From an uncultured Sphingomonadaceae bacterium (GTDB lineage: Bacteria > Pseudomonadota > Alphaproteobacteria > Sphingomonadales > Sphingomonadaceae), in the NCBI GenBank assembly GCA_947499255.1, contig CANMNF010000001.1:930001-994000 (forward strand): DNA of 64,000 bases, written 5' to 3'. Below the pieces are notes generated by a model. The model worked only from the letters and a program-made list of their open reading frames with translations, did no database searches and was not told where the DNA came from. Position numbers and translations under genes: made by a program. Positions 1 through 64,000 of the stretch are shown here, in pieces. The stretch's first letter is position 1; every line of letters begins with the position of its first letter.

Positions 1-2013
1 GGTAATTTCCAGTTCGAGCCGTGATGGATCAACACCTGCCTTTGCAATCGCTCCTGCTACGATTGCGGGAAATTCGGTCTTGGCAAATTGCAGCGGTGAA
101 ACATTCACCGAAACGTTGATATTGGCTGGCCAGCGGCTCAAATCCTTACAGGCTTGATACAGCGCCCACTCGCCAATTTCGCAAATCAGGCCCGATTCCT
201 CTGCAATCGAGATAAAGTGATTTGGTGAGACACGCCCGCGCATAGGATGCTGCCAACGCAACAGCGCTTCGAACCCGGTGATTGTCTCTGTCGCAGTGTC
301 GACATGCGGTTGATAGACAAGGCTCAGCTCATTGCGGGCAATAGCATCGCGCAGATCGCTTTCAATTTCAGCGCGCGCTTCGGCATCGGCGTGCAAATCT
401 TCGGCATAAAAATGATACCGCCCGCGCCCGGCATCCTTCGCTGCGTAAAGCGCAAGATCGGCGTTGCGGATCAGAACTTCATTGCTTTCACCATCCTCGG
501 GCGTGCGCGTAATTCCAATCGATGCGCCGATCACCACGCGTTTGCCATCAATGGTGAAAGGTTGGGAAAGGACCGCGATAATTGTCTCTGCCAGCGATTT
601 GAGCGCCGCATCATCAACGCGGCCGGGCAAAATGATCTTGAACTCATCACCGCCAAGCCGCCCAACACGGCCCAAATTGCCCACCGCCGCTTCAAGCCGA
701 CGCGCGACCTGCACCAGCAAAGCATCACCAGCGGGGTGACCCATCGTGTCATTGACCCTCTTAAAACGGTCAAGATCAAGCAACATGATCACGCAGGCGC
801 GATTGGCTTCGATCCGGCCAGCGAGGATCTTTTCCAGCACCTGCGACATCTGATGTCGATTTGCCAGGCCAGTGAGGGAATCATAGGCGGCAAGTCGCGA
901 AGCGCGCTGTTGGCTCCGACGGCTTTCTGTCAAATCTGCACCGGACCCGCGGAACCCGACGAAATTATCGAAATTGTCGAAATAGGCGCGCCCTGAAATT
1001 GACCACCAAAGCTCCCGATCTCCAATCGCAGCGCGCAGAGGCAGCTCGGTAAAGGCGCTGCAGGACGACAGATGGAAATTGAGCGTACGCTGACTTTCCG
1101 CGCCCGTCGCTTCAAGGTCAAAAAGGACGGTGAACGGCTGACCGCACAGCTCATCTGCCTTTACGCCCATCGTTTGCGCAATCGGCGCAGAGATATAAGT
1201 TAGCAGTCCGCGGCGATCTGTTTCCCAGAACCAACCTTGCCGCGTTTCTTCATAATCGCTCAGGATTTCGCTAGCCCGGGTTTGCAGGCGGGCGCGCACT
1301 TCGTGGTCGCGATCCTCCTTTTGATCGATGCGGAATTGTTCAATCGACACCAACAGCGCCACGATCACTGCAATGCCCAGCGCCACAACGCCAGCGAGCG
1401 AGCCTTGTTCAAGAACAACGGCATACCAAACCGCCATCTGGCCAGCGAACATCACCCCGGGATGGCGGCGCAGATACACCGCCGCAATCATACTCACCAA
1501 CAGCATGAAGGCGATCGCTCCGTCCCACCCAAGCGAACCCTGTACTGCCCATTGTGTCATTGCTGTTCCAAAGAAGCCCAGCGGCACAATGACAAAAGCA
1601 GCCACGCCAATAGCGCGGCCTAACCGCTTGCGTTCATGGACGTAAGGATGAAGAAAATTTCCACCCAGAAGCGCGATAATGGCAAAACCGAAGTGGCCTG
1701 CAAGCATGTCCGGCGGACTTTGCTGTGCGGCAACCATCGCGCCTATTATCGAAACCGCCATAGCGATGATGAGGTAAAGGCAGCGGGCTGGAAATAACTG
1801 CCGATCAGGATATTGGGCATGGTCCTGCATCAGCTGCAAACTGTTGCGCAAGGCGCGGCGTTTTAGGCCGGATCGGCGGTCTGGTAATTTGGGGCGATCA
1901 CCTGGCGTCAGATCATGCTGAGGCGGCGTAGAATCGCGCACGTCTTCTTTGCCCCGCGACAACGCTCCGCAATCGGCAGAATCTGCCTGCATCTTCGTAT
2001 GGGTCCCAACCAT
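1..2013 (-). CDS. Membrane PAS-GGDEF-EAL protein (3' end outside window)
   Basis: The frame is open through the window edge, so the C-terminus is missing. About six hydrophobic segments lie between residues 79 and 227. They are followed by a PAS-like region (about 240-350), a GGDEF domain with an intact RLGGDEF at 452-458, and the start of an EAL domain with the FEALLRW motif (EAL at 582-584). Family knowledge predicts an inner-membrane diguanylate cyclase and/or c-di-GMP phosphodiesterase. An RxxD inhibitory site is not seen at its usual place before GGDEF. The start at 2013 is an ATG without a clear Shine-Dalgarno, and 1992 is an alternative. It is divergent from the ferredoxin-NADP reductase gene. 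Which of the two activities dominates cannot be judged from the visible part. Confidence 0.9.
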   Translation of the reverse strand, partial: MVGTHTKMQADSADCGALSRGKEDVRDSTPPQHDLTPGDRPKLPDRRSGLKRRALRNSLQLMQDHAQYPDRQLFPARCLYLIIAMAVSIIGAMVAAQQSPPDMLAGHFGFAIIALLGGNFLHPYVHERKRLGRAIGVAAFVIVPLGFFGTAMTQWAVQGSLGWDGAIAFMLLVSMIAAVYLRRHPGVMFAGQMAVWYAVVLEQGSLAGVVALGIAVIVALLVSIEQFRIDQKEDRDHEVRARLQTRASEILSDYEETRQGWFWETDRRGLLTYISAPIAQTMGVKADELCGQPFTVLFDLEATGAESQRTLNFHLSSCSAFTELPLRAAIGDRELWWSISGRAYFDNFDNFVGFRGSGADLTESRRSQQRASRLAAYDSLTGLANRHQMSQVLEKILAGRIEANRACVIMLLDLDRFKRVNDTMGHPAGDALLVQVARRLEAAVGNLGRVGRLGGDEFKIILPGRVDDAALKSLAETIIAVLSQPFTIDGKRVVIGASIGITRTPEDGESNEVLIRNADLALYAAKDAGRGRYHFYAEDLHADAEARAEIESDLRDAIARNELSLVYQPHVDTATETITGFEALLRWQHPMRGRVSPNHFISIAEESGLICEIGEWALYQACKDLSRWPANINVSVNVSPLQFAKTEFPAIVAGAIAKAGVDPSRLELEIT

Positions 2014-2167
2014 GCTGCACAATGTGCCCAAATGCCTTTTAAAAAGGGTAAATTCCTGGGCGTTTTTGCGTAGTAAAATCTGCGCATGAAACAGCGCGCT
2101 GCCTTTGCGTGACGATGCGAAGCGGGTAAGCTTGCAAAACACAGCATCGAAAGAGGCCCGAAAGCCT

Positions 2168-3484
2168 ATGCGCCACATTGCGATCGTCGGTTCAGGCCCG
2201 GCGGGTTATTACACAGCCGAAGCTGCGCAAAAAACGTGGGGGCGCGATGTCGCAATCGATGTTTTTGACATATTACCAGTGCCTTATGGCCTTATCCGGA
2301 CAGGCGTGGCCCCCGATCACCAATCGATAAAAGGCGTTGCGCGCCGTTATGAAAAAACCGCACTGAATGACAATGTGCGCTTTATCGGCAATGTCGCGAT
2401 TGGCCGCGATATTACTGTCGAAACACTGCGCGAATTGTATGATGCAATAGTATTGGCGACCGGCGCGCCGCGTGATCGCGATCTTGGTATACCAGGCGCG
2501 GATCGTGTTAATGTATTCGGCAGCGCGGCCTTTGTGGGATGGTATAATGGGCACCCGGAATTTGCCGATCTGGCGCCTGATCTGTCCGGCTCCACCGCTA
2601 TTGTCATCGGCATGGGAAATGTTGCGCTGGATGTGGCGCGTATTCTGGCCAAATCACCGGCAGAATTTGCTGGCAGCGATATCGTTGGCCATGCGCTCGA
2701 CACGCTCAAAGCCTCCAAAATCGAACGGATTGTCCTGCTGGGGCGGCGCGGGGCGCATCAGATCATGATGACGCCCAAAGAGCTGGGGGAACTGGGCCAT
2801 CTGGAACGCGCCTCCCCCCATGTGGCAAAAAGCGATCTGCCCGATGCTGCGGACGATGCCATGTTAGAGCCGGGCCTGCGAAAATCGGTCAATCTGCTGC
2901 GTGATTTTGCAGCGACGCCTGAACACATCCGTGCGGAAAAGCCGATTGGGATCGAATTTGCTTTTTGCGCGCAGCCGATTGAGCTTATCGGTGATGAAAA
3001 GGTGCAGGAAATCGCGATTGAGCGTACCGAAGTTGTCAAAGGCCGCGCGGTCGGCACGGGCGAGATCAGCACCCTGCCCGCTCACCTTGTGATCAGTTGC
3101 ATTGGCTATCGCACCAGCCCTATTCCCGGTGTCCCGTTTGATGAACGCGCAGGCCGCTTCGCCAGTGACGAGGGGCGTATTTTGCCCGGCATGTATTGCG
3201 TCGGCTGGGCAAGGCGCGGCCCGTCAGGCACTATCGGCACGAACCGCCCCGATGGGCAACGCATCGTTGCAATGATTGCCGCGGATATGGAAGCGGGCAT
3301 TCTTGGCCCCGCCAGCAAAGAAGGCAGGCCCGGCTTCGATACATTCGCTGAGCAACACGACCTCGATATCATCACCTTCCGCGATTGGAAGAAAATCGAA
3401 GATGCCGAAAACGCCGCTGCACGCGATGGCGCCCCGCGGGAGAAATTCGTCGATATCGAGGCGATGATAAAAGCGCGGGATTAG
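2168..3484 (+). CDS. Ferredoxin--NADP+ reductase, adrenodoxin-reductase type
   Basis: A 438-aa cytoplasmic flavoprotein predicted to move electrons between NADPH and ferredoxin. The N-terminus has the FAD dinucleotide-binding motif GSGPAG at 8-13. A second nucleotide-binding motif, VIGMGN, lies at about 146-151 for NADP. The PYGLIRTGVAPDH stretch and the C-terminal GWARRGPSGTIGTN block are typical of the FprA/adrenodoxin reductase family. The chosen ATG has an AAAGAGG ribosome-binding site 12 bases upstream; a longer in-frame start at 2105 lacks one. The stop overlaps the convergent acyltransferase stop by four bases. Confidence 0.9.
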   Translation: MRHIAIVGSGPAGYYTAEAAQKTWGRDVAIDVFDILPVPYGLIRTGVAPDHQSIKGVARRYEKTALNDNVRFIGNVAIGRDITVETLRELYDAIVLATGAPRDRDLGIPGADRVNVFGSAAFVGWYNGHPEFADLAPDLSGSTAIVIGMGNVALDVARILAKSPAEFAGSDIVGHALDTLKASKIERIVLLGRRGAHQIMMTPKELGELGHLERASPHVAKSDLPDAADDAMLEPGLRKSVNLLRDFAATPEHIRAEKPIGIEFAFCAQPIELIGDEKVQEIAIERTEVVKGRAVGTGEISTLPAHLVISCIGYRTSPIPGVPFDERAGRFASDEGRILPGMYCVGWARRGPSGTIGTNRPDGQRIVAMIAADMEAGILGPASKEGRPGFDTFAEQHDLDIITFRDWKKIEDAENAAARDGAPREKFVDIEAMIKARD

Positions 3485-4554
3485 GTTAGGTGCGGCGCAG
3501 GATTGTTCGTGCTGGCCAAAACGGATCCATCGCGAAGTTTAATCTGTCTATCACGCTTATGCCGCCACAAATTGATCGGTTCATCAATCCAACGGCCGAC
3601 CACAAATGCAATCATCACAAGAACAATGTAAACACCAATCTCAAAGGCGAGCGTGACCTCGCTCAACCGCATCGCAATGACGACCGGGGCGTGCAAAGCA
3701 TAAAGCGGATATGACAGCGTTCCCAGCGCTCTGGTGAAAGCGCCGCCTGTAACATTGGTCGCAATGATGCAAATCATTGGCAGCACGGTGAACAATAAGG
3801 CCAGTTCATAAATAGCCGCGCGGGTTGAGTTTGAGCCAATAGCGAACGGGTCCATCGTCACAAATATGGTCAAAGCTGCGATGATTGGCATACCCAGACT
3901 GCCAAAACCGGTGCCAAAGCTGGGCCGGAGGCGATAAATTAGCACTCCTGCGAAGAAGCCGAAGCAAGCCCGCACAATGCCGAACAGATAGCGTTCACGC
4001 TGCCAACCAAAATCCAGATCTCCATGGTAGAGCGCTGTGCCAGCGGTGATCACTCCGGTTGCAACGACGATTTTGACAAGAACCGGCATGGTCAGTTTTT
4101 CAAAAATGCGCAAATGCAGATAGTTGGCAACCAACTCATAAGAAATGGACCATTGCGTACCGTTCAGCGGGAACGCCAAGGTTGAGCTTGTGAGGAACGG
4201 GATTAGCGAAAGCTGACTGATGGCGGCCAGCGAGAAATCAACAGCGCCGGTTGGTTCAAATTCCGTTGGGCCAATTATAAAAACGATAAGGCCAAGCAAC
4301 GCGCCCAAGAATAACATGGGATAAAGCCGGAAGACCCGGCGCGTCATGTACGTCTTCACATCCATGCCATCGGCAAAGCGCCGCTCATAAACGAGCGCGA
4401 GCACAAATCCGCTCAACATGAAAAAGAGATCGACCGCCAAATGGCCGTGCGCAACAAGGCGTTCAAAGTAGACAGTGCCATGGCATAGCATGACCATAAT
4501 CGCGGCAATACCGCGCGTTCCATCAATGGCGATAAGTCTGTTGGCCCCCGTCAT
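3481..4554 (-). CDS. Acyltransferase 3 family membrane protein
   Basis: A 357-aa polytopic membrane protein of the OafA/YrhL acyltransferase-3 family. These proteins O-acylate surface sugars or other envelope molecules; the acceptor here is unknown. It opens with the family's typical start, IDGTRGIAAIMVMLCH, in which the conserved His ends the first helix, followed by LAVDLFFMLSGFVLA. About ten hydrophobic segments follow. There is no C-terminal SGNH domain, which some relatives carry. The base composition looks slightly more AT-rich than the neighbours by eye. It stands alone between convergent fpr and dnaN. Confidence 0.88.
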   Translation of the reverse strand: MTGANRLIAIDGTRGIAAIMVMLCHGTVYFERLVAHGHLAVDLFFMLSGFVLALVYERRFADGMDVKTYMTRRVFRLYPMLFLGALLGLIVFIIGPTEFEPTGAVDFSLAAISQLSLIPFLTSSTLAFPLNGTQWSISYELVANYLHLRIFEKLTMPVLVKIVVATGVITAGTALYHGDLDFGWQRERYLFGIVRACFGFFAGVLIYRLRPSFGTGFGSLGMPIIAALTIFVTMDPFAIGSNSTRAAIYELALLFTVLPMICIIATNVTGGAFTRALGTLSYPLYALHAPVVIAMRLSEVTLAFEIGVYIVLVMIAFVVGRWIDEPINLWRHKRDRQIKLRDGSVLASTNNPAPHLT

Positions 4555-4643
4555 ACCTAAGGGGCATAGAGGAAACTACCTATCGGACGGTTAACTCTAA
4601 GGGCGCAAACCCGGCATTCGCAGACGCTGCAAAAGTGCGAGGA

Positions 4644-5771
4644 TTAAACCCGCATTGGCATCAGCACATAAAGCGCCGGGCTATCCTCATCCTTTCGGAT
4701 CAGCGTGGGTGCGCCTGCATCGGCGAAGTGCAGTTCCACCGTGTCGCTATCGATTTGTTGCAGGATGTCTTTGAGATAGCCTGCATTAAAGCCGATTTCG
4801 ATGCTGTCGGAGCTGTATTGCGCTGAGGCTTCTTCAACCGCGTTGCCATTGTCCGGACTTGTGACGGTGAGCGTTACCTTGTCTGTATCCAGGCCCATTT
4901 TCACAGCGCGGGTTTTTTCCGTGGCAATGGTGGCCACGCGGTCAACGCCTGCAAACAGAACCTTGGGATCGACTTTCAAGAGCTTATCATTGCCGGTGGG
5001 AATGACGCGGCTGTAATCGGGGAATGTCCCGTCAATCAACTTGCTGGTCAGCACCACACCGCCTTCGCCGCCAAGGGCAAAGCGGATTTTGGAAGGTGAC
5101 AGATCAATCTGCACGCTCGCATCGCCAGCCTCTTCGAGCAATTTGCGCAATTCGCCCACAGCTTTGCGCGGGACGATGACATCAGGCATTCCCTCAGCAC
5201 CATCGGGGCGCGCAATAGTAAAGCGGGCAAGGCGATGGCCATCGGTGGCCGCAGCTTTCAAAACCGGCTCTTTATCGTCGGTCACATGCAGAAAAATACC
5301 GTTGAGATAATAGCGTGTTTCCTCGGTCGAGATCGCAAAGCGTGTGCGATCGATCAACTCGGCCAGAAGGTTGGCACCCAGCGAGAACGAGGTCGGCAGA
5401 TCACCTTCGACAATCACGGGGAAATCGTCACGCGGCAATGTCGGCAATTGGAAGCGGCTGCGCCCGGCTTTGATCGCCATGCGGTTGTCCGCTGCCTCAA
5501 GGCTGACTTCGCTGCCATCGGGCAGTTTGCGCGCGATATCAAACAGCAGATGCGCCGATACGGTGATCGCTCCGGCGGTATCGACGCTGTTCGCCTCAAG
5601 GCTTTCGACGACTTGCAGATCAAGGTCGGTCGCCATGATTTTGACATGGCCACTTTCCGACGCTTCGATCAAAACGTTCGACAGGATGGGAATGGTGTTG
5701 CGCCGCTCCACCACAGATTGAACGTGAGACAAAGAGCGCAGCAGTTTTGCGCGTTCAATGGTGGCCTTCAT
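4644..5771 (-). CDS. dnaN: DNA polymerase III beta subunit (sliding clamp)
   Basis: A 375-aa protein of normal clamp length. It forms the ring-shaped homodimer that tethers DNA polymerase III to DNA. It starts MKATIERAKLLRSLSHVQSV and has a characteristic C-terminus reading YVLMPMRV. The middle contains the expected LPRDDFPV segment and DGTFPDYSRVIP. It is monocistronic here, with neither dnaA nor recF next to it, as is usual in Sphingomonadales. The 416 bases upstream are non-coding and rich in palindromes. Confidence 0.97.
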   Translation of the reverse strand: MKATIERAKLLRSLSHVQSVVERRNTIPILSNVLIEASESGHVKIMATDLDLQVVESLEANSVDTAGAITVSAHLLFDIARKLPDGSEVSLEAADNRMAIKAGRSRFQLPTLPRDDFPVIVEGDLPTSFSLGANLLAELIDRTRFAISTEETRYYLNGIFLHVTDDKEPVLKAAATDGHRLARFTIARPDGAEGMPDVIVPRKAVGELRKLLEEAGDASVQIDLSPSKIRFALGGEGGVVLTSKLIDGTFPDYSRVIPTGNDKLLKVDPKVLFAGVDRVATIATEKTRAVKMGLDTDKVTLTVTSPDNGNAVEEASAQYSSDSIEIGFNAGYLKDILQQIDSDTVELHFADAGAPTLIRKDEDSPALYVLMPMRV

Positions 5772-6187
5772 GCGTCATACCCCTTGCACGGCATCGTGAG
5801 CCCCGGAAAAGCCCGGATTCGCCCAGTGACGCCGGTAGAATTGCTGAAATATCCTTAGCGCCACGAGTGATACGGGCAAGGATTAGCGCGCGGATGTGGG
5901 GATTGTCTGGGGAAAAGTGTGGAATATTTGGTTTGTTTGTTCCCTCAAGCGCCGGGCGGCCACATCCGTGGCCTTGGCTTTCCTCGCATAAGCTCGGGCG
6001 GGCGGGCGCCCTTGCGGCCCCGTGGGCCGTTTGGGGCTTTCCCAGAAAGATCGCGCTAGTCTCGGTGCCGGTCAGGCACCGACAGAGCGCGACTGCGCGA
6101 CCGCAGGTGCCCCGTAGCGAAGCGAAGGGAACAGCACCGAGGATGCTCGCCCGGATGGGCGAGCGCAAAACAAACACCAAACCCCAA
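5772..6187. other. Non-coding gap between fabG and dnaN, rich in palindromes
   Basis: No credible gene lies here. The 170 bases nearest dnaN probably hold its promoter, but I could not assign boxes. From about 5942 to 6170 there are several inverted repeats: CGGCCAC/GTGGCC near 5957, GGTGCC/GGCACC near 6064-6081, and the perfect GCTCGCCC/GGGCGAGC arms at 6145-6164. None is followed by a T-run on the right side, so they do not look like intrinsic terminators. Part of the block recurs near 24.3 kb (listed separately). Confidence 0.7.
6102..6167. repeat. Intergenic repeat, copy A, with 8-bp perfect palindrome
   Basis: This 66-base segment aligns with 24330-24396 with one gap. Shared blocks are GTGCCCCG, AAGCG, ACCG and the hairpin GCTCGCCC-4-GGGCGAGC followed by GCA (6145-6167). 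It sits just 3' of fabG. The other copy sits just 3' of the FYDLN-acid gene, so both mark the downstream side of a minus-strand gene. Confidence 0.7.
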
Positions 6188-6937
6188 TCAGACCATCACC
6201 ATGCCGCCATTTACATGCAGCGATTGGCCGGTCACATAGCTGGCTTCTTTGCTTGCCAGATAAGCGACAGCCGCGCCGATATCGTCGCCTTCGCCCATGC
6301 GGCCCATAGGGATGCGGCCATTGATCGCATCTTTTTGTTTGTCGTCCAGCGCCTGCGTCATGGCCGAGCGGATGAAGCCGGGCGCAACGCAGTTCACCGT
6401 AATCCCGCGCTGTGCCAGTTCTTGCGCAAGGCTTTTGGACATGCCGACAACGCCAGCTTTCGCTGCGCAGTAATTCATCTGACCCGGATTGCCGGTGGTG
6501 CCCACGACGCTGGTTATGTTGACGATCCGGCCAAAGCGAGCCTTCATCATCGGACGAGCGCTGGCGCGCATCAGGCGGAAGGTCGCTTCAAGATTGACCT
6601 TGATCACCTGATCCCATTCTTCATCCTTCATCCGCATGGCAAGGTTGTCGCGCGTGATGCCGGCATTGTTCACCAGAATATCGAGCTTGCCCAGCGTATC
6701 GATTGCCGCAGGCACTAACCCGTCAACCTGCTGAGGATCGGACAGGTTACAGGTGATCTCAACATGATCACCGCCGACCTCATCGATCAACTGTTCGCGA
6801 AAGATGCGCAATTTATCACCATTAGAGCCCGACAGTGCCAGCCGCGCGCCCTGTTTCGCCAAAGCCACCGCAATGGACGAACCAATGCCGCCGCTGGCCC
6901 CTGTGACAAGCGCGGTCATTCCATTGAGGTCGAACAT
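6188..6937 (-). CDS. fabG: 3-oxoacyl-[acyl-carrier-protein] reductase
   Basis: A 249-aa short-chain dehydrogenase that reduces 3-oxoacyl-ACP with NADPH in the fatty-acid elongation cycle. The NADP-binding motif TGASGGIG is at 12-19, NNAG follows in the middle, and the catalytic Tyr156 and Lys160 lie in YCAAK with a Ser near 143. It ends in GGMVMV, usual for FabG. It lies downstream of fabD on the same strand, but the two are separated by a GxxExxY cassette. An acpP gene is not adjacent in the window. Confidence 0.96.
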   Translation of the reverse strand: MFDLNGMTALVTGASGGIGSSIAVALAKQGARLALSGSNGDKLRIFREQLIDEVGGDHVEITCNLSDPQQVDGLVPAAIDTLGKLDILVNNAGITRDNLAMRMKDEEWDQVIKVNLEATFRLMRASARPMMKARFGRIVNITSVVGTTGNPGQMNYCAAKAGVVGMSKSLAQELAQRGITVNCVAPGFIRSAMTQALDDKQKDAINGRIPMGRMGEGDDIGAAVAYLASKEASYVTGQSLHVNGGMVMV

Positions 6938-6961
6938 CGTACTTTCTCCTAGAATTTTTTA

Positions 6962-6990
6962 CGCTCACAGAGGCACCGGGGCACAGAGAG
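6962..6990. repeat. Left terminal inverted repeat of the GxxExxY cassette
   Basis: A 29-base arm beginning CGCTCACAGAGGCAC at the fabG side. It lies immediately after the stop codon region of the GxxExxY gene. Confidence 0.75.
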
Positions 6991-6998
6991 CGTCTTTG

Positions 6999-7382
6999 TT
7001 AATTTGCGACTCTGCGAATGCCCTCTTTCATGGTTTCTCCAGAAAAGTTGAGGAGCAAACCCAAAGGCCGATTGGTCAATCGCAGATAAGTCAACAACTG
7101 CTTGGCATGCAAGTTGCTCAATCGTTCTACCGATTTAATTTCCAGGATGAGCTTGTCTTCAACGAGCAAATCAATGCGAAAGGCGTTTGGAAAGCTCAGG
7201 CCATCATAATTAATTTCGACCGGCATTTGCCGGTCAACCTTCAATCCGCGTCTTTGCAAAGCACCGCCGAGTACCGTCTCCTATACGCTTTCAAGCAATC
7301 CAGGGCCAAGTTCACGGTGAATTGTGATGCATTCTTCGATTACAATACCCGTCAAAGAACGGCGTTCGTCTATCAGTGTCAT
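6999..7382 (-). pseudogene. GxxExxY protein, broken by an in-frame TAG
   Basis: Read from ATG 7382, the frame encodes a full-length 127-codon GxxExxY (TIGR04256-type) protein: MTLIDERRSLTGIVIEE, then IHRELGPGLLESV, then a TAG codon (7283-7281). The stop replaces the Tyr of GLLESVY, the motif that gives the family its name. The frame then continues to the normal end. Downstream residues resembling a PD-(D/E)XK nuclease core, D71, E81 and K83 (IDLLVEDKLILEIKS), are intact. A TTG-started 86-aa remnant from 7259 could still be made. The AGGGG of the repeat arm lies 7 bases before the ATG and would be the ribosome-binding site. Confidence 0.82.
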
Positions 7383-7417
7383 CTCTGTGCCCCTGTGCCC
7401 CTGTGCCTCTGTGAGCG
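7382..7417. repeat. Right terminal inverted repeat of the GxxExxY cassette
   Basis: A 36-base arm on the fabD side. Its innermost base is the first base of the GxxExxY start codon. It holds two AGGGGCAC-type units against one in the left arm. Confidence 0.75.
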
Positions 7418-7427
7418 CCAAAGAAGC

Positions 7428-8360
7428 TTAAATCTCCTTCGCCAAAGCTTCTATATCGTCCATGGTGATCACGCTTGTTTGCGCGCTGTCCGGGGCGATT
7501 TTTCGGATCATCGGGCTGAGCACTTTGCCGCCAAGTTCCACGAAATGCGTGACGCCAGCCGCTTGCATTGCCAGCACACTTTCGCGCCAGCGCACCCGGC
7601 CGGTGATCTGCTGCACCAGCAAATCGCGCTCGCTCGCGGCATCGGTTACTTCGGCGGCGGTCACATTGGCGTAAAGCGGCAGGTGAAAGGCGCTTGGCGG
7701 GGTCGCGGCAAGCGCTGCATCCATCGCTTGCGCAGCTGGCTCCATTAAAGAGCAATGGAAAGGTGCCGACACAGGCAATTTGATCGCCCGCTTGCACCCA
7801 TGCTCTTTGGCGAGCGCTACGGCGCGGTCAATCGCCTCCACATGGCCGGACAGCACAACTTGGCCCGGATCATTGTCATTGGCGACTTCGCAAACCTGCC
7901 CTTCGCCAGCCGCATCTGCGAGGCCTTGCGCTTTCTCAACATCCGCGCCCAACAGCGCGCACATCGCGCCCACGCCCACAGGCACCGCGTCCTGCATCGC
8001 ATTGCCACGAATACGCAGCAGCCGCGCAGTATCGGCAAGGCTGAACGCGCCAGCGGCGGCCAATGCGGAATATTCGCCCAGAGAATGCCCCGCGACACAC
8101 GCGCCTTTTTCAGAAAGCTTCACTCCGCCCTCTTCCAACACGCGCGCCACGGCCAGCGCATTGGCCATAATGGCAGGTTGGGCATTGGCGGTTAGAGTGA
8201 GTTCGTCTTCTGGCCCTTCGCGCATCAGCTTTGACAGGTGCTGCGAGAGCGCCTCATCCACCTCTTCAAAAACGGCGCGAGCAGCTGCGCTGGCTTGCGC
8301 CAACTGCGCGCCCATGCCCACTTTTTGGCTGCCTTGGCCGGGGAAAACGAATGCAATCAT
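7428..8360 (-). CDS. fabD: Malonyl-CoA:ACP malonyltransferase
   Basis: A 310-aa enzyme that loads malonyl groups onto acyl carrier protein for fatty-acid synthesis. The N-terminal FPGQGSQ motif is at 6-12. The nucleophile Ser93 lies in GHSLGE (91-96). The downstream SAPFHCSLM block carries the catalytic His. It follows the S66 peptidase gene by about 25 bases on the same strand and precedes fabG, from which it is separated by the GxxExxY cassette. Confidence 0.96.
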   Translation of the reverse strand: MIAFVFPGQGSQKVGMGAQLAQASAAARAVFEEVDEALSQHLSKLMREGPEDELTLTANAQPAIMANALAVARVLEEGGVKLSEKGACVAGHSLGEYSALAAAGAFSLADTARLLRIRGNAMQDAVPVGVGAMCALLGADVEKAQGLADAAGEGQVCEVANDNDPGQVVLSGHVEAIDRAVALAKEHGCKRAIKLPVSAPFHCSLMEPAAQAMDAALAATPPSAFHLPLYANVTAAEVTDAASERDLLVQQITGRVRWRESVLAMQAAGVTHFVELGGKVLSPMIRKIAPDSAQTSVITMDDIEALAKEI

Positions 8361-8384
8361 GATGTGTCCTTTCGCTGGCGAGGC

Positions 8385-9212
8385 CTATGCGCGCGAAGCT
8401 TTTGGGGCAACACCAAACGGCACAATCGCATTGCCTGCATCATGCCCGATATCGGCGCGGCCCAAATATGCGATGCCGCTGCGCTGGCACCAGAATTTGG
8501 CGATCTCTTCCTCGGTCTGGCCGAAGGGGCGGTCATTTTCCGGCACTGCTGAAATGCGGCCCAAGCGCAAACCTGCAATGGCACCCAGATGTTCAACAAT
8601 GTGGAAAAACAATCGGTCCACGGCATAAAGGTGCTCGGCCACTTCCTCCACAATCACCACGTGATCGGTGAGGTCAGGCATGAAATCAGTGCCGACCATC
8701 ATGGCCAATGTCATCAGATTAAAGGCTACTGTTGGCCGATCGTCCAAACCGGCCTCCAACGGCACATCCGCCCCGCCAAGATATGCCAAAACGCGCCGAC
8801 ATGCATCCTCGCCGCCCTCACGCCGAATATCGCCAGCAAGCGGCCCGTGCACGGCTTGTCCGATCCCTTGTGCGTATAATGCGCCCAGCAAATACCCATT
8901 ATCGGAATAGCCAAGATACACCTTATCGCGCGCGCTGTCGCCAACGCTCGCCATCGCCTCCCCAACGATGCGGCAGGCGCCATAGCCGCCCATGGCAAAC
9001 CAGATCGCATCAACCTGTGGATCATTCGCAGTTTCAATAAAAGCGGCCAACCGCGTGGGATCATTGCCTGCAAAATGCCCGTCTTCGACAAAGCATTGCG
9101 GGTGAAAACGCAGCGAAACTGCGGGAAACTGAGCCTTTGCCAAAGCCAACACCGCATCGGCGCGCGCGCGCTCAATCGGCTTGCCGGGGCATAGAGAAAC
9201 GATCTTTGTCAC
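8385..9212 (-). CDS. S66 family L,D-carboxypeptidase (LdcA-like)
   Basis: A 275-aa protein of peptidase family S66, which removes the terminal D-Ala from muropeptide tetrapeptides in the cytoplasm. The expected Ser-Glu-His triad is visible: Ser103 in GYSDNG, Glu189/190 in VIVEE, and His257 in GHDAGN. The family blocks FVEDGHFAG and FAMGGYG are also present. The start is GTG with a strong GAGGAGAG site. Only 57 bases separate it from the divergent mpl, whose product uses the tripeptide that this enzyme would make. That suggests a shared recycling function. Confidence 0.88.
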   Translation of the reverse strand: MTKIVSLCPGKPIERARADAVLALAKAQFPAVSLRFHPQCFVEDGHFAGNDPTRLAAFIETANDPQVDAIWFAMGGYGACRIVGEAMASVGDSARDKVYLGYSDNGYLLGALYAQGIGQAVHGPLAGDIRREGGEDACRRVLAYLGGADVPLEAGLDDRPTVAFNLMTLAMMVGTDFMPDLTDHVVIVEEVAEHLYAVDRLFFHIVEHLGAIAGLRLGRISAVPENDRPFGQTEEEIAKFWCQRSGIAYLGRADIGHDAGNAIVPFGVAPKASRA

Positions 9213-9269
9213 AACTCTCCTCTAACACCCGCTTTTCATTTTGCGATCCCCCGCCTAATCCTCTCCCCG

Positions 9270-10664
9270 ATGAATAGTTCTTATTTCTTCTGCGGCATTG
9301 GCGGATCGGGCATGTTGCCTCTCGCTGTTATCCTGCGCGGCCTTGGCGGGACAGTCGCCGGATCTGATCGCAGTTACGATCAAGGGCACACGCCGGAAAA
9401 ATTTGCGTGGCTGGAAGAGCGTGGCTTTGCGCTGTTCCCCCAGGATGGCAGTGGCATTACCAGCGCAGATCAAGTGCTGATCGCCAGCGCGGCGATTGAA
9501 GATACCGTCCCCGAAGTCGCCCGCGCGAAACAGCTTGGCTGCAAACGCCAAACCCGCGCGGAGGCGTTGAGCGAGTTGTTCAACGCGTCGCCTGCCAGTG
9601 TCGCGATTGGCGGGACATCGGGCAAATCGACCACCACTGCGATGCTGGGCTGGATCTTGGCAGCGGCTGGACGCAGCCCGACGATCATGAATGGCGCGGT
9701 GATGAAAAACTTCGTCAGCGATACCCAACCCTTCGCCAGCGCGGTTGTGGGACAGGGCGATATATTCGTGAGCGAAGTGGATGAAAGCGATGGCTCCATC
9801 GCGCTGTATCGCCCAAGTGTCGCAGTGCTGCTCAATGTTAGCCTTGATCACAAAAGCATGGAAGAATTGCGCGTCTTGTTTGGCGATTATCTCGCCGTAT
9901 CGGGCACAGCGGTGATCAATTTCGACAATCTCGAAGCGCGCGAGCTTGCCGGGCGGGCGGACAATGTGATCAGCTTTGGCGTCGATCATCGCGATGCGAC
10001 CATTGGCATTGAACCAGAAACCGCTCTGGAAAGCGGCGAAGGCACAACCGCAGTGCTGGTAGACCGGCGCACAGATACCGCCCATGCGCTGCGCGTGCCG
10101 ATGCCCGGCGCGCACAATCTCTCCAATGCTCTGGCTGCGATTGCAGGCGCGGTGGCGGCAGGCGTTCCGATTGATGAAGCGGTGCTGGCGCTCGACACGT
10201 TTGAAGGGTTGGCCCGGCGGTTCGACATTATCGGCACAAGCAAAAGCGGTGTCACCGTGATCGATGATTTCGGGCATAACCCGGAAAAATGCCGCGCAAC
10301 CTTGCGCACTTTGAAAAGCCAGCCGGGCCGTGTGCTCGCCTTTTTCCAGCCGCATGGCTACGGCCCCTTGCGGCAAATGGGCACAGAACTGGCAGAGGTT
10401 TTTGCACAAGAAATGGGGCCGGAGGATCACACGGTGATGTGCGATCCGGTCTATTATGGCGGCACGGTTGATCGCAGCGAGGGCACCGCGCGCATTATCG
10501 ATCTGCTGCACGATCACGGTACCAGCGCAGAGCATATCGCGACCCGCGAGGATTGCGGCGAACGCCTGCGCAAAATGGCGCGCCCAGGAGATCGGATCGT
10601 AGTGATGGGCGCGCGCGATGACACGCTGACGCTGTTTGCGAAGGGGCTTTTAGACCGGTTGTGA
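9270..10664 (+). CDS. mpl: UDP-N-acetylmuramate--tripeptide ligase (Mpl-type Mur ligase)
   Basis: A 464-aa Mur ligase family protein. It begins like MurC/Mpl with CGIGGSGM (8-15) and has the ATP-binding GGTSGKSTTT at 114-123. The length and the C-terminal GARDDTL block fit Mpl, which attaches recycled L-Ala-D-Glu-meso-DAP directly to UDP-MurNAc. The setting, divergent from an L,D-carboxypeptidase gene rather than in a mur/fts cluster, favours Mpl over MurC. A long open frame on the opposite strand (9255-10535) is a composition shadow. Confidence 0.88.
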   Translation: MNSSYFFCGIGGSGMLPLAVILRGLGGTVAGSDRSYDQGHTPEKFAWLEERGFALFPQDGSGITSADQVLIASAAIEDTVPEVARAKQLGCKRQTRAEALSELFNASPASVAIGGTSGKSTTTAMLGWILAAAGRSPTIMNGAVMKNFVSDTQPFASAVVGQGDIFVSEVDESDGSIALYRPSVAVLLNVSLDHKSMEELRVLFGDYLAVSGTAVINFDNLEARELAGRADNVISFGVDHRDATIGIEPETALESGEGTTAVLVDRRTDTAHALRVPMPGAHNLSNALAAIAGAVAAGVPIDEAVLALDTFEGLARRFDIIGTSKSGVTVIDDFGHNPEKCRATLRTLKSQPGRVLAFFQPHGYGPLRQMGTELAEVFAQEMGPEDHTVMCDPVYYGGTVDRSEGTARIIDLLHDHGTSAEHIATREDCGERLRKMARPGDRIVVMGARDDTLTLFAKGLLDRL

Positions 10665-10702
10665 CGACATATCGGAAAGCTTGACTGTTTAATGCGGTTT
10701 GG

Positions 10703-11023
10703 GTGCTGGCCCTACTCGTCATCGTCGCCCCCCTTGCTTGGAGCTACTTCGATGGCCCGGAGCCTCTTGTCGGAAATGCCATCGAGATTGATCTTGAAAT
10801 GTTCGTCGTAGCCGCATTCGGGGTCATGCTCGTTCTGGGCTTCGTCGCGAACAACTATCCCAAATGCCCGCATCGTGAGCATCCGGTGAATATGGCGGAA
10901 GCATCCGAGGTTGATCAAAGGTGGTGGACGGGCGGTGGCATACCCATGATGCGCCCCCAACGCCCGCCCAAGACCTGCGGCTATTGCGGCTTTGACCTCA
11001 CCGTGCCGTACGACTCCGAATGA
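10703..11023 (+). CDS. Small membrane protein with C-terminal zinc-ribbon-like cysteines
   Basis: A 106-aa protein of unknown function with a GTG start; the frame is closed by TGA at 10682-10684. Two hydrophobic segments (about residues 1-15 and 33-48) are followed by CPHREH and, near the end, CGYCGFDL. That cysteine pattern is reminiscent of a zinc ribbon. It lies about 40 bases after mpl on the same strand. Confidence 0.6.
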   Translation: MLALLVIVAPLAWSYFDGPEPLVGNAIEIDLEMFVVAAFGVMLVLGFVANNYPKCPHREHPVNMAEASEVDQRWWTGGGIPMMRPQRPPKTCGYCGFDLTVPYDSE

Positions 11024-11033
11024 CCTTGTAACT

Positions 11034-11120
11034 GGTCATTGCGAGCGTAGCGAAGCAACCCAGAGCGGATTGCACTCCGCGATGGTTTGCCGCGCGGCTT
11101 CGCCGCTCGCAATGACGACC
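11034..11120. repeat. Large palindromic intergenic repeat
   Basis: An 87-base imperfect palindrome. The outer arms TCATTGCGAGCG (11036-11047) and its exact complement (11104-11115) enclose AGCGAAGC/GCTTCG and a small central hairpin. A half copy is present at 23922-23956. Repeats with these ends are common between genes in many Sphingomonadales genomes (general knowledge). Confidence 0.8.
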
Positions 11121-11230
11121 GGTGGGGAAGAAGGGCACACAGGCGCGGCAAATCCCTCACCAACCCGTTAACCCTGCCCCAAAACGAAATCTTGCGATCC
11201 ATCGGCTCTAACCGATGGCGGGGACCCGAC

Positions 11231-11542
11231 ATGGGAACAAGAATGCAAAAGAATTACCGCCCCTCTGGCGTTGGAATGATCGCTGCCGAACCCGGCACAT
11301 ATCTTCTGCACGCCTATTTCGATGACAATCAGGTCGATCTGGTGCGATCCAATGTGATCGGCTGGAAAGTCGGCAATGACAGCCGCATTGCCCCGCTGGT
11401 GGTGGACCCGCGCGCGGCCGATGGCGATAATTGGTTCGTCCAACACAGCGATGGCCGGGTGGAAAACCCCAATGGCCGGGTGTGGGATACGCTCGATGAA
11501 TGGATTGATGAGCTTAAACGCGAACAGCGCGAGGCGGCTTAG
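11231..11542 (+). CDS. Hypothetical protein, 103 aa
   Basis: A soluble, mildly acidic protein with no signal peptide or membrane segment. It contains YLLHAYFDDNQVDLVRSNVIGW and an acidic C-terminal helix (TLDEWIDELKREQREAA). A GGGGA site lies six bases before ATG 11231; a second Met at 11243 is possible. A longer start at 11087 would run through the palindromic repeat and is rejected. I do not recognise the family. Confidence 0.6.
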   Translation: MGTRMQKNYRPSGVGMIAAEPGTYLLHAYFDDNQVDLVRSNVIGWKVGNDSRIAPLVVDPRAADGDNWFVQHSDGRVENPNGRVWDTLDEWIDELKREQREAA

Positions 11543-11557
11543 CGCCAAGGCTGGCTG

Positions 11558-12517
11558 TTAATGCCCGGCTCCCAACTCATGCTTGAGTTTAAGAACCTGG
11601 TGCAGCACAAAAGCAAGCACTGCGCCCAGCCCCAAACCCGTCACCGCCGATGCCGCAGCAAAGGAAAACCAGCCTAGCAAACCGCCCAATGCGCCAGTCG
11701 CCCCGGCCACCCAATACTCAATCCCATGCGCAATATCGTATAACAAATGCAGGCCTAGCTCATGCGTCCCATGCAGGATAATCCCGCCGCCAACCCACAG
11801 CATCGCAACCGTCCCAATCACCGATAAAGCGATCAGCAATTTAGGCATCGCGGCCAGCAATGCACGGCCCAGTGATTGCGAACCACTGCTGTCCTTCTTG
11901 GATAGATGCAGCCCCAGATCATCCATTTTCACGATCAGTGCCACCGCGCCATAAACCAGCACTGTCACCGCAACCGCAATCCCGGCAAGCGCGCCTGCCT
12001 GCACCCAGAAATCATCGCTCACAGCTTTGATCTCATTTAGTGAAATTGCCATGATCTCAGCCGACAGGATAAGGTCTGTGCGAATAGCGCCCGCGATCCG
12101 CTCCTTTTCAAACTGCACCGGATCCTCGATCACATCCTCGACCGTTTTGCCGTGTTTTTCACCACCCAGCTTTTCGATCACTTTCTCGGCACCTTCATAA
12201 CAAAGATACGCCCCGCCCAGCATCAGGATCGGCGTGATCAGCCACGGAATAAAGTAATTCAGCGCCAGCGCGCCGGGGAACAAGATCAGCAGCTTGTTTT
12301 TCAGACTGCCTTTGGTGATCGACCAGATAATCGGCAATTCGCGTGCCGGGGAAAGGCCCGTCACATAAGATGGCGTTACCGCTGCATCATCGATTACCAC
12401 ACCAGCAACTTTGGACCCCGCTTTGCCTGCCGCCGCCGCGACATCATCCATACTGGCCGCCGCCACTCGGGCAATCACAGCAACATCATCAAGCAGGGCA
12501 ACAAGGCCACCGGGCAT
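11558..12517 (-). CDS. DUF808 family membrane protein
   Basis: A 319-aa protein matching the DUF808 (YedI-like) family. It has the typical N-terminus MPGGLVALLDDVAVIARVAAAS and D-rich segments (DDVAAAAGKAGSKVAGVVIDD). Several hydrophobic stretches and the HKLGLHL-like membrane segments of the family follow. The function is unknown; it is an inner-membrane protein by prediction. The start is set at the family-typical MPGG, with AGGA upstream. It is transcribed divergently from the rpsF operon. Confidence 0.85.
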   Translation of the reverse strand: MPGGLVALLDDVAVIARVAAASMDDVAAAAGKAGSKVAGVVIDDAAVTPSYVTGLSPARELPIIWSITKGSLKNKLLILFPGALALNYFIPWLITPILMLGGAYLCYEGAEKVIEKLGGEKHGKTVEDVIEDPVQFEKERIAGAIRTDLILSAEIMAISLNEIKAVSDDFWVQAGALAGIAVAVTVLVYGAVALIVKMDDLGLHLSKKDSSGSQSLGRALLAAMPKLLIALSVIGTVAMLWVGGGIILHGTHELGLHLLYDIAHGIEYWVAGATGALGGLLGWFSFAAASAVTGLGLGAVLAFVLHQVLKLKHELGAGH

Positions 12518-12595
12518 AAGCAATCGTCCTAAGCAATTCTTCCTGATGCCCCCTGTGCCCGCCTGCGCGCCCTCCCACAAGCCCCCTCACAAAGC

Positions 12596-12623
12596 TTGCA
12601 TTACATGCACGTTGCGCTATGTG
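12596..12623 (+). promoter_or_regulatory. Candidate promoter of rpsF operon
   Basis: TTGCAT (12596-12601), 16 bases, TATGTG (12618-12623). It would give a leader of about 100 bases before rpsF. Matched by eye only. Confidence 0.3.
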
Positions 12624-12733
12624 CGCCGCTTCCGCAGGAGCTTTGGCCACCACGGAAACTCAAGAAAGCCGGAGGGGCCCCGACATTCGGTCGGATCAGC
12701 CAGCGATCGGCATGGACATGGAAGGAATTGCAC

Positions 12734-13099
12734 ATGGCTCTTTATGAGCATGTTTTCCTCGCGCGTCAGGATCTGAGCCAAGCTCAGGTGGATGCGCTTG
12801 CCGCGGCAGCTACGGAAATCGTAGAAGCCAATGAAGGCAAGGTCGTAAAGACCGAGACTTGGGGCCTCAAAAGCCTCGCTTACAAAATTGATCGTAACCG
12901 TAAAGCGCACTTCGTGATGCTCAATATTGAGGGTCCCGGCACGCTGGTTACTGAACTCGAACGTCAAAACGCGATCAATGAAGATGTGATCCGTTGGTTG
13001 ACCATCGCAGTGGAAGAGCTGGAAGACGGCCCCTCTGCCATGATGCGCAAGAATGACCGCGACCGTAAGCGTCGCTCTGACCGCGAGGATCGCAACTAA
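12734..13099 (+). CDS. rpsF: 30S ribosomal protein S6
   Basis: A 121-aa S6 beginning [15 protein letters not shown], with the [10 protein letters not shown] and [10 protein letters not shown] blocks. It binds S18 on the 30S platform. The tail is rich in Arg/Asp/Lys, as in other alphaproteobacteria. A GGAAGGA site precedes the ATG. The stop codon overlaps the rpsR start (TAATG). First gene of rpsF-rpsR-rplI. Confidence 0.97.
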
Positions 13100-13323
13100 T
13101 GGCACGCCCATTTTTCCGTCGTCGCAAGTCTTGCCCGTTTCAGGCCAAAGACGCCCCGAAAATCGATTATAAAGACGTGCGCCTGCTGCAAGGCTTCATG
13201 TCTGAGCGTGGCAAGATCGTGCCTTCGCGTATCACCGCCGTTTCTGCCAAGAAGCAGCGTGAACTCGCCAAAGCGATCAAGCGCGCCCGTCACCTGGGCT
13301 TGCTGCCCTACATCGTAAAGTAA
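13099..13323 (+). CDS. rpsR: 30S ribosomal protein S18
   Basis: A 74-aa S18, the partner of S6 on the 30S subunit. It starts [14 protein letters not shown], and the core [19 protein letters not shown] and HLGLLPYI are typical. It overlaps rpsF by one base and is followed 14 bases later by rplI with an AGAGGAG ribosome-binding site. Confidence 0.97.
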
Positions 13324-13337
13324 GAGGAGCAAGATCC

Positions 13338-13988
13338 ATGGATATCATTCTCCTCGAACGTATCGAGAAGCTCGGCACCATCGGTGATGTTGTCACCGTG
13401 CGTGATGGCTATGCCCGCAACTTCCTGCTGCCGCAGAAGAAGGCTCTTCGCGCCAATGAGGCGAACAAGAAGGTCTTCGAAGCCAACCGTGATCGTCTCG
13501 AAGCTGAAAATGCCGAGAAGCGCACGGTTGCTGAAAAACAAGGCGAAACCGTTGCCGGTGCAGAAATCGTTCTGATCCGCGCTGCTTCGAATTCTGGCCA
13601 GCTTTATGGCTCGGTCAATGTTCGCGACGTTGCTGGCTCGTTGGTCGAAAAGGGCCACGATGTCGATAAAAAGCAGGTCATCATGGGCGCACCGATCAAA
13701 ACGATCGGCATGTTCGACGTGACCGTTTCGCTGCACCCTGAAGTTCAGGTGACGGTAAAAGCCAATGTCGCCCGCTCTGAAGATGAAGCTGAACTGCAAA
13801 GCCAAGGCATCGATATTCTTGCCCAGATGGCGGAAGACGAAGCTAGTGCAACAGCCGAAGAAGGCTTCCAGGAAGAAATCGATCCCGACCGTGAGCTGGG
13901 CGATCTTCCAACCGATGGTGAAGGCGAAGCAGAAGCTGAAAGCGCCGAAGCAACGGCTACTGAAGATGAAGAAACCACTGAAAGCTAA
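13338..13988 (+). CDS. rplI: 50S ribosomal protein L9 with acidic C-terminal extension
   Basis: The N-terminal 150 residues are ordinary L9 (MDIILLERIEKLGTIGDV, VRDGYARNFLLP, LYGSVN). The usual family length is about 150 aa, but this protein has 216. The extra 60 or so residues are almost entirely Glu, Asp, Ala and Thr. L9 binds 23S rRNA at the base of the L1 stalk. Last gene of its operon, ending at a strong terminator. Confidence 0.96.
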   Translation: MDIILLERIEKLGTIGDVVTVRDGYARNFLLPQKKALRANEANKKVFEANRDRLEAENAEKRTVAEKQGETVAGAEIVLIRAASNSGQLYGSVNVRDVAGSLVEKGHDVDKKQVIMGAPIKTIGMFDVTVSLHPEVQVTVKANVARSEDEAELQSQGIDILAQMAEDEASATAEEGFQEEIDPDRELGDLPTDGEGEAEAESAEATATEDEETTES

Positions 13989-14010
13989 GCCGCTTTTCAA
14001 GCGATACAAA

Positions 14011-14045
14011 AAGGGCGCTGCCAGCGATGGCGGCGCCCTTTTTTG
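14011..14045 (+). terminator. Rho-independent terminator after rplI
   Basis: A 13-bp stem (14011-14023 with 14028-14040, one G-U), a GCGA loop and a run of T residues from 14039. Confidence 0.93.
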
Positions 14046-14327
14046 TTGTGCGTGGCCTGCACGCAAGCGCGCCTGATAATTCGCCTCTCGAATAGAGCGC
14101 GACAATTTTCACCCAGTCCGGAACCCAAGCTGCGCATGTGCATTACATCGGCAGCGGACCGGGCCCCTCTGGCGTGGAGCATGCATTACCTTGCATGGCT
14201 CACGTGATGTCGGACGCAAATGGAGGGTGTGGGAAAGCTCAGCCGTTCGGGCCGGGAACTTTAGCATCCAAACAGAAAATATTATTGCTCCTCCCAAACA
14301 GGAGGGGGGACTGACTGGAGAATGCAA

Positions 14328-14897
14328 ATGAACAAGTTTGTGGCACTTCCCATTGTGGGTATTTCGGCTTTGGCCCTGGCAGCATGTGGCGGCGCAGCGA
14401 CAACCGAAGAGCCAGCGCCAGCTGATACCAGCGCTGCGATCACCATCGAAGAAGTCGAAGCTGCCCAGCAGGCATGGGGCGAAGGCATTGTGGCCATTGG
14501 CCAGACCTTCACCGAAGAAGGCGATTACGCCGCGCGCGCGACCGAACACATTAACATGCACTATGGCTATGAAGATGGCATGGACATTTTGTTCAAGCCT
14601 ACGCTCGCTGCAGAAGACCAGTTCCGTGGCAGTTTCGACGAAGCGCTGAGCTACTTCATCGGCACCGAAGGCACCGAAGATGGCGGCTTTGCCATCGCGC
14701 CATACACCGATGTGCGCTGGGAAAACGAAGGTACGATCGTTGATGGCGATAGCGCCATGGCGATGGGCAACTATTACTTTACCGGTACAGACGGCAATGA
14801 AACCAAAGTGGAATACACTTTCGGTTATGCCAAGAATGACGCAGGCGAAGTGGTGATCACACTGCACCACTCCTCGCTGCCATTCTCAGCTGGCTAA
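14328..14897 (+). CDS. Lipoprotein of unknown function, possible NTF2-like fold
   Basis: A 189-aa protein with a lipoprotein signal: MNKF followed by a hydrophobic stretch and LAAC (Cys20). After a Pro/Ala/Thr/Glu-rich linker comes a 150-residue domain. It starts EAAQQAWGEGIVAIGQ and contains FKPTLAAEDQFR and ITLHHSSLPF, an order reminiscent of SnoaL/DUF4440-like proteins. ATG 14328 is preferred over 14322 because the GGAG lies eight bases before it. It has its own terminator downstream. Confidence 0.72.
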   Translation: MNKFVALPIVGISALALAACGGAATTEEPAPADTSAAITIEEVEAAQQAWGEGIVAIGQTFTEEGDYAARATEHINMHYGYEDGMDILFKPTLAAEDQFRGSFDEALSYFIGTEGTEDGGFAIAPYTDVRWENEGTIVDGDSAMAMGNYYFTGTDGNETKVEYTFGYAKNDAGEVVITLHHSSLPFSAG

Positions 14898-14920
14898 TCG
14901 CTGCTGGAACAACAATTACG

Positions 14921-14955
14921 AAAAAGGCGTCGCCAGCAATGGCGGCGCCTTTTTT
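14921..14955 (+). terminator. Rho-independent terminator after lipoprotein gene
   Basis: Stem 14921-14935 with 14940-14954 (one G-U), GCAA loop, T-run. The stem-loop core is nearly identical to the terminator at 14011-14045. Confidence 0.93.
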
Positions 14956-15013
14956 GATTAAAGGAGCAGGTCGCCAATTTTGTCTTTTGCCGCAAGACGC
15001 TCTGGGCCGAACC

Positions 15014-15784
15014 TCATCCCACAAAAAAATCGCGCACAGCTCGCCCTAAATCCGGTTTTGCCACACAGCTCATATGATCGCCGGGGATTTCTTGATATTG
15101 CGCATTTGGCAGAGCATCGGCCAGCTGCGTCGGTGATCCGTTATCGCGGTCATCTGCGCCGCATAATACCAGCGCGGGGCAGATGATCTGGGCAAGGTCA
15201 TCGCGCACAAGATCCTCTACGCCATTGGCCAAAAGCAGCCGTGTGGCCACCTTGTCCATGCCCATCGTCTTGAAGAAGCTTTTTGCAAACCATGCCCGGT
15301 CACCGCGCTCGATAGTATCGTACCGGTCAATCATATCGATGAAAAAGGCCGCGCGCTTTTCCCAATTGAACAGGCCTTGCATACCCATGCCGCAGATCAC
15401 CAGGCGGCGCGGTGTCAAACCGGCAATAGTCGCAGCCACCGCTGTGCGCGCGCCCAAGGAAAAGCCTGCCAGGTCATAATCTTTCAGCCCCAACGCCTCC
15501 ACCACCGCAAAGCTATCGCGCACCAAAACATCGGGCGGATAAGCGGCGGGATCTTGCGGTGCATCGCTTTCCCCATGCGCGCGCCATTCAGGCATGATCG
15601 CTGCAAATCCTGCATCGGCCAGCAATTGCGCATGGCCAAAACGGATCCAGTTCATCTGCGCGCTGGAGAACAGGCCATGCAGCAAAAGGACAGGCCGAGC
15701 ACTTCCATCGCCCGGCCCCATACGGTGCACGGCAAGGCGCGTGCCATCAAAGCTGGTGATGTGGGCAGTTGTGAGTTCGCTCAT
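15014..15784 (-). CDS. Alpha/beta hydrolase
   Basis: A 256-aa alpha/beta-hydrolase fold protein. An oxyanion-type LLLHGLFSS lies at 33-41. The nucleophile elbow GFSLG (107-111) gives Ser109. A late Asp region (CGADDRD) and GDHMSC supply the remaining triad. No signal peptide is seen. The substrate is unknown. The start codon overlaps the stop of the preceding lipoprotein gene (ATGA), so the pair is translated together. Confidence 0.88.
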   Translation of the reverse strand: MSELTTAHITSFDGTRLAVHRMGPGDGSARPVLLLHGLFSSAQMNWIRFGHAQLLADAGFAAIMPEWRAHGESDAPQDPAAYPPDVLVRDSFAVVEALGLKDYDLAGFSLGARTAVAATIAGLTPRRLVICGMGMQGLFNWEKRAAFFIDMIDRYDTIERGDRAWFAKSFFKTMGMDKVATRLLLANGVEDLVRDDLAQIICPALVLCGADDRDNGSPTQLADALPNAQYQEIPGDHMSCVAKPDLGRAVRDFFVG

Positions 15785-16335
15785 CGCATGATGCAATTGT
15801 CGCCGGCCCACAGAGCCGCGACCGCGGCATCATCGTCCTCGCCGGTGAACAGGCCTGCAATGGCAGCGCCTTGCGGCGGTCCGATAGTGAATTCTTCACC
15901 CAGCGTACTGTCTTCGATTGACGTGGTTTGCGGATCGGCCAGCATTTCTGCACGCGTCAATTCAGGTACGAAAGGCGCGGTGGCATAATAGCCCACAAAT
16001 TCGCCCGCCGCATCGAAATTGATCGTCAACCCGGCATACTGGACCTGGGCAAGCAAGCAATCGCCACCTTCAGAGCGGCTATCGACAGGCTCACCCAGCA
16101 CATTACCCAGCGTCGCCTCGGTGCCAATGCGGCTGGAGCCGAAAGGGACTTCCAACTGCTCGAACCCGCTTTGTGGCGGCACGATGATACCGCTGGCTTG
16201 CAGGTCCAGCACAGCGGGCTCGTCTTCCACCAAGCTTGGCGGTTCTTGTCCGGGCGGAACAGCATCAGGATCAACCCCGCACCCGGCCAAAGCCAGCGCA
16301 CAGGCCAGAGAAGACACAACACCAATCAAACGCAT
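15781..16335 (-). CDS. Putative lipoprotein, 184 aa
   Basis: N-terminal lipoprotein signal with LAGC (Cys19), then a Pro-rich linker and a compact domain with two further cysteines (GGDCLLAQV and GDNCIMR). I do not recognise the family. It overlaps the alpha/beta hydrolase start by four bases and follows asd on the same strand about 20 bases downstream. Confidence 0.7.
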   Translation of the reverse strand: MRLIGVVSSLACALALAGCGVDPDAVPPGQEPPSLVEDEPAVLDLQASGIIVPPQSGFEQLEVPFGSSRIGTEATLGNVLGEPVDSRSEGGDCLLAQVQYAGLTINFDAAGEFVGYYATAPFVPELTRAEMLADPQTTSIEDSTLGEEFTIGPPQGAAIAGLFTGEDDDAAVAALWAGDNCIMR

Positions 16336-16357
16336 GACGATCTCCTATAAGTAAAGC

Positions 16358-17383
16358 TTACGCCTTTTTTAGATGGCGACGCCCCAGAAGCTCTGCAATC
16401 TGTACAGCATTAAGCGCCGCGCCTTTGCGCAGGTTATCTGAAACGCACCAGATCGTCAGCCCATTATCAACGGTTGAATCCTCACGCACCCGGCTCACGA
16501 AAGTAGCGTAATCGCCCGCGCATTCCACGGGCGTGACATAGCCGCCATCTTCATGCTTATCGACCAGCATAATGCCAGGCGCCTCGCGCAGGATGTCCTT
16601 GGCTTGTTCAGCGCTAAGCTCGTTTTCAAATTCCAGATTGATCGCTTCGGAGTGGCCCACAAACACCGGCACGCGCACGCAAGTGGTCGTCACTTTCACT
16701 TTGGGATCAAGGATCTTCTTGGTTTCGACGACCATCTTCCACTCTTCCTTGGTCGAGCCATCATCCATGAAGACATCGATATGCGGTATGACATTGAAAG
16801 CGATTTGCTTGGTAAAGGTGGTCGCCTCCACCTGGTCACCAACAAAGATCGCACGGCTTTGTTCAAACAGTTCGTCCATGCCCGATTTGCCCGCGCCCGA
16901 TACGGATTGATAGGTGCTGACAACGGCGCGCTTGATCGTTGCGGCATCATGCAAAGGCTTCATCGCGACAACCATCTGCGCGGTGGAGCAATTGGGGTTC
17001 GCGATGATGTTTTTCTTGGTGTAGCCGTCAATCGCTTCCGGGTTCACTTCTGGCACGATCAACGGCACATCCGGGTCCATCCGGTAAAGTGAGCTGTTAT
17101 CGATCACCACGCAGCCCGCTGCCGCGGCCTTGGGCGCATAAGTCTTGGTCGCAGTTGATCCTGCGGCAAACAGGGCGATATCCCAGCCAGCGAAATCGAA
17201 ATGTTCAAGGTTTTTGCATTTCAGCTTTTTGCCGGTCTCGCCAAAATCTATTTCGGTGCCCTGCGAGCGCGGGCTGGCAACGGCGGCCAGCTCATCAATT
17301 GGAAATTCGCGCTCGGCCAGAATAGCGAGTATTTCCCGCCCAACATTCCCGGTAGCTCCGACGACGACGACACGATAACCCAT
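16358..17383 (-). CDS. asd: Aspartate-semialdehyde dehydrogenase
   Basis: A 341-aa enzyme of lysine/DAP, threonine and methionine synthesis. It converts aspartyl phosphate to the semialdehyde with NADPH. The NADP motif GATGNVG is at 9-15 and the catalytic Cys132 lies in NPNCSTAQ. The length is normal. The start is set at MGYRVVVVGATG with GGAG upstream; a longer in-frame start at 17473 is not supported. It is divergent from the methyltransferase gene. Confidence 0.97.
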   Translation of the reverse strand: MGYRVVVVGATGNVGREILAILAEREFPIDELAAVASPRSQGTEIDFGETGKKLKCKNLEHFDFAGWDIALFAAGSTATKTYAPKAAAAGCVVIDNSSLYRMDPDVPLIVPEVNPEAIDGYTKKNIIANPNCSTAQMVVAMKPLHDAATIKRAVVSTYQSVSGAGKSGMDELFEQSRAIFVGDQVEATTFTKQIAFNVIPHIDVFMDDGSTKEEWKMVVETKKILDPKVKVTTTCVRVPVFVGHSEAINLEFENELSAEQAKDILREAPGIMLVDKHEDGGYVTPVECAGDYATFVSRVREDSTVDNGLTIWCVSDNLRKGAALNAVQIAELLGRRHLKKA

Positions 17384-17567
17384 GGTACTTTTACTCCAGT
17401 ACGTTTGCAGCGGCGCTGTTTTGCCTCTTTGCCGCTGCCTTGCAATTGAATTTGTGAGGCGTGGTCGCCCCAACCGAAAAAACCCGTTTCAACGCCCGTG
17501 GTAACCTTGTGTTTACCTTGTTCGGCGAGAAGTGATCCGTGTAAATACCTATCCAAGGACCATTTCC

Positions 17568-18092
17568 ATGCCCATGCTCAGCGATATCGCGCAGCGCAAG
17601 AAAATCGATTATTTCCTGCGCCCTTTGCCAAAAGATGCTGCAATTCTTGAAATAGGCTGCGGCGAAAAGTGGGTTGGCGAATTCCTGCGCGGGGCTGGAT
17701 ATACTGGCTATGTGGGCAATGATCTTGTCCCCCCTGCCGATATCGTTGGCGATATTACCAAGTGGGACGAACTGGGCCTGAAAGCGGAAAGCTTTGATGC
17801 CATTGTCGCTTTTGAAGTGGTCGAACATGTTGACCTGTTTCAAGAAGCGTATGACCTGCTGAAACCCGGCGGCACCTTGCTGCTGACGTCACCTGTTCCG
17901 CAAATGGATTGGGTGATGCAGGTTTTGGAAGGTGTCGGCCTCAATCAAAAGCGGACCAGCCCGCATGATCATCTTATTGATTTTCGTACAATTCCCCTTT
18001 TCGAAGCGGTTGAAATCAAACGTGTTGCTGGCCTTTCGCAATGGGGCGTTTTTCGCAAACCCGAAGCGATGATCCAACCAATAGCGGCTTAA
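17568..18092 (+). CDS. Class I SAM-dependent methyltransferase
   Basis: A 174-aa protein with SAM motif I EIGCGEKW (28-35), GNDLVPPADIVGDI as the acidic loop region, FDAIVAFEVVEH as motif II, and LLKPGGTLLLTSP as the post-motif. It resembles methyltransferase 11 family enzymes. The substrate is unknown. AAGGA lies eight bases before the chosen ATG. It is transcribed toward rplS. Confidence 0.82.
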   Translation: MPMLSDIAQRKKIDYFLRPLPKDAAILEIGCGEKWVGEFLRGAGYTGYVGNDLVPPADIVGDITKWDELGLKAESFDAIVAFEVVEHVDLFQEAYDLLKPGGTLLLTSPVPQMDWVMQVLEGVGLNQKRTSPHDHLIDFRTIPLFEAVEIKRVAGLSQWGVFRKPEAMIQPIAA

Positions 18093-18245
18093 AACGATCT
18101 TCTTACGCAGCCATTGGCATGGTTAAATCCGCATTACCGCAAAGCCTTCAATCCAAATTTAGCACCGAGCGTCACAGTGATTTTCAGGCGGCAAGGGTTT
18201 TCCCTGGACCTGCAATCACCGCCCTTCCCTCGTTGCCCGAATACG

Positions 18246-18284
18246 AAACGGGGCGGCTCCTTGGTAGGAACCGCCCCGTTTTGT
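18246..18284. terminator. Hairpin terminator between convergent genes
   Basis: A 15-bp stem (18246-18260 with 18267-18281, one mismatch), TTGGTA loop. Its T-run is better on the plus strand, and it also lies just past rplS on the minus strand, so it probably serves both sides. Confidence 0.85.
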
Positions 18285-18303
18285 TCGTGTATAAGGACGG
18301 CCC

Positions 18304-18675
18304 CTATTGGGCGACATTTTCCCGACGTTCTGCAATACGCGCACGCTTACCGGTGCGGCCACGCAGATAGTACAGTTTCGCACGGCGCACGATGCCGCGA
18401 CGAACGACAGTGATGCTGTCAATGTTCGGCGAATAGAGCGGGAACACACGTTCCACACCTTCACCGAAAGAGATCTTGCGCACCGTGAAGTTCGAATTGA
18501 TCGAACGGTTCGAGCGAGCAATCACCACGCCTTCAAAATTCTGGACACGTGTACGCTGTCCTTCAACAACGCGTACACCAACACGCACCGTATCACCGGC
18601 ACGAAATTCGGGGATGTCCTTCCCCTCGCTGAGTGCTCCGATAGCTTCCGCTTCGAGCTCTTGAATCAGACCCAT
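18304..18675 (-). CDS. rplS: 50S ribosomal protein L19
   Basis: A 123-aa L19 with [28 protein letters not shown] and [11 protein letters not shown]. It lies at the 30S-50S interface. Last gene of the ffh-rpsP-rimM-...-trmD-rplS set, 12 bases after trmD. Confidence 0.97.
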
Positions 18676-18687
18676 CGTCTGGTTTCC

Positions 18688-19422
18688 TTAGTCTTTTCGC
18701 CGCGCATCAGAGGCAGACGGACCTGTAGCACCACCATGGCGCTCCCAAAGGTCCGGCCTGCGTAACCGTGTGATTTCTTGCGACTTGGCTTTACGCCACG
18801 CCGCAATCTTCGCATGATCCCCCGATCGCAGCACTTCAGGGATCGTGCGCCCTTCCCATTCTTGAGGTCGGGTATATTGCGGATATTCGAGAAGCCCGTT
18901 TTCGAAGCTCTCATCATCTCCGCTAGAAGCCGCGCCCATTACGCCGGGAAGCAGCCGAATGCAAGCGTCAAGTATGGCCAAAGCAGCAGGTTCTCCGCCC
19001 GACAAAACGATATCGGTGAGCGAAACCTGTTCAATCTGCGGCCGCGCTTCAAAAAGCCGCTCATCAAAGCCTTCAAAACGCCCGCAAATGATGGTTGCAC
19101 CCGGCCCTTGAGAAAGCGCGCGGATGCGGGCCTGCGTGATCGGTTTGCCGCGCGGTGTCATGGCCAGGATCGGGGCATCGGGCTGTGTGGCAATGGCATG
19201 ATCGACCGCCGCGCCCAGCACATCGGCTTTGAGCACCATACCCGCCCCGCCGCCTGCTGGCGTATCATCGACATTGCTGTGCTTATCCGTGGCAAAATCG
19301 CGGATCTGGATGGTGTCACAAGACCAGTCCCCTCGTTCCAGCGCTCTGCCCGCAAGCGACTGGCCAAGCGGTCCGGGGAACATGTCCGGATAGAGGGTAA
19401 GAATGGTTGCGGCGAACGTCAC
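18688..19422 (-). CDS. trmD: tRNA (guanine37-N1)-methyltransferase
   Basis: A 244-aa SPOUT methyltransferase that makes m1G37 in tRNAs. The N-terminus reads [15 protein letters not shown]; the SAM knot region includes [12 protein letters not shown] (about 52-63) and [14 protein letters not shown] 19422 overlaps the stop of the preceding small membrane protein gene (GTGA). A longer in-frame extension to 19530 looks non-native. Confidence 0.95.
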
Positions 19423-19745
19423 TTCCCGTTCTGCTTCGCCCGATTGCGCGCCATTGTATCGCCGATCAGGCCAACGCCAAAACCCGTCACGCCGGTCAAA
19501 AAGCCGATCATATACAGCGCCATCGCCCACACTTGTGCGGTTTCATTGCAAGTGGCCGGATCGCAGCCGATCACATCGTTGATCGTAATCCACCCAGCCC
19601 ACACGAAAAATGGCAGGGAGACGGGCAAGGCGGCAAAGATCGCGTTTATGATGTTGCGGCTTTGCGGACGTTTGTTCGCAAGCAGATATCCGATGGGGAG
19701 CGGGATCACGATAACCGCGACAAAGATCAGGAATTGGTCAAGCAT
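19419..19745 (-). CDS. Small membrane protein, 108 aa
   Basis: Three predicted membrane segments: near the N-terminus ([18 protein letters not shown]), the middle ([15 protein letters not shown]) and the C-terminal third ([20 protein letters not shown]). A short loop carries two cysteines (GCDPATC). No recognised family. It overlaps trmD by four bases and is the third gene of an uncharacterised insert in the ribosomal/SRP operon. Start at MLDQ; an upstream Met at 19781 is less likely. Confidence 0.7.
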
Positions 19746-19839
19746 GGAAGGCTCGCTAGCCCGAAGCGCGGCCAAGGGCAAATGCGTCTTGCCGCATCTT
19801 GCGCCGCCTTACGCCGTCTAACCGCAACTTGCGCGGGCC

Positions 19840-20688
19840 TTATCCGCCGCCGCAGCCGCCACACCCGCCGCCGCCAGAGCCAGAGCCGCAACCAGAGCCG
19901 CCACCATCTCCATCATTGTTCGATCCGGCATCACCCGCGCCGCCACTGGCATTCTCACGCATTCGATGGAAATCGCCGATGGGAGATGTCGCGATAACGC
20001 CCGTTCCAAACAGAGCGACCGCCATGCCCATCTCCGGCCCTGTCGGCGCGATTTGCAGGCGTGCGGCTTCGTCGCGTGCCCGCTTGATCGCGGCCCGGCC
20101 GGTATGCGTGTGCCGCCCCAAGCCAAACCAGCGCCACAATGCGACCAGCGCCGTCACCCCCAGACACGCCATCAAAAACCCAACTGGCAAATTGCGGTTC
20201 ACGCCCAGCAACAGCTTGCCCAGCCCGAAACAGAACAGCATCAAGAACGGCGTTGCAGCATTAAAGCCCAGCGCTATCGCCTCGCCTTTGGGCAAGATCA
20301 TGCGCCGCTTAATCAAAGTCTGCTCAATATCCTGCGCTTCATAGCGCATCGCGCGGTCCACCTGATCCCAGCGCACCGGTGATCCCAGCGCTATAATCGC
20401 TTTCTCCGCTGCGGTGCGTCCCTCAACGCCATCTGCGATCCGCAGGGCGTTGTTGTCCATCTGCATTGAGCCGCGCTCTAACATCCGCGCAATCGTGGTT
20501 TCAGCCAGCCGCACCCGGCCAGCGCCCAGCACCGCAATACTATCCTCATCGGGCAACGCTGTATCATGCCCCTTGGGCCGCAGCCGCTGTTCCACCCACC
20601 AGCTGACCACTCCCGCCACAACGAAAAGCGCGCCGTACAAGATCAGAAATTCAGTGCCGTACCAATTGAGCGGATTAAGACCCGTCAT
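19840..20688 (-). CDS. TIGR04222-type membrane protein with Gly/Cys-rich tail
   Basis: A 282-aa protein. It has one N-terminal membrane segment (ILYGALFVVAGVVSWWVEQ), a soluble domain with LGAGRVRLAETTIARML, a second hydrophobic pair (ATPFLMLFCFGLGKLLLG; VGFLMACLGVTALVALW), and a tail of about 35 residues made almost only of Gly, Ser, Asp and Cys, ending CGGCGGG. This order fits the TIGR04222 family, whose function is unknown. It overlaps the upstream GRDP-like gene by four bases (ATGA). Confidence 0.8.
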   Translation of the reverse strand: MTGLNPLNWYGTEFLILYGALFVVAGVVSWWVEQRLRPKGHDTALPDEDSIAVLGAGRVRLAETTIARMLERGSMQMDNNALRIADGVEGRTAAEKAIIALGSPVRWDQVDRAMRYEAQDIEQTLIKRRMILPKGEAIALGFNAATPFLMLFCFGLGKLLLGVNRNLPVGFLMACLGVTALVALWRWFGLGRHTHTGRAAIKRARDEAARLQIAPTGPEMGMAVALFGTGVIATSPIGDFHRMRENASGGAGDAGSNNDGDGGGSGCGSGSGGGGCGGCGGG

Positions 20689-21230
20689 ATGCTCGCTCCC
20701 AGCGTTAGCCCCACGGCGAAAGCTGCCGCGATTGCGGTCAACACGATCACTATAGCGCGTTTGTCCCTAAAAAGCAGTATGTTGGCCGGAAAAGTGCGAA
20801 AAGCGCGCGTGTGCTCACCAAAGCGCAAGGTGGCGGGGGACCAGATGTCTGCAGGAGGCGTTTCGCCGAATGCCTCCTCATAGGTTTTAAGCGTTTGCGC
20901 ATATTGTTCGAAATACCGCGCCTTGTCCGCGCCCGATCCGGTGGTGGGGCCGTGATGCAGCGCGCCGCCCAGAGTTTTGGGGCAGAAGCGATCCCAATAA
21001 TCGCGTGTGTAGGTCAGGTGCAGGTGCCAAGCCTGATCAACTTGATCAGACGGGGTGACGTCGCGCCCGGCAGTCATCGCGAGATAGCAGAAGCGCTTAT
21101 ATTCGATGATGACGCGCGCGGCATAATCCTCGCTCCAACGGTTTTCACGGGCGAGGCGCGCGGCAAAGGAAAGCGGCGCGGCAGCGGGGCCGATGTCGTA
21201 TGTTTGGAGGCGGTGCCACAGGTCGTCCAT
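20685..21230 (-). CDS. Glycine-rich-domain-protein-like (GRDP-like) protein with C-terminal membrane anchor
   Basis: A 181-aa protein. Residues 56-79 carry the block RDVTPSDQVDQAWHLHLTYT followed by RDYW, characteristic of the GRDP-like (PF07173) family. A His-containing stretch, LGGALHHGP, follows. The last 22 residues form one membrane segment. The biochemical role is unknown. It is the first of three co-transcribed non-ribosomal genes between rimM and trmD and is translationally coupled to the TIGR04222 gene, which suggests the two products work together at the membrane. Confidence 0.75.
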   Translation of the reverse strand: MDDLWHRLQTYDIGPAAAPLSFAARLARENRWSEDYAARVIIEYKRFCYLAMTAGRDVTPSDQVDQAWHLHLTYTRDYWDRFCPKTLGGALHHGPTTGSGADKARYFEQYAQTLKTYEEAFGETPPADIWSPATLRFGEHTRAFRTFPANILLFRDKRAIVIVLTAIAAAFAVGLTLGASI

Positions 21231-21270
21231 GTAGCGGGTTTAGCACGGTTTTGGGCCGATGGCGCTCAGC

Positions 21271-21774
21271 TCATGCTGCGGCGAAATCCGCGTTCACCAC
21301 AAGCTGCTGCGCATCCCATTCGGGCACGGCCTGCGTGGTCATCGGGACCATGAAGGTCTTGCCGTTCTCACGCTTAATTTCGATCACATCGCCTGCGCCG
21401 TAATTGTTCACAGCGACAACCTCTCCCAAAGCTTCGCCAGTGTCTGACATAGCCGCAAGGCCGAGCAGGTCGATATGATAATACTCGCCCTCGCCCAAAG
21501 GCGGGAGCGCATCGCGCGGGACGGACAATGCCGTGCCGCGCAAAGCTTCGGCTTCATTGCGACTGGTTGCCTCGGCAAAACGCGCGACGGCGCCGCCCTT
21601 ATTGTCATCACGCACTTTCTTGAGTGTGAGCGCGCCGTCATTGAAGCTTTTGTGCTGTTTCAGAGCGGCAATGCCTTCCCCAAACAGTTTAAGGCGGACC
21701 TCACCTGTCACCCCATGCGCGCCAGTAATGGCGGCCAATACGATTGGTTTTGGAGTGACAGGTGTGGCAGCCAT
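21271..21774 (-). CDS. rimM: Ribosome maturation factor RimM
   Basis: A 167-aa 16S rRNA processing factor that acts on the 30S head. N-terminal VLAAITGAHGVTGEVRLK and the PRC-barrel region EGEYYHIDLLGL and VVAVNNYGAGDVIEI are typical. It follows rpsP by nine bases, as in most bacteria. The next gene would normally be trmD, but three other genes intervene. Confidence 0.95.
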   Translation of the reverse strand: MAATPVTPKPIVLAAITGAHGVTGEVRLKLFGEGIAALKQHKSFNDGALTLKKVRDDNKGGAVARFAEATSRNEAEALRGTALSVPRDALPPLGEGEYYHIDLLGLAAMSDTGEALGEVVAVNNYGAGDVIEIKRENGKTFMVPMTTQAVPEWDAQQLVVNADFAAA

Positions 21775-21783
21775 CGCGAAAGC

Positions 21784-22275
21784 TTAGCCCTCAGCTTTTT
21801 CTTCGCCAGCTTCGGCAGCAGGTGCTTCTTCTGCAGCAGCTTCCTCAGCGGGCGCTTCTTCAGCAGCAGGCTCTTCTGCAGGTGCAGCTGCTGCAGCCTT
21901 GGCTTCTTCTTCAGCGGCCTTTTTGGCTTCTTCAGCTTCAGCAGCCTTGGTCGCTTTTTCTTCAGCGCGTTCCTTGGCAGCTTCGCCCGGCTCAGCTTTT
22001 TGCGGGTTGTTGCGCGGGGTGCGCTCCATAATGCCAGCAGCATCGAGGAAACGCAGAACGCGGTCAGAAGGCTGCGCACCAACGCTCAGCCAATAGCGGA
22101 TACGATCTTCGACGAGCTTCACGCGGTTCTCATCATCCTTGGGCAGCATCGGGTTATAAGTACCGATCTGCTCAAGATATTTGCCGTCACGCGCACGGCG
22201 GCTGTCAGCAGCCACGATGCGATAATAAGGACGCTTCTTTGCGCCGCCGCGCGAAAGACGAAGTGAAATTGCCAT
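21784..22275 (-). CDS. rpsP: 30S ribosomal protein S16 with long Ala/Glu tail
   Basis: The first 80-90 residues are ordinary S16 ([34 protein letters not shown]). S16 is usually about 80-110 aa, but this one has 163. The extra C-terminal 70 residues are low-complexity Ala/Glu/Lys, ending in Pro-Ala-Glu repeats. The frame is clean, so this is a real extension, not an artefact. It lies between ffh and rimM. Confidence 0.95.
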
Positions 22276-22311
22276 GTTAGATTACCTTTCCAAACGAAAT
22301 ATCTGAATAAA

Positions 22312-23796
22312 TTACTTTTTCTTGAGAAAATTATCGAGATCAGGTGGGAGCTGACCCGGTGCTGCGCCGGGCAATCCGGGCATCCCGCCGGGAAGCCCTG
22401 TCGGCGCGCCAGCGCCCGGTGCGCCGCCGCCCATGCCGCCACCGCCACCAAACATTGCAGCCAGGCCTTTGAGCCCACCCATCTTTTTGATCTGTTTCAT
22501 TGCGCGGCCCATTTCCTGGTGCATTTTGAGGATCTTGTTGACCTCCTGCACACTGGTGCCTGATCCGGCTGCCACACGCTTTTTGCGCTTGGCATTGAGC
22601 AAATTGGGGTTCGCGCGTTCTTTCTTGGTCATGGAGCCGATGATCGCGTCCATATGGATCAGAACCTTGTCATCCATATTGGCATTGGCCATCGCCGCCT
22701 TGGCTTTCTTCATGCCCGGCATCATGCCAGCGAGCGCGCCAAGTCCGCCCATTTTCTGCATTTGCGAAAGCTGTTTGCGAAGGTCGTTCAGATCGAACTT
22801 GCCCTTCATCATCCGCTCGGCAAGCTTCTCCGATTCCTCAGCATCAATCGTCTCAGCAGCCTTTTCGACCAGTGAGACGACATCGCCCATGCCAAGGATG
22901 CGATCGGCCATGCGCGATGGGTGGAAACGCTCGATCGCGTCGAGCTTTTCACCGGTCCCGGCAAATTTGATCGGCTTGCCGGTAACGGCCCGCATGGAAA
23001 GCGCTGCACCGCCGCGCGCATCGCCGTCCATCCGGGTGAGGACAACGCCTGTCAGCGGCACTTCATCGGAGAAGTTCTGCGCGACATTCACCGCGTCCTG
23101 ACCGGTCAGGCTATCGACAACGAGCAGCACTTCGGCAGGATTGGCAACGCCTGCAACGGCCTTCATTTCGGCCATCAGCGCTTCATCAACATGCAAGCGG
23201 CCCGCAGTATCGAGCAGCAGCACATCGACATTTTGCAAACGCGCCGATTCCATTGCGCGGCGCGCGATATCGACAGGCTGTTGACCTGCGACGATGGGTA
23301 AAGTGGCCACTTCAGCCTGCTCACCCAAAATGGCGAGCTGCTCCTGCGCTGCGGGACGATTAACGTCGAGCGAGGCCATTAGGGCTTTCTTGCCCTCTTT
23401 GTCCTTTAACAGCTTGGCGATTTTGGCGGTGCTGGTGGTTTTACCCGAACCTTGCAGGCCGACCATCATCACCACGGCAGGTGGTTTGACATCGAAATTG
23501 AGCGGGGCGGCATCACCTGCGCCCTCATCCTCACCGCCGAGCATCGCCACCAATTCATCATTGACGATTTTGACGACTTGCTGGCCCGGCGTAACCGATT
23601 TGAGAACCTGTTGACCGACCGCTTTTTCGGTCACGCGGGAGATAAAATCGCGCGCGACGGGCAGCGCCACATCGGCTTCGAGCAGAGCGATACGCACTTC
23701 GCGCATCGCATCGCGCACATCGTTTTCCGACAGCGCACCGCGACCACGCAGGCCATCAAAGACCGAATTCAGCCGATCGGACAGCGTATCAAACAT
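22312..23796 (-). CDS. ffh: Signal recognition particle protein Ffh
   Basis: A 494-aa SRP54-type GTPase that targets inner-membrane proteins cotranslationally with 4.5S RNA. It has an N domain, a G domain with GLQGSGKT at 113-120, DTAGRLHVDE and TRMDGDARGG, and a Met-rich M domain from about 330. The C-terminal 60 residues are Gly/Met/Pro-rich. It is the first gene of the minus-strand operon. Confidence 0.97.
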   Translation of the reverse strand: MFDTLSDRLNSVFDGLRGRGALSENDVRDAMREVRIALLEADVALPVARDFISRVTEKAVGQQVLKSVTPGQQVVKIVNDELVAMLGGEDEGAGDAAPLNFDVKPPAVVMMVGLQGSGKTTSTAKIAKLLKDKEGKKALMASLDVNRPAAQEQLAILGEQAEVATLPIVAGQQPVDIARRAMESARLQNVDVLLLDTAGRLHVDEALMAEMKAVAGVANPAEVLLVVDSLTGQDAVNVAQNFSDEVPLTGVVLTRMDGDARGGAALSMRAVTGKPIKFAGTGEKLDAIERFHPSRMADRILGMGDVVSLVEKAAETIDAEESEKLAERMMKGKFDLNDLRKQLSQMQKMGGLGALAGMMPGMKKAKAAMANANMDDKVLIHMDAIIGSMTKKERANPNLLNAKRKKRVAAGSGTSVQEVNKILKMHQEMGRAMKQIKKMGGLKGLAAMFGGGGGMGGGAPGAGAPTGLPGGMPGLPGAAPGQLPPDLDNFLKKK

Positions 23797-24113
23797 GCGC
23801 GCCTCAACTCCTTAATTTACAGGCACAGGCCCGTAACGCGAAAAACGCCGGCGAACGAAACCTCGTTGGCCAGCGTGCGAGGCAAATGCCCCGGCTTCTT
23901 TTCCTGCAAAACGAGTGCAATGGATTGCCGCGTCGCTTCGCTCCTCGCAATGACGAGGTATAGTAATTTGGCCATTCTGCCGATTTTCGGTTCTGGTCGA
24001 TAGCGAAAATGGTGGGATCGGAGAACCGGCGCGGAGCGGCCATAAAGGCCGTGAGCACCGGAAGCGCACGAGCCCGCCATTTGCAGCCCGACCAGGGCCG
24101 AAAGGCGGTAGAA
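23797..24113. other. Non-coding stretch between ffh and tRNA-Ala
   Basis: No supported gene. It holds a half copy of the TCATTGCGAGCG-type repeat (23922-23956). Nearer the tRNA is a hairpin-rich block with CGGCC-ataaa-GGCCG around 24038-24053. Several short minus-strand frames run through it, but they have no ribosome-binding site and look like repeat-derived sequence. The ffh promoter should lie within the first 100 bases; I could not define it. Confidence 0.6.
23922..23956. repeat. Half copy of the TCATTGCGAGCG repeat
   Basis: Matches the right half of the palindrome at 11034-11120 (GATTGCCGCG, GCTTCGC, CTCGCAATGACGA) with a few substitutions. The left arm is missing. Confidence 0.7.
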
Positions 24114-24189
24114 TGGTGGAGCCTAGCGGGATCGAACCGCTGACCTCAACACTGCCAGTGTTGCGCTCTCCCAGCTGAGCTAAGGCCCC
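24114..24189 (-). tRNA. tRNA-Ala (GGC)
   Basis: On the minus strand a 76-base cloverleaf: acceptor GGGGCCT with AGGCTCC, D arm GCTC...GAGC, anticodon stem CAACA/TGTTG around loop CTGGCAG (anticodon GGC), T arm AGCGG-TTCGATC-CCGCT, and encoded 3' CCA. Confidence 0.96.
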
Positions 24190-24329
24190 GTACCATTCAA
24201 ATATTCCCGGTTTGCGCCGGGAGGTGGCCCTTTAAGTCGGGTAACCTGCTTGCGCAAGAGGAATGTTGGCCAAGGTATTTTGCCAAGGGATGGTTTGTTT
24301 AACCCCAAGCGACCCTCTAACCGCGTGCA

Positions 24330-24396
24330 CGCAAGTGCCCCGCCGCAAAGCGCAATCAGATCAAACCGGGGACGCTCGCCCGAATGGGCGAGCGCA
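24330..24396. repeat. Intergenic repeat, copy B
   Basis: Partner of 6102-6167. Perfect 8-bp arms GCTCGCCC (24374-24381) and GGGCGAGC (24386-24393) lie just beyond the stop of the FYDLN-acid gene. No T-run follows on the minus strand. Confidence 0.7.
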
Positions 24397-24401
24397 CCAA
24401 C

Positions 24402-24725
24402 CTAGCTATCGTCTTCTTTATCTTTGGCGTCTGCTGTATCCACGCCAAGATCATCATCGCCGCCAAGATCGACATCATTGTCTGGCGAATCATCATCGTC
24501 ATCGATGTCATCCAGATCATCATCGGCCAGATCGGAATCGGCCTCTTTCTTGTCGTCTTTCTTTTCTTCCTCGAACGGGATCGGCTGTTTGGATTTGAGC
24601 ACAGGCTCAGGCGTCCATTCATTGCCGCATTCGATGCAGGTCACCGGATCTTCGTTACCGAGATCGTAGAAACGCTCACCGCATTTGGGGCAAGTGCGCT
24701 TTGAGCCCCATTCTGGCTTGACCAT
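24402..24725 (-). CDS. FYDLN-acid (TIGR02300) family protein
   Basis: A 107-aa protein. The N-terminus has a zinc-ribbon-like pair (CPKCGERFYDLG and CIECGNEW) containing the FYDLN-type motif. The second half is a highly acidic run of Asp/Glu/Lys. This architecture defines a small family typical of Alphaproteobacteria; its function is unknown. The start is set at MVKPEWGSKR; an upstream Met eight codons earlier is less likely. Divergent from aroA. Confidence 0.88.
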   Translation of the reverse strand: MVKPEWGSKRTCPKCGERFYDLGNEDPVTCIECGNEWTPEPVLKSKQPIPFEEEKKDDKKEADSDLADDDLDDIDDDDDSPDNDVDLGGDDDLGVDTADAKDKEDDS

Positions 24726-24880
24726 GGTGTTTATTGTCCTTGCTGTCACCGCCGCGAGCTTTGCGGCAGGATAAAATCACGTCTGAATCACGAGGCGCGC
24801 GCCTTGCCATAGGGCTATGCCGCTGTCAAAGCGCCACCCGAAGCAAAACCACGCTCAGGCGCAGCAGATAGGCAATACCG

Positions 24881-26215
24881 TTGTCCCATACCACCCCTTG
24901 TGTCCCAAAGACTTTCCAATCCGCCGGTTCGCTTACCGGATCGATCAGAGTGCCGGGCGACAAATCGATCAGCCACCGCTCTTTAATGCTGGGCGCTTTG
25001 GCTGTGGGTGAGACGCAGGTGACAGGCTTGCTCGAAGGTGAAGATGTGCTCTCCACCGCCGCTGCCATGCGCGCGATGGGGGCCGATATTGTGCGCGGGG
25101 ATGATGGCACATGGCGCATTCATGGCGTGGGCGTTGGCAGCTTGCTGCAACCCGACGCTGCGCTGGATATGGGCAATTCAGGCACATCAACGCGGCTGCT
25201 CATGGGCCTTGTCGCCAGCCACCCAATCACCGCGACGTTTACAGGCGATGCCAGCTTGTCCAAGCGGCCGATGGGCCGGGTTATCACGCCGCTTTCGCAA
25301 ATGGGCGCCAGCTTTGAAAGCGCGCCGGGTGGCCGCTTACCGCTGACTTTGCGCGGGAGCAGCCCTGTTGTCCCCATTGAATACCGCCTTCCTGTGGCCA
25401 GCGCTCAGGTGAAAAGCGCGGTGCTGCTCGCAGGGCTGAACACTGCTGGCATTACCCGCGTTATCGAACCGGTGCCAACGCGCGATCATTCTGAACGGAT
25501 GCTGCGCGGTTTTGGTGCGGAGTTGTCCGTTGAAGAAGTGGATGGGGCGCGCATCATTGCGATCCACGGCGAGGCTGAGCTGCGCCCACAAACCATCACT
25601 GTGCCCGGCGATCCCTCCTCCGCAGCCTTCTTCGCGGTTGCCGCTTTGTTGGTGCCCGGTAGCGATCTCATCATCGAGAATGTCGGCTTGAACCCGACAC
25701 GCGCTGGCATTTTCGAAGTGCTGCGCCAAATGGGCGGCCACATCGCCGAAGTGAACCCGCGCGAAGTGGGCGGAGAGCCTGTGGCCGATCTTCATATTAA
25801 ACATTCCGACCTGTCGGGCATTGAAGTCGATCCCGCCATCGTTCCCAGCATGGTCGATGAATTCCCCGTCCTGTTCGTCGCAGCCAGCTTGGCCAAAGGG
25901 ACCACCACCACCACCGGCCTTGAAGAATTGCGCGTTAAAGAAAGCGACCGCATCACGGTGATGGCGCAGGCGCTAAGCGCTGCAGGCGCGCGCGTGGAAG
26001 AGCGTGAGGATGGCCTCGTGATCGAAGGCACCGGCGGCGAACCCTTGCGCGGCACCGCGAATGCGCGCGTCAAAACCCACCTCGATCACCGCATCGCCAT
26101 GAGCATGGCCGTGGCGGGATTGGTCTCCCAAGATGGCGTCGAGATCGATGACACCGCACCTATCGCGACAAGCTTCCCGACATTTGAGGGGCTGCTGAAA
26201 GAGGCGGCGGCGTGA
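24881..26215 (+). CDS. aroA: 3-phosphoshikimate 1-carboxyvinyltransferase (class II EPSP synthase)
   Basis: A 444-aa EPSP synthase of the shikimate pathway. VPGDKSISHR (Lys28, Arg33), DASLSKRPMGRV, SAQVKSAVLLAGLN, TRDHSERML and ELRVKESDR give a strong match to the class II, CP4-like enzymes. At the inhibitor-contact loop it has GNSGTSTRL (98-106), with Gly101 where CP4 has Ala and Leu106 as in CP4. The start is TTG 24881; a stop lies four codons upstream and no ATG fits. Monocistronic or leading the cmk group. Confidence 0.95.
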   Translation: MSHTTPCVPKTFQSAGSLTGSIRVPGDKSISHRSLMLGALAVGETQVTGLLEGEDVLSTAAAMRAMGADIVRGDDGTWRIHGVGVGSLLQPDAALDMGNSGTSTRLLMGLVASHPITATFTGDASLSKRPMGRVITPLSQMGASFESAPGGRLPLTLRGSSPVVPIEYRLPVASAQVKSAVLLAGLNTAGITRVIEPVPTRDHSERMLRGFGAELSVEEVDGARIIAIHGEAELRPQTITVPGDPSSAAFFAVAALLVPGSDLIIENVGLNPTRAGIFEVLRQMGGHIAEVNPREVGGEPVADLHIKHSDLSGIEVDPAIVPSMVDEFPVLFVAASLAKGTTTTTGLEELRVKESDRITVMAQALSAAGARVEEREDGLVIEGTGGEPLRGTANARVKTHLDHRIAMSMAVAGLVSQDGVEIDDTAPIATSFPTFEGLLKEAAA

Positions 26216-26230
26216 ATTCTTCTACAATCT

Positions 26231-26319
26231 GTCATGCTGAACTCGTTTCAGCATCCATCATGCGATCCGCTCCCACCGCGCAGGTGGAGAAATGGACCCT
26301 GAAACACGTTCAGGGTGAC
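26231..26319. repeat. Palindromic intergenic repeat of the CATGCTGAAC/GTTCAGGGTGAC type
   Basis: Left arm 26231-26257 and right arm 26293-26319 are inverted copies, 21 of 27 positions matching. A small CCACC/GGTGG hairpin lies between them. It occupies most of the aroA to 26343 gap. Such repeats are frequent in sphingomonad genomes (general knowledge). Confidence 0.75.
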
Positions 26320-26342
26320 GAATTTGACGGAGCGATCATCTA

Positions 26343-26600
26343 ATGCCCCCCATCGACATCTACTCAATCATCGGCTTCTTCGGCGCCGCATGTATCGTCG
26401 GCGCGTATTTTTATCAAACTGCCTGTGACAAGCCGAACCCGTTTATCCATCATGGCACCAATCTGGCAGGAGCTGCATTGCTGACGGTTTCGTTGCTTGT
26501 GCACACCAATTGGCCCAGCCTTGTGCTCGAAGGATTTTGGGCTGCGATTGCGATATGGGGCTTGGCGAAGGCGGTGAAGTCGCGCAAGGTTGCCTCATGA
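26343..26600 (+). CDS. Small membrane protein, CBU_0592-like
   Basis: An 85-aa protein with three hydrophobic segments (IIGFFGAACIVGAYFYQ; NLAGAALLTVSLLVH; LVLEGFWAAIAIWGLAK). The arrangement, including HGTNLAGA and the VLEGFWAAIAI ending, resembles the CBU_0592 family, function unknown. Its stop overlaps the cmk start (ATGA), so the two are coupled. Confidence 0.72.
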   Translation: MPPIDIYSIIGFFGAACIVGAYFYQTACDKPNPFIHHGTNLAGAALLTVSLLVHTNWPSLVLEGFWAAIAIWGLAKAVKSRKVAS

Positions 26601-27217
26601 TCATCGCTGTCGATGGACCCACCGCCTCTGGCAAAGGCACAATTGCCAAAGCGATTGCTGCCCATTTTGGCGTGCCGTGCCTTGATACAGGCTTGCTCTA
26701 TCGCGCGGTCGGCTGGCATGTTGCGCAGACCGGCGGCGATCCTGATAATGCGCAAGATGCGCTGGCCGCTTGCGCTTTTCCCGAAGAGCTGCTCGATAAT
26801 CCGGAATTGCGCAATGAAGCAACAGGGGGCCTCGCTTCACGCGTTTCTGTGCACCCAGAAGTTCGCGCGGCTCTGCTTGAGCGGCAACGCGCGTTTGCCA
26901 ATCAGCCGGGCGGCGCGGTGCTTGACGGGCGCGATATCGGCACGGTGATTGCGCCTGATGCTGACGTCAAATTGTTCATAACCGCCAGCGTTACAGCGCG
27001 CGCAGAACGCCGGTGGTTAGAGATGACTGGACGGGAAATGGAAATCTCGCGCGATGAAATCGAACACGACATCGCCATGCGCGATGCCCGCGATACACAG
27101 CGCAAGGATGCACCTTTGCGCGCTGCGCCTGATGCGCTGGTGATGGATACAACCGCGCTTGGCCGCGATGAGGCGATTGCCGCTGCTATTGCTGCGGTAG
27201 AGGGCGCTACTTCGTAG
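26597..27217 (+). CDS. cmk: Cytidylate kinase
   Basis: A 206-aa CMP/dCMP kinase. The P-loop VDGPTASGKGT is at 5-15, with LDTGLLYRAVG for substrate binding, LDGRDIGTVIAPDA in the middle and DARDTQRKDAPLR in the lid region. The start is set by the overlap with the upstream membrane protein gene. The usual cmk-rpsA order is kept, with a DUF962 gene on the other strand between them; the cmk end overlaps that gene by 11 bases. Confidence 0.96.
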   Translation: MIIAVDGPTASGKGTIAKAIAAHFGVPCLDTGLLYRAVGWHVAQTGGDPDNAQDALAACAFPEELLDNPELRNEATGGLASRVSVHPEVRAALLERQRAFANQPGGAVLDGRDIGTVIAPDADVKLFITASVTARAERRWLEMTGREMEISRDEIEHDIAMRDARDTQRKDAPLRAAPDALVMDTTALGRDEAIAAAIAAVEGATS

Positions 27218-27698
27218 CCGCCTCCAATTGCGCGCGCAGATCCTTGCGTAGGCCCAACAGAAATGCCAGCTCTGCCACCACGAATAGGGGGCCAACGAGC
27301 AGGCCGCGCAAATCATCCATAAAGGCAGGCTTGCGCCCCTCATAATGGTGGCCAAGGAACTGTAACGCCCAACCCACCACAAACAGTCCGATCCCGCTGC
27401 CCAACCACGCCGCAGAGCCGCCTTGTCCAATCACCAGCCCTGCCCATGCTCCCAGAGCCAGCAAGAGCGCCATCACCACGCCAAAGCCGAAATCGAGCCG
27501 CAAATACCACATGCTCGCCATCAAGGCCGCTGCCATTGCGGGCGTCAAAGCAACACCTGCAAAACCGAAAACTGGCCGCGAGAGCAATATCTCAACCGCC
27601 AGCACAATCATCGGCACGCCCACCAGATGCGTCGTGATATTGCGGCTGTCTTGATGGTACTCTCCATATTGCGCAAGATTGCGGATAAGCGGTGTCAT
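27207..27698 (-). CDS. DUF962 / Mpo1-like membrane protein
   Basis: A 163-aa protein with about four membrane segments. N-terminal YGEYHQDSRNITTHLVGVP and the late GHHYEGRKPAF carry the conserved His residues of the DUF962/Mpo1-like family. In yeast, Mpo1 is an iron-dependent dioxygenase acting on 2-hydroxy fatty acids. A related lipid role here is inference. Single gene between cmk and rpsA on the opposite strand. Confidence 0.85.
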   Translation of the reverse strand: MTPLIRNLAQYGEYHQDSRNITTHLVGVPMIVLAVEILLSRPVFGFAGVALTPAMAAALMASMWYLRLDFGFGVVMALLLALGAWAGLVIGQGGSAAWLGSGIGLFVVGWALQFLGHHYEGRKPAFMDDLRGLLVGPLFVVAELAFLLGLRKDLRAQLEAATK

Positions 27699-28091
27699 GA
27701 TGGCATCCTCTCTCGCCTTTATGGTTAGCGCGGCTTGCAGGCGGCGTCATCCCTTGTGGTCTGTTGGCCCCCGCGACCTGTTGACGCGCGCGCCGCAATT
27801 CCCTTGCCTTTTGCGCTATTTCGCCCTAGTGCGCGCCCCGTTCGATGAACGGATCACACGTTCGCGATTTCGCAAGCCAGCATGGTCGGCATTCCACCGG
27901 GGCGCAACGTCGTCCAAGCCATGATTGTTTTGCGCATCGCTCGTGCCGTTCAAAGGACGCCTGCAACAGCATTCGGCTTTGCAGGCAGTGCGGCCCCTTT
28001 GGCCCGTTTCTGACAATCCCGTCAGAGCGGAGAAAAGACCCCGCGACATACGCGGTGGCCGGAAAAATAGTAAACCAGGAACTCCAACCTT
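27699..28091. other. Gap upstream of rpsA: probable promoter and long leader
   Basis: No supported gene in 393 bases. A weak promoter-like pair is TTGCCT (27804-27809), 17 bases, TAGTGC (27827-27832). The part nearest rpsA contains a GCCTGC/GCAGGC stem-loop near 27959-27986 and GACAATCCCGTC. This may be a leader through which S1 regulates its own synthesis, but that is inference. A short minus-strand frame (27816-28148) overlaps the rpsA start and is rejected. Confidence 0.45.
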
Positions 28092-29795
28092 ATGGCAAGT
28101 AGCGCCAATCCCACCCGCGATGATTTCGCGGCAATGCTTGATGAACAACTCGGCGGCGCCGATGGCGGCTTTGAAGGTCGCGTTGTTAAAGGCACCGTCA
28201 CCTCAATCGAAGCCGGTATGGCTATTATCGATGTCGGCCTCAAATCCGAAGGCCGGGTAGACCTTAAAGAATTTATGCGCGGCGAAGATGCGCACGGCCT
28301 TGAAGTCGGCAGCGAAGTCGAAGTGTATGTCGACCGCGTCGAAAATGCCGACGGCGAAGCCATGCTCAGCCGTGACCGCGCCCGCCGCGAAGCTGCTTGG
28401 GACAAGCTGGAAAACGAATTTGGCGAAGGCAAGCGCGTCGAAGGCCGCATCTTTGGCCGCGTGAAAGGCGGCTTCACCGTCGATCTCGATGGCGCCGTGG
28501 CCTTCCTGCCCGGTTCACAAGTTGATATTCGCCCCGTGCGCGATGTTGGCCCGCTGATGGACATGCCGCAGCCTTTCCAGATCCTCAAAATGGATCGTCG
28601 CCGCGGCAATATCGTCGTATCGCGCCGCGCCGTGCTGGAAGAAACCCGCGCCGAACAGCGCAGCGAGCTGATCGACAAGCTGGCCGAAGGTCAGGTTACC
28701 GAAGGCGTGGTCAAGAACATCACCGATTATGGTGCGTTCGTTGATCTGGGCGGTATTGACGGCCTGCTGCACGTGACGGACATGAGCTATAAGCGCGTCA
28801 ATCACCCCAGCGAAGTGATCGAAATCGGCCAGACTGTGACCGTACAGATCGTGCGCATCAACGCCGAAACACAGCGTATCTCGCTTGGCATGAAGCAGCT
28901 GGAAAGCGATCCTTGGGAAGGCGTTGGCGCCAAATATCCCGTGGGCATCAAAGTCAGCGGCCAGGTTACCAACATCACCGAATATGGTGCTTTTGTTGAA
29001 CTGGAAGCTGGCATCGAAGGCCTCGTCCACGTTTCTGAAATGAGCTGGACGAAGAAGAACGTGCACCCGGGCAAAATCGTTTCAACGTCGCAAGAAGTCG
29101 AAGTGATGGTTCTGGAAGTCGATTCCGACAAGCGCCGCATTTCGCTTGGCCTCAAGCAGGCTCAGCGCAATCCTTGGGAAGAGTTTGCCGAAACCAATCC
29201 GGTTGGTGCAACGGTTACCGGCGAAGTCAAGAACGCTACCGAGTTTGGCCTGTTCATCGGCCTTCCCGGCGATGTCGATGGCATGGTTCACATGTCCGAC
29301 ATTGCATGGGGTATCTCGGGTGAAGACGCGCTTGCCCTCCACCGTAAGGGTGAAGAAGTGCAGGCCGTTGTTCTGGATGTCGATACCGACAAGGAACGCA
29401 TCAGCCTTGGCATGAAGCAGCTTGAAAAAGGTGCGCCTTCTGCCGAAGGTGCAGCTGGTGCAGGCAGTCTGCGTCGCGGCGAAGTTGTCACCGTTACCGT
29501 TCTCGAAGTTCGCGATGGCGGCCTCGAAGTGCAGGTTGGCGAAGATGGCGCGACCGGTTTCGTCAAGCGTTCCGACCTTGGCCGTGACCGTGACGAGCAG
29601 CGTCCTGATCGCTTCCAAACGGGTGCGAAGGTCGATGCGATGGTCACCGGATTTGATCGCTCGAAAAAGCCAAACTTCTCGATCAAAGCGCGTCAAATCG
29701 CCGAAGAGAAAGAAGCAGTGGCACAGTTCGGTTCTTCCGATTCGGGCGCATCGCTGGGCGACATCCTCGGCGAAGCTCTGAAGAAGGGCGACTAA
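28092..29795 (+). CDS. rpsA: 30S ribosomal protein S1
   Basis: A 567-aa protein made of tandem S1 RNA-binding domains. The repeated units (GVVKNITDYGAFVDLGGIDGLLHVTDMS; GQVTNITEYGAFVELEAGIEGLVHVSEMS, abbreviated here to their order) lie roughly from residue 195 onward, after two divergent N-terminal domains. S1 helps mRNA binding to the 30S subunit. The length is normal for a six-domain S1. It ends at a strong terminator. Confidence 0.97.
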   Translation: MASSANPTRDDFAAMLDEQLGGADGGFEGRVVKGTVTSIEAGMAIIDVGLKSEGRVDLKEFMRGEDAHGLEVGSEVEVYVDRVENADGEAMLSRDRARREAAWDKLENEFGEGKRVEGRIFGRVKGGFTVDLDGAVAFLPGSQVDIRPVRDVGPLMDMPQPFQILKMDRRRGNIVVSRRAVLEETRAEQRSELIDKLAEGQVTEGVVKNITDYGAFVDLGGIDGLLHVTDMSYKRVNHPSEVIEIGQTVTVQIVRINAETQRISLGMKQLESDPWEGVGAKYPVGIKVSGQVTNITEYGAFVELEAGIEGLVHVSEMSWTKKNVHPGKIVSTSQEVEVMVLEVDSDKRRISLGLKQAQRNPWEEFAETNPVGATVTGEVKNATEFGLFIGLPGDVDGMVHMSDIAWGISGEDALALHRKGEEVQAVVLDVDTDKERISLGMKQLEKGAPSAEGAAGAGSLRRGEVVTVTVLEVRDGGLEVQVGEDGATGFVKRSDLGRDRDEQRPDRFQTGAKVDAMVTGFDRSKKPNFSIKARQIAEEKEAVAQFGSSDSGASLGDILGEALKKGD

Positions 29796-29822
29796 ACCTG
29801 TTTTCCCTTGGACGGGAATACG

Positions 29823-29859
29823 AAAGGCCCGCTTGCGAGAAATCGCAGGCGGGCCTTTT
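29823..29859 (+). terminator. Rho-independent terminator after rpsA
   Basis: A 16-bp stem (29823-29838 with 29843-29858, one mismatch), GAAA loop, followed by TTTT at the end of the right arm. Confidence 0.93.
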
Positions 29860-29891
29860 CACTTATGGCAAGTGCTGTAAAACGCATCCCC

Positions 29892-30650
29892 ATGCTCCAA
29901 ATCCATCAATTCCCCTGCCTGTCCGACAATTATGGCTTCCTGCTGCACGATCCGGTTAGCGGGGAGACAGCCGCCATCGATACGCCTGATGCCGACGAGT
30001 ATCTGCGGCAAGCCGAAGCGCAGGGGTGGACGATCACGCAGATCTGGAACACGCATTGGCATGCGGACCATGCTGGCGGGAATGTGGCGATTAAAGCTGC
30101 CACCGGCTGCACAATCACCGCGCCTTTGCGTGATGCGAAGAAGATCGCCGGGATTGATCGCACCGTGCGCGATGGCGATCAGGTATCGCTGGGCGAGCAT
30201 ATAGCCGCCGTGATCGATGTAAGCGGGCATACGATGGGCCATATCGCCTATCACTTGCCCGATAGCGCGCTGGCCTTTGTGGGCGATGCGCTGTTCGCGC
30301 TGGGTTGTGGACGCATGTTTGAAGGAACGCCGCCGCAATTCTGGCAAAGCCTGCTGCGGCTAAGACAATTGCCGGGCGAAACCACGATCTATTGCGCGCA
30401 TGAATATACCAAGGCCAATGCCGCCTTTGCGCTCCATGCCGATCCTGAAAACGCGGCGCTGGCGCAATATGCAGGTGAGATCGATCAGCGGCGAGCTGCG
30501 GGAGAATGGACGGTGCCCTTCCCCCTTCAACGCGAGATTGCAACCAACCCATTCCTGCGCGCCGATGATCCCGCCATGCAGGCGCGATGGGGCGGCAATG
30601 CCCCCCATGAAACCTTTGCCGCGATCAGAGCCGCAAAGGATGAGTTCTAA
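29892..30650 (+). CDS. gloB: Hydroxyacylglutathione hydrolase (glyoxalase II)
   Basis: A 252-aa metallo-beta-lactamase-fold enzyme that hydrolyses S-lactoylglutathione in methylglyoxal detoxification. The metal motif THWHADH is at 54-60. HTMGHIAYH, FVGDALFALGCGRMFEGT and YCAHEYTKAN follow. The C-terminal NPFLRADDP is specific to GloB. The start is set at MLQIHQFPCLSDNYG; an in-frame Met at 29865 lies close to the rpsA terminator and is less likely. Confidence 0.95.
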   Translation: MLQIHQFPCLSDNYGFLLHDPVSGETAAIDTPDADEYLRQAEAQGWTITQIWNTHWHADHAGGNVAIKAATGCTITAPLRDAKKIAGIDRTVRDGDQVSLGEHIAAVIDVSGHTMGHIAYHLPDSALAFVGDALFALGCGRMFEGTPPQFWQSLLRLRQLPGETTIYCAHEYTKANAAFALHADPENAALAQYAGEIDQRRAAGEWTVPFPLQREIATNPFLRADDPAMQARWGGNAPHETFAAIRAAKDEF

Positions 30651-30801
30651 TCCATCAGGTCAAAACTGGTGAGGAGGATGCCGACAGACGCCGCGCATAG
30701 TCAGGCTCATAGCATTCAAGCCACAATATACCGGTGACCAAGCATCACAATGTGACTTGGAAATAGGTGATTACAGGCCGCTCGGGACCCAGGCACCACG
30801 C

Positions 30802-31335
30802 TTAAAGCTTGCCGATAACCTCATCGGCCAGCGCTTTGTCAGCAGCCGCGTCATGCTTTTCCGCAATAAGGGCAGCAGCCGCAGCAGTGCTGGCAACAGC
30901 AGCGCGCGCTCTCAGCTCGTCAATCGCCTGGCGTTCAGCGGCAGCGATCTTGTCCGTTGCCATCTGTTCGCGGCGAGCGATCATTGCAGCTGTATCGGTT
31001 TCGGCCCTGGCGACGATGCCGTCAGCTTCTTTGCGCGCATTCACCAGCATGGCTTCAGCATCAGCTTCTGCGCCAGCGATCTTGGTTTCATATTCCGCGC
31101 GCAGCGCTTCTGCTTCGGCGCGCAGGTTTTTCGCTTCATCAAGATTGGCTTTGATGGCCGCGATCTTGTTGTCAAGGCCACCCGCGATTGTCTTGTGCAC
31201 TTTGACTTTCATCACGGCGAACAACAGCAATACCAGCATAGCGAGCGAAACCCATTGATAAGGCTCAAGGCCCCACAGGCTCGGCTCAACCTTGCCATCC
31301 GCACCACCGGCGAGGAACATCACGAAATCAGCCAT
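30802..31335 (-). CDS. atpF: ATP synthase Fo subunit b
   Basis: A 177-aa protein. One membrane segment (PYQWVSLAMLVLLLFAVM) is followed by a long charged helix rich in Ala/Glu/Lys. It forms the peripheral stalk with b'. Last of the Fo operon and overlapping atpF' by eight bases. The order suggests this is b and the preceding gene b'. The F1 genes are not in this window. Confidence 0.92.
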   Translation of the reverse strand: MADFVMFLAGGADGKVEPSLWGLEPYQWVSLAMLVLLLFAVMKVKVHKTIAGGLDNKIAAIKANLDEAKNLRAEAEALRAEYETKIAGAEADAEAMLVNARKEADGIVARAETDTAAMIARREQMATDKIAAAERQAIDELRARAAVASTAAAAALIAEKHDAAADKALADEVIGKL

Positions 31336-31822
31336 TGGCTATCGCTTTCTGTACAGCCGCCTTGGCAGCGGCAGCGCTTACTTCGACATGAGCGATCTGC
31401 TTGGCGATGTCGCGAGCAGCTTGCGCTGCGACCGCTTCAATCTCCGATGCAGCCGCTTCGCGCGATGCATTAATTGCAGCTTCGGCTTCGTCCATGCGCG
31501 TATCAATGGCAGACTGCACTTTGGCCATTTTGGCCTCGTTCGCTGCTTGCGCGGAAGATTTTGCTTCCGCCACAAGCTTCTGCGCCGCATCGCGATTGGC
31601 GTTTTCTTGTTTGCGCCACGCTTCTTCCTGCGCGTCGGCTGCGTCACGCGCAGCTTGAGCAGCAGCAAGATCGTCAGCAATCTGCTTGTCACGCAGCCCC
31701 ACCGTATCGAGCACTTTGGGGACCATGCCCCGCCCGATTACGAAGAAAACCAGGCCAAACACGATCAACAACCAGAAGACCTGGCTGGACCATGTTTCCA
31801 TTATTTGGGCTATCTGAGGCAT
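31328..31822 (-). CDS. ATP synthase Fo subunit b'
   Basis: A 164-aa protein starting MPQIAQIMETWSSQVFWLL, which is typical of b' (AtpX/AtpF'): a membrane segment at about 14-31 (VFWLLIVFGLVFFVIGRGM), then a coiled-coil helix. Having two diverged b-type subunits is normal in Alphaproteobacteria and photosynthetic bacteria. The start at 31822 is preferred to a longer frame. Confidence 0.92.
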   Translation of the reverse strand: MPQIAQIMETWSSQVFWLLIVFGLVFFVIGRGMVPKVLDTVGLRDKQIADDLAAAQAARDAADAQEEAWRKQENANRDAAQKLVAEAKSSAQAANEAKMAKVQSAIDTRMDEAEAAINASREAAASEIEAVAAQAARDIAKQIAHVEVSAAAAKAAVQKAIANG

Positions 31823-31900
31823 GGACGGATTCCGTCTGTAGATGCGTGAACAAGTCTTTTGCCGACCGGGCAATCATACCCGGTCAGCAAAGTCAGGTCG

Positions 31901-32128
31901 TTAGGCGACGAAGATCAAGATCATCGCAACAACGAATGCCAGCAGGCCGAGAAGTTCGGCAGCAGCAAAACCGATGAACAGGCGACCCTGCTGACCGTCT
32001 GCGGCACCAGGATTGCGCAGTGCGCTTTCGAGGAATGAGCCGAACACGTTACCCACACCGATGGCGGCCATGCCGGCACCAATTGCGGCGAGACCTGCAC
32101 CGATGAGCTTTGCAGCTTCTGCGTCCAT
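31901..32128 (-). CDS. atpE: ATP synthase Fo subunit c
   Basis: A 75-aa hairpin of two membrane helices with the polar loop RNPGAADGQQ and the ion-binding Glu58 in AAAELLGLLAF. Its c-ring drives rotation. A longer upstream frame to 32254 is not native. It lies about 50 bases after atpB. Confidence 0.97.
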   Translation of the reverse strand: MDAEAAKLIGAGLAAIGAGMAAIGVGNVFGSFLESALRNPGAADGQQGRLFIGFAAAELLGLLAFVVAMILIFVA

Positions 32129-32177
32129 TGTAATATCCTTTCGTGTGAATTTATAAAATATGCGTTGAATGGGAAAC

Positions 32178-32966
32178 TTAGTGCAGATGCTCAGCATCGT
32201 TGATGTACAACGATGAAAGCAGTGCAAAAACGTATGCCTGAATGCCGGCGACAAGGATCTCCAGTGCAGAGATGCCGATCATCAGAATAAAGCTAGGGAT
32301 GCCGACTAGCACGCCAAAACCAGCACCCGCGCCCCAGCTATCGATGACGAAGCTGGACAGCACTTTAAGCAGGACGTGACCAGCCATCATCGCAACAAAC
32401 AGTCGCAATGCGAGGCTGAAGGGACGCACGAGGAAGCTGATCAGCTCAATCGGGAAGATGATGGGGATCATCGGCAGCGGGGTGCCGTGCGGCACAAACA
32501 GGCTGAAAAACTTAAGGCCGTGCTTCCAAAAGCCAACCAGCAAGACAATGCCAAAGCTCATGATGGCAAAGATGCCGGTCACGGTGAAGTGGCTGGTGAA
32601 AGTAAAGGGATGCACGCCGACCAGACCAACAGGCAACAGGCCCAACAGGTTGGCAAACAGGATAAACATGAACAGGCTGAAGATATAAGGCACATATTTG
32701 CGCCCTTCTTTGCCCACATTGGCTTCGAGCATGTCGTCGATAAAGCCGGTGAACGTTTCCACCGCCATCTGCCAACGGCCCGGCACCAGCTCACGCTTCA
32801 TGCCGCCGATCATAAAGACGAACAAAGCAACGCCTGCGATAACCATCCACAAAGCAGAGTTCGTGAAGGCAATGTTGAAGCCACCGAGTGCTAGTTCTTG
32901 TGTGCCGAACATCGGCTCGATCATGAACTGCTTCATCGGATCGACTTTGGCTGTTTCCGCTGCCAC
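32178..32966 (-). CDS. atpB: ATP synthase Fo subunit a
   Basis: A 262-aa polytopic membrane protein forming the proton half-channels. The key helix contains the stator Arg in RPFSLALRLFVAMMAGH. NLLGLLPVG and the C-terminal IQAYVFALLSSLYI are also typical. Second gene of atpI-atpB-atpE-atpF'-atpF. Confidence 0.97.
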   Translation of the reverse strand: MAAETAKVDPMKQFMIEPMFGTQELALGGFNIAFTNSALWMVIAGVALFVFMIGGMKRELVPGRWQMAVETFTGFIDDMLEANVGKEGRKYVPYIFSLFMFILFANLLGLLPVGLVGVHPFTFTSHFTVTGIFAIMSFGIVLLVGFWKHGLKFFSLFVPHGTPLPMIPIIFPIELISFLVRPFSLALRLFVAMMAGHVLLKVLSSFVIDSWGAGAGFGVLVGIPSFILMIGISALEILVAGIQAYVFALLSSLYINDAEHLH

Positions 32967-33003
32967 CTGTCTATCGCCCTTACGTTCTAAGTTGAGGCAG
33001 GCC

Positions 33004-33321
33004 CTAAGGTTTAGGACCGCTCGAAATTCGGATTATGTTCCTGAAAGCAACCACTATTCCAAGGAACAGCATCACCATCAGACCCCAGGGCGATGTACCG
33101 GCAAAGTAGTCTATGACCCAGCCAATAACAGCACCACCAAGCAACCCACCAAGCAATTCCGCGAGTACGCGGCTGCCGAGCTTATAATTGGCATCGGCGC
33201 CTTGAACTTGCGGCTTGTTACGCTGTTCTTCCCGCTCTTGTGCAGCCTTTAGCCGCGCTTCGAGCGCGTCGATCCGCGCATCTTCACCAATGGGTTCCTT
33301 TGCAGGTTTATCGTCGCTCAT
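33004..33321 (-). CDS. atpI: AtpI-type F0F1 ATP synthase assembly protein
   Basis: A 105-aa protein with a charged N-terminal coiled coil (ARIDALEARLKAAQEREEQ) and two membrane segments. The segments have the AtpI-typical VLAELLGGLLGGAVIGWVID and GLMVMLFLGIVVAFRNI. First gene of the Fo operon. The start is set at MSDDKPAKE; an extension to 33366 is not needed. Confidence 0.9.
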   Translation of the reverse strand: MSDDKPAKEPIGEDARIDALEARLKAAQEREEQRNKPQVQGADANYKLGSRVLAELLGGLLGGAVIGWVIDYFAGTSPWGLMVMLFLGIVVAFRNIIRISSGPKP

Positions 33322-33479
33322 GTCCTCTCTCCGCCCGGAGACGAGAACGATACTCGACAATAGCACCCGCCGAGGGCGATTGCCCCTTAGGCGGGGGTCA
33401 TATTTGAGTCAACCGGTGGTGCTGCAATAGCGAAGAGAAATGCCCGCCTGTCGGTGATTTGCACCTTATGAACGGCGCA

Positions 33480-33875
33480 TTACGGGCAGCGCGGATCGCG
33501 CCTGGGCGCGGCATTGGTGCGTTGCTGCCAGCTGCCATCGGGCGCTTGATAATATTCGCCCGGAACAGTGCGGGCAATCGCCAGACAACCGGCGGTAAAC
33601 GCATATTCTTCCAGCGTTGCGCCTTCGGCCTGCGCGCGTTCGGCATAAACGGCGCGGCGGCGGATATTGATATCGGCCACCATATCGCGCACCTGCTCAC
33701 CTGCTTCAGCAACAATGCCCAGATATCCATCCATCTTTTCCCCAACGGTGCCATCAGCGCGCGCTGCGGCATAGGCCGGATCGCGCTGCGCCGTTGCAGG
33801 GGCTGCCATCAAAGCGAGCGCGACAGCGCCGCCAGCAGCCAGGCCCAGCTTTGCAAATAGCTTTGAACGGGTCAT
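33480..33875 (-). CDS. YdbL family periplasmic protein (DUF1318)
   Basis: A 131-aa protein with a cleavable signal peptide (cut near 29-30, APATA). The mature part reads YAAARADGTVGEKMDGYLGIV and VADINIRRRAVYAERA, as in YdbL/DUF1318. In E. coli, YdbL is reported as a periplasmic chaperone-like partner of YdbH-YnbE. It lies directly after ynbE in the same order, which supports the same role. Confidence 0.85.
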   Translation of the reverse strand: MTRSKLFAKLGLAAGGAVALALMAAPATAQRDPAYAAARADGTVGEKMDGYLGIVAEAGEQVRDMVADINIRRRAVYAERAQAEGATLEEYAFTAGCLAIARTVPGEYYQAPDGSWQQRTNAAPRRDPRCP

Positions 33876-33897
33876 AATTTTCACTCCTTGCCGCAGA

Positions 33898-34092
33898 TCA
33901 GAAGATATCGGCATTGTCATCAATCGTATTTCCAGCATCTTCGGCCAGACGGTAAATCACTTCCTGCGTGATATTGATGTTCAACTCGATAATGATCGGT
34001 TTGTCTGGTGCTTCCAATGTTATGCAACCAGAAAGCCCGCCCGTTACCAGAGCTGCCATCGCTATCATTCGCCCGGTTATGCCCCATGTCAT
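33898..34092 (-). CDS. YnbE family lipoprotein
   Basis: A 64-aa outer-membrane lipoprotein candidate. The signal MTWGITGRMIAMAAL leads to GLSGC (Cys23), then APDKPIIIELNINITQEVIYRL, which matches the short YnbE family. In E. coli, YnbE caps the YdbH bridge by beta-strand addition. An upstream Met at 34143 overlaps the ydbH stop (ATGA) and would give 81 aa. The shorter form has the better signal peptide and the usual family length. Confidence 0.8.
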   Translation of the reverse strand: MTWGITGRMIAMAALVTGGLSGCITLEAPDKPIIIELNINITQEVIYRLAEDAGNTIDDNADIF

Positions 34093-34139
34093 ACGCTTCT
34101 TATGCGCATGGCACAAAGGCCCGGTCAATTTGCCAGTAG

Positions 34140-37100
34140 TCATAAGCCCGCCTCACTTTCGGATGGCTGAATTTCAGGTTCATTGCGCAGTTCATCTTCT
34201 GCGCGCGGTTGGTTGGGCGCGTCCTTGGTAGGATCTGCGGGGAGAAACTGTGTCCCATCATCGCTGACAAGGCCCAGCGCGCGCGGATCGCGAACGGCGC
34301 TGGGATCATAAAGCGAACGTGTGGAGGAGATCAGTTGATAGAAAGGCGCACGGATATTGATGCGCAGTTCGATGGGTAGCTTCGCGATTTGACGGGTGAT
34401 AAAATTGCTTTGCGCGGTTTCACCCTGCCCGATCCCTTCAAAGCGCACTTTGGTCACCAGCTCTCCTGTAAGGGGGCCATCCATTTGAATTTCCATGCGA
34501 TCATATCGCATATCGCGCAGCGCGCCGAAGGCGTAATTGCCAAAAGTGCCCAGATCTTCATAGGTAAGCTCACCTACATAGGCCAGATTACCCCCCGGCG
34601 CACGGCTGACCAGCCGGCCAGCTTCAAGCCTGCCATTGCCATCGGCATCAAAGATTATCGGGATGGTGCCATCAAACACGCCATTGGCCGATAAATTGTT
34701 AAGCTCCATACGCTCAATAAACAGGTTGGCTTCCAGACCTTGGATCTCAATCAGATAGGTGCGTTCCTCGATGGCACCGACGTTGATATCGACAGGGCGC
34801 ATTATCATCGTGCCGCCCAATAATGGCCAGCGCCCGCCTTCAAAACGCACCAAAGTGCCGCCTTCAATGGAAATCCCCACCTCGCCGTCATTCACTTCGA
34901 TGCCCGGATTGATCGCTGCCAAAGCGATTCGTTGGTTGGGGGCAGTTGTAAGACCGATGAGGTCGGTAAACTTCACAGTGCCACTTGCCCCTTTTACAGG
35001 GCCAAAAGCGGCGGCAAAATCGATCCTGTCAGAAGAGAACGCGCCGGTGCTGGTCACCTCCTCGCCATTCCAGTCAATCCGGCCCGTGCCCGTCACCGTA
35101 CCATCCACATTGGCGACAACGCCACGGGCATTCTGGGTAAGGTCAAAAGGTTGCAGGTCGTCGGTAAAAGTGAGGCCGCGCACGGTAAGGTTCGCATGGC
35201 CAACCGCGATGGACAGATCATGCACAAGATCGACCGCCACAACTTCGGCTTTGGTAAAAGGTTCGCGCAAGACGGCTTCAGCTGAAATTACGCCATCGGC
35301 GAAGTTTACAGCAGCCCCTTGCGCGACGAGTGGTTCAAACCGAGCAGGCTGCGAGCGGTCTGAAACGGTGAAAGCGCCCTCATCGATCTGCAAGACACCA
35401 TCGGCAAAACGCCATGCGCCTGAAGCTTGCGCAATATCAAGCGGTATAGCAGGCAGCACGATTTGCGTGCCAGCAAAGCGGCCTTGTAGTGTCTCGCTCG
35501 CCAAATCGGCGGTCACATTGCTGGCCGAAAGGCGCGTTGCATCCGCGCCTGTGCCAAGAGCTATCGCCAGATCGGGAACGGTGATCGAGCCGGGATAGGA
35601 GAGCGCCAAAGGCCCGCTGCGGATCGATAGCGGGCTGTCACCATAACGCGCGGCGAGATCAAGGCGCTGGGTCACTGCATCAAGGCGTAAACCATCCGCG
35701 CCGCTGCGCAGTATCGCCCCCTCTCCTGCCGGGCACAGCGCCAAAGTCTGACCATCCAGCGTAAAATCAGCCAGAGAAAGCCGATCAAAACTTACCCGCC
35801 GGCAGCCATCCCACATTGCAATTGCGCCTGTGCGCGAAACAGTTCCATCCAGCGGCAATGTCAGCCCCGCAATCGCTCCGCCGGGTATTGCCCCGCTTGC
35901 CATTGCGATACCTTCGATTGCGAACCTGTTTCCCGCTTCAGGCGTGATGGTCATGCGCGGGATTGCCAGTTGCGCATCGCCTGCACGGTAATTCTGCATC
36001 GCAAGCAGCAGTGCCAAAGCGCCGCCGCCTTCCTGCTCCATCCGGCCGGTAATGCGCGGCAAATTCGCTCCGCCCGTGGCAAAGTTGCCATCGAATTGCG
36101 GCAGATCTTCTGCGCCAAAGCTGAACCGCATGCGCGACAGGCTGAGCAGGCTTGCCCCGCTTGTCCCTGTCCAGCGCGCTTCGGGCAGAACCAGCGCCAT
36201 CGCTTCGCTTTCGTCGCGGCGCGCGGTAAAACTGGCCGAAAGCGTGCTGCTACGTGTTTCAGCCAAAAGGCTTGTTACGAATTTTGCCAGCAAGGGCTCC
36301 AGCAATGTGCCCGCCGCACTGCTTTGCGCGCTGACCAGGCCAGAGGTGATCGTAGGACCGGGCGTAATTGCATCGCCTGTAATCTCGCCATCCATGGACA
36401 CATTTGCAAAGCCGCTATCGGCGCGCAAATCTCCGGCAAGGCTGAGCCGATTGGCTGCAGCGAATTGTGTGTTCACATTGTTGCCATGCACATCATAGCG
36501 CGCCCGCAAAGCCGCATCGCGCCAGCTAAACGCGCCCTCCCCCCCGATACTGCCGATCTGATTACCTGCAAGCGTGAGCGCATGGGCGGACAATTGCGCC
36601 TCGCCTTCAAAATCCTCCAAATTGCGATCAAAGCGCAGGGCCACATTTGCCCCGGTTCCTTGTACGGAAAGCCCCAGACTGTCACAGCCCATAGAATCGA
36701 AGCGCAGCGGCCCGGCAAACCTTGGCCGTTCGGCATCAATGCTGATTTCGCCATAAAGCGAGGTGCGCTGTATCTGACACCCTTCCAGTTGCAACGCGGG
36801 TGCCAAGGCCGCAAGTTCCCCTGTAAAGCCGCCACGCAAATGCCCATTGCCGGTAAGCTTTAATCCGATCGCGCCTGCATCACTGGCAATGCGCCCGCGC
36901 CCATCGACCACTGTCAATTCTATATCGGGGAACTCGAACGGCTCGTCTCCGCCGGTAAATATCAGCGGATCGAGGCTGCCAAAGCTCAATTGGCCATCGG
37001 CAATCGAGCCATAAAGGCGCGGCCGGGTGACGCGCAGGCGCGTGATCGCAGGCAAGCCCAGCCGCGCGGTCAGCGACAATTCAAGCCGTTCAATCGTCAG

Positions 37101-37364
37101 GTCTGGGCGCGCCGGATCACCGATCACGATATCGGTCAGCACCTGTTCTTGCGCGGCGATCTTCTCAATAGTGTAGGTCGCGGGAACATTTTGATCTTCG
37201 AAATAGTCGGTGATCAGCGTTTGCGCGATATCTTCGCGCTGGAACCACGCGATCCCCATCGCAATCACGAATAGCAACAACAATAGGTAAAAGAATTTGC
37301 GCGGCCAACGGCGCAACCGCCCCTTTTTGGGGGTATCCTTCGCGCTGTCACTTGCCTGCACCAT
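34140..37364 (-). CDS. YdbH family AsmA-like intermembrane lipid transport protein
   Basis: A 1074-aa protein with one N-terminal membrane anchor (FFYLLLLLFVIAMGIAW at about 24-40). A very long beta-rich region with repeated AsmA-like segments follows, with a conserved C-terminus (NLSANGVFDGTIPIIFD; AQSNFITRQIAKLPIELRINIRAPF, given here as landmarks). YdbH, TamB and YhdP are known in E. coli to carry phospholipids to the outer membrane. The following ynbE and ydbL genes confirm the identity. Divergent from radC. Confidence 0.88.
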   Translation of the reverse strand: MVQASDSAKDTPKKGRLRRWPRKFFYLLLLLFVIAMGIAWFQREDIAQTLITDYFEDQNVPATYTIEKIAAQEQVLTDIVIGDPARPDLTIERLELSLTARLGLPAITRLRVTRPRLYGSIADGQLSFGSLDPLIFTGGDEPFEFPDIELTVVDGRGRIASDAGAIGLKLTGNGHLRGGFTGELAALAPALQLEGCQIQRTSLYGEISIDAERPRFAGPLRFDSMGCDSLGLSVQGTGANVALRFDRNLEDFEGEAQLSAHALTLAGNQIGSIGGEGAFSWRDAALRARYDVHGNNVNTQFAAANRLSLAGDLRADSGFANVSMDGEITGDAITPGPTITSGLVSAQSSAAGTLLEPLLAKFVTSLLAETRSSTLSASFTARRDESEAMALVLPEARWTGTSGASLLSLSRMRFSFGAEDLPQFDGNFATGGANLPRITGRMEQEGGGALALLLAMQNYRAGDAQLAIPRMTITPEAGNRFAIEGIAMASGAIPGGAIAGLTLPLDGTVSRTGAIAMWDGCRRVSFDRLSLADFTLDGQTLALCPAGEGAILRSGADGLRLDAVTQRLDLAARYGDSPLSIRSGPLALSYPGSITVPDLAIALGTGADATRLSASNVTADLASETLQGRFAGTQIVLPAIPLDIAQASGAWRFADGVLQIDEGAFTVSDRSQPARFEPLVAQGAAVNFADGVISAEAVLREPFTKAEVVAVDLVHDLSIAVGHANLTVRGLTFTDDLQPFDLTQNARGVVANVDGTVTGTGRIDWNGEEVTSTGAFSSDRIDFAAAFGPVKGASGTVKFTDLIGLTTAPNQRIALAAINPGIEVNDGEVGISIEGGTLVRFEGGRWPLLGGTMIMRPVDINVGAIEERTYLIEIQGLEANLFIERMELNNLSANGVFDGTIPIIFDADGNGRLEAGRLVSRAPGGNLAYVGELTYEDLGTFGNYAFGALRDMRYDRMEIQMDGPLTGELVTKVRFEGIGQGETAQSNFITRQIAKLPIELRINIRAPFYQLISSTRSLYDPSAVRDPRALGLVSDDGTQFLPADPTKDAPNQPRAEDELRNEPEIQPSESEAGL

Positions 37365-37475
37365 TATCGGGACACTTGCGCGATGGGATCGGCAAAGGCA
37401 ATGCTTGGCATGTCGCAAGGGGGTGCGGCATGCATGGCGCAAGATGGTCGTTCTTCTGAAGGGAAAGGTCCGGTG

Positions 37476-38156
37476 ATGGATGCAAAACCCAGTGCAGCGG
37501 GCCATCGCCAGCGCCTTCGCGAACGGCTTTTAAGCGGCGGTGGAGAAGCGCTGGCCGATTATGAAGTGCTCGAATATCTGCTGTTTGGAGCATTGGCGCG
37601 CGGGGATACCAAGCCGCAAGCAAAGGCTTTGCTGGCCAAATTCGGCACGCTTGCAGGCGTATTGAATGCTGACCCCCACGCCTTGAAACAGGTGAAAGGC
37701 GTAAGCGATGCCAGCGTTGGCGCGCTTAAAATCGCAGCGCTTTCCGCGCGGCGCATGGCGCGCAGTGAGCTATCGGAAAAGCCCGTTTTGGGCAGCTGGC
37801 AATCGCTGATTGATTACCTCGCAATTGATATGGCGCATTTGACCCATGAACGCGTGCGCGTGCTTTATCTTGATGCGCGCAATCGTCTGATCCTTGATCA
37901 ACAGGTGCATGATGGCACGATTAACGAGGCATCGATTCATCCGCGCGAAGTGATCGGCACTGCGTATAATCGTGGCGCATCAGCGGTGATCCTTGTGCAC
38001 AATCACCCCTCCGGTAATCCAGAGCCGAGCAAAGCCGACATCCAGATCACCAAACGCCTGATCGAGGCAGGACGAATGATGAATATCACAGTGCATGATC
38101 ACGTGATCGTTGGGCGCGAGGGGCATGTTTCCCTGCGCGCCAAGGGATTGCTTTAA
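37476..38156 (+). CDS. radC: RadC family JAB-domain protein
   Basis: A 226-aa protein with an N-terminal helix-hairpin-helix region (LKQVKGVSDASVGALK) and a JAMM/MPN domain: HPREV at 155-159, then His175, His177 and Asp188 in HNHPSG...SKAD. RadC was named for DNA repair, but its activity is still not settled. GGGAAAGG lies before ATG 37476; starts at 37434 or 37383 would add weakly conserved residues. Confidence 0.92.
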   Translation: MDAKPSAAGHRQRLRERLLSGGGEALADYEVLEYLLFGALARGDTKPQAKALLAKFGTLAGVLNADPHALKQVKGVSDASVGALKIAALSARRMARSELSEKPVLGSWQSLIDYLAIDMAHLTHERVRVLYLDARNRLILDQQVHDGTINEASIHPREVIGTAYNRGASAVILVHNHPSGNPEPSKADIQITKRLIEAGRMMNITVHDHVIVGREGHVSLRAKGLL

Positions 38157-38161
38157 CCGTC

Positions 38162-40954
38162 CTAAAGCGCTGGTTTGATACCATGTCGATCATAAGTGAT
38201 GGGTAGCACTGGAGAAATGGTCAGCGCGGTTTCAATACTGCGCTTTGCCGCATTCTTGTCGCCCATATCCGCCAGCACAACGCCGCGCAGATACTGCGAC
38301 GCGGCCACCCAAGGCGCCAATGACAACGCTGCATCAAGATCCGCCAAGGATGCAGGAAGATCACCCAGGCGATAATGCACCAAGGCCCGGCTATCGAGAG
38401 CAGAAGCTGAAAAATCAGCGCGCTCTACTGCCCGCGTGCAGACATCCAACGCAGTTTCCAATTCGTGCAAGAACAGGCCCCTGAACCAGCAATCAGAATT
38501 CAGCGCGCTGGCATCTTGCGGCTTGTCAGCCAGCAGCGAAAGCAGCTCTTCGTGTCCTTCGGCAATACGGCCATCCAACCCGGCCAATGTTGCAATTAAA
38601 CCTACGTGTGCCGTTTTGTCCTCTTCCCCGACAGGAAGCGCGAACAGCAGGTTCTCGGCTTCCTCCAGCTTACCACCATAGGCGAGCCAATCGATTAGCG
38701 AGAACGCACTATTGTTGGAAGAATCGATATCCATCGCAGCGCGCATATCGGCAATCGCTTCATCGGTATTGCCCAGCATATGATGCGCCCGGGCGCGCTG
38801 CTGATAAACCCATACACCAGGATCAACTTCGACCAAAATATCAAGGTCTTCAAGCGCGCCTTCATAATCGTAAATACGTGATTTGAAGGACGCCCGCCAT
38901 TGTAGCGGCACGTGATTATCAGCGTCGGCAAAAACAATCGCAGCGCTATAAGCGGCAACGATCGGCTCTGCCAAAGCGGCGCGTTCTGGTGCTGAACGTT
39001 CCCACCGCCAGATGATATCGTCCGGCGGCGCAACTTCAAGCGATTTTCTGCTGATCCGGCGGGCTGCACGGCGCGCTTCGGGCAAATCTGCCACTGCCAC
39101 TTCGCCAAGCAAACTAAGTATTTCGGTATTGACTGTCACCATGCCGCCATCCAGCACGGCATCGGTCATTAGGCGTGTATTTGCAAAACTTGCGTCAAGC
39201 GCCGCGTCACCGATCAGGCGGAAGCCTTCTCCATCCCCGGGCAACTGAACTGAATAACCAACCGTTACGCGCGATGTCCCTTGTGTCATCACAGGAATTG
39301 CGCGCCAGCTGCGCCGGGTGCGATCCGGGTTAAAGAATATCTCATCTCCACCTAGAGACAAATCCATCCGCATACGACCATTGGCCCAGTCAAATTCTGG
39401 CGAAGCGACACCTGTTATGGTTAGAAACGCTTCCGCCATTTCGTGATCATAGGTGATGTCAAGGTCGCTAACCTGCATTCCGTCCAATTCATCAGAGATA
39501 AAATTGCTGGCAATTTGGCGGCGCATTTCGGGATCATCGGCATCGACAATCGCCCGCATCTGCGCGCTCGCCGCTCCGTTAAAGCGATACGTGTAGGTGT
39601 AAAGGGTGGGAAAATCGACGCCGGCGGTATGGTCCAGTCGCGCTTCTACAACTAATTCGGGTTTTGAAGGGTTGCGCTGTACCATTTCAACCAAGCCATC
39701 GCCTTCGCCCGTCAATGGCAGCGCGAAATAAAAGGGCGGCACCCGGTCCATATTACCGATGCGTGTGCCCGTGCTGGTGCCATCCAGCCAATAATCGACA
39801 CCATCAATTTGCGCCCGCACAATTACGTGATCGAATGCGCCGGGAATGGGCAGCAATTCAGGCAAAGCATCGCCGCCACCAGAACTTACCAGCACAACTT
39901 CCGACGCAATACCCATTTCCAGCAACAGCGCATGCAGCAAAACCGATTTTGCTTTGCAATCGCCATAGCGAACTTCCCATGTCTCAGAGACAGATTGGGG
40001 CAGGTAATTGCCGCCATCAAGGCCGTTCAAAAGATAGCTGACTTCATCTTGCACAAGCTGCGTGGCCAAAGCTGCGCGCTGACGTGGATCATCGGTCTGA
40101 TCCATGATCGCTTTGGCTTGCGCAGCGACAGGTGAGCCATCGGCAATCTGCGCAGCTTCGGCAAAATGCGGGTACATCACTTGCGACAATTCATTCCACG
40201 AGGCAAAGCTGCTGACGCGCAGCACAGCGGGACGGCGATAACGCCAAGGCGCATCGGCGGGCAATGGATCCGGCTCTGCCAAAGGCAAGGTCAAATCGAT
40301 CACCAGATCATCCCCGCGCCGCACAGGTTCGCCCAGATCAACGCGCTCTTCTGCAGCCCAGTACATCTCTTCATCAGCAGGCCAGCTAACGACCGCGCGC
40401 GACTGGCCGATTTGCCACGGCTCACTGGGCAAATATTGCAAAACTTGCACTTCATCGCCCAACGCCTGATCATCGACAGAGGTTGTGTAGGCCGTGCGCA
40501 AGACATCGCCTTCGCGCAGGCCGGGGACTGAAAGCGTCGCGGTCAATTGCCCATCGAGCAGACGCTGCTCCAGCCCTTGCTCGCGCCGAATAACGTCAAA
40601 TTCGGCACCTTGCGTTTTAAGGTCAATCACCTCGCCATCGCGGATGATCTCCAGCCGGTGTACCGTCAGATCGCCCTTATCCGGCAACCACGTGAAGCTG
40701 AGCGTGTTTTCCTCCATCAAGGATTGCGGATTATCGATGCGGATGGCGCGATCGGTGTAGGCATAGACCACGCCGTCTTCGATCCGGTATTGCCATTCGA
40801 ACAGAAGTTGAGCTGGGCCGTCATCTTGCGCCAAAGCCACCACATCGGCCTGCGCCACCCATTCTGGCGTTGCTTGATAGATGATATCTTCACCAGCCTG
40901 CGCCGCACCAGCGATCAGAGCCAGAGGGGCAGCGGTAAGAAAAAGGCGTATCAT
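38162..40954 (-). CDS. DUF3857 transglutaminase-like protein with TPR tail
   Basis: A 930-aa exported protein. It has a signal peptide (cut near 20, AQA), then a DUF3857 domain (from about 30) and a transglutaminase-like core with the Cys in RYGDCKAKSVLLHALL and a later His in FDHVIVRAQI. After about 650, several TPR repeats follow (YDYEGALEDLDILVEVDP; GNTDEAIADMRAAMDID). The function is unknown; it is probably periplasmic. It is convergent with radC. Confidence 0.88.
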   Translation of the reverse strand: MIRLFLTAAPLALIAGAAQAGEDIIYQATPEWVAQADVVALAQDDGPAQLLFEWQYRIEDGVVYAYTDRAIRIDNPQSLMEENTLSFTWLPDKGDLTVHRLEIIRDGEVIDLKTQGAEFDVIRREQGLEQRLLDGQLTATLSVPGLREGDVLRTAYTTSVDDQALGDEVQVLQYLPSEPWQIGQSRAVVSWPADEEMYWAAEERVDLGEPVRRGDDLVIDLTLPLAEPDPLPADAPWRYRRPAVLRVSSFASWNELSQVMYPHFAEAAQIADGSPVAAQAKAIMDQTDDPRQRAALATQLVQDEVSYLLNGLDGGNYLPQSVSETWEVRYGDCKAKSVLLHALLLEMGIASEVVLVSSGGGDALPELLPIPGAFDHVIVRAQIDGVDYWLDGTSTGTRIGNMDRVPPFYFALPLTGEGDGLVEMVQRNPSKPELVVEARLDHTAGVDFPTLYTYTYRFNGAASAQMRAIVDADDPEMRRQIASNFISDELDGMQVSDLDITYDHEMAEAFLTITGVASPEFDWANGRMRMDLSLGGDEIFFNPDRTRRSWRAIPVMTQGTSRVTVGYSVQLPGDGEGFRLIGDAALDASFANTRLMTDAVLDGGMVTVNTEILSLLGEVAVADLPEARRAARRISRKSLEVAPPDDIIWRWERSAPERAALAEPIVAAYSAAIVFADADNHVPLQWRASFKSRIYDYEGALEDLDILVEVDPGVWVYQQRARAHHMLGNTDEAIADMRAAMDIDSSNNSAFSLIDWLAYGGKLEEAENLLFALPVGEEDKTAHVGLIATLAGLDGRIAEGHEELLSLLADKPQDASALNSDCWFRGLFLHELETALDVCTRAVERADFSASALDSRALVHYRLGDLPASLADLDAALSLAPWVAASQYLRGVVLADMGDKNAAKRSIETALTISPVLPITYDRHGIKPAL

Positions 40955-41199
40955 TTCAGTCCTGTCAATTTTGTATTTCTGCGAAACAAAGTACCTGCCT
41001 GCAGTAATAGAGCAATCGCTTTGTTGGCGATGACTATCATTTCAACAACCAGAAGATCATCCAAAGCGTGATGTAACATTGTAACGCCGCTCCTGAAAAT
41101 CCCCAAGCGCGGCGGTGGTGTGCTCTTGCAAACCGGGTACGAGCAGCCTAGCCGCGCGTCCTGAAACCTGTCTTCATCAAATCCTTTCCGGAGTCTTCC

Positions 41200-42513
41200 A
41201 TGGTCCCCCGTTATGCCCGCCCTGAAATGACCGCGATCTGGGAACCGGAGATGAAATACCGCATCTGGTTCGAAATCGAAGCACATGCGACGCAAAAGCT
41301 CGCTGATCTGGGCGTGGTGCCGCAAAGCGCGGCGAAGGCTTTGTGGGATTGGTGGGCAACTGAGCCTGCGATTGATGTGCCCGCTATTGATGCCATCGAA
41401 GCTGTCACCAAACATGATGTGATCGCCTTCCTTACATGGGTGGCGGAGAATGTCGGTGATCAAGCGCGCTTTATGCATCAAGGTATGACCAGCTCTGATG
41501 TGCTGGATACGACTTTGGCGGTGCAATTGGCGCGATCGGCGGATATTTTGCTGGCCGATCTCGATGCCCTGCTTGAAGCGATTGAGCGGCGCGCACAGGA
41601 ACACAAATTCACCCCCACCATTGGCCGCAGCCACGGCATTCATGCAGAGCCGGTGACCTTCGGCCTCAAACTCGCGCAAGCTTATGCCGAATTTGATCGC
41701 TGCAAAACGCGTTTAATTGCTGCGCGCGAAGACATCGCCACTTGCGCGATTTCCGGCGCGGTGGGCACTTTTGCCAATATCGATCCGCAAGTCGAAGAAT
41801 ATGTCGCGCAAAAGCTGGGGCTGGCAGTTGAACCTGTCAGTACACAGGTGATCCCGCGCGATCGTCATGCGATGTTCTTCTGCGTGCTGGGCGTTATCGC
41901 CAGCTCGATGGAGCGGCTGGCGGTGGAAGTGCGCCATTTGCAGCGCACCGAAGTTCTGGAAGCTGAGGAGTATTTCTCACCAGGCCAGAAAGGGTCTTCG
42001 GCCATGCCGCATAAGCGCAACCCGATCCTGACCGAAAACCTTACCGGACAAGCGCGCATGATACGCTCTTACGCGATGCCGGCGATGGAAAATGTCGCTT
42101 TGTGGCATGAACGCGATATCTCGCATTCCTCGGTTGAGCGTTTTATTGGCCCGGATGGCTGCATCACGCTGGATTTTGCGCTTAAGCGCATGACAGGCGT
42201 GATCGATAAGCTGCTGATTTATCCAGAGCGGATGCAGAAGAATATGGACCGTATGGGCGGCCTTATTCACTCCCAACGCGTGCTTTTGGCGCTGACGCAA
42301 AATGGCGTGAGCCGCGAAGATGCGTACCGGCTGGTTCAACGCAATGCGATGAAGGTGTGGGAATCAGATGGTCAGTTGATGTTGCTCGATCTGCTTAAGG
42401 CGGATGAAGAGGTAACAGCGGCGCTGTCCGATGCGCAATTGGAAGAGCGTTTCGACCTCGAATACCACTTCAAACATGTCGATACGATCTTCGCCCGGGT
42501 GTTTGGCAAATAA
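41200..42513 (+). CDS. purB: Adenylosuccinate lyase
   Basis: A 437-aa fumarase-superfamily enzyme acting twice in purine synthesis. The signature GSSAMPHKRNP is present. TSSDVLDTTLAVQL and SHGIHAEPVTFGLK carry further active-site residues. The length is normal. GGAG lies before ATG 41200. The 245 bases upstream hold no gene that I can support. Confidence 0.96.
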   Translation: MVPRYARPEMTAIWEPEMKYRIWFEIEAHATQKLADLGVVPQSAAKALWDWWATEPAIDVPAIDAIEAVTKHDVIAFLTWVAENVGDQARFMHQGMTSSDVLDTTLAVQLARSADILLADLDALLEAIERRAQEHKFTPTIGRSHGIHAEPVTFGLKLAQAYAEFDRCKTRLIAAREDIATCAISGAVGTFANIDPQVEEYVAQKLGLAVEPVSTQVIPRDRHAMFFCVLGVIASSMERLAVEVRHLQRTEVLEAEEYFSPGQKGSSAMPHKRNPILTENLTGQARMIRSYAMPAMENVALWHERDISHSSVERFIGPDGCITLDFALKRMTGVIDKLLIYPERMQKNMDRMGGLIHSQRVLLALTQNGVSREDAYRLVQRNAMKVWESDGQLMLLDLLKADEEVTAALSDAQLEERFDLEYHFKHVDTIFARVFGK

Positions 42514-42583
42514 TCGCAAGGCTTTCCATGCCGCTGCAATTTGCCTAAGATTGCGGCAATAGGAAGCTTGGAAGGGCCCCGAA

Positions 42584-43009
42584 ATGCAAATTATCCGCAC
42601 AATCCTCTGGGTGCTGTTATTGGCAGGATTGATCCTGTTTTCGGTGGTCAATTGGGATCCGACCGTAACCGTGCGTATCTGGCAAGGTTTGGTCGTGGAT
42701 ACCAAAATCCCGGCGATTGTATTGGTTTCCTTTGCCATCGGCTTTGTGCCGATGTGGCTGGTTTACAGGGCCAGCAAATGGCAATTAAAGCGCAAAATCG
42801 CCAGCCTTGAAAGCGCCGTGCGCACTGCTGCTGCAACACCGGTTGTGTCTGATACTCAGGCAGAAACGCCGCTGCGCGCGCCGATGTCACAACCAACGCA
42901 ATCGGCCGAACCACTATCTCAGACAGCGCCAGCGCCAGAACCAAACCCCTCTTTGTCTTCAGATGATCCTGACGGCAATGAGCCAACACCGCGCGGTACG
43001 CTGGGATAA
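42584..43009 (+). CDS. LapA/DUF1049 family membrane protein
   Basis: A 141-aa protein. Two membrane segments (about 4-22 and 44-62) match the LapA domain with its SVVNWDPTVTVRIW linker. A short basic coiled coil (WQLKRKIASLESAVRTA) and a Pro/Ser/Gln-rich tail of unknown role follow. The stop overlaps pyrF by one base (TAATG), so the two genes are co-translated. Confidence 0.82.
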   Translation: MQIIRTILWVLLLAGLILFSVVNWDPTVTVRIWQGLVVDTKIPAIVLVSFAIGFVPMWLVYRASKWQLKRKIASLESAVRTAAATPVVSDTQAETPLRAPMSQPTQSAEPLSQTAPAPEPNPSLSSDDPDGNEPTPRGTLG

Positions 43010-43686
43010 TGAGCAACCCTGTCTATCTTGCATTGGATGTGCCGCAATTGGAGGCGGGCAAGGCGCTGCTTAACAAGGTCAAAGGCCATATTGGCGGGGT
43101 GAAGCTGGGGCTGGAATTTTTCTGTGCGCATGGCACGCATGGCGTGTTGGACATCACCCATGCCAGCGGGTTGCCGCTTTTCCTCGACCTTAAATTGCAC
43201 GATATTCCCAACACGGTGGCTGGCGCGATGCAGGCGATCCATGTGCTGGAACCCGCAATCGTTACCGTTCACGCCAGCGGCGGGCGCGCGATGATGGAAG
43301 ATGCCAAAGCGGCAGCGGGCGAACATTGCAAAGTTGTCGGCGTGACCATGCTCACCAGCTTGGATGAACGCGATATGGCGCGCACCGGCATCTCTGGCGC
43401 CCCGCATGATCATGTGATGCGCCTTGCTGAACTGGCTGAGAGCGCTGGCTTGGACGGGGTTGTGTGTTCAGGACAAGAAGTCGCCTCCGTCCACAAGCAA
43501 TGGAAAAAGGGCTTCTTCGTTGTCCCCGGCCTGCGCCCTGCCGGTGCCGCAGTAGGCGATCAAAAACGCGTCGTCACCCCGCGAAAGGCGCGCGATGATG
43601 GTGCCAGCGTACTGGTAATCGGCCGCCCGATCAGCAAAGCGGCTGATCCACAACAAGCCGCGCGCGATATCGAAGCGACGCTTTAG
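43009..43686 (+). CDS. pyrF: Orotidine 5'-phosphate decarboxylase
   Basis: A 225-aa enzyme giving UMP from OMP. The catalytic Asp60-x-Lys62-x-x-Asp65 lies in FLDLKLHDIPNTV. The N-terminus PVYLALDVPQ and the late VPGLRPAG are typical. It is coupled to the LapA-like gene. In this order the next genes are a SIMPL protein and trpF. Confidence 0.96.
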   Translation: MSNPVYLALDVPQLEAGKALLNKVKGHIGGVKLGLEFFCAHGTHGVLDITHASGLPLFLDLKLHDIPNTVAGAMQAIHVLEPAIVTVHASGGRAMMEDAKAAAGEHCKVVGVTMLTSLDERDMARTGISGAPHDHVMRLAELAESAGLDGVVCSGQEVASVHKQWKKGFFVVPGLRPAGAAVGDQKRVVTPRKARDDGASVLVIGRPISKAADPQQAARDIEATL

Positions 43687-43706
43687 AATTGGGGAGGATT
43701 TTTAAA

Positions 43707-44552
43707 ATGCGTGCAATCATTGGTGCATTCCTGATCAGCATATCGGCCATCATGCTTGGCTCACCCGCATCCGCCCAGTCCATGAGCAATCTCATGGGTA
43801 TCGATCCAGTCGATGATGGCAACACCGTCCTGATGGTCGAAGGGCGCGGTGAGAAGCTTGTCGCTCCCGATATGGCGATGTTCTCTGCCGGAGTGGAAAC
43901 AACCGGCGCGACGGCGCGCGAAGCCTTACAAGCCAATGCGCGTACTACGCGCATCGTCCTTGATGCAGCGCGCGCGCTTGGCATTGCAGAGCGTGACATC
44001 CAGACGGCGCAGGTCCGCGTACGCCCGGTGATGAGCGATGATCGCGATCGCCGCGGCTTTTCCTCTTATGAGAGGGATGGACGATCTACCAAGGCAGCGA
44101 TAGTAAGCGTTTCGACATCAGATCCAACGAGCGAGCACGAAGCTCCCCCACGCATTATAGGCTACCGCGCCACCAATTCTGTCAATATCCGTCAGCGCGA
44201 TCTCGATGAATTCGGCAAGACCATTGATACGCTGGTTGAAGCGGGGGCTAATCGCGTTGAAGGGCCGGATTTCATGCTCGATGACGACCGCGCCACACTC
44301 GATGAAACGCGCCAGCTGGCCATGCGCGATGCGCGCCGACGGGCGGAATTGCAGGCGGAGGCCGCAGGGCTGCGGGTCAAGCGAATCATGCTGATAATGG
44401 AAGGCCGCGACTCGGGCTTGCGGTCTAGGCTCTCAAGCTTGATCTCTTCGCAGGATTTGGGAAGCGACCCGTATGGGCGCACACCAATGGCGCCTGGCCA
44501 ACTGGCAATCAGCAGCTCTGTCAACGTCACCTTCGAGCTTGAGCCGCAATAA
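43707..44552 (+). CDS. SIMPL (DUF541) domain protein
   Basis: A 281-aa exported protein. It has a signal peptide (cut near 23, ASA), then the DUF541/SIMPL domain with VEGRGEKLVAPDMAMFSAGVE and GYRATNSVNIRQRDLDEFG. An internal loop contains an Asp/Arg-rich DDRDRRGF insert. The function is poorly known. GGGAGG precedes ATG 43707; an earlier Met at 43689 is rejected. Confidence 0.85.
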   Translation: MRAIIGAFLISISAIMLGSPASAQSMSNLMGIDPVDDGNTVLMVEGRGEKLVAPDMAMFSAGVETTGATAREALQANARTTRIVLDAARALGIAERDIQTAQVRVRPVMSDDRDRRGFSSYERDGRSTKAAIVSVSTSDPTSEHEAPPRIIGYRATNSVNIRQRDLDEFGKTIDTLVEAGANRVEGPDFMLDDDRATLDETRQLAMRDARRRAELQAEAAGLRVKRIMLIMEGRDSGLRSRLSSLISSQDLGSDPYGRTPMAPGQLAISSSVNVTFELEPQ

Positions 44553-44634
44553 TACGCTAAATCGTCCCAAGCGGTCGGTTTACCTTAGCGCTTAAGCCTT
44601 CACCAATCGCTATCGCCGCACTACATCGGCTCGC

Positions 44635-45273
44635 ATGCCAAACACTCAGATCAAGATTTGCGGCCTTTCAACGGTCGAAACCATCGATGCCGCTGTTGAG
44701 GCGGGTGCGACGCATATCGGCTTGATGCATTTCAAACCCAGCAAACGGCACGTCACCTTGAAAAAAGCCGCCAAGCTGCGCGAACGTATTCCCGATTCGG
44801 TGAAAACCGTGCTGGTGACGGTGAATATGGAGCCCAAGCCAACGGCGGAAATCTTGCAAGCGGTGCAACCCGATGTGCTGCAATTGCACGGCGATGAGAC
44901 GCCAGAATGGCTCGCATTGTTGAAAGAGAAGGCCAAGATCGAAATCTGGAAAGCGGTCGGGATCAAAGATCGCGCCTCGTTGGAACGAACACAGAAGTTC
45001 GCCGAAGTGGCACATATGCTGCTGTATGATGCAGCGGCGGGTAGTTTGCCCGGCGGAAGCGGGCTTGCGCTGGATTGGCGGTTGTTGATGGGGCACAAAC
45101 ATGTGCTGCCTTGGGGGCTTGCGGGCGGTTTGAATGCCAGCAATGTTGGCGATGCGATCCGTTACACCGGCGCCAAAATGGTCGACACATCATCCGGCGT
45201 GGAAAGTGAGCCGGGCAAGAAAGACCCAGCCAAGATTACCGCCTTTTGCGAAGCTGTTCGCGCTGCGGGATAA
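44635..45273 (+). CDS. trpF: Phosphoribosylanthranilate isomerase
   Basis: A 212-aa TIM-barrel enzyme of tryptophan synthesis. It begins with KICGLSTVETID (Cys9), and VQPDVLQLHGDE and LPWGLAGGLNASN are typical. It is followed by a terminator and then by a beta-barrel gene on the other strand, which separates it from trpB. Confidence 0.95.
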   Translation: MPNTQIKICGLSTVETIDAAVEAGATHIGLMHFKPSKRHVTLKKAAKLRERIPDSVKTVLVTVNMEPKPTAEILQAVQPDVLQLHGDETPEWLALLKEKAKIEIWKAVGIKDRASLERTQKFAEVAHMLLYDAAAGSLPGGSGLALDWRLLMGHKHVLPWGLAGGLNASNVGDAIRYTGAKMVDTSSGVESEPGKKDPAKITAFCEAVRAAG

Positions 45274-45293
45274 TAACCGCGCGGCGATGTAAA

Positions 45294-45327
45294 AAAAGGG
45301 CGGCCCTTGGCGGGCCGCCCTTTTCAA
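45294..45327 (+). terminator. Rho-independent terminator after trpF
   Basis: A perfect 13-bp stem (45294-45306 with 45312-45324), TTGGC loop, T-run in the right arm. It could also serve the convergent beta-barrel gene. Confidence 0.93.
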
Positions 45328-45346
45328 TGGCTTCGATCACACAATA

Positions 45347-45955
45347 TCAAAACCGAATGCCTACACCTACAACGCCCTGATGACGCTCGGTTTGAAGCCC
45401 GGTGCTAAAACCAAATAAATCCGTATCACCATAGTCAGAATAGCGATACTCCGCGCGCACAACTGCCCGCTCGCCCAAAAGAAATTCAACGCCTGTACCA
45501 ACGCGATAACCACCTAGTGCTTCGGAGTCGCTAAATTGCATGCCGAGATTGTCATTATAATCTACATCTAGATTGGTATTGGTATAGCCGCCTTTGAAAT
45601 AAACCTTGGTGCTTTCACCAAGCATCGTACCAAGACGTGCTCCGATATATAGATCACGCCCTGCTTCAACAGTAAGCGTGTCACCCGCAACCAGAACTCC
45701 GGTTCCGTTTTCGCTGACGCCGGAAAGCGAACCTTCCGCCTCGATGCCGACAAATGCCCCGCCAAGGTCGATATCATATCCGGCAGTAACGCCATAAACG
45801 ACATCTTCAGAGTTGCCGCCGACATCAACGCTATCAAACCCACCGACGATAAGTATTTGTGCGCCCGATGCCGGACCATCCTGAGCAATCGCGGGTGTAG
45901 CTGCAAGAGCGAGGGCAGTTGCAATTGTTGCTGAAGTGACCTTTAAAGTATCCAT
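45347..45955 (-). CDS. Outer-membrane beta-barrel protein
   Basis: A 202-aa protein with a signal peptide (cut near 24, AIA) and alternating strands. The C-terminus ends in Phe (VVGVGIRF), as outer-membrane proteins do. VRAEYRYSDYGD is a hallmark of the OmpA-like/Omp25-type porin family. AAGGA precedes the ATG. The gene and its AT-rich upstream (46010-46070) contrast by eye with the GC-richer trp genes on both sides. Confidence 0.85.
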   Translation of the reverse strand: MDTLKVTSATIATALALAATPAIAQDGPASGAQILIVGGFDSVDVGGNSEDVVYGVTAGYDIDLGGAFVGIEAEGSLSGVSENGTGVLVAGDTLTVEAGRDLYIGARLGTMLGESTKVYFKGGYTNTNLDVDYNDNLGMQFSDSEALGGYRVGTGVEFLLGERAVVRAEYRYSDYGDTDLFGFSTGLQTERHQGVVGVGIRF

Positions 45956-46164
45956 AGTTATTTTCCTTAAATAGAGTTGTAGACCCATTGATTTAAAATC
46001 AGCACCGCCCCCTAATAGTAAATCTTTTACAGAAAGTTATAAAATCGATAAAATACGCTGTTTGAGCGACGAACGTCATTCAGGCGAAATCACAGTGACC
46101 CAAATCGCTCCCAAGTGCCCAGGTGATTGTGGACATCGTTCCGGCCCTATGCCAATCGGTTTGC

Positions 46165-47400
46165 ATGACTGACACGACCCCCAATTCCTTCCGCAATCAA
46201 CCCGATGATCGCGGCCATTTTGGTGCCTATGGCGGACGCTATGTGGCCGAAACGCTGATGCCGCTAATCCTCGATCTGGAGCGCGAATATCGCGCAGCGC
46301 AAGCCGATCCGGCGTTCAAGGCGCAGTTCGATGATCTGCTTGAGCATTATGTCGGCCGCCCTTCCCCGCTCTATTATGCAGAGCGGTTGACGCAGGATAT
46401 CCGGCAAACCGCGCCAGAGGGCAAAGGCGCGCAGGTCTGGTTCAAACGTGATGAGCTGAACCACACCGGCGCGCACAAGATCAACAATTGTATCGGGCAA
46501 ATCCTGCTGGCGATGCGCATGGGCAAAACGCGCATTATCGCTGAGACCGGCGCGGGCCAGCATGGCGTTGCCACCGCCACGGTGTGCGCGCGGTTCGGCC
46601 TGCCTTGCGTGATCTATATGGGCGCAACCGATGTTGAGCGGCAGGCCCCCAATGTCTTCCGCATGAAGCTGCTGGGCGCAGAAGTCGTGCCCGTCACCTC
46701 CGGCGCGGCGACACTGAAAGATGCCATGAATGAAGGGCTGCGCGATTGGGTCGCCAATGTGCATGACACGTTCTACATCATCGGCACGGCGGCGGGCCCG
46801 CATCCTTATCCAGAGCTGGTGCGCGATTTCCAATCCGTGATCGGCAAAGAAGCGCGCGAACAGATGCTGAAACGCACCGGCAAGTTGCCCGATATCCTGG
46901 TGGCAGCGATTGGCGGCGGTTCCAACGCGATCGGCCTGTTCCACCCGTTTCTCGATGATCGTGATGTGAAGATGCTGGGCGTAGAAGCGGCTGGCCACGG
47001 GCTGGATAAACAACACGCGGCATCGCTGGCAGGCGGCTTCCCCGGCGTGCTCCACGGCAACAAGACATACCTGCTGCAAGACGAAGACGGCCAGATCGCC
47101 GAAGCGCATTCGATCAGCGCCGGGTTGGACTATCCCGGCATCGGGCCAGAACACGCATGGCTGAAAGAGACAGGCCGCGTGGAATATACCGCGGTAACGG
47201 ATACTGAAGCTTTGGACGCGTTCCAGCTGCTATGCCGGACCGAGGGGATTATTCCCGCGCTTGAGCCGAGCCACGCGATTGCGGCGGTTGTCGAGCGGGC
47301 GAAGGTGATGGACCGTGATCAGATCGTGCTGATGAATTTGTGCGGTCGCGGGGATAAGGACATCTTTACCGTCGCGGAGGCGCTTGGCGTGGAGATGTGA
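46165..47400 (+). CDS. trpB: Tryptophan synthase beta chain
   Basis: A 411-aa PLP enzyme joining indole and serine. The N-terminus [15 protein letters not shown] is typical, PLP-binding Lys105 lies in HTGAHKINN, and the phosphate-binding [11 protein letters not shown] and the [10 protein letters not shown] end follow. A longer start at 46123 has no family support. Its stop overlaps the start of a 55-aa membrane peptide gene. Confidence 0.97.
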
Positions 47401-47564
47401 GGAAGCGCTCCTTTCTTGATGACTTTAGCACAGCAAAGAATGAATGGCACGATCCTAAGTTTAGACGCGGCTTCTGGATCGGTTTTCGGCCTCATCTTTT
47501 TGCAATACCGATCTATATCTTGTCGGGTGCCGCTTTTGGCTTCTTAGTCTCGAAATTATTCTGA
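47397..47564 (+). CDS. Small single-pass membrane protein, 55 aa
   Basis: A GTG-started frame overlaps the trpB stop (GTGA) and encodes [21 protein letters not shown], then a basic [12 protein letters not shown] stretch and a hydrophobic segment of about 20 residues ending VSKLF. The composition (charged N-half, one membrane helix near the end) and the 4-base coupling argue for a real gene. I do not recognise the family. No similar short gene is usual between trpB and trpA. Confidence 0.6.
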
Positions 47565-47595
47565 TGCTGGATCGTTTTTCTACAATTGTCGCAAA

Positions 47596-47635
47596 ATAGC
47601 CCTCTCTCCTTTAGGGGAGAGGGTTAGGAGAGGGG
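47596..47635. repeat. Left terminal inverted repeat of the DUF559 cassette
   Basis: A 40-base arm; its last ten bases AGGAGAGGGG lie two bases before the TTG start and form the ribosome-binding site of the DUF559 gene. Confidence 0.8.
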
Positions 47636-47637
47636 CC

Positions 47638-48069
47638 TTGCGCAACGCCAAACTCACCGAACGCGCCCGCAAAATGCGCCGCGAAATGACGCCGCCGGAA
47701 CAACGCCTCTGGATGGAACTGCGCGCCAACCGCTTCCGCAACACCAAATTTCGCCGCCAGAAAGTGATCGGCCAATACATCGCCGATTTTGCCGCAAACG
47801 ACCCCAAAATCGTGATCGAACTTGACGGGGATAGCCATGCAAGTCAGGCGGATTATGACGCGGCTCGCGCCGCTTTTCTCGAAGGCGAAGGCTACCGGGT
47901 GGTGCGGTTCGCAAACCGCGATGTGATGACGAATTTGGATGGTGTTTTGACTGTGATTGCTGGTGTTATTGATGAATTGAGAGGGTGCTCCCCTCCCCCA
48001 ACCCCCTCCCCTGAAGGTGAGGGGACTATGTCTTCTCCCTCACCCCTTCATAAGAGCCGCAGCCAATGA
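47638..48069 (+). CDS. DUF559 domain endonuclease-like protein
   Basis: A 143-aa protein of the DUF559 family, related to very-short-patch and PD-(D/E)XK endonucleases. LTERARKMRREMTPPEQRLW leads to the core: Asp50 in QYIADF and Glu61-Leu-Asp63-Gly with His67 in IELDGDSH. All of these are intact. The start is TTG with AGGAG from the repeat arm. The last 25 residues (PPPTPSPEGEG onward) are translated from the right arm and beyond. The stop overlaps the trpA start (ATGA). No methyltransferase partner is present, so a restriction role is not implied. Confidence 0.85.
   Translation: MRNAKLTERARKMRREMTPPEQRLWMELRANRFRNTKFRRQKVIGQYIADFAANDPKIVIELDGDSHASQADYDAARAAFLEGEGYRVVRFANRDVMTNLDGVLTVIAGVIDELRGCSPPPTPSPEGEGTMSSPSPLHKSRSQ
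47990..48029. repeat. Right terminal inverted repeat of the DUF559 cassette
   Basis: A 40-base inverted copy of the left arm, translated as the Pro/Ser/Glu/Gly tail of DUF559. Confidence 0.8.
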
Positions 48070-48839
48070 CCCGCCTCTCCTCTGCCTTCGCCACCCCCGC
48101 TCTCGTCGCCTTTATCACCGCTGGCGATGGTGACACGGCTGCAAACCTTGACGCCCTCGTCCAAGGCGGCGCGGATGTGATTGAGCTGGGTATGCCGTTC
48201 ACTGATCCGATGGCGGATGGTCCGGCCATTCAGGAGGCGAATTTGCGCAGCCTTGGCAAAGGCACCACCACTGCCGATGTCTTTCAAATCGCCAAGGATT
48301 TCCGCGCGCGGCACCCTGATACGCCGCTCGTCCTTATGGGCTATGCCAATCCGATGATCCGGCGCGGGCCGGAGTGGTTTGCGCAATCTTGCGAAGCTGC
48401 TGGCGTCGATGGCGTTATCTGCGTCGATATTCCGCCTGAGGAAGACGATGATCTTGGGCCAGCTCTGCGTGCCAAAGGGATTGCGCCCATTCGCCTCGCT
48501 ACCCCGACCACCGATGCCAAGCGCCTGCCGCAAGTGCTCGAAGGGTCGAGCGGGTTTCTCTATTATGTCTCGGTCGCCGGGATCACCGGGATGCAGCAGG
48601 CCGCCCAAGCCAGCATTGAAGATGCTGTCGCCAAGCTCAAAGCCGCCACTGATCTGCCTGTCGCGGTCGGCTTTGGCGTGCGCACGCCGGAGCAAGCCGC
48701 AGAAATCGCCAAGGTTGCAGACGGCGTTGTCGTAGGCTCCGCGCTCGTCGCTTTGGTGAAAGAGCACGGGGAAAACGCAGCGGAACATCTGCAATCGCTC
48801 ACCAAGAGCCTTGCCGATGCCGTCCTTAATGCGCGATAG
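48066..48839 (+). CDS. trpA: Tryptophan synthase alpha chain
   Basis: A 257-aa TIM-barrel enzyme releasing indole from indole-3-glycerol phosphate. Catalytic Glu40 and Asp51 lie in VIELGMPFTDPMADGP. The phosphate-binding VGFGVRTPEQA is near the end. ATG 48066 overlaps the DUF559 stop, so trpA translation is now coupled to the cassette gene. It is followed ten bases later by accD. Confidence 0.96.
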   Translation: MTRLSSAFATPALVAFITAGDGDTAANLDALVQGGADVIELGMPFTDPMADGPAIQEANLRSLGKGTTTADVFQIAKDFRARHPDTPLVLMGYANPMIRRGPEWFAQSCEAAGVDGVICVDIPPEEDDDLGPALRAKGIAPIRLATPTTDAKRLPQVLEGSSGFLYYVSVAGITGMQQAAQASIEDAVAKLKAATDLPVAVGFGVRTPEQAAEIAKVADGVVVGSALVALVKEHGENAAEHLQSLTKSLADAVLNAR

Positions 48840-48848
48840 GCTGTCCGC

Positions 48849-49697
48849 ATGAGTTGGCTTACCCGAGTTCGCAACGCTCTGCCTTTTGGCAATAAGCGTG
48901 AAACACCCGACAATTTGTGGGTTAAATGCCCGCGCTGTCAGGAAATGCTCTTCGCGAAGGAATATGCGGAGAATATGAGCGTGTGCATGCGCTGTGACCA
49001 TCATGGTCGGATCAGCGCGGATGAACGCCTCGCGCAGCTAATGGATGAAGGTTTTGAGCTGCTGCCCGCCCCGCGCGTGGCTGAAGATCCGCTCAAATTC
49101 CGCGATTCCAAACGGTATAAAGATCGCCTCAAGCAAGCGCGGGCGAAAAGCGCGCATCCCGATGCGTTTACCGCCGCCTGGGGCACGATTGAAGGTCGCA
49201 AGGCTGTGGTCGGGGTGCAGGATTTCACCTTTATGGGCGGTTCCATGGGCATGGCCGTGGGCGATGCTTTTTGTAACGCGGCGCAAATCGCGCTCGATGC
49301 CAATTGCGGTTTTATCGCGGTGACAGCGGCTGGAGGTGCGCGGATGCAGGAAGGCATCTTAAGCCTGATGCAAATGCCGCGTGCAACGGTGATGACACGG
49401 CGGCTGAAAGAAGCTGGCCTGCCCTATATCGTGGTGCTGGCCGATCCGACGACAGGCGGCGTTACGGCCAGCTATGCGATGCTGGGCGATGTCCATATCG
49501 CAGAGCCGGGCGCTTTGATTGGCTTTGCCGGACAACGCGTTATTCAAGAAACGATCCGCGAACAATTGCCCGAAGGCTTCCAACGCGCGGAATATCTGCA
49601 CAAGCACGGCATGGTCGATATGGTGGTGCCGCGTAACGAATTGCGCGGGAAACTGGCGCAATTGCTGGATTATCTCAACCCCGCACAGGCCGCTTAA
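48849..49697 (+). CDS. accD: Acetyl-CoA carboxylase carboxyltransferase beta subunit
   Basis: A 282-aa protein. An N-terminal zinc finger is made by Cys27, Cys30, Cys46 and Cys49. The carboxyltransferase core includes [22 protein letters not shown] and [12 protein letters not shown]. It makes malonyl-CoA with AccA. The trpA-accD-folC order is common in Alphaproteobacteria. Confidence 0.97.
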
Positions 49698-49710
49698 AGA
49701 CAGGCAGGCG

Positions 49711-51060
49711 ATGAAAGATTTCGCCATTTCCGATGATCCCGCCGTGCAAGCACAGCTTGACCGGCTGGGCGCGCTCAGCGTGCCGCAAGGGCGGTTGGGG
49801 CTGGAAACTGTGACCGCACTGCTGGGGCGGCTAGGTGATCCGCATAAATGTCTGTCTCCGGTTTTTCATGTCGCCGGGACCAATGGCAAAGGCTCTGCCT
49901 GCGCTTTTTTGCGAGCGATATTGGAAGCGCAGGGTCACAAGGTTCACGTCACCACCAGCCCGCATCTGGTCCGCTATAATGAGCGGTTCCGGCTGGCAGG
50001 CGAACTAATTTCTGATGCCGATCTCGCAGCGCTTCTGGCCGAGGTGCTTGATGCCAGCGGAGGTGGTGGCGGGGACCTCTCGCCAAGCTTTTTCGAAGTT
50101 ACCATCGCCGCAGCTTTCCTCGCCTTCAGCCGCGTGCCAGCCGATGCCTGCGTGGTCGAAGTCGGGCTTGGCGGGCGCTTTGATGCAACCAATGTGCTGC
50201 CGCCCGAAGCGGTGGCAGCGTGCGGGATCGCAGCGCTGGGGCTGGACCATGAAAAGTTCCTGCTCGCTCCCGAAAGTGGCGTGCCGGAAGAGCCGATCGT
50301 GAGGATCGGGTTTGAGAAGGCGGGGATTGCCAAATCTGGCGTGCCGCTGATCACCCAAAGCTATGCGCCCGAAGTTGAGCGCGAGCTGATCCGCCGCGCA
50401 GCCATTGCACACGCACCATTGGCCATGCGTGAGCGCGATTGGTGGACGGACACAGGCGACGATGCAATCAAGTATCGCGATCACGATGCTGCGCTCACTT
50501 TGCCGATACCAAGCCTGCCGGGTGAACATCAGGCCGAGAATGCAGCGCTTGCGGTCGCCATGATCCGGCATCAAGATAAGGTGCAGGTTAGCGAGGCTGC
50601 GATTGCGCAAGGCCTGCAAAATACCAGCTGGCCCGCGCGCTTGCAGATCCTATCAAATGGTCCTGTCACCGATGTTTTGGCCGGTCGCTCAGTGCTGCTG
50701 GATGGCGGGCACAATCCACAAGCAGGCGCGGCATTGGCGGATTGGTTGGCCAAGGCAGCACAGCCCATTGATGCGGTGATGGGAATGCTGGCAAGTAAAG
50801 ATGCGCGCGGCTTTCTGGAACCACTCGCCCCGCATCTGGCCTCTCTAACGGCGGTGCCCATTGGTGGCCACGAAAACATGCCGCCTGCCGAACTCGCCGC
50901 GCTGGCAAGCGAATTGGGAATTGCCCAAACGCATGCTTGCGACAGCCTCGAAGCCGCGCTGACCAAAGTGCCCAAACGCGCAGCGGGCACCGTGTTTGTC
51001 GGTGGATCGCTTTATTTTGCAGGCACTGTGCTGAGCGCCAATCGCGAGTTTCCAGACTAA
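49711..51060 (+). CDS. folC: Folylpolyglutamate synthase / dihydrofolate synthase
   Basis: A 449-aa Mur-ligase-like enzyme that adds glutamates to folate. The ATP-binding motif HVAGTNGKGS is at 53-62. SPHLVRYNERF and LDGGHNPQ are family signatures. The start is set at MKDFAISDD, 13 bases after accD; a longer frame into accD is rejected. Confidence 0.95.
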   Translation: MKDFAISDDPAVQAQLDRLGALSVPQGRLGLETVTALLGRLGDPHKCLSPVFHVAGTNGKGSACAFLRAILEAQGHKVHVTTSPHLVRYNERFRLAGELISDADLAALLAEVLDASGGGGGDLSPSFFEVTIAAAFLAFSRVPADACVVEVGLGGRFDATNVLPPEAVAACGIAALGLDHEKFLLAPESGVPEEPIVRIGFEKAGIAKSGVPLITQSYAPEVERELIRRAAIAHAPLAMRERDWWTDTGDDAIKYRDHDAALTLPIPSLPGEHQAENAALAVAMIRHQDKVQVSEAAIAQGLQNTSWPARLQILSNGPVTDVLAGRSVLLDGGHNPQAGAALADWLAKAAQPIDAVMGMLASKDARGFLEPLAPHLASLTAVPIGGHENMPPAELAALASELGIAQTHACDSLEAALTKVPKRAAGTVFVGGSLYFAGTVLSANREFPD

Positions 51061-51062
51061 AC

Positions 51063-52778
51063 TTACTGCGCTGCCACCGCTTCGGGTGCGACAATGCCAC
51101 TTTGGCGCCCTGCCCGTGCAACACGGATCCATTCAAAGATGCACAGCACAACGGCGACCATGCCAATCGCCATGGTGAAGATGAAGACGTAATAATAGCC
51201 CTGCTCTTCAATCATCTGGCCAAGCGCGCCGCGCCCCAACGTGCCCACCAGCATGGTGAGCGAGGAGAGTAGCGCATATTGCACCGCGCTATATCCTTTG
51301 GCCACGATGCTGGAGAGATAGGCCACATAGGCCGCGCCCGCGATGCCAACAGCGATGTTTTCACCTGCAATGGTGATCATCAACCGCGCCAACGCCTCGC
51401 TCCCGCCGGGGAATTGCGTCACCGCCCATGTAAAGCCCACCGCATCGCTCGCCGCTTGCATATAGGCCCCGCCAAGCGCGAGGTCGGCATACAGCAGGTT
51501 CGTCAAAGCGGCGAGCAAAGCGCCCAGCGTCAAAGTCGCCATGCGGCCCAGCACGGTGAGGAGAAAGCCCCCCAGTGCAAGGCCCACAAGAACCGCGCCC
51601 ACACCGAAGAACTTGGACGCCACGGCGACCTCATCGGTCGTATATTGCAGCTCACCCAAGTAGAACGGATAGGCGAAAGTGCCCCAAATGCTGTCCGTGA
51701 TGCGATAGGTCAGCACCAGCGCCAATAACAGCACCAGCGACCAGCCCATCCGGCCCACAAACTCCACCAAAGGCAGGATCAACGCGCGATAGAGGTGATC
51801 GCTGATCAAACCAGTGCTGGAAACAGGAAGATGCTCTTTCAAGACATGCCGACCGTCAGATTTCATTTTGACCAACCAGCCTGCGATCAAGGCGGGCAGA
51901 ACCACAGTGGCGATGATGATAAGCGGGCCAAAAGTGGTGATGAAGGCGGTCGAATCAGGCCGCAATTCCGGTGTCGCGGTGAGTGAGCGGACCATAAATA
52001 TGCCCACCGTCACCAGCGCCCAACCCCAAAGGACGCCCACTGCGATCAGCGCCCAATTGCGGATACGCGGATCAATCTGTCCCGGCTCACGCAGTTCAGC
52101 GAGCTGATCGCTGTCTGCGAGCACATCCTCTGCGCTTTGCCCCTGATCAGGTGCGAACAATCCGGCAAAGCCTACCAGCAAAAGCAGCCCGCCCATCAGC
52201 GCATAGACCGCTGGCCAGCCAATATCATCGGCAAGGATCAAGGCGAGCGCACCGCCCGCCAAAGCCGCCAGCCTATAGCCCATTTGATAGACGCTGGAGA
52301 GGATATCGATGGTCGCTTCTTCATCAGCCACATCCACGCGCCACGCATCGATCACCACGTCTTGTGTCGCGCTGGCAAAGGCACCGATGCCAGCCAGCAA
52401 ACTGAACCAGCCAAGTGAGCTTTTGGGATCAAGCAAGCTCATGGTCACGAGAATCGCCCCGAGCAGAACTTGCGCAGTTACGATCCACTGCTTGCGTTTG
52501 CCCAACCCACGCAGGACCGGCAGATCAATCCGGTCGAGCATTGGCGACCAAAGAAATTTGAAAGCGTAAGCCAGCCCGATCAGAGAGAAGACACCCATCG
52601 TCTCCAGATCAACTTCAGCTTCCGTCAGCCACGCATACAACGTGCCCAAAAGCAGCGCGTAGGGCAGGCCTGCTGCAAAGCCGAAGATCGCCATAAAGCC
52701 AGTTTTGCGATGGCCAAGCGCGCGAAGCAGCGTGGCCCATCCGGGCTTCTTGGCAGGTTTTGCAGCGGCTTGGCTCAT
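51063..52778 (-). CDS. ampG: AmpG-type muropeptide MFS transporter
   Basis: A 571-aa protein with about 12-14 membrane segments. GFAAGLPYALLLGTLYAWL and FKFLWSPMLDRI match AmpG, which imports GlcNAc-anhydroMurNAc peptides from the periplasm for recycling. An insert of about 50 residues (APDQGQSAEDVLADSDQL) lies in the central loop. It is convergent with folC. Its substrate path ends at enzymes like the S66 peptidase and Mpl encoded near 9 kb. Confidence 0.88.
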   Translation of the reverse strand: MSQAAAKPAKKPGWATLLRALGHRKTGFMAIFGFAAGLPYALLLGTLYAWLTEAEVDLETMGVFSLIGLAYAFKFLWSPMLDRIDLPVLRGLGKRKQWIVTAQVLLGAILVTMSLLDPKSSLGWFSLLAGIGAFASATQDVVIDAWRVDVADEEATIDILSSVYQMGYRLAALAGGALALILADDIGWPAVYALMGGLLLLVGFAGLFAPDQGQSAEDVLADSDQLAELREPGQIDPRIRNWALIAVGVLWGWALVTVGIFMVRSLTATPELRPDSTAFITTFGPLIIIATVVLPALIAGWLVKMKSDGRHVLKEHLPVSSTGLISDHLYRALILPLVEFVGRMGWSLVLLLALVLTYRITDSIWGTFAYPFYLGELQYTTDEVAVASKFFGVGAVLVGLALGGFLLTVLGRMATLTLGALLAALTNLLYADLALGGAYMQAASDAVGFTWAVTQFPGGSEALARLMITIAGENIAVGIAGAAYVAYLSSIVAKGYSAVQYALLSSLTMLVGTLGRGALGQMIEEQGYYYVFIFTMAIGMVAVVLCIFEWIRVARAGRQSGIVAPEAVAAQ

Positions 52779-53035
52779 GCTGATCTCCGAAAGCTTGAGA
52801 GGATTTCGCTAGCAGTGCGCAAAGCGAAATTCATCCTTTTGCGGCGATTGTGTACAAACAGACGGTGGATAAGGAGGCATACAGCGCCTTTGCTGAACCT
52901 TGCATGCAAAGCATAGGTGCCTCGCATCAACCGCATCGCGCATCCCCGCGAGCGGCACGGCTGGATGTCACTTGGAGCAAGGCTTGGGGCAAGGATAGGC
53001 TTTCTCCCAGAGGCTGCGCGCGCTAGGGGCGCTGC

Positions 53036-53854
53036 ATGACTGGAAATACCCCATATGATCCGCTGCAAGGCTCCGCCAAACAAAGCGCGCCAGAGGCCGA
53101 AGAAAAAAAGGGCGAGCGTATCGCCAAGCTGCTCGCGCGGGCGGGCGTTGCCAGCCGCCGAGAAGTGGAGCGGATGATTGGCGATGGCCGCATTGCCCTG
53201 CGCGGCGAAGTGCTCAAAACGCCGGCGACCATTTTGCACAATTTGCGCGGTGTCACGGTGGACGGAAATCCCGTTGCCGCACCGGAGCGCACACAGCTGT
53301 TTGCCTTCAACAAGCCCACCGGCCTGATCACGGCAGAGCGCGATTTCAGCGGTAAGCCTACGATTTACAACGCTTTGCGCAATTCGCTGCCCAAAGGTGC
53401 GCCGCGTTTGATGCCTGTGGGCAGGCTTGATCTCAATACAGAAGGTTTACTGCTGCTCACCAATGATGGCGAGTTTAAGCGCGCGCTGGAATTGCCAAGC
53501 TCACAAGTGCCGCGCACCTATCGCGCCCGCGCGTTTGGCGATGTCAGTCAGGATCAGCTCGAAAGCTTGATCGAAGGGGTGACAATTGACGGCATGCGCT
53601 ATGGCAAGATCGATGCCGATCTGGAACGGCGCACGGGCCGCAACCAATGGATCGTGCTGACGTTGACCGAGGGCAAAAACCGCGAAGTGCGCAATGTGCT
53701 TGATTATCTAGGGTTAAAGGTCAGCCGCCTGATCCGCATCTCCTATGGTCCGTTTCAGTTGAACGATATGGCGCGCGGTGCGGCGGCGGAGATTCGCAAA
53801 GAGGATGTTGAACGCTTCCGTTCCACCTTGCGCAAAGATGGTGTGAAGCTGTGA
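53036..53854 (+). CDS. RluB/RsuA family pseudouridine synthase
   Basis: A 272-aa protein. An N-terminal charged stretch precedes an S4 domain (ERIAKLLARAGVASRREVERMI) and the catalytic domain with Asp132 in VGRLDLNTEG. FNKPTGLITA and GKNREVRNVL are also typical. It modifies 23S (RluB) or 16S (RsuA) rRNA; the site cannot be told for certain. The stop overlaps the rsmD GTG start (GTGA). Confidence 0.9.
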   Translation: MTGNTPYDPLQGSAKQSAPEAEEKKGERIAKLLARAGVASRREVERMIGDGRIALRGEVLKTPATILHNLRGVTVDGNPVAAPERTQLFAFNKPTGLITAERDFSGKPTIYNALRNSLPKGAPRLMPVGRLDLNTEGLLLLTNDGEFKRALELPSSQVPRTYRARAFGDVSQDQLESLIEGVTIDGMRYGKIDADLERRTGRNQWIVLTLTEGKNREVRNVLDYLGLKVSRLIRISYGPFQLNDMARGAAAEIRKEDVERFRSTLRKDGVKL

Positions 53855-54399
53855 GAATTATTGCAGGCGATTGGAAGCGCCGCCAATTGCGCACTCCGCC
53901 CGGTGATGCCACGCGGCCCACAGCGGATCGGACGCGCGAAACGCTGTTTTCGATGCTGATCAGCCGGTTAGGCGATTTTGAAGGGTTGGCCGTGGCGGAT
54001 TTGTTCGCAGGCTCTGGCGCGCTGGGTTTAGAAGCGCTGTCCCGCGGCGCGGCGACATGTTTGTTCGTCGAACACGATGCGCCCGCCATCCGCTCCCTGC
54101 GCGCCAATATTGCCAACTTGAATGCGCAAAGCCGCTGTGATGTGCGCGCCAGTTCGGTCATGGCGCTTGGCCCGGCCAAAACGCCGCTGGACCTGATAAT
54201 GCTGGACCCGCCATACAAATCCAATGCCGGGGTGGTGGCGATTGATAAGCTCGCACGACTGGGCTGGATTGGACCGGCAAGCTGGGTGGCGCTGGAAGTG
54301 GGCGCGAAGGATGAGGAGAACCTCAAAGCGCTCGATATCGATGCAGAGCGCAAGGTTGGCGCGGCGAAACTCGTACTCGCCCGTATGCCAGCGGACTAA
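53851..54399 (+). CDS. rsmD: 16S rRNA (guanine966-N2)-methyltransferase
   Basis: A 182-aa methyltransferase. MRIIAGDWKRRQL and TRPTADRTRETLF at the start, SAM motif LFAGSGALGLEA and catalytic DPPY at 119-122 are all typical of RsmD. GTG start coupled to the pseudouridine synthase gene. Confidence 0.94.
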   Translation: MRIIAGDWKRRQLRTPPGDATRPTADRTRETLFSMLISRLGDFEGLAVADLFAGSGALGLEALSRGAATCLFVEHDAPAIRSLRANIANLNAQSRCDVRASSVMALGPAKTPLDLIMLDPPYKSNAGVVAIDKLARLGWIGPASWVALEVGAKDEENLKALDIDAERKVGAAKLVLARMPAD

Positions 54400-54421
54400 T
54401 CCCGCCGCGCCTGGCTGCTTA

Positions 54422-54754
54422 TTAAGGCATCGGGGATGCTTCTTGTCGCATCGATTCGATCCCCTGCCACACAGCTTCCTGATCCTCGGGGCTCATCGCC
54501 ACAAGGCTGGCCTTGTCCGCATTGTCCATCTGCCAGAACAACTTTTGCCGTTCGGCTGAAAGTGATTGATAATAATCGCGAATTTCTGCCGGCCAAGTCG
54601 CATATTCGGCCTGCTGTTCAGGCGTCATTGCATTATCATTGGCAGCAGGCGGCGGGGCCAGTGGATCGCCTGTATCCTGCGCCAATGCGGGCATAGCCAC
54701 TACCGCAGCCGCAGAAGCAACCAGTGCAGCGGGGAGGAAAGTTTTGAACAACAT
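54422..54754 (-). CDS. Exported protein of unknown function, 110 aa
   Basis: A signal peptide (MLFKTFLPAALV..., cut near 26, ALA) and a Pro/Asn-rich linker, then two short helices: MTPEQQAEYATWPAEIRDYY and LFWQMDNADKASLVAM. AAGGAGA lies before the ATG. The family is not recognised; similar short periplasmic proteins are common in sphingomonads. Convergent with rsmD. Confidence 0.7.
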   Translation of the reverse strand: MLFKTFLPAALVASAAAVVAMPALAQDTGDPLAPPPAANDNAMTPEQQAEYATWPAEIRDYYQSLSAERQKLFWQMDNADKASLVAMSPEDQEAVWQGIESMRQEASPMP

Positions 54755-54876
54755 GATCGTCTCCTTTTCACGCCCCCGGGATCTTTGCTGTACCGCCTCA
54801 TCTGCCGGGTGGCGAACCGCCCCGCCCCGCTTCGTAGACGCCTTGTCGAAAGCTGTGTGCAAAACGCGATCAATGG

Positions 54877-57222
54877 ATGAACGGCTTGCGAGCCGCCGCG
54901 ATGTTCCCTAGCTGTTCACCTGTGACTGACCCTGCTCTTCCCGCTTCCGAAACTGACTTGCCGCCATGGCTTGCGCGCCTCAACACGCCGCAGCGCGATG
55001 CTGTGTTGACGACAGAGGGGCCGGTGCTGATGTTGGCAGGGGCTGGCACGGGGAAGACAGCGGCTCTGACCCATCGCCTTGCGCATTTGATCCGCGAACG
55101 GCGCGCTTGGCCCAGCGAAATTCTGTGCGTGACCTTCACCAATAAAGCGGCGCGCGAAATGCGTGAGCGGGTGGGCAGGCTGATCGGTGATGCGGTGGAA
55201 GGGATGCCATGGTTGGGCACGTTCCATTCAATCGGTGCCAAGATGCTGCGCCGTCATGCCGAATTGGTGGGCCTGCAAAGCAATTACACTATTATCGACA
55301 CCGATGATCAAATCCGCTTGCTGAAAAGCCTGCTTTCCGAAGCTGATATTGACGACAAACGCTGGCCCGCGCGGCAATTGGCGGGACTGCTGGATCGCTG
55401 GAAAAATCGCGGGCTTAATCCGCAAGATTTGGATGCGGTGGAGAATGAAAGCTACGCCAATGGCCGCGGTCAGGCGATGTATCACCGGTATCAAGAACGT
55501 TTGAAGGAGCTGAACGCCTGCGATTTTGGCGATTTGCTGCTCCATGTCCTCAACATTTTGCGCACGCATCCCGATGTGTTGAAGCAATATCAGGACCGCT
55601 TCAAATACGTAATGGTGGACGAATATCAGGACACAAATGCTGTCCAATATCTGTGGCTGCGATTGATCGCGCAGACGCGCAAAAACATTTGCGTGGTGGG
55701 TGATGATGATCAATCGATCTATTCATGGCGTGGTGCAGAAGTTGCGAATATCCTGCGGTTTGAAAAGGATTTTCCGGGCGCAAAGGTAATTAAGCTGGAG
55801 CAGAATTATCGCTCCACTCCGCAAATCCTTGCCGCAGCATCCGGCTTAATCGAAGCCAATTCTCAACGGCTGGGCAAGACGCTTTGGACCGAATTGCCCG
55901 AAGGTGAAAAACTGCGCTCTATCGGTGTGTGGGATGCACCCGAAGAAGCGCGCCGGGTAAGCGAGGAGATCGAGCGGCTGGAGCGTGAAGGCGCTTCGCT
56001 GGAGCAGGTCGCCATCCTTGTCCGCGCGCAATATCAGACGCGCGAATTCGAAGACCGTTTTATCCAGATCGGGCTCAACTATCGCATCATCGGCGGCTTT
56101 CGCTTCTACGAACGCGCTGAAATCCGGGATGCTTTGGCGTATTTGCGGGTGATTGCGCAGCCTGCTGATGATCTGGCCTTTGAGCGCATCTATAATCAGC
56201 CCAAGCGCGGCCTTGGCGCCAAAACGCTTGAGAAGATGTACGCCCATGCGCGCCGGACGGCCAAGCCGCTTGCCGCTGCCGCTTTGGAGCTTGCCGATAG
56301 CGATGAGCTGCCGCCCCGCGCGCGCAATACCATTGCGGCATTGATGGGCGATTTCCTGCGCTGGCGCGAAACCTCAGAAGAGGTCGCGCCAGCGGAGCTT
56401 ATTCGCATGGTGATGGCGGAAAGCGGCTATGACGATATGTTGCAGGCGGACCGTTCGCCAGAAGCGGCCGGCCGCGCGGATAACCTTGTCGAGCTGGCCC
56501 GCGCGATGGAGGATTACGCGACGCTTGGCGATTTCCTCGAACATGTCAGCCTGGTGATGGACAATGATGCGCGCGACGATGAGGAAAAGGTCACTATCAT
56601 GACCATGCACGCGGCCAAGGGTTTGGAATTTGACCATGTCTTTCTGCCAGGCTGGGAAGAAGGCGTGTTTCCATCGCAGCGCTCTCTCGATGAAGGCGGA
56701 TTGGCCAGTTTGGAAGAAGAGCGCCGCCTTGCCTATGTCGCGATAACGCGGGCGCGCCGCCGCTGCACCATTTTGCATGCCGCCAACCGCCGCATTTTTG
56801 GCCAATGGACCAGCTCGATCCCGTCACGCTTCCTTGAAGAATTGCCAGAAGAATTTGTGAATGCGGAAACCACGATGACGGGCGGCAAATCGCTCTGGCA
56901 AGCCAATTGGAGCGAGCAGGAGGATCCGTTTGCGCATGTTTCCCAAGCCCGGCCAGAACGCTCACAACAACGCGGACCTGGTTGGCAGCGCGCACTATCA
57001 ACAGGGTATGAACCCAAGCAGAGCCGAGTGAAAGAAACGACCCGCTCAGCCGCCAGTTTCGCTGCCAAGCCGCGCGGCGATATTGCTATCGGCGCGCGGG
57101 TGTTTCACGAGAAGTTTGGATATGGCGCAGTCCTTGGCCAAGAAGGCAACAAGCTGGAAATCGACTTTGAAAAAGCCGGTACCAAGCGCGTGATAGATAG
57201 TTTTGTGAAGCTGGCCGAGTAA
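54877..57222 (+). CDS. uvrD: UvrD/PcrA family DNA helicase
   Basis: A 781-aa superfamily 1A 3'-5' helicase of nucleotide-excision and mismatch repair. Motifs: Walker A AGAGTGKT (54-61), TFTNKAAREM, Walker B DEYQDTN (248-254), GDDDQSIYSWRGA, QNYRST, and late TMHAAKGLEFDHVFLPG and YVAITRARR. The C-terminal 60 residues form the Tudor-like end (ARVFHEKFGYGAVLG). The exact start is uncertain (54877, 54901 or GTG 54922) because none has a clear ribosome-binding site. Confidence 0.93.
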   Translation: MNGLRAAAMFPSCSPVTDPALPASETDLPPWLARLNTPQRDAVLTTEGPVLMLAGAGTGKTAALTHRLAHLIRERRAWPSEILCVTFTNKAAREMRERVGRLIGDAVEGMPWLGTFHSIGAKMLRRHAELVGLQSNYTIIDTDDQIRLLKSLLSEADIDDKRWPARQLAGLLDRWKNRGLNPQDLDAVENESYANGRGQAMYHRYQERLKELNACDFGDLLLHVLNILRTHPDVLKQYQDRFKYVMVDEYQDTNAVQYLWLRLIAQTRKNICVVGDDDQSIYSWRGAEVANILRFEKDFPGAKVIKLEQNYRSTPQILAAASGLIEANSQRLGKTLWTELPEGEKLRSIGVWDAPEEARRVSEEIERLEREGASLEQVAILVRAQYQTREFEDRFIQIGLNYRIIGGFRFYERAEIRDALAYLRVIAQPADDLAFERIYNQPKRGLGAKTLEKMYAHARRTAKPLAAAALELADSDELPPRARNTIAALMGDFLRWRETSEEVAPAELIRMVMAESGYDDMLQADRSPEAAGRADNLVELARAMEDYATLGDFLEHVSLVMDNDARDDEEKVTIMTMHAAKGLEFDHVFLPGWEEGVFPSQRSLDEGGLASLEEERRLAYVAITRARRRCTILHAANRRIFGQWTSSIPSRFLEELPEEFVNAETTMTGGKSLWQANWSEQEDPFAHVSQARPERSQQRGPGWQRALSTGYEPKQSRVKETTRSAASFAAKPRGDIAIGARVFHEKFGYGAVLGQEGNKLEIDFEKAGTKRVIDSFVKLAE

Positions 57223-57234
57223 GGCCGCGAAAGC

Positions 57235-58650
57235 TTAGCGGAAGCCTACTCCGAGGAAATCAGGCTTGGGCCCGTTCCACTCACCAGCCGGGACCGGATC
57301 TTCCTTAGGCTCACGCTTGCGATTGGAGCGGCGGGGTTCCGATTTAGGAGCGCGCTCACGGCTTTCCTTGCGCGGTTTGCGCTCTTGCTCTTGCTGAGTT
57401 TCTTGGCGCGTTTCTTCACCCGCCTGCTCAACTTTTGCTGCCGGTTCGGCTTTCTGTTTCTCAGCTTTATCGTCTGCCTTTTGAGCAGGTTTGCTCTTTT
57501 TGGCATCAGGCGCCGCTTTTAGCTCCACGCGGACGTCTTTCTTGCCGAAAACCTTGATCTTGCTGCCAGTGAGCTTTTCAACATTGGCAATCGCTTCGCT
57601 GTCTTCATCCGAAACCAGCGTGAAAGCACGGCCCAAAGCGCCTGCGCGACCTGTTCGGCCGATGCGGTGCACATAATCATCCGGGTGCCACGGCGTATCG
57701 AAGTTAAACACGTGCGAGACGCCTTTCACATCCAGTCCGCGTGCAGCGACATCGCTGGCGACCAGAATGTTGACATCACCCGATTTGAACCGTTCCAATT
57801 CCTTCAAACGGCTGTTTTGATCCATGTCACCATGGATTTCACCGCTGGAAAAACCGGCCCGTTGCAGATCCTTGTTGAGTTCGCGCACGGTTGTTTTGCG
57901 ATTGGCAAAGATAATTGCGGTTTCAACAAGATCATTGGCCAGCAGCCATTTCAATGTCGAACGCTTTTCGCGCGCCTTGATCGGGATTTTGAAGGCAGTG
58001 ATATTTTCATTGGTCGATGCAGCCCGGCTCACTTCAATCCGCTTGGGATTGTTGAGGAAGGTCTTCGCCAGCTTGGCAATAGGCGGTGGCATCGTTGCGG
58101 AAAACAGCATCGTTTGGCGTGTTTCAGGCAATTTTGAGCAGATGAATTCGATATCGGGGATAAAGCCCATATCCAGCATCCGATCAGCTTCATCGATCAC
58201 CAGCAGCTCACACCCGTTGAGCATGATTTTGCCGCGTTCAAACAAATCCATTAAGCGGCCCGGTGTAGCGATCAGCACATCAACGCCTTCATCCAGCGCC
58301 TTGATCTGATCACCCATCTGCACGCCGCCAATCAGTAGCGCCATTGAGAGATCATGGTTCTTGCCATATTTCTCAAAATTTTCAGCAACCTGCGCGGCCA
58401 ATTCGCGCGTCGGCTCCAAAATCAAAGAGCGCGGCATACGCGCCCGGCGCCGTCCATTGGCCAGCACATCGATCATCGGCAGCACAAAGCTTGCGGTTTT
58501 GCCCGTACCGGTCTGGGCGATGCCGATGAGATCTTTCATCATCAACACAGCGGGGATCGCCTCTGCCTGAATAGGCGTAGGTTCATCATACCCGGCCGAA
58601 TTTACGGCTTGGAGCAATTCGTCAGACAGGCCGAGATCGGCAAATTTCAT
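57235..58650 (-). CDS. DEAD-box RNA helicase (RhlE-like)
   Basis: A 471-aa helicase with Q-motif (about 22-29), AQTGTGKT (45-52), DEAD at 153-156, the SAT block LFSATMPP, and ARGLDVKGVSHV and HRIGRTGRAG. After residue 370 the tail is rich in Lys/Glu/Arg/Gln, as in RhlE proteins. It acts in ribosome assembly or RNA decay. The start is set at MKFADLGLSDELL; an upstream extension to 58764 is not conserved-looking. Confidence 0.92.
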   Translation of the reverse strand: MKFADLGLSDELLQAVNSAGYDEPTPIQAEAIPAVLMMKDLIGIAQTGTGKTASFVLPMIDVLANGRRRARMPRSLILEPTRELAAQVAENFEKYGKNHDLSMALLIGGVQMGDQIKALDEGVDVLIATPGRLMDLFERGKIMLNGCELLVIDEADRMLDMGFIPDIEFICSKLPETRQTMLFSATMPPPIAKLAKTFLNNPKRIEVSRAASTNENITAFKIPIKAREKRSTLKWLLANDLVETAIIFANRKTTVRELNKDLQRAGFSSGEIHGDMDQNSRLKELERFKSGDVNILVASDVAARGLDVKGVSHVFNFDTPWHPDDYVHRIGRTGRAGALGRAFTLVSDEDSEAIANVEKLTGSKIKVFGKKDVRVELKAAPDAKKSKPAQKADDKAEKQKAEPAAKVEQAGEETRQETQQEQERKPRKESRERAPKSEPRRSNRKREPKEDPVPAGEWNGPKPDFLGVGFR

Positions 58651-58795
58651 AGGCGTTACAATGTCCGGATCAAAAGTGTCGCGCCAGTGTGACGCGGCAG
58701 AAGAGCTGACCGAGGGAATTTCCTCCGGCAAACTTGCAGCGCGCACTACGCGCGCCACGCGCAAATTGCAAGTTAGGGTAGGAAGCGTAGTGTGT

Positions 58796-58849
58796 TCAAC
58801 CGGCCACAGCGCCTCAACCGGCCACAGCGCCTCAACCAGCTACAGCAAC
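58796..58849. repeat. Three tandem 18-bp units, each containing a stop codon
   Basis: Units 58796-58813 and 58814-58831 are identical; 58832-58849 has five differences. On the minus strand the third unit codes for the end of the neighbouring gene (VAVAG, stop), and the two downstream copies repeat the same stop in frame. Confidence 0.85.
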
Positions 58850-59389
58850 CAGCCGGCTAAAGCCTTCAACCGCGCAGCTCGATCCTGCGCGCGATTGCAA
58901 GCGATCACGATCGGCACAAAGGCGGCCATCGTCGCTGCGTTCGATATAAAAGCCGGAATAAAAATCACGTGCTGCACATTTGCGCTCCAACGTGGCCGTC
59001 AAAATCGCGCGATCTCGGGTGAACAGCAAAAGGCGATTGTCGTGCGTTGGGCGAACACCCAAAATACTTTCCACCTGAACACAATCGGTGTGCGGCACTT
59101 CTTCAAAATTCGCCTGCATATTGCGGCGTGGCAATTCTGCCATAAGCGTGGTGCGGGTTGCTTCGTCACTTGGCGCGATGCGGATGATAACCCGGCGTTC
59201 TACCCGGACTTGACCCCAGACTTCGCCGCGGCGCGCTTCATTCAAAACACGAAACGTATCCTGCGCCATCGGATCAAGGCTTAACGCGCCGCCGGGCAAT
59301 CGCGCATCCTGCGCGCTGGCTGGCCAATGCACAGCGGCGACCGGCACGCATAAAGCGAGGCAGGCAAGAAAGAGGCAAAGACGTTTCAT
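58832..59389 (-). CDS. Exported protein of unknown function, 185 aa
   Basis: A signal peptide (MKRLCLFLACLALC..., cut near 26, ASA), then a domain with RVERRVIIRIAP, FEEVPHTDCVQV, DRAILTATLERKCAARDFYSGFYIE and DRDRLQSRAGSSC. The cysteines may pair. This resembles a conserved hypothetical family seen in sphingomonads, with no known role. It ends within a tandem 18-bp repeat. Confidence 0.75.
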   Translation of the reverse strand: MKRLCLFLACLALCVPVAAVHWPASAQDARLPGGALSLDPMAQDTFRVLNEARRGEVWGQVRVERRVIIRIAPSDEATRTTLMAELPRRNMQANFEEVPHTDCVQVESILGVRPTHDNRLLLFTRDRAILTATLERKCAARDFYSGFYIERSDDGRLCADRDRLQSRAGSSCAVEGFSRLVAVAG

Positions 59390-59563
59390 TGTGGCAAAGT
59401 GTCCGGTCATCGTAGAAAGTGTCCGGTAACAACATGCGTTGCGCCAACACTTCATTTGTTCGTTTGTCAGACGAATGGCCCCTGTTAGACGATTGGATTG
59501 AATGCTGGCTTAATCCCCCGATTGCACTTTGCAAGCTTTGCGCAGCGCTGGCATAGGCGCGGC

Positions 59564-61012
59564 ATGAACGAAAAAGATGAATTTTGCCAAAAAGCTGCCG
59601 ACCTTCTGGGGGATCGCGGGTGGACGCGTGATGGCGATATGGTCACTCCGTGGCTGACCGATTGGCGTGGCCGGTTTACAGGGCGCGCGCTTGGCATGGC
59701 ATCGCCTGTCACGGCATTGGAAGTGTCCAGACTGGTCAAACTGTGCGGTGAATATGGTGTCCCGATCGTGCCTCAGGGCGGCAATTCGGGCATGTCTGGC
59801 GGCGCAACGCCGGATGAAAGCGGCGATGCGGTGCTGCTATCGCTGCGCCGCATGACGCAGGTGCGCCGGTTTGACGAGAAAGCGCGCGAGATCACCTGTG
59901 AGGCGGGCATGATCCTGCAAACCTTACACGATCAGGTCGAAGCCGAAGGACTACGCTTCCCACTCACCTTGGGCGGCAAAGGTTCGGCCACCATTGGCGG
60001 GTTGATTGCAACCAATGCCGGCGGGACGCAGGTGTTGCGGCATGGTTCAATGGGCGCGCAGGTGCTGGGGCTGGAAGTGGTGCTGGCTGACGGGCAAGTG
60101 TTTGACGCCCTCACCCCGCTGAAAAAAGACAATCGCGGTTTTGATCTGAAACAGATGATGATCGGTTCCGAAGGGACGCTGGGCATTGTAACTGCTGCAA
60201 CCTTGCGGCTGCTGCCTGCTTTGGCGGATCGCGCGGTGTTGTGGGCGGGGCTTGGATCGGTGCATGATACGCGCAGTTTGTTGCATCATGTTCAGGACAT
60301 GGCAGGCAATGCGCTCGAAGGGTTTGAAATCTTGCCTCGCCATAGCTTTGATGCGGTAATTGCGCATAGTGAGACTGCGCGCTCACCTCTTGCCGGAACG
60401 CATGAATGGCACGCATTGATAGAGCTGGCGGCGGATGCTGCCTCGGCCGATGCATTGCCCAAACTGGCGGAAAATGTGCTGATGAGTGCGTTTGAGAAGG
60501 GTCTGGTTGAAGATGCAGCTATTGCGCAAAATGAAACGCAGGCTGCGCAATTCTGGGGCATTCGCGAAGATGTGCCAATTGCCGAGCGCGCATTGGGTCC
60601 AGCAGTTCAACATGACATATCCGTGCCAGTGGCGCGGATGCCGGAGTTTATCGCAGAAGCCGTTCCCAAACTGGAGCGTGATTTCCCCGGCACCAAAGCT
60701 GTGGCCTTTGGCCATTTGGGCGATGGCAATGTGCATTTTCATGTCATTGCAGACAGCGATGCTGATCCGGCAACGTGGTATAACGAGGTCGGGAGCATCG
60801 TCAGTAGGCAAGTTTATAACATGGTTACCCGCTATCAAGGCTCCATCAGCGCAGAGCATGGTATTGGCCAATTGAAGCTGGCTGAATTGGCCCGGTTGGC
60901 TGATCCTGTGAAGATTGCTTTGATGCAGCAGGTCAAGACCGCGTTGGACCCGTCGGGGATACTCAATCCCGGTAAGCTGGTCCCGCTTGCGTCCGAGGCG
61001 GTGAACGACTAA
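59564..61012 (+). CDS. FAD-binding oxidoreductase, GlcD/2-hydroxyacid dehydrogenase family
   Basis: A 482-aa flavoprotein. The FAD-binding loop PQGGNSGMSGG is at 70-80; KGSATIGGLIATNAGG and IGSEGTLGIV follow. The FAD-oxidase C-domain has FGHLGDGNVHFHV and SAEHGIGQLK. It probably oxidises a D-2-hydroxyacid such as D-lactate or 2-hydroxyglutarate; the true substrate is not visible. Start at MNEKDEFC; an earlier Met at 59498 is less likely. Confidence 0.9.
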   Translation: MNEKDEFCQKAADLLGDRGWTRDGDMVTPWLTDWRGRFTGRALGMASPVTALEVSRLVKLCGEYGVPIVPQGGNSGMSGGATPDESGDAVLLSLRRMTQVRRFDEKAREITCEAGMILQTLHDQVEAEGLRFPLTLGGKGSATIGGLIATNAGGTQVLRHGSMGAQVLGLEVVLADGQVFDALTPLKKDNRGFDLKQMMIGSEGTLGIVTAATLRLLPALADRAVLWAGLGSVHDTRSLLHHVQDMAGNALEGFEILPRHSFDAVIAHSETARSPLAGTHEWHALIELAADAASADALPKLAENVLMSAFEKGLVEDAAIAQNETQAAQFWGIREDVPIAERALGPAVQHDISVPVARMPEFIAEAVPKLERDFPGTKAVAFGHLGDGNVHFHVIADSDADPATWYNEVGSIVSRQVYNMVTRYQGSISAEHGIGQLKLAELARLADPVKIALMQQVKTALDPSGILNPGKLVPLASEAVND

Positions 61013-61099
61013 AGCCCCGCCCTGAATTGCGATATTGGAGTTGTGGCCTTGGCCATCTGCTTCAAGATCGCCAGATCAGCCATAAGCGGAGAGAATTTC

Positions 61100-61888
61100 A
61101 TGGCCAGCGCGCCGAAAAACAATTTGCCCGTCCTTTACAAGGACCTCATTCCCCTCAACTCCAAAGAGCATTCCAAGTGGACATCGCGCACTGTCGATAA
61201 AGCGCCCTGGATCGCCAATGTGCACGCTATCCCGCTGACCGTAGAAGAATTTCCAGCAGCGCAGCGTGATTTCCCAATCGTTTTCTCTGCCGGCGAAAAC
61301 CCCGTTCCGCTCGCATTGATGGGCCTGAACGAAGGCGTGAATGTCTTTTTTGAAGAAGATGGCACTCCGCGCGGTGCGCCTTATGTGCCTGCTTATGCGC
61401 GCCGCTATCCTTTTCTGCTCGCGAAGATCGATCCCAATTCGGACAGTCTTTCTTTGTGCTTTGATCCGACCAGTGATCTGGTTGGTGAGAGTGAAGACGG
61501 CACTCCTCTTTTTACTGAAGGCAACGAACCTTCCGAGCACACCAATGGGCTGTTGCAGTTCTGCGAAAAGTTTGAAGAAGCTGGCAGCAAGACGCAGATG
61601 TTCGTTGAAGAACTGAAAAAAGCAGAGTTGCTGATGGACGGCGAAGTGTCGATCAATCGCAATGACGGCGAAGACAAGCCGTTCGTGTATCGCGGTTTCC
61701 AAATGATCAATCAGGAAAAACTGGCGAAATTGCGTGGCGATCAATTGCGCAAATGGTCCGAAAACGGAATGCTGCCCCTGATCTATGCGCAGCTATTCTC
61801 GGTAGACCTTATGCGCATGGTATTTGCGCGTCAGGTTGAACAGGGCAAAATCCCTGAACGCCCGGAAATGCCTGCTCAACCCAATTAA
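61100..61888 (+). CDS. SapC family protein
   Basis: A 262-aa protein matching the SapC (PF07277) family. It contains NLPVLYKDLIPLNSKEHS, FPIVFSAGENPVPLALMGL, YVPAYARRYPFLLA and FVYRGFQMINQEKL. SapC was named from a Campylobacter S-layer locus. In sphingomonads it often lies near TonB receptors and tryptophan-halogenase-like genes, but here it stands alone. GGAGAG precedes ATG 61100. Confidence 0.88.
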   Translation: MASAPKNNLPVLYKDLIPLNSKEHSKWTSRTVDKAPWIANVHAIPLTVEEFPAAQRDFPIVFSAGENPVPLALMGLNEGVNVFFEEDGTPRGAPYVPAYARRYPFLLAKIDPNSDSLSLCFDPTSDLVGESEDGTPLFTEGNEPSEHTNGLLQFCEKFEEAGSKTQMFVEELKKAELLMDGEVSINRNDGEDKPFVYRGFQMINQEKLAKLRGDQLRKWSENGMLPLIYAQLFSVDLMRMVFARQVEQGKIPERPEMPAQPN

Positions 61889-61916
61889 ATCCGTTAATCC
61901 TTCGGGGTTACGCAAT

Positions 61917-61954
61917 AAAACGCCGCCAGATTCGCTTGAATTTGGCGGCGTTTT
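61917..61954 (+). terminator. Rho-independent terminator after sapC
   Basis: A 12-bp perfect stem AAAACGCCGCCA (61917-61928) with 61943-61954, followed by the T-run within its right arm. Confidence 0.9.
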
Positions 61955-61963
61955 GCATATATC
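61936..61963 (+). promoter_or_regulatory. Candidate promoter of a small RNA
   Basis: TTGAAT (61936-61941), 16 bases, TATATC (61958-61963). It overlaps the sapC terminator and points to the 62 kb hairpin region. Confidence 0.35.
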
Positions 61964-61969
61964 TGCGTC

Positions 61970-62074
61970 GTTCCTTCGGTGCACCCCTCATGGCCCGTTG
62001 GAACTGGCACGCTTCGGCGTGTTAACTCCCTAAACCTTGGCCACCTCGTGCGTTTTGCACGGGGTGGCTTTTTT
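61970..62074 (+). ncRNA. Candidate small RNA between sapC and the amidohydrolase gene
   Basis: About 105 bases bounded by a promoter-like pair upstream and a strong terminator downstream. It contains a central hairpin with a C(UUCG)G tetraloop (62006-62023) and a 3' terminator hairpin (62040-62068) followed by six T. No reading frame is supported. Not matched to a known family. Confidence 0.4.
62040..62074 (+). terminator. Rho-independent terminator of the candidate sRNA
   Basis: A 12-bp stem (62040-62051 with 62057-62068, one G-U), GTTTT loop, then TTTTTT. The gene it ends is not the sapC gene, which has its own terminator 85 bases earlier. Confidence 0.88.
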
Positions 62075-62089
62075 CTTGGAAATTCATTG

Positions 62090-63055
62090 TTATTCCGCTG
62101 CTTGCGGCAAAGCGTTTTGGCGGCTGGCCAATTCATCGGCCAAGCGGCGCACCAAAGATGCAATCATTTGCGTGGTTTCACTCAGGCCTACTCCCGGCTC
62201 TCGCAAAGCTTTATCCAGATACACAGTGCGGCATACTTCGATTTGCATCGCATTCAGGCCGCGGGTGGGCGCACCGTGCCGATCAAGAACATAGCCACCG
62301 GCATAGGGACGATTATGCGCTGCCAACCGCCCTGCCCTGTCAAAATGGTTTAGTGCGGTGCGGACCAGTGTGGGATCGCACGAAGCGCCAAAACGATCGC
62401 CCAACACAAAATCCACCGCCGGATTGCGCCCTGATTTGGAGCCGAGCGGCGGCATCGAATGCAGATCCAGCAACAAGGCAGCGCCCCACCTGTCACGCAG
62501 AGCCTCAAGCGTTTGTGCTACAGCTGCGTGATAGGGACGATGCACCTGCCCAATGCGCGCATTGAGCTCGTCACGCGTCAAACGGCGGCGCCACAATTCG
62601 CCCATCCCCGGCAATCGGCGCGGCACCAGTCCAAGCCCGCTGCGCGCCCGGCGACCCGCGGCATGGCGGATCGCGCTGGCGGGAGCGCCTTCAGCGACCA
62701 TGTCCCAATCCATATCATCAACAGCGCGGTTCAGATCGACCATTGCGCGCGGCGCATGAGCCACGAGCAAGCTTGCTCCTGTTTCCTGCGCAACGGCCCT
62801 TCCCACAAGATCGATCATGCGATCTTCCAGCCGCAGGGATGATTCGCGCGGCGCGCGCATGCGCTGAGTTAAAGCGGGCGGATAATGGCGGCCTGCATGA
62901 GGCACTGCGATGAGTATCGGGAAAGGCGCTGGTTTTTGTTGGCTAAGCGTGAAAGCTGGATGGCCTTCTGCGCCCGGAATTTCGCCGCCATCATGGCTTT
63001 GTTGCGCGTGATTTGATGGAGCCGAATCGTTTTGGCTGTGGCCTATGGCTTTCAT
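62090..63055 (-). CDS. N-formylglutamate amidohydrolase family protein
   Basis: A 321-aa protein of the HutG-like N-formylglutamate amidohydrolase family (PF05013). LIAVPHAGRHYP, EDRMIDLVGRAVA, MVDLNRAVDD and LLLDLHSMPP are typical, and NRPYAGGYVLDRHG and EVCRTVYLD lie near the end. No other histidine-use genes are nearby, so the substrate may differ. The start is set at MKAIGHSQ, with a longer start at 63145 possible. Next to cpdR, as in Caulobacter relatives. Confidence 0.85.
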   Translation of the reverse strand: MKAIGHSQNDSAPSNHAQQSHDGGEIPGAEGHPAFTLSQQKPAPFPILIAVPHAGRHYPPALTQRMRAPRESSLRLEDRMIDLVGRAVAQETGASLLVAHAPRAMVDLNRAVDDMDWDMVAEGAPASAIRHAAGRRARSGLGLVPRRLPGMGELWRRRLTRDELNARIGQVHRPYHAAVAQTLEALRDRWGAALLLDLHSMPPLGSKSGRNPAVDFVLGDRFGASCDPTLVRTALNHFDRAGRLAAHNRPYAGGYVLDRHGAPTRGLNAMQIEVCRTVYLDKALREPGVGLSETTQMIASLVRRLADELASRQNALPQAAE

Positions 63056-63222
63056 AAATTCACTGCTGCCGCTGTTTTTAACCACTGTCAAAAGCTGTTG
63101 TGTCAAAGCAGGGCATCTCCAAATCGACACGGGATTTTTACACAAGCGGCGCTATGCACGGTTTCTCAACACGGCACAGCATCAACCGCTTGCCACAAAC
63201 CACTTGGACGAAGGGCCCCGGA

Positions 63223-63597
63223 ATGATCCGCATCCTGCTTGCAGAAGACGACGAAGCCATGCGCACTTACCTTAAGCGCGCATTGGAGCAGGCTGGACAT
63301 TCGGTGATGGCCGTGGACCGTGGCACAGCCGCGCTGCCGCTGCTTGAAACAGAGATCTACGATCTGCTTTTGTCCGATATCGTGATGCCGGAAATGGACG
63401 GGATCGAATTGGCGCAGCGCTGCAACGAAATCAGCCCCAGCACCAAAGTGATGTTCATCACCGGCTTTGCCGCTGTGGCTCTGCGCGCCAATCGCGAAGC
63501 GCCTCAAGCCAAAACGCTTTCCAAGCCGTTCCACCTCAAAGATCTGGTTCTGGAAGTTGAGCGGATGTTTGACGAAGCTTTCGCTGCGTCAATCTAA
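63223..63597 (+). CDS. cpdR: CpdR-type response regulator
   Basis: A 124-aa single receiver domain: Asp9/Asp10 in LLAEDD, phospho-acceptor Asp52 in LLSDIVMPEMDG, and Lys in LSKPFHLKDLV. The stretch MFITGFAAVAL and the ending match CpdR of Alphaproteobacteria, which gates ClpXP degradation of CtrA in its unphosphorylated form. No output domain. Start at MIRILLAEDD; longer frames from 63100 lack support. Confidence 0.9.
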   Translation: MIRILLAEDDEAMRTYLKRALEQAGHSVMAVDRGTAALPLLETEIYDLLLSDIVMPEMDGIELAQRCNEISPSTKVMFITGFAAVALRANREAPQAKTLSKPFHLKDLVLEVERMFDEAFAASI

Positions 63598-63693
63598 CGC
63601 ACTTTTCAATCGCGTTTTTTCGGACCGTGCAAGGCTTTCCGCTTGCGTGATAAAAGGACCGGCGCTAATGCGCCCGCCTGTCTGGATGCAAGT

Positions 63694-63768
63694 GGGCGTA
63701 TAGCTCAGTGGTAGAGCACTGTGTTGACATCGCAGGGGCCGGGAGTTCAACTCTCTCTACGCCCACCA
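63694..63768 (+). tRNA. tRNA-Val (GAC)
   Basis: A 75-base cloverleaf: acceptor GGGCGTA with TACGCCC, D arm GCTC...GAGC, anticodon stem CTGTG/CGCAG around TTGACAT (anticodon GAC), T arm GGGAG-TTCAACT-CTCTC, and encoded CCA. Confidence 0.95.
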
Positions 63769-63812
63769 TCCGGCTCTTTAAAAAATCTGCGAATTTGCCG
63801 CAGCGCACACGG

Positions 63813-64000
63813 TTAACGCTGGGCGATGTAATCGCGCGCTTGTTCCTCGATCACTTCAAGCTCGTTGATTGTCTCTTCAATCGCAACGCGCTGGGCCCGC
63901 AATTCATCGAGCCGCACGACCACCCGCTCCAGCAACCGGCGCGTTTGCTCAACATGAGCGGGATCGTGATTGGTATCATAAAGCGAAAGATGTTCCGCAA
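63813..64000 (-). CDS. C-terminus of a MerR-type transcriptional regulator (5' end outside window)
   Basis: The last 62 codons of a minus-strand gene. The sequence AEHLSLYDTNHDPAHVEQTR and the following coiled coil (LERVVVRLDELRAQRVAIEE, ELEVIEEQARDYIAQR) match the dimerisation part of LiuR-like MerR regulators. The DNA-binding part is outside. Identification rests on this short tail only. Confidence 0.65.
   Translation of the reverse strand, partial: AEHLSLYDTNHDPAHVEQTRRLLERVVVRLDELRAQRVAIEETINELEVIEEQARDYIAQR

Follow-up and report, generated by a model that had tools for sequence, protein, structure and literature searches.

The described system closest to the one presented here is the REPtron, a RAYT (TnpA-REP) gene with flanking REPs, and with it come the REPIN and BIME arrays (available text of PMC3733652; see also PMC2817692 and PMC3116915). 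In such systems one small gene lies between inverted palindromes, the palindromes are also dispersed singly and as doublets, and the repeats can persist without the gene; in each of these respects the system described below is similar. A second point of comparison is the TM/PIT motif, a sequence capable of intrastrand triplex formation that is present in 23 copies in Escherichia coli MG1655 (Holder et al. 2015, PMC4666352). As far as its accessible text goes, that paper reports no mobility gene near TM motifs and leaves their origin open, and neither 'DUF559' nor 'endonuclease' occurs there. A repeat of the form CCCTCTCCCxxGGGAGAGGG is on record from Enterobacter 638 (PMC2869309, accessible sections). 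On the side of the enzyme, a DUF559 gene of Thermosynechococcus has already been termed EDxHD (PMC9403480), and YcjD has been placed in the PD-(D/E)XK superfamily, with a YcjD profile that finds Vsr (PMC1189080), both according to the accessible parts of these papers. In the available text of the literature on DUF559, ycjD, RAYT, Vsr and triplex/PIT sequences, mostly open-access articles and few preprints, we found no link between DUF559 and palindromic repeats.

The locus reported here lies in the trp operon of an uncultured Sphingomonadaceae bacterium, in a window (the whole stretch of DNA that was analysed) of 64,000 nucleotides; its direct neighbours are trpB and trpA (Table 1). A preliminary description of this DNA had claimed that the ends of the unit align as inverted copies over 40 bases without gaps, 33 of them matched. 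This is borne out, and its coordinates are correct: the two arms are 83% complementary (33/40), whereas in 300 dinucleotide shuffles of positions 47400-48200 the best inverted match of 40-nt arms, at least 200 nt apart, ranged from 21 to 26. The arms are also palindromic, as had been said, each holding a hairpin plus a head, the term we use for the half-repeat on the gene side of each hairpin. The claim that they enclose one DUF559 gene and nothing else stands for the domain, which lies between both arms, but not for the reading frame: the frame runs through the 3' arm, which is translated as a C-terminal tail, to the start of trpA, its TGA stop and the trpA ATG overlapping as ATGA, and the gene is thus not fully enclosed. 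The window protein is a DUF559 protein (E 2.5e-37), and no transposase is found among the reading frames of the unit.

Table 1. Features of the trpB-trpA interval carrying the DUF559 unit; positions are those of the window.
Feature	Position	Strand	Remarks
trpB stop (47398-47400), then short reading frame	47398..47564	+	frame also present in the spacer of G015 (L040), without the unit
5' arm	47596..47635	+	hairpin 47600-47623; head 47625-47635, facing the gene
DUF559 nuclease ORF	47638..48069	+	143 aa; TTG start 2 bases past the 5' arm
DUF559 domain	47650-47964	+	Pfam match, between both arms
3' arm	47990..48029	+	head 47990-48001; hairpin 48003-48024
trpA	48066..48839	+	start codon overlapped by the DUF559 stop

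The window arms are degenerate, and are not exact matches to the TM/PIT consensus pattern CCCTCNCCC-N3-6-GGGNGAGGG-N3-GGGNGAGGG. As single-stranded DNA they fold only slightly better than shuffles (z -0.9 to -2.2, Watson-Crick folding only). A structured RNA was considered and dropped, positions 47400-48200 giving no Rfam match up to E 1. We regard the 434-bp unit as probably one copy of a widespread bacterial 'nuclease-REP unit', ordered hairpin, head, DUF559 gene, head, hairpin, which would be an analogue of the REPtron with a small nuclease replacing the Y1 transposase. It differs from the REPtron in that its gene encodes a PD-(D/E)XK/EDxHD nuclease and no HUH/Y1 transposase, and in that its palindromes carry a G-rich head that could form a third strand; by eye, the arms read have the G-rich head and no consistent GTAG or CGTC tag at the foot of the palindrome.

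The protein has the fold of a nuclease. Asp50, Glu61, Asp63 and His67, which the preliminary description had listed as kept, are all present, in columns that are 96-98% conserved among 136 DUF559 domains (a set without L060, which has an internal stop). The alignments drew on 35 of the 44 listed ranges (A1) and on 57 of the 79 usable ranges plus the window (A2), L267 being unusable. A profile of 35 domains finds PDB entries 3HRL (1.4e-41), which is ngo0050 of Neisseria gonorrhoeae, and 3R3P (2e-4), which is the homing endonuclease I-Bth0305I; Foldseek ranks the same two first with the AlphaFold model (pLDDT 87), 3R3P at E 4.7e-4, and these two matches to 3R3P place the protein in the EDxHD catalytic fold. 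The likeness to I-Bth0305I lies in the fold of the catalytic domain and in the acidic and His residues; the difference is that I-Bth0305I is a multi-domain enzyme with a target of nearly 60 bp (PMC3943268, accessible text), whereas the DUF559 protein here stands alone, with about 115 residues, between palindromes. In NCBIfam the sole match is the DUF559 model, under its cut-off. As to a role in defence or restriction-modification, PADLOC gives only a marginal match (E 0.0097), and the direct neighbours of the gene are trpB and trpA.

Membership of the Vsr superfamily raises a main alternative, a VsrA-like role in repair, in which DUF559 would be a Vsr-type host repair nuclease and the palindromes terminators or chance neighbours gathering at gene edges. 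Caulobacter VsrA is itself a DUF559 protein, causing an SOS response when a cytosine methylase is missing, and is a proposed VSP repair enzyme (PMC12907096, in the part of the text available); Vsr proper (1VSR) is a weak fold match to our model (Foldseek rank 45, TM 0.47 of query), and Vsr-type repair differs in acting at methylase motifs. On the evidence given in the following paragraphs we consider this explanation distinctly unlikely as an account of the units, although repair and spread could both be true of one enzyme.

The genome from which the window comes contains four DUF559 genes. Three are strong Pfam matches and each lies between headed palindromes, so that the genome search for arm copies that had been proposed finds such arms at three of the four genes. 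The palindromes are different for each: CCCTTCCC-type at L001, CCCTCTCC/CCCCTCCC in the window, and CCCCTCCCG-type, with several extra copies, at L003. The fourth gene, a weaker match, has no palindromes nearby. Within the genus 40 genomes were searched, and 38 of them have a DUF559 gene of this weaker-scoring type (assigned by score); the two without it, G006 and G047, are 74% and 70% complete. Palindromes were absent at all 6 examined loci of the weaker type (both sides 0, one side 0, none 6). This type counts in favour of the host-repair explanation. Against it, the arms of the strong genes differ from gene to gene within one genome, and copies without a gene occur elsewhere.

Such gene-less copies are found in the valS gene of the same genome (L028, G000:C3:307000-311500, ORF 1008-4049, minus strand, 1013 aa), which has in-frame palindromes at two places, translated as peptides such as PLPLTGGAGGG...PTPDPSRKREG. 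At the first, an in-frame pair of about 81 bp, hairpin-head-gap-head-hairpin, amounts to the unit minus its gene; among 29 congener rows 2 share this pair, 3 have other inserts, 23 have none, and 1 (L358) was misread, being in the wrong frame in this comparison. At the second, a single hairpin with its head stands beside another palindrome, and congeners L348 and L355 have the full pair there. In four congeners (G009:C69, G050:C133, G013:C2 and G016:C23) we noted paired DUF559 genes that run in opposite directions, their starts 6.4-7.8 kb apart.

The arrangement extends well beyond this genus. Of 396 genomes belonging to the window's phylum, Pseudomonadota, 129 have Pfam DUF559. For the flanks we took the 110 top-scoring loci among the matches listed, all of them strong, and counted as a strong palindrome any stem of at least 8 with at most 1 mismatch within 250 bp of the gene; loci under 3200 bases were dropped (1 of 110 in the phylum, 2 of 27 in the genus and 1 of 29 for trpA), and the DUF559 loci had been selected for carrying that gene. 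Strong palindromes occur on both sides of the gene at 70 of the 109 phylum loci, on one side at 38 and on neither at 1, and their density, at 1.57 per locus in the 100-bp bin nearest the gene, falls to 0.06-0.17 in the bins from 500 bp on. The genus loci are similar (n=25: both 14, one 10, none 1). Control loci give lower counts, with windows and settings that vary slightly among the DUF559/trpA, Y1 and GIY-YIG sets: trpA, n=28, both 1, one 4, none 23, the trp unit of G016 being among the 28; GIY-YIG nucleases, n=25, both 4, one 4, none 17; Y1 transposases, n=24, both 2, one 8, none 14. Compared as inverted copies, the two flanks of one locus beat all 109 shuffles at 71 of 109 loci; against the flanks of other loci, a harder null since arms resemble each other, the own flank matched above the 99% level at 41 of 109.

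A further 80 named loci from one collection scan, which were sampled not at random but as the best matches to a single peptide pattern, have hosts that include Rickettsiales, Chloroflexi, Nitrospirales, an Oscillospiraceae MAG, Neisseria and Acinetobacter. Of these, 5 were left out for short flanks; within about 300 bp the remaining 75 have palindromes on both sides in 48 cases, on one side in 24 and on neither in 3 (L271, L284, L308), some of those counted being of other kinds, not C/T-rich (for example on one side at L285, L304 and L332).

The heads of the hairpins are directional. Of the 109 phylum loci, 51 have a clearly headed hairpin within 320 bp of the gene on each side and 88 have one on at least one side, as against 3 and 29 for segments further out. 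The head of the nearest one points toward the gene on 115 of 139 sides, that of the second-nearest away from it on 37 of 48, and in the further-out control segments 10 of 32 point inward; these counts give a core unit of hairpin-head-gene-head-hairpin, often set in a longer alternating array. In general, strong DUF559 genes are flanked by REP-like palindromes, each typically made of a C/T-rich hairpin with a G-rich head facing the gene. The preferred head direction speaks against the host-repair explanation. Other patterns sought in these data were given up. A tally of loops yielded no clear rule for fixed left and right arm types. DUF559 as a plasmid or phage gene was set aside, with matches in 42 plasmid records out of 72,556 and in 3 phage records out of 50,697. 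Nor did GIY-YIG nucleases prove to be paired with CGTC-type repeats (7 of 25 GIY-YIG loci vs 8 of 23 trpA loci). Most of the GIY-YIG loci examined are not palindrome-flanked; the short GIY-YIG genes at L406, L429 and L434 are, by palindromes that belong to another type (e.g. CCTCATGCT...AGCATGAGG), and these few are perhaps a parallel case.

The commonest arm is CCCTCTCCC-loop-GGGAGAGGG-NNN-GGGGTGAGGG, which is the same as the TM/PIT motif (PMC4666352); we equate CCCTCTCCC-type arms with the Enterobacter 638 repeat too, and units of this type in other genomes carry close variants of the TM/PIT consensus. The likeness to TM/PIT is one of shared sequence in CCCTCTCCC-type arms; the difference is that no associated mobility gene is reported in the available text on TM/PIT, whereas here there is a DUF559 gene. 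In MG1655 itself, only about 170 bp separate TM motif no. 9 of the published table (1351204-1351239; PMC4666352, accessible text) from ycjD (1351407-1351760), which is a DUF559 gene, and in another strain a better-preserved TM motif overlaps the 3' end of ycjD.

Across the phylum, TM repeats go with DUF559 genes and not with Y1 genes. The pattern counted, CCTCTCCC-loop-GGGAGAGG-N2-6-GGTGAGG, covers one subtype only; it occurs in 95 of 396 genomes, in up to 172 copies, and read backwards it is absent among the matches listed. It is present in 77 of 129 genomes with DUF559 and in 18 of 267 without (OR 20.5), and the link holds when stratified by host family, a coarse correction for ancestry (OR 13.9, p 8e-10). 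Terminator function, as the host-repair explanation supposes for the palindromes, leaves this genome-wide association unexplained. The exceptions are the 18 genomes with TM copies and no DUF559, one of them with 78, and the 52 of 129 DUF559 genomes without the counted subtype. Genome G284, which has the genus code of G264 and G379, combines 78 triplex-type palindromes with no DUF559 match at E<=1e-8; possibly it has lost the gene and kept the repeats.

These counts also bear on the idea that Y1 (RAYT/IS200-type) transposases act in trans to move the arms, as they do for classical REPs, with DUF559 incidental. Y1 genes can be flanked by terminal inverted repeats sharing GGGGWSAS (Di Nocera et al., PMC3733652, in its accessible part), and the head GGGGTGAG fits that motif. 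Y1_Tnp is found in 172 of 396 genomes, with an odds ratio for TM of only 1.10 (p 0.72), while the DUF559-TM association holds both in genomes without Y1 (OR 17) and in those with it (OR 29). TM-like hairpins are present at 67 of 109 DUF559 loci, 0 of 25 GIY-YIG loci and 0 of 24 Y1 loci, the last being the best-scoring Y1 matches, among which RAYTs, expected to score lower, may be under-represented. With no Y1_Tnp match at E<=1e-5 in the window's own genome as well, transposition in trans by Y1 enzymes seems very improbable.

Doublets of TM repeats have no uniform orientation, the tallies disagreeing. In the 100 copies listed for G264, 14 doublets have their heads out, 1 has them in and 1 has both in the same direction; in the 50 copies listed for G430 the corresponding counts are 11, 2 and 1; and in the published table of 23 MG1655 copies, heads are in for 4 doublets and out for 1. 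In the E. coli fabI-sapF interval (L118-L124) the ycjD gene and an efflux operon, named eef (accessible text of PMC12817139), are alternative contents, and coverage of the 1401-bp MG1655 stretch that contains ycjD reaches 80% or more in 3333 of 5426 genomes. This interval was rejected as a clean empty-site test because the strains examined that lack ycjD carry the efflux operon there.

Evidence of movement comes from other sites: in one clear pair the units end at hairpins, units are present or absent at orthologous positions, and gene-less and reduced derivatives occur. Two copies in genome G347 (L183/L190), 68% alike, lose homology within 3 bases of both outer hairpins, and their flanks are unrelated. 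Of the five same-genome pairs displayed, this alone has both ends at hairpins: in L104/L132 homology starts at a hairpin and overruns the other by about 19 bases, in L176/L184 it starts at one hairpin and ends inside the gene, and the displays of L153/L166 and L113/L182 do not place both ends at hairpins. That arms mark the ends of homology, even in one clear pair, is a further point against the host-repair explanation. By eye, no target duplication was seen at L183/L190 or at the valS inserts; in this, and in having no transposase in the unit, the arrangement differs from an insertion sequence.

Orthologous sites were read at two places. At the first, next to L183 in the genus of G347, 30 loci were read of 116 relatives matching the first flank. 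The unit (A) is present in 10, and in 12 there is an insert that is longer and has different arms; in 4 empty loci the two flanks meet directly, 2 have other DNA, and 2 have the unit without a right flank in the locus. The empty alleles also miss tens of bases beyond the hairpins. Of the longer inserts, 8 of 12 give a BLAST match to the unit, and that of G090 coincides with a Pfam DUF559 location (C1:876490-876816). At this site (L205-L234) unit A and the longer insert with other arms fill one gap in different species and have a right flank in common, at or near AACGGAGAGAGTCTTCG, which looks like the replacement of one unit by the other. At the second site, with 30 loci read of 79 relatives matching the second flank, the spacer is short and empty in 16, holds a full-sized unit in 8 and a reduced copy in 4, and has other DNA in 2; the reduced copies comprise L263, with both arms and most of the gene gone, L252 and L258, which are partial, and L249, a single hairpin. 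The shape of a mobile unit lacking a transposase, which the preliminary description had recognised, is upheld by these empty sites, by the other copies, by the absence of a Y1 match from the own genome and by the G347 pair ending at hairpins; and with empty sites and other copies in existence, the unit is not a gene fixed everywhere at one place.

The same data could be produced by unstable, recombinogenic palindromes that are moved by host processes such as replication slippage and hairpin nucleases, a trapped DUF559 gene being copied along as a passenger. More rearrangement is reported around E. coli TM motifs without any mobility gene (Holder et al. 2015, PMC4666352, as far as its available text shows), and reduced derivatives do occur. 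On the other hand the active-site residues are 96-98% conserved, and the presence of TM repeats follows that of DUF559 within host families. Also, no gene-sized inward pair under 1 kb was found among the listed copies (100 of 172 and 50 of 92) of two TM-rich genomes, a result of little weight because no DUF559 unit appeared as a strict pair among those copies either. All in all we think the passenger explanation unlikely.

At the trp site the unit is probably no newcomer. We examined 24 congener trpA loci, 23 of which have a readable trpB-trpA spacer (L031, with no trpB in the locus, was left out). The comparison of filled and empty spacers that had been suggested gives 1 filled, in G016 (L048), where the unit comes right after trpB, and 22 without a unit, these spacers having been read and showing no DUF559 match nearby. 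In G015 (L040) a 166-nt spacer has the window's short frame followed by trpA, and the unit is absent. In G188, of another genus of the family, the unit lies in the same spacer, its arms clean and matching. The trp units of G000 (the window's genome), G016 and G188—three genomes, two genera—form one clade with support 0.994. A recent insertion into the trp operon is not supported in view of this single clade; from the tree, the trp unit is most simply read as an old, vertically inherited resident that has been lost repeatedly, the less simple alternative being repeated insertion at this site by one lineage of units. The trpB-trpA spacers of the congeners (L030-L053) range from 5 nt to 1.4 kb, with varied small frames and other palindromes, and operon gaps of this kind look like hot spots for small insertions.

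Arms were also compared with the proteins between them. An oriented arm could be defined at 125 of the 136 loci, 11 being left out. Within host families, protein and arm similarity are correlated in f1 (rho 0.60), f16 (0.61) and f14 (0.40), with 0 of 300 permutations as good in each; in f52 and f9, 1 and 18 of 300 were as good. For 33 same-genome pairs the correlation is 0.53. Across families there is no significant excess over within-family permutation (68 of 300 as good), and in only 17 of 49 loci are the arms nearer those of the closest cross-family protein than those of same-genome paralogues; co-evolution of arm and protein across families thus found no support. The matching within families may be due in part to descent. 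A specific pairing of arm and protein is accordingly plausible over a short range, but over a long range it is unproven.

In the mechanism that we propose, the DUF559 protein would recognise palindrome and head, perhaps when these fold into a hairpin or an intrastrand triplex where the fork exposes single-stranded DNA, and would nick or cut at the folded palindrome or the head. Repair would then copy the unit, or a gene-less arm pair, into a new or palindrome-bearing site, much as in homing; gene-less pairs and single palindromes would be the non-autonomous products. Such homing-like, nuclease-driven spread fits the kinship of the fold to a homing endonuclease and the occurrence of empty and filled alleles; recognition, cutting and copying are inferred. 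The nuclease-REP unit as a whole, spread by its nuclease included, we hold to be the probable explanation. A stronger form, that there exists a separate, multi-phylum class of mobile element in which a lone EDxHD/Vsr-like nuclease spreads triplex-forming palindromes by cutting their folded form and having repair copy them, we put at about an even chance. What is new here is the DUF559-palindrome unit as a REPtron-like variant, with a real chance that it is a separate kind of its own.

Because the boxed arrangement recurs in so many bacteria, the DUF559 nuclease is a good suspect for the spreading of short palindromic repeats. TM repeats, those of E. coli K-12 included, gain a concrete and testable suspect for their origin, and a role is proposed for many proteins now annotated as 'DUF559 domain-containing', among which there may be a candidate for a small hairpin- or triplex-directed nuclease. 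If the lone-nuclease class is real, it would supply the mover that TM/PIT repeats and part of the 'orphan' REPs have lacked, with RIME-like rhizobial repeats perhaps among the latter. More broadly, the finding suggests that short palindromic elements may be driven by nucleases instead of transposases.
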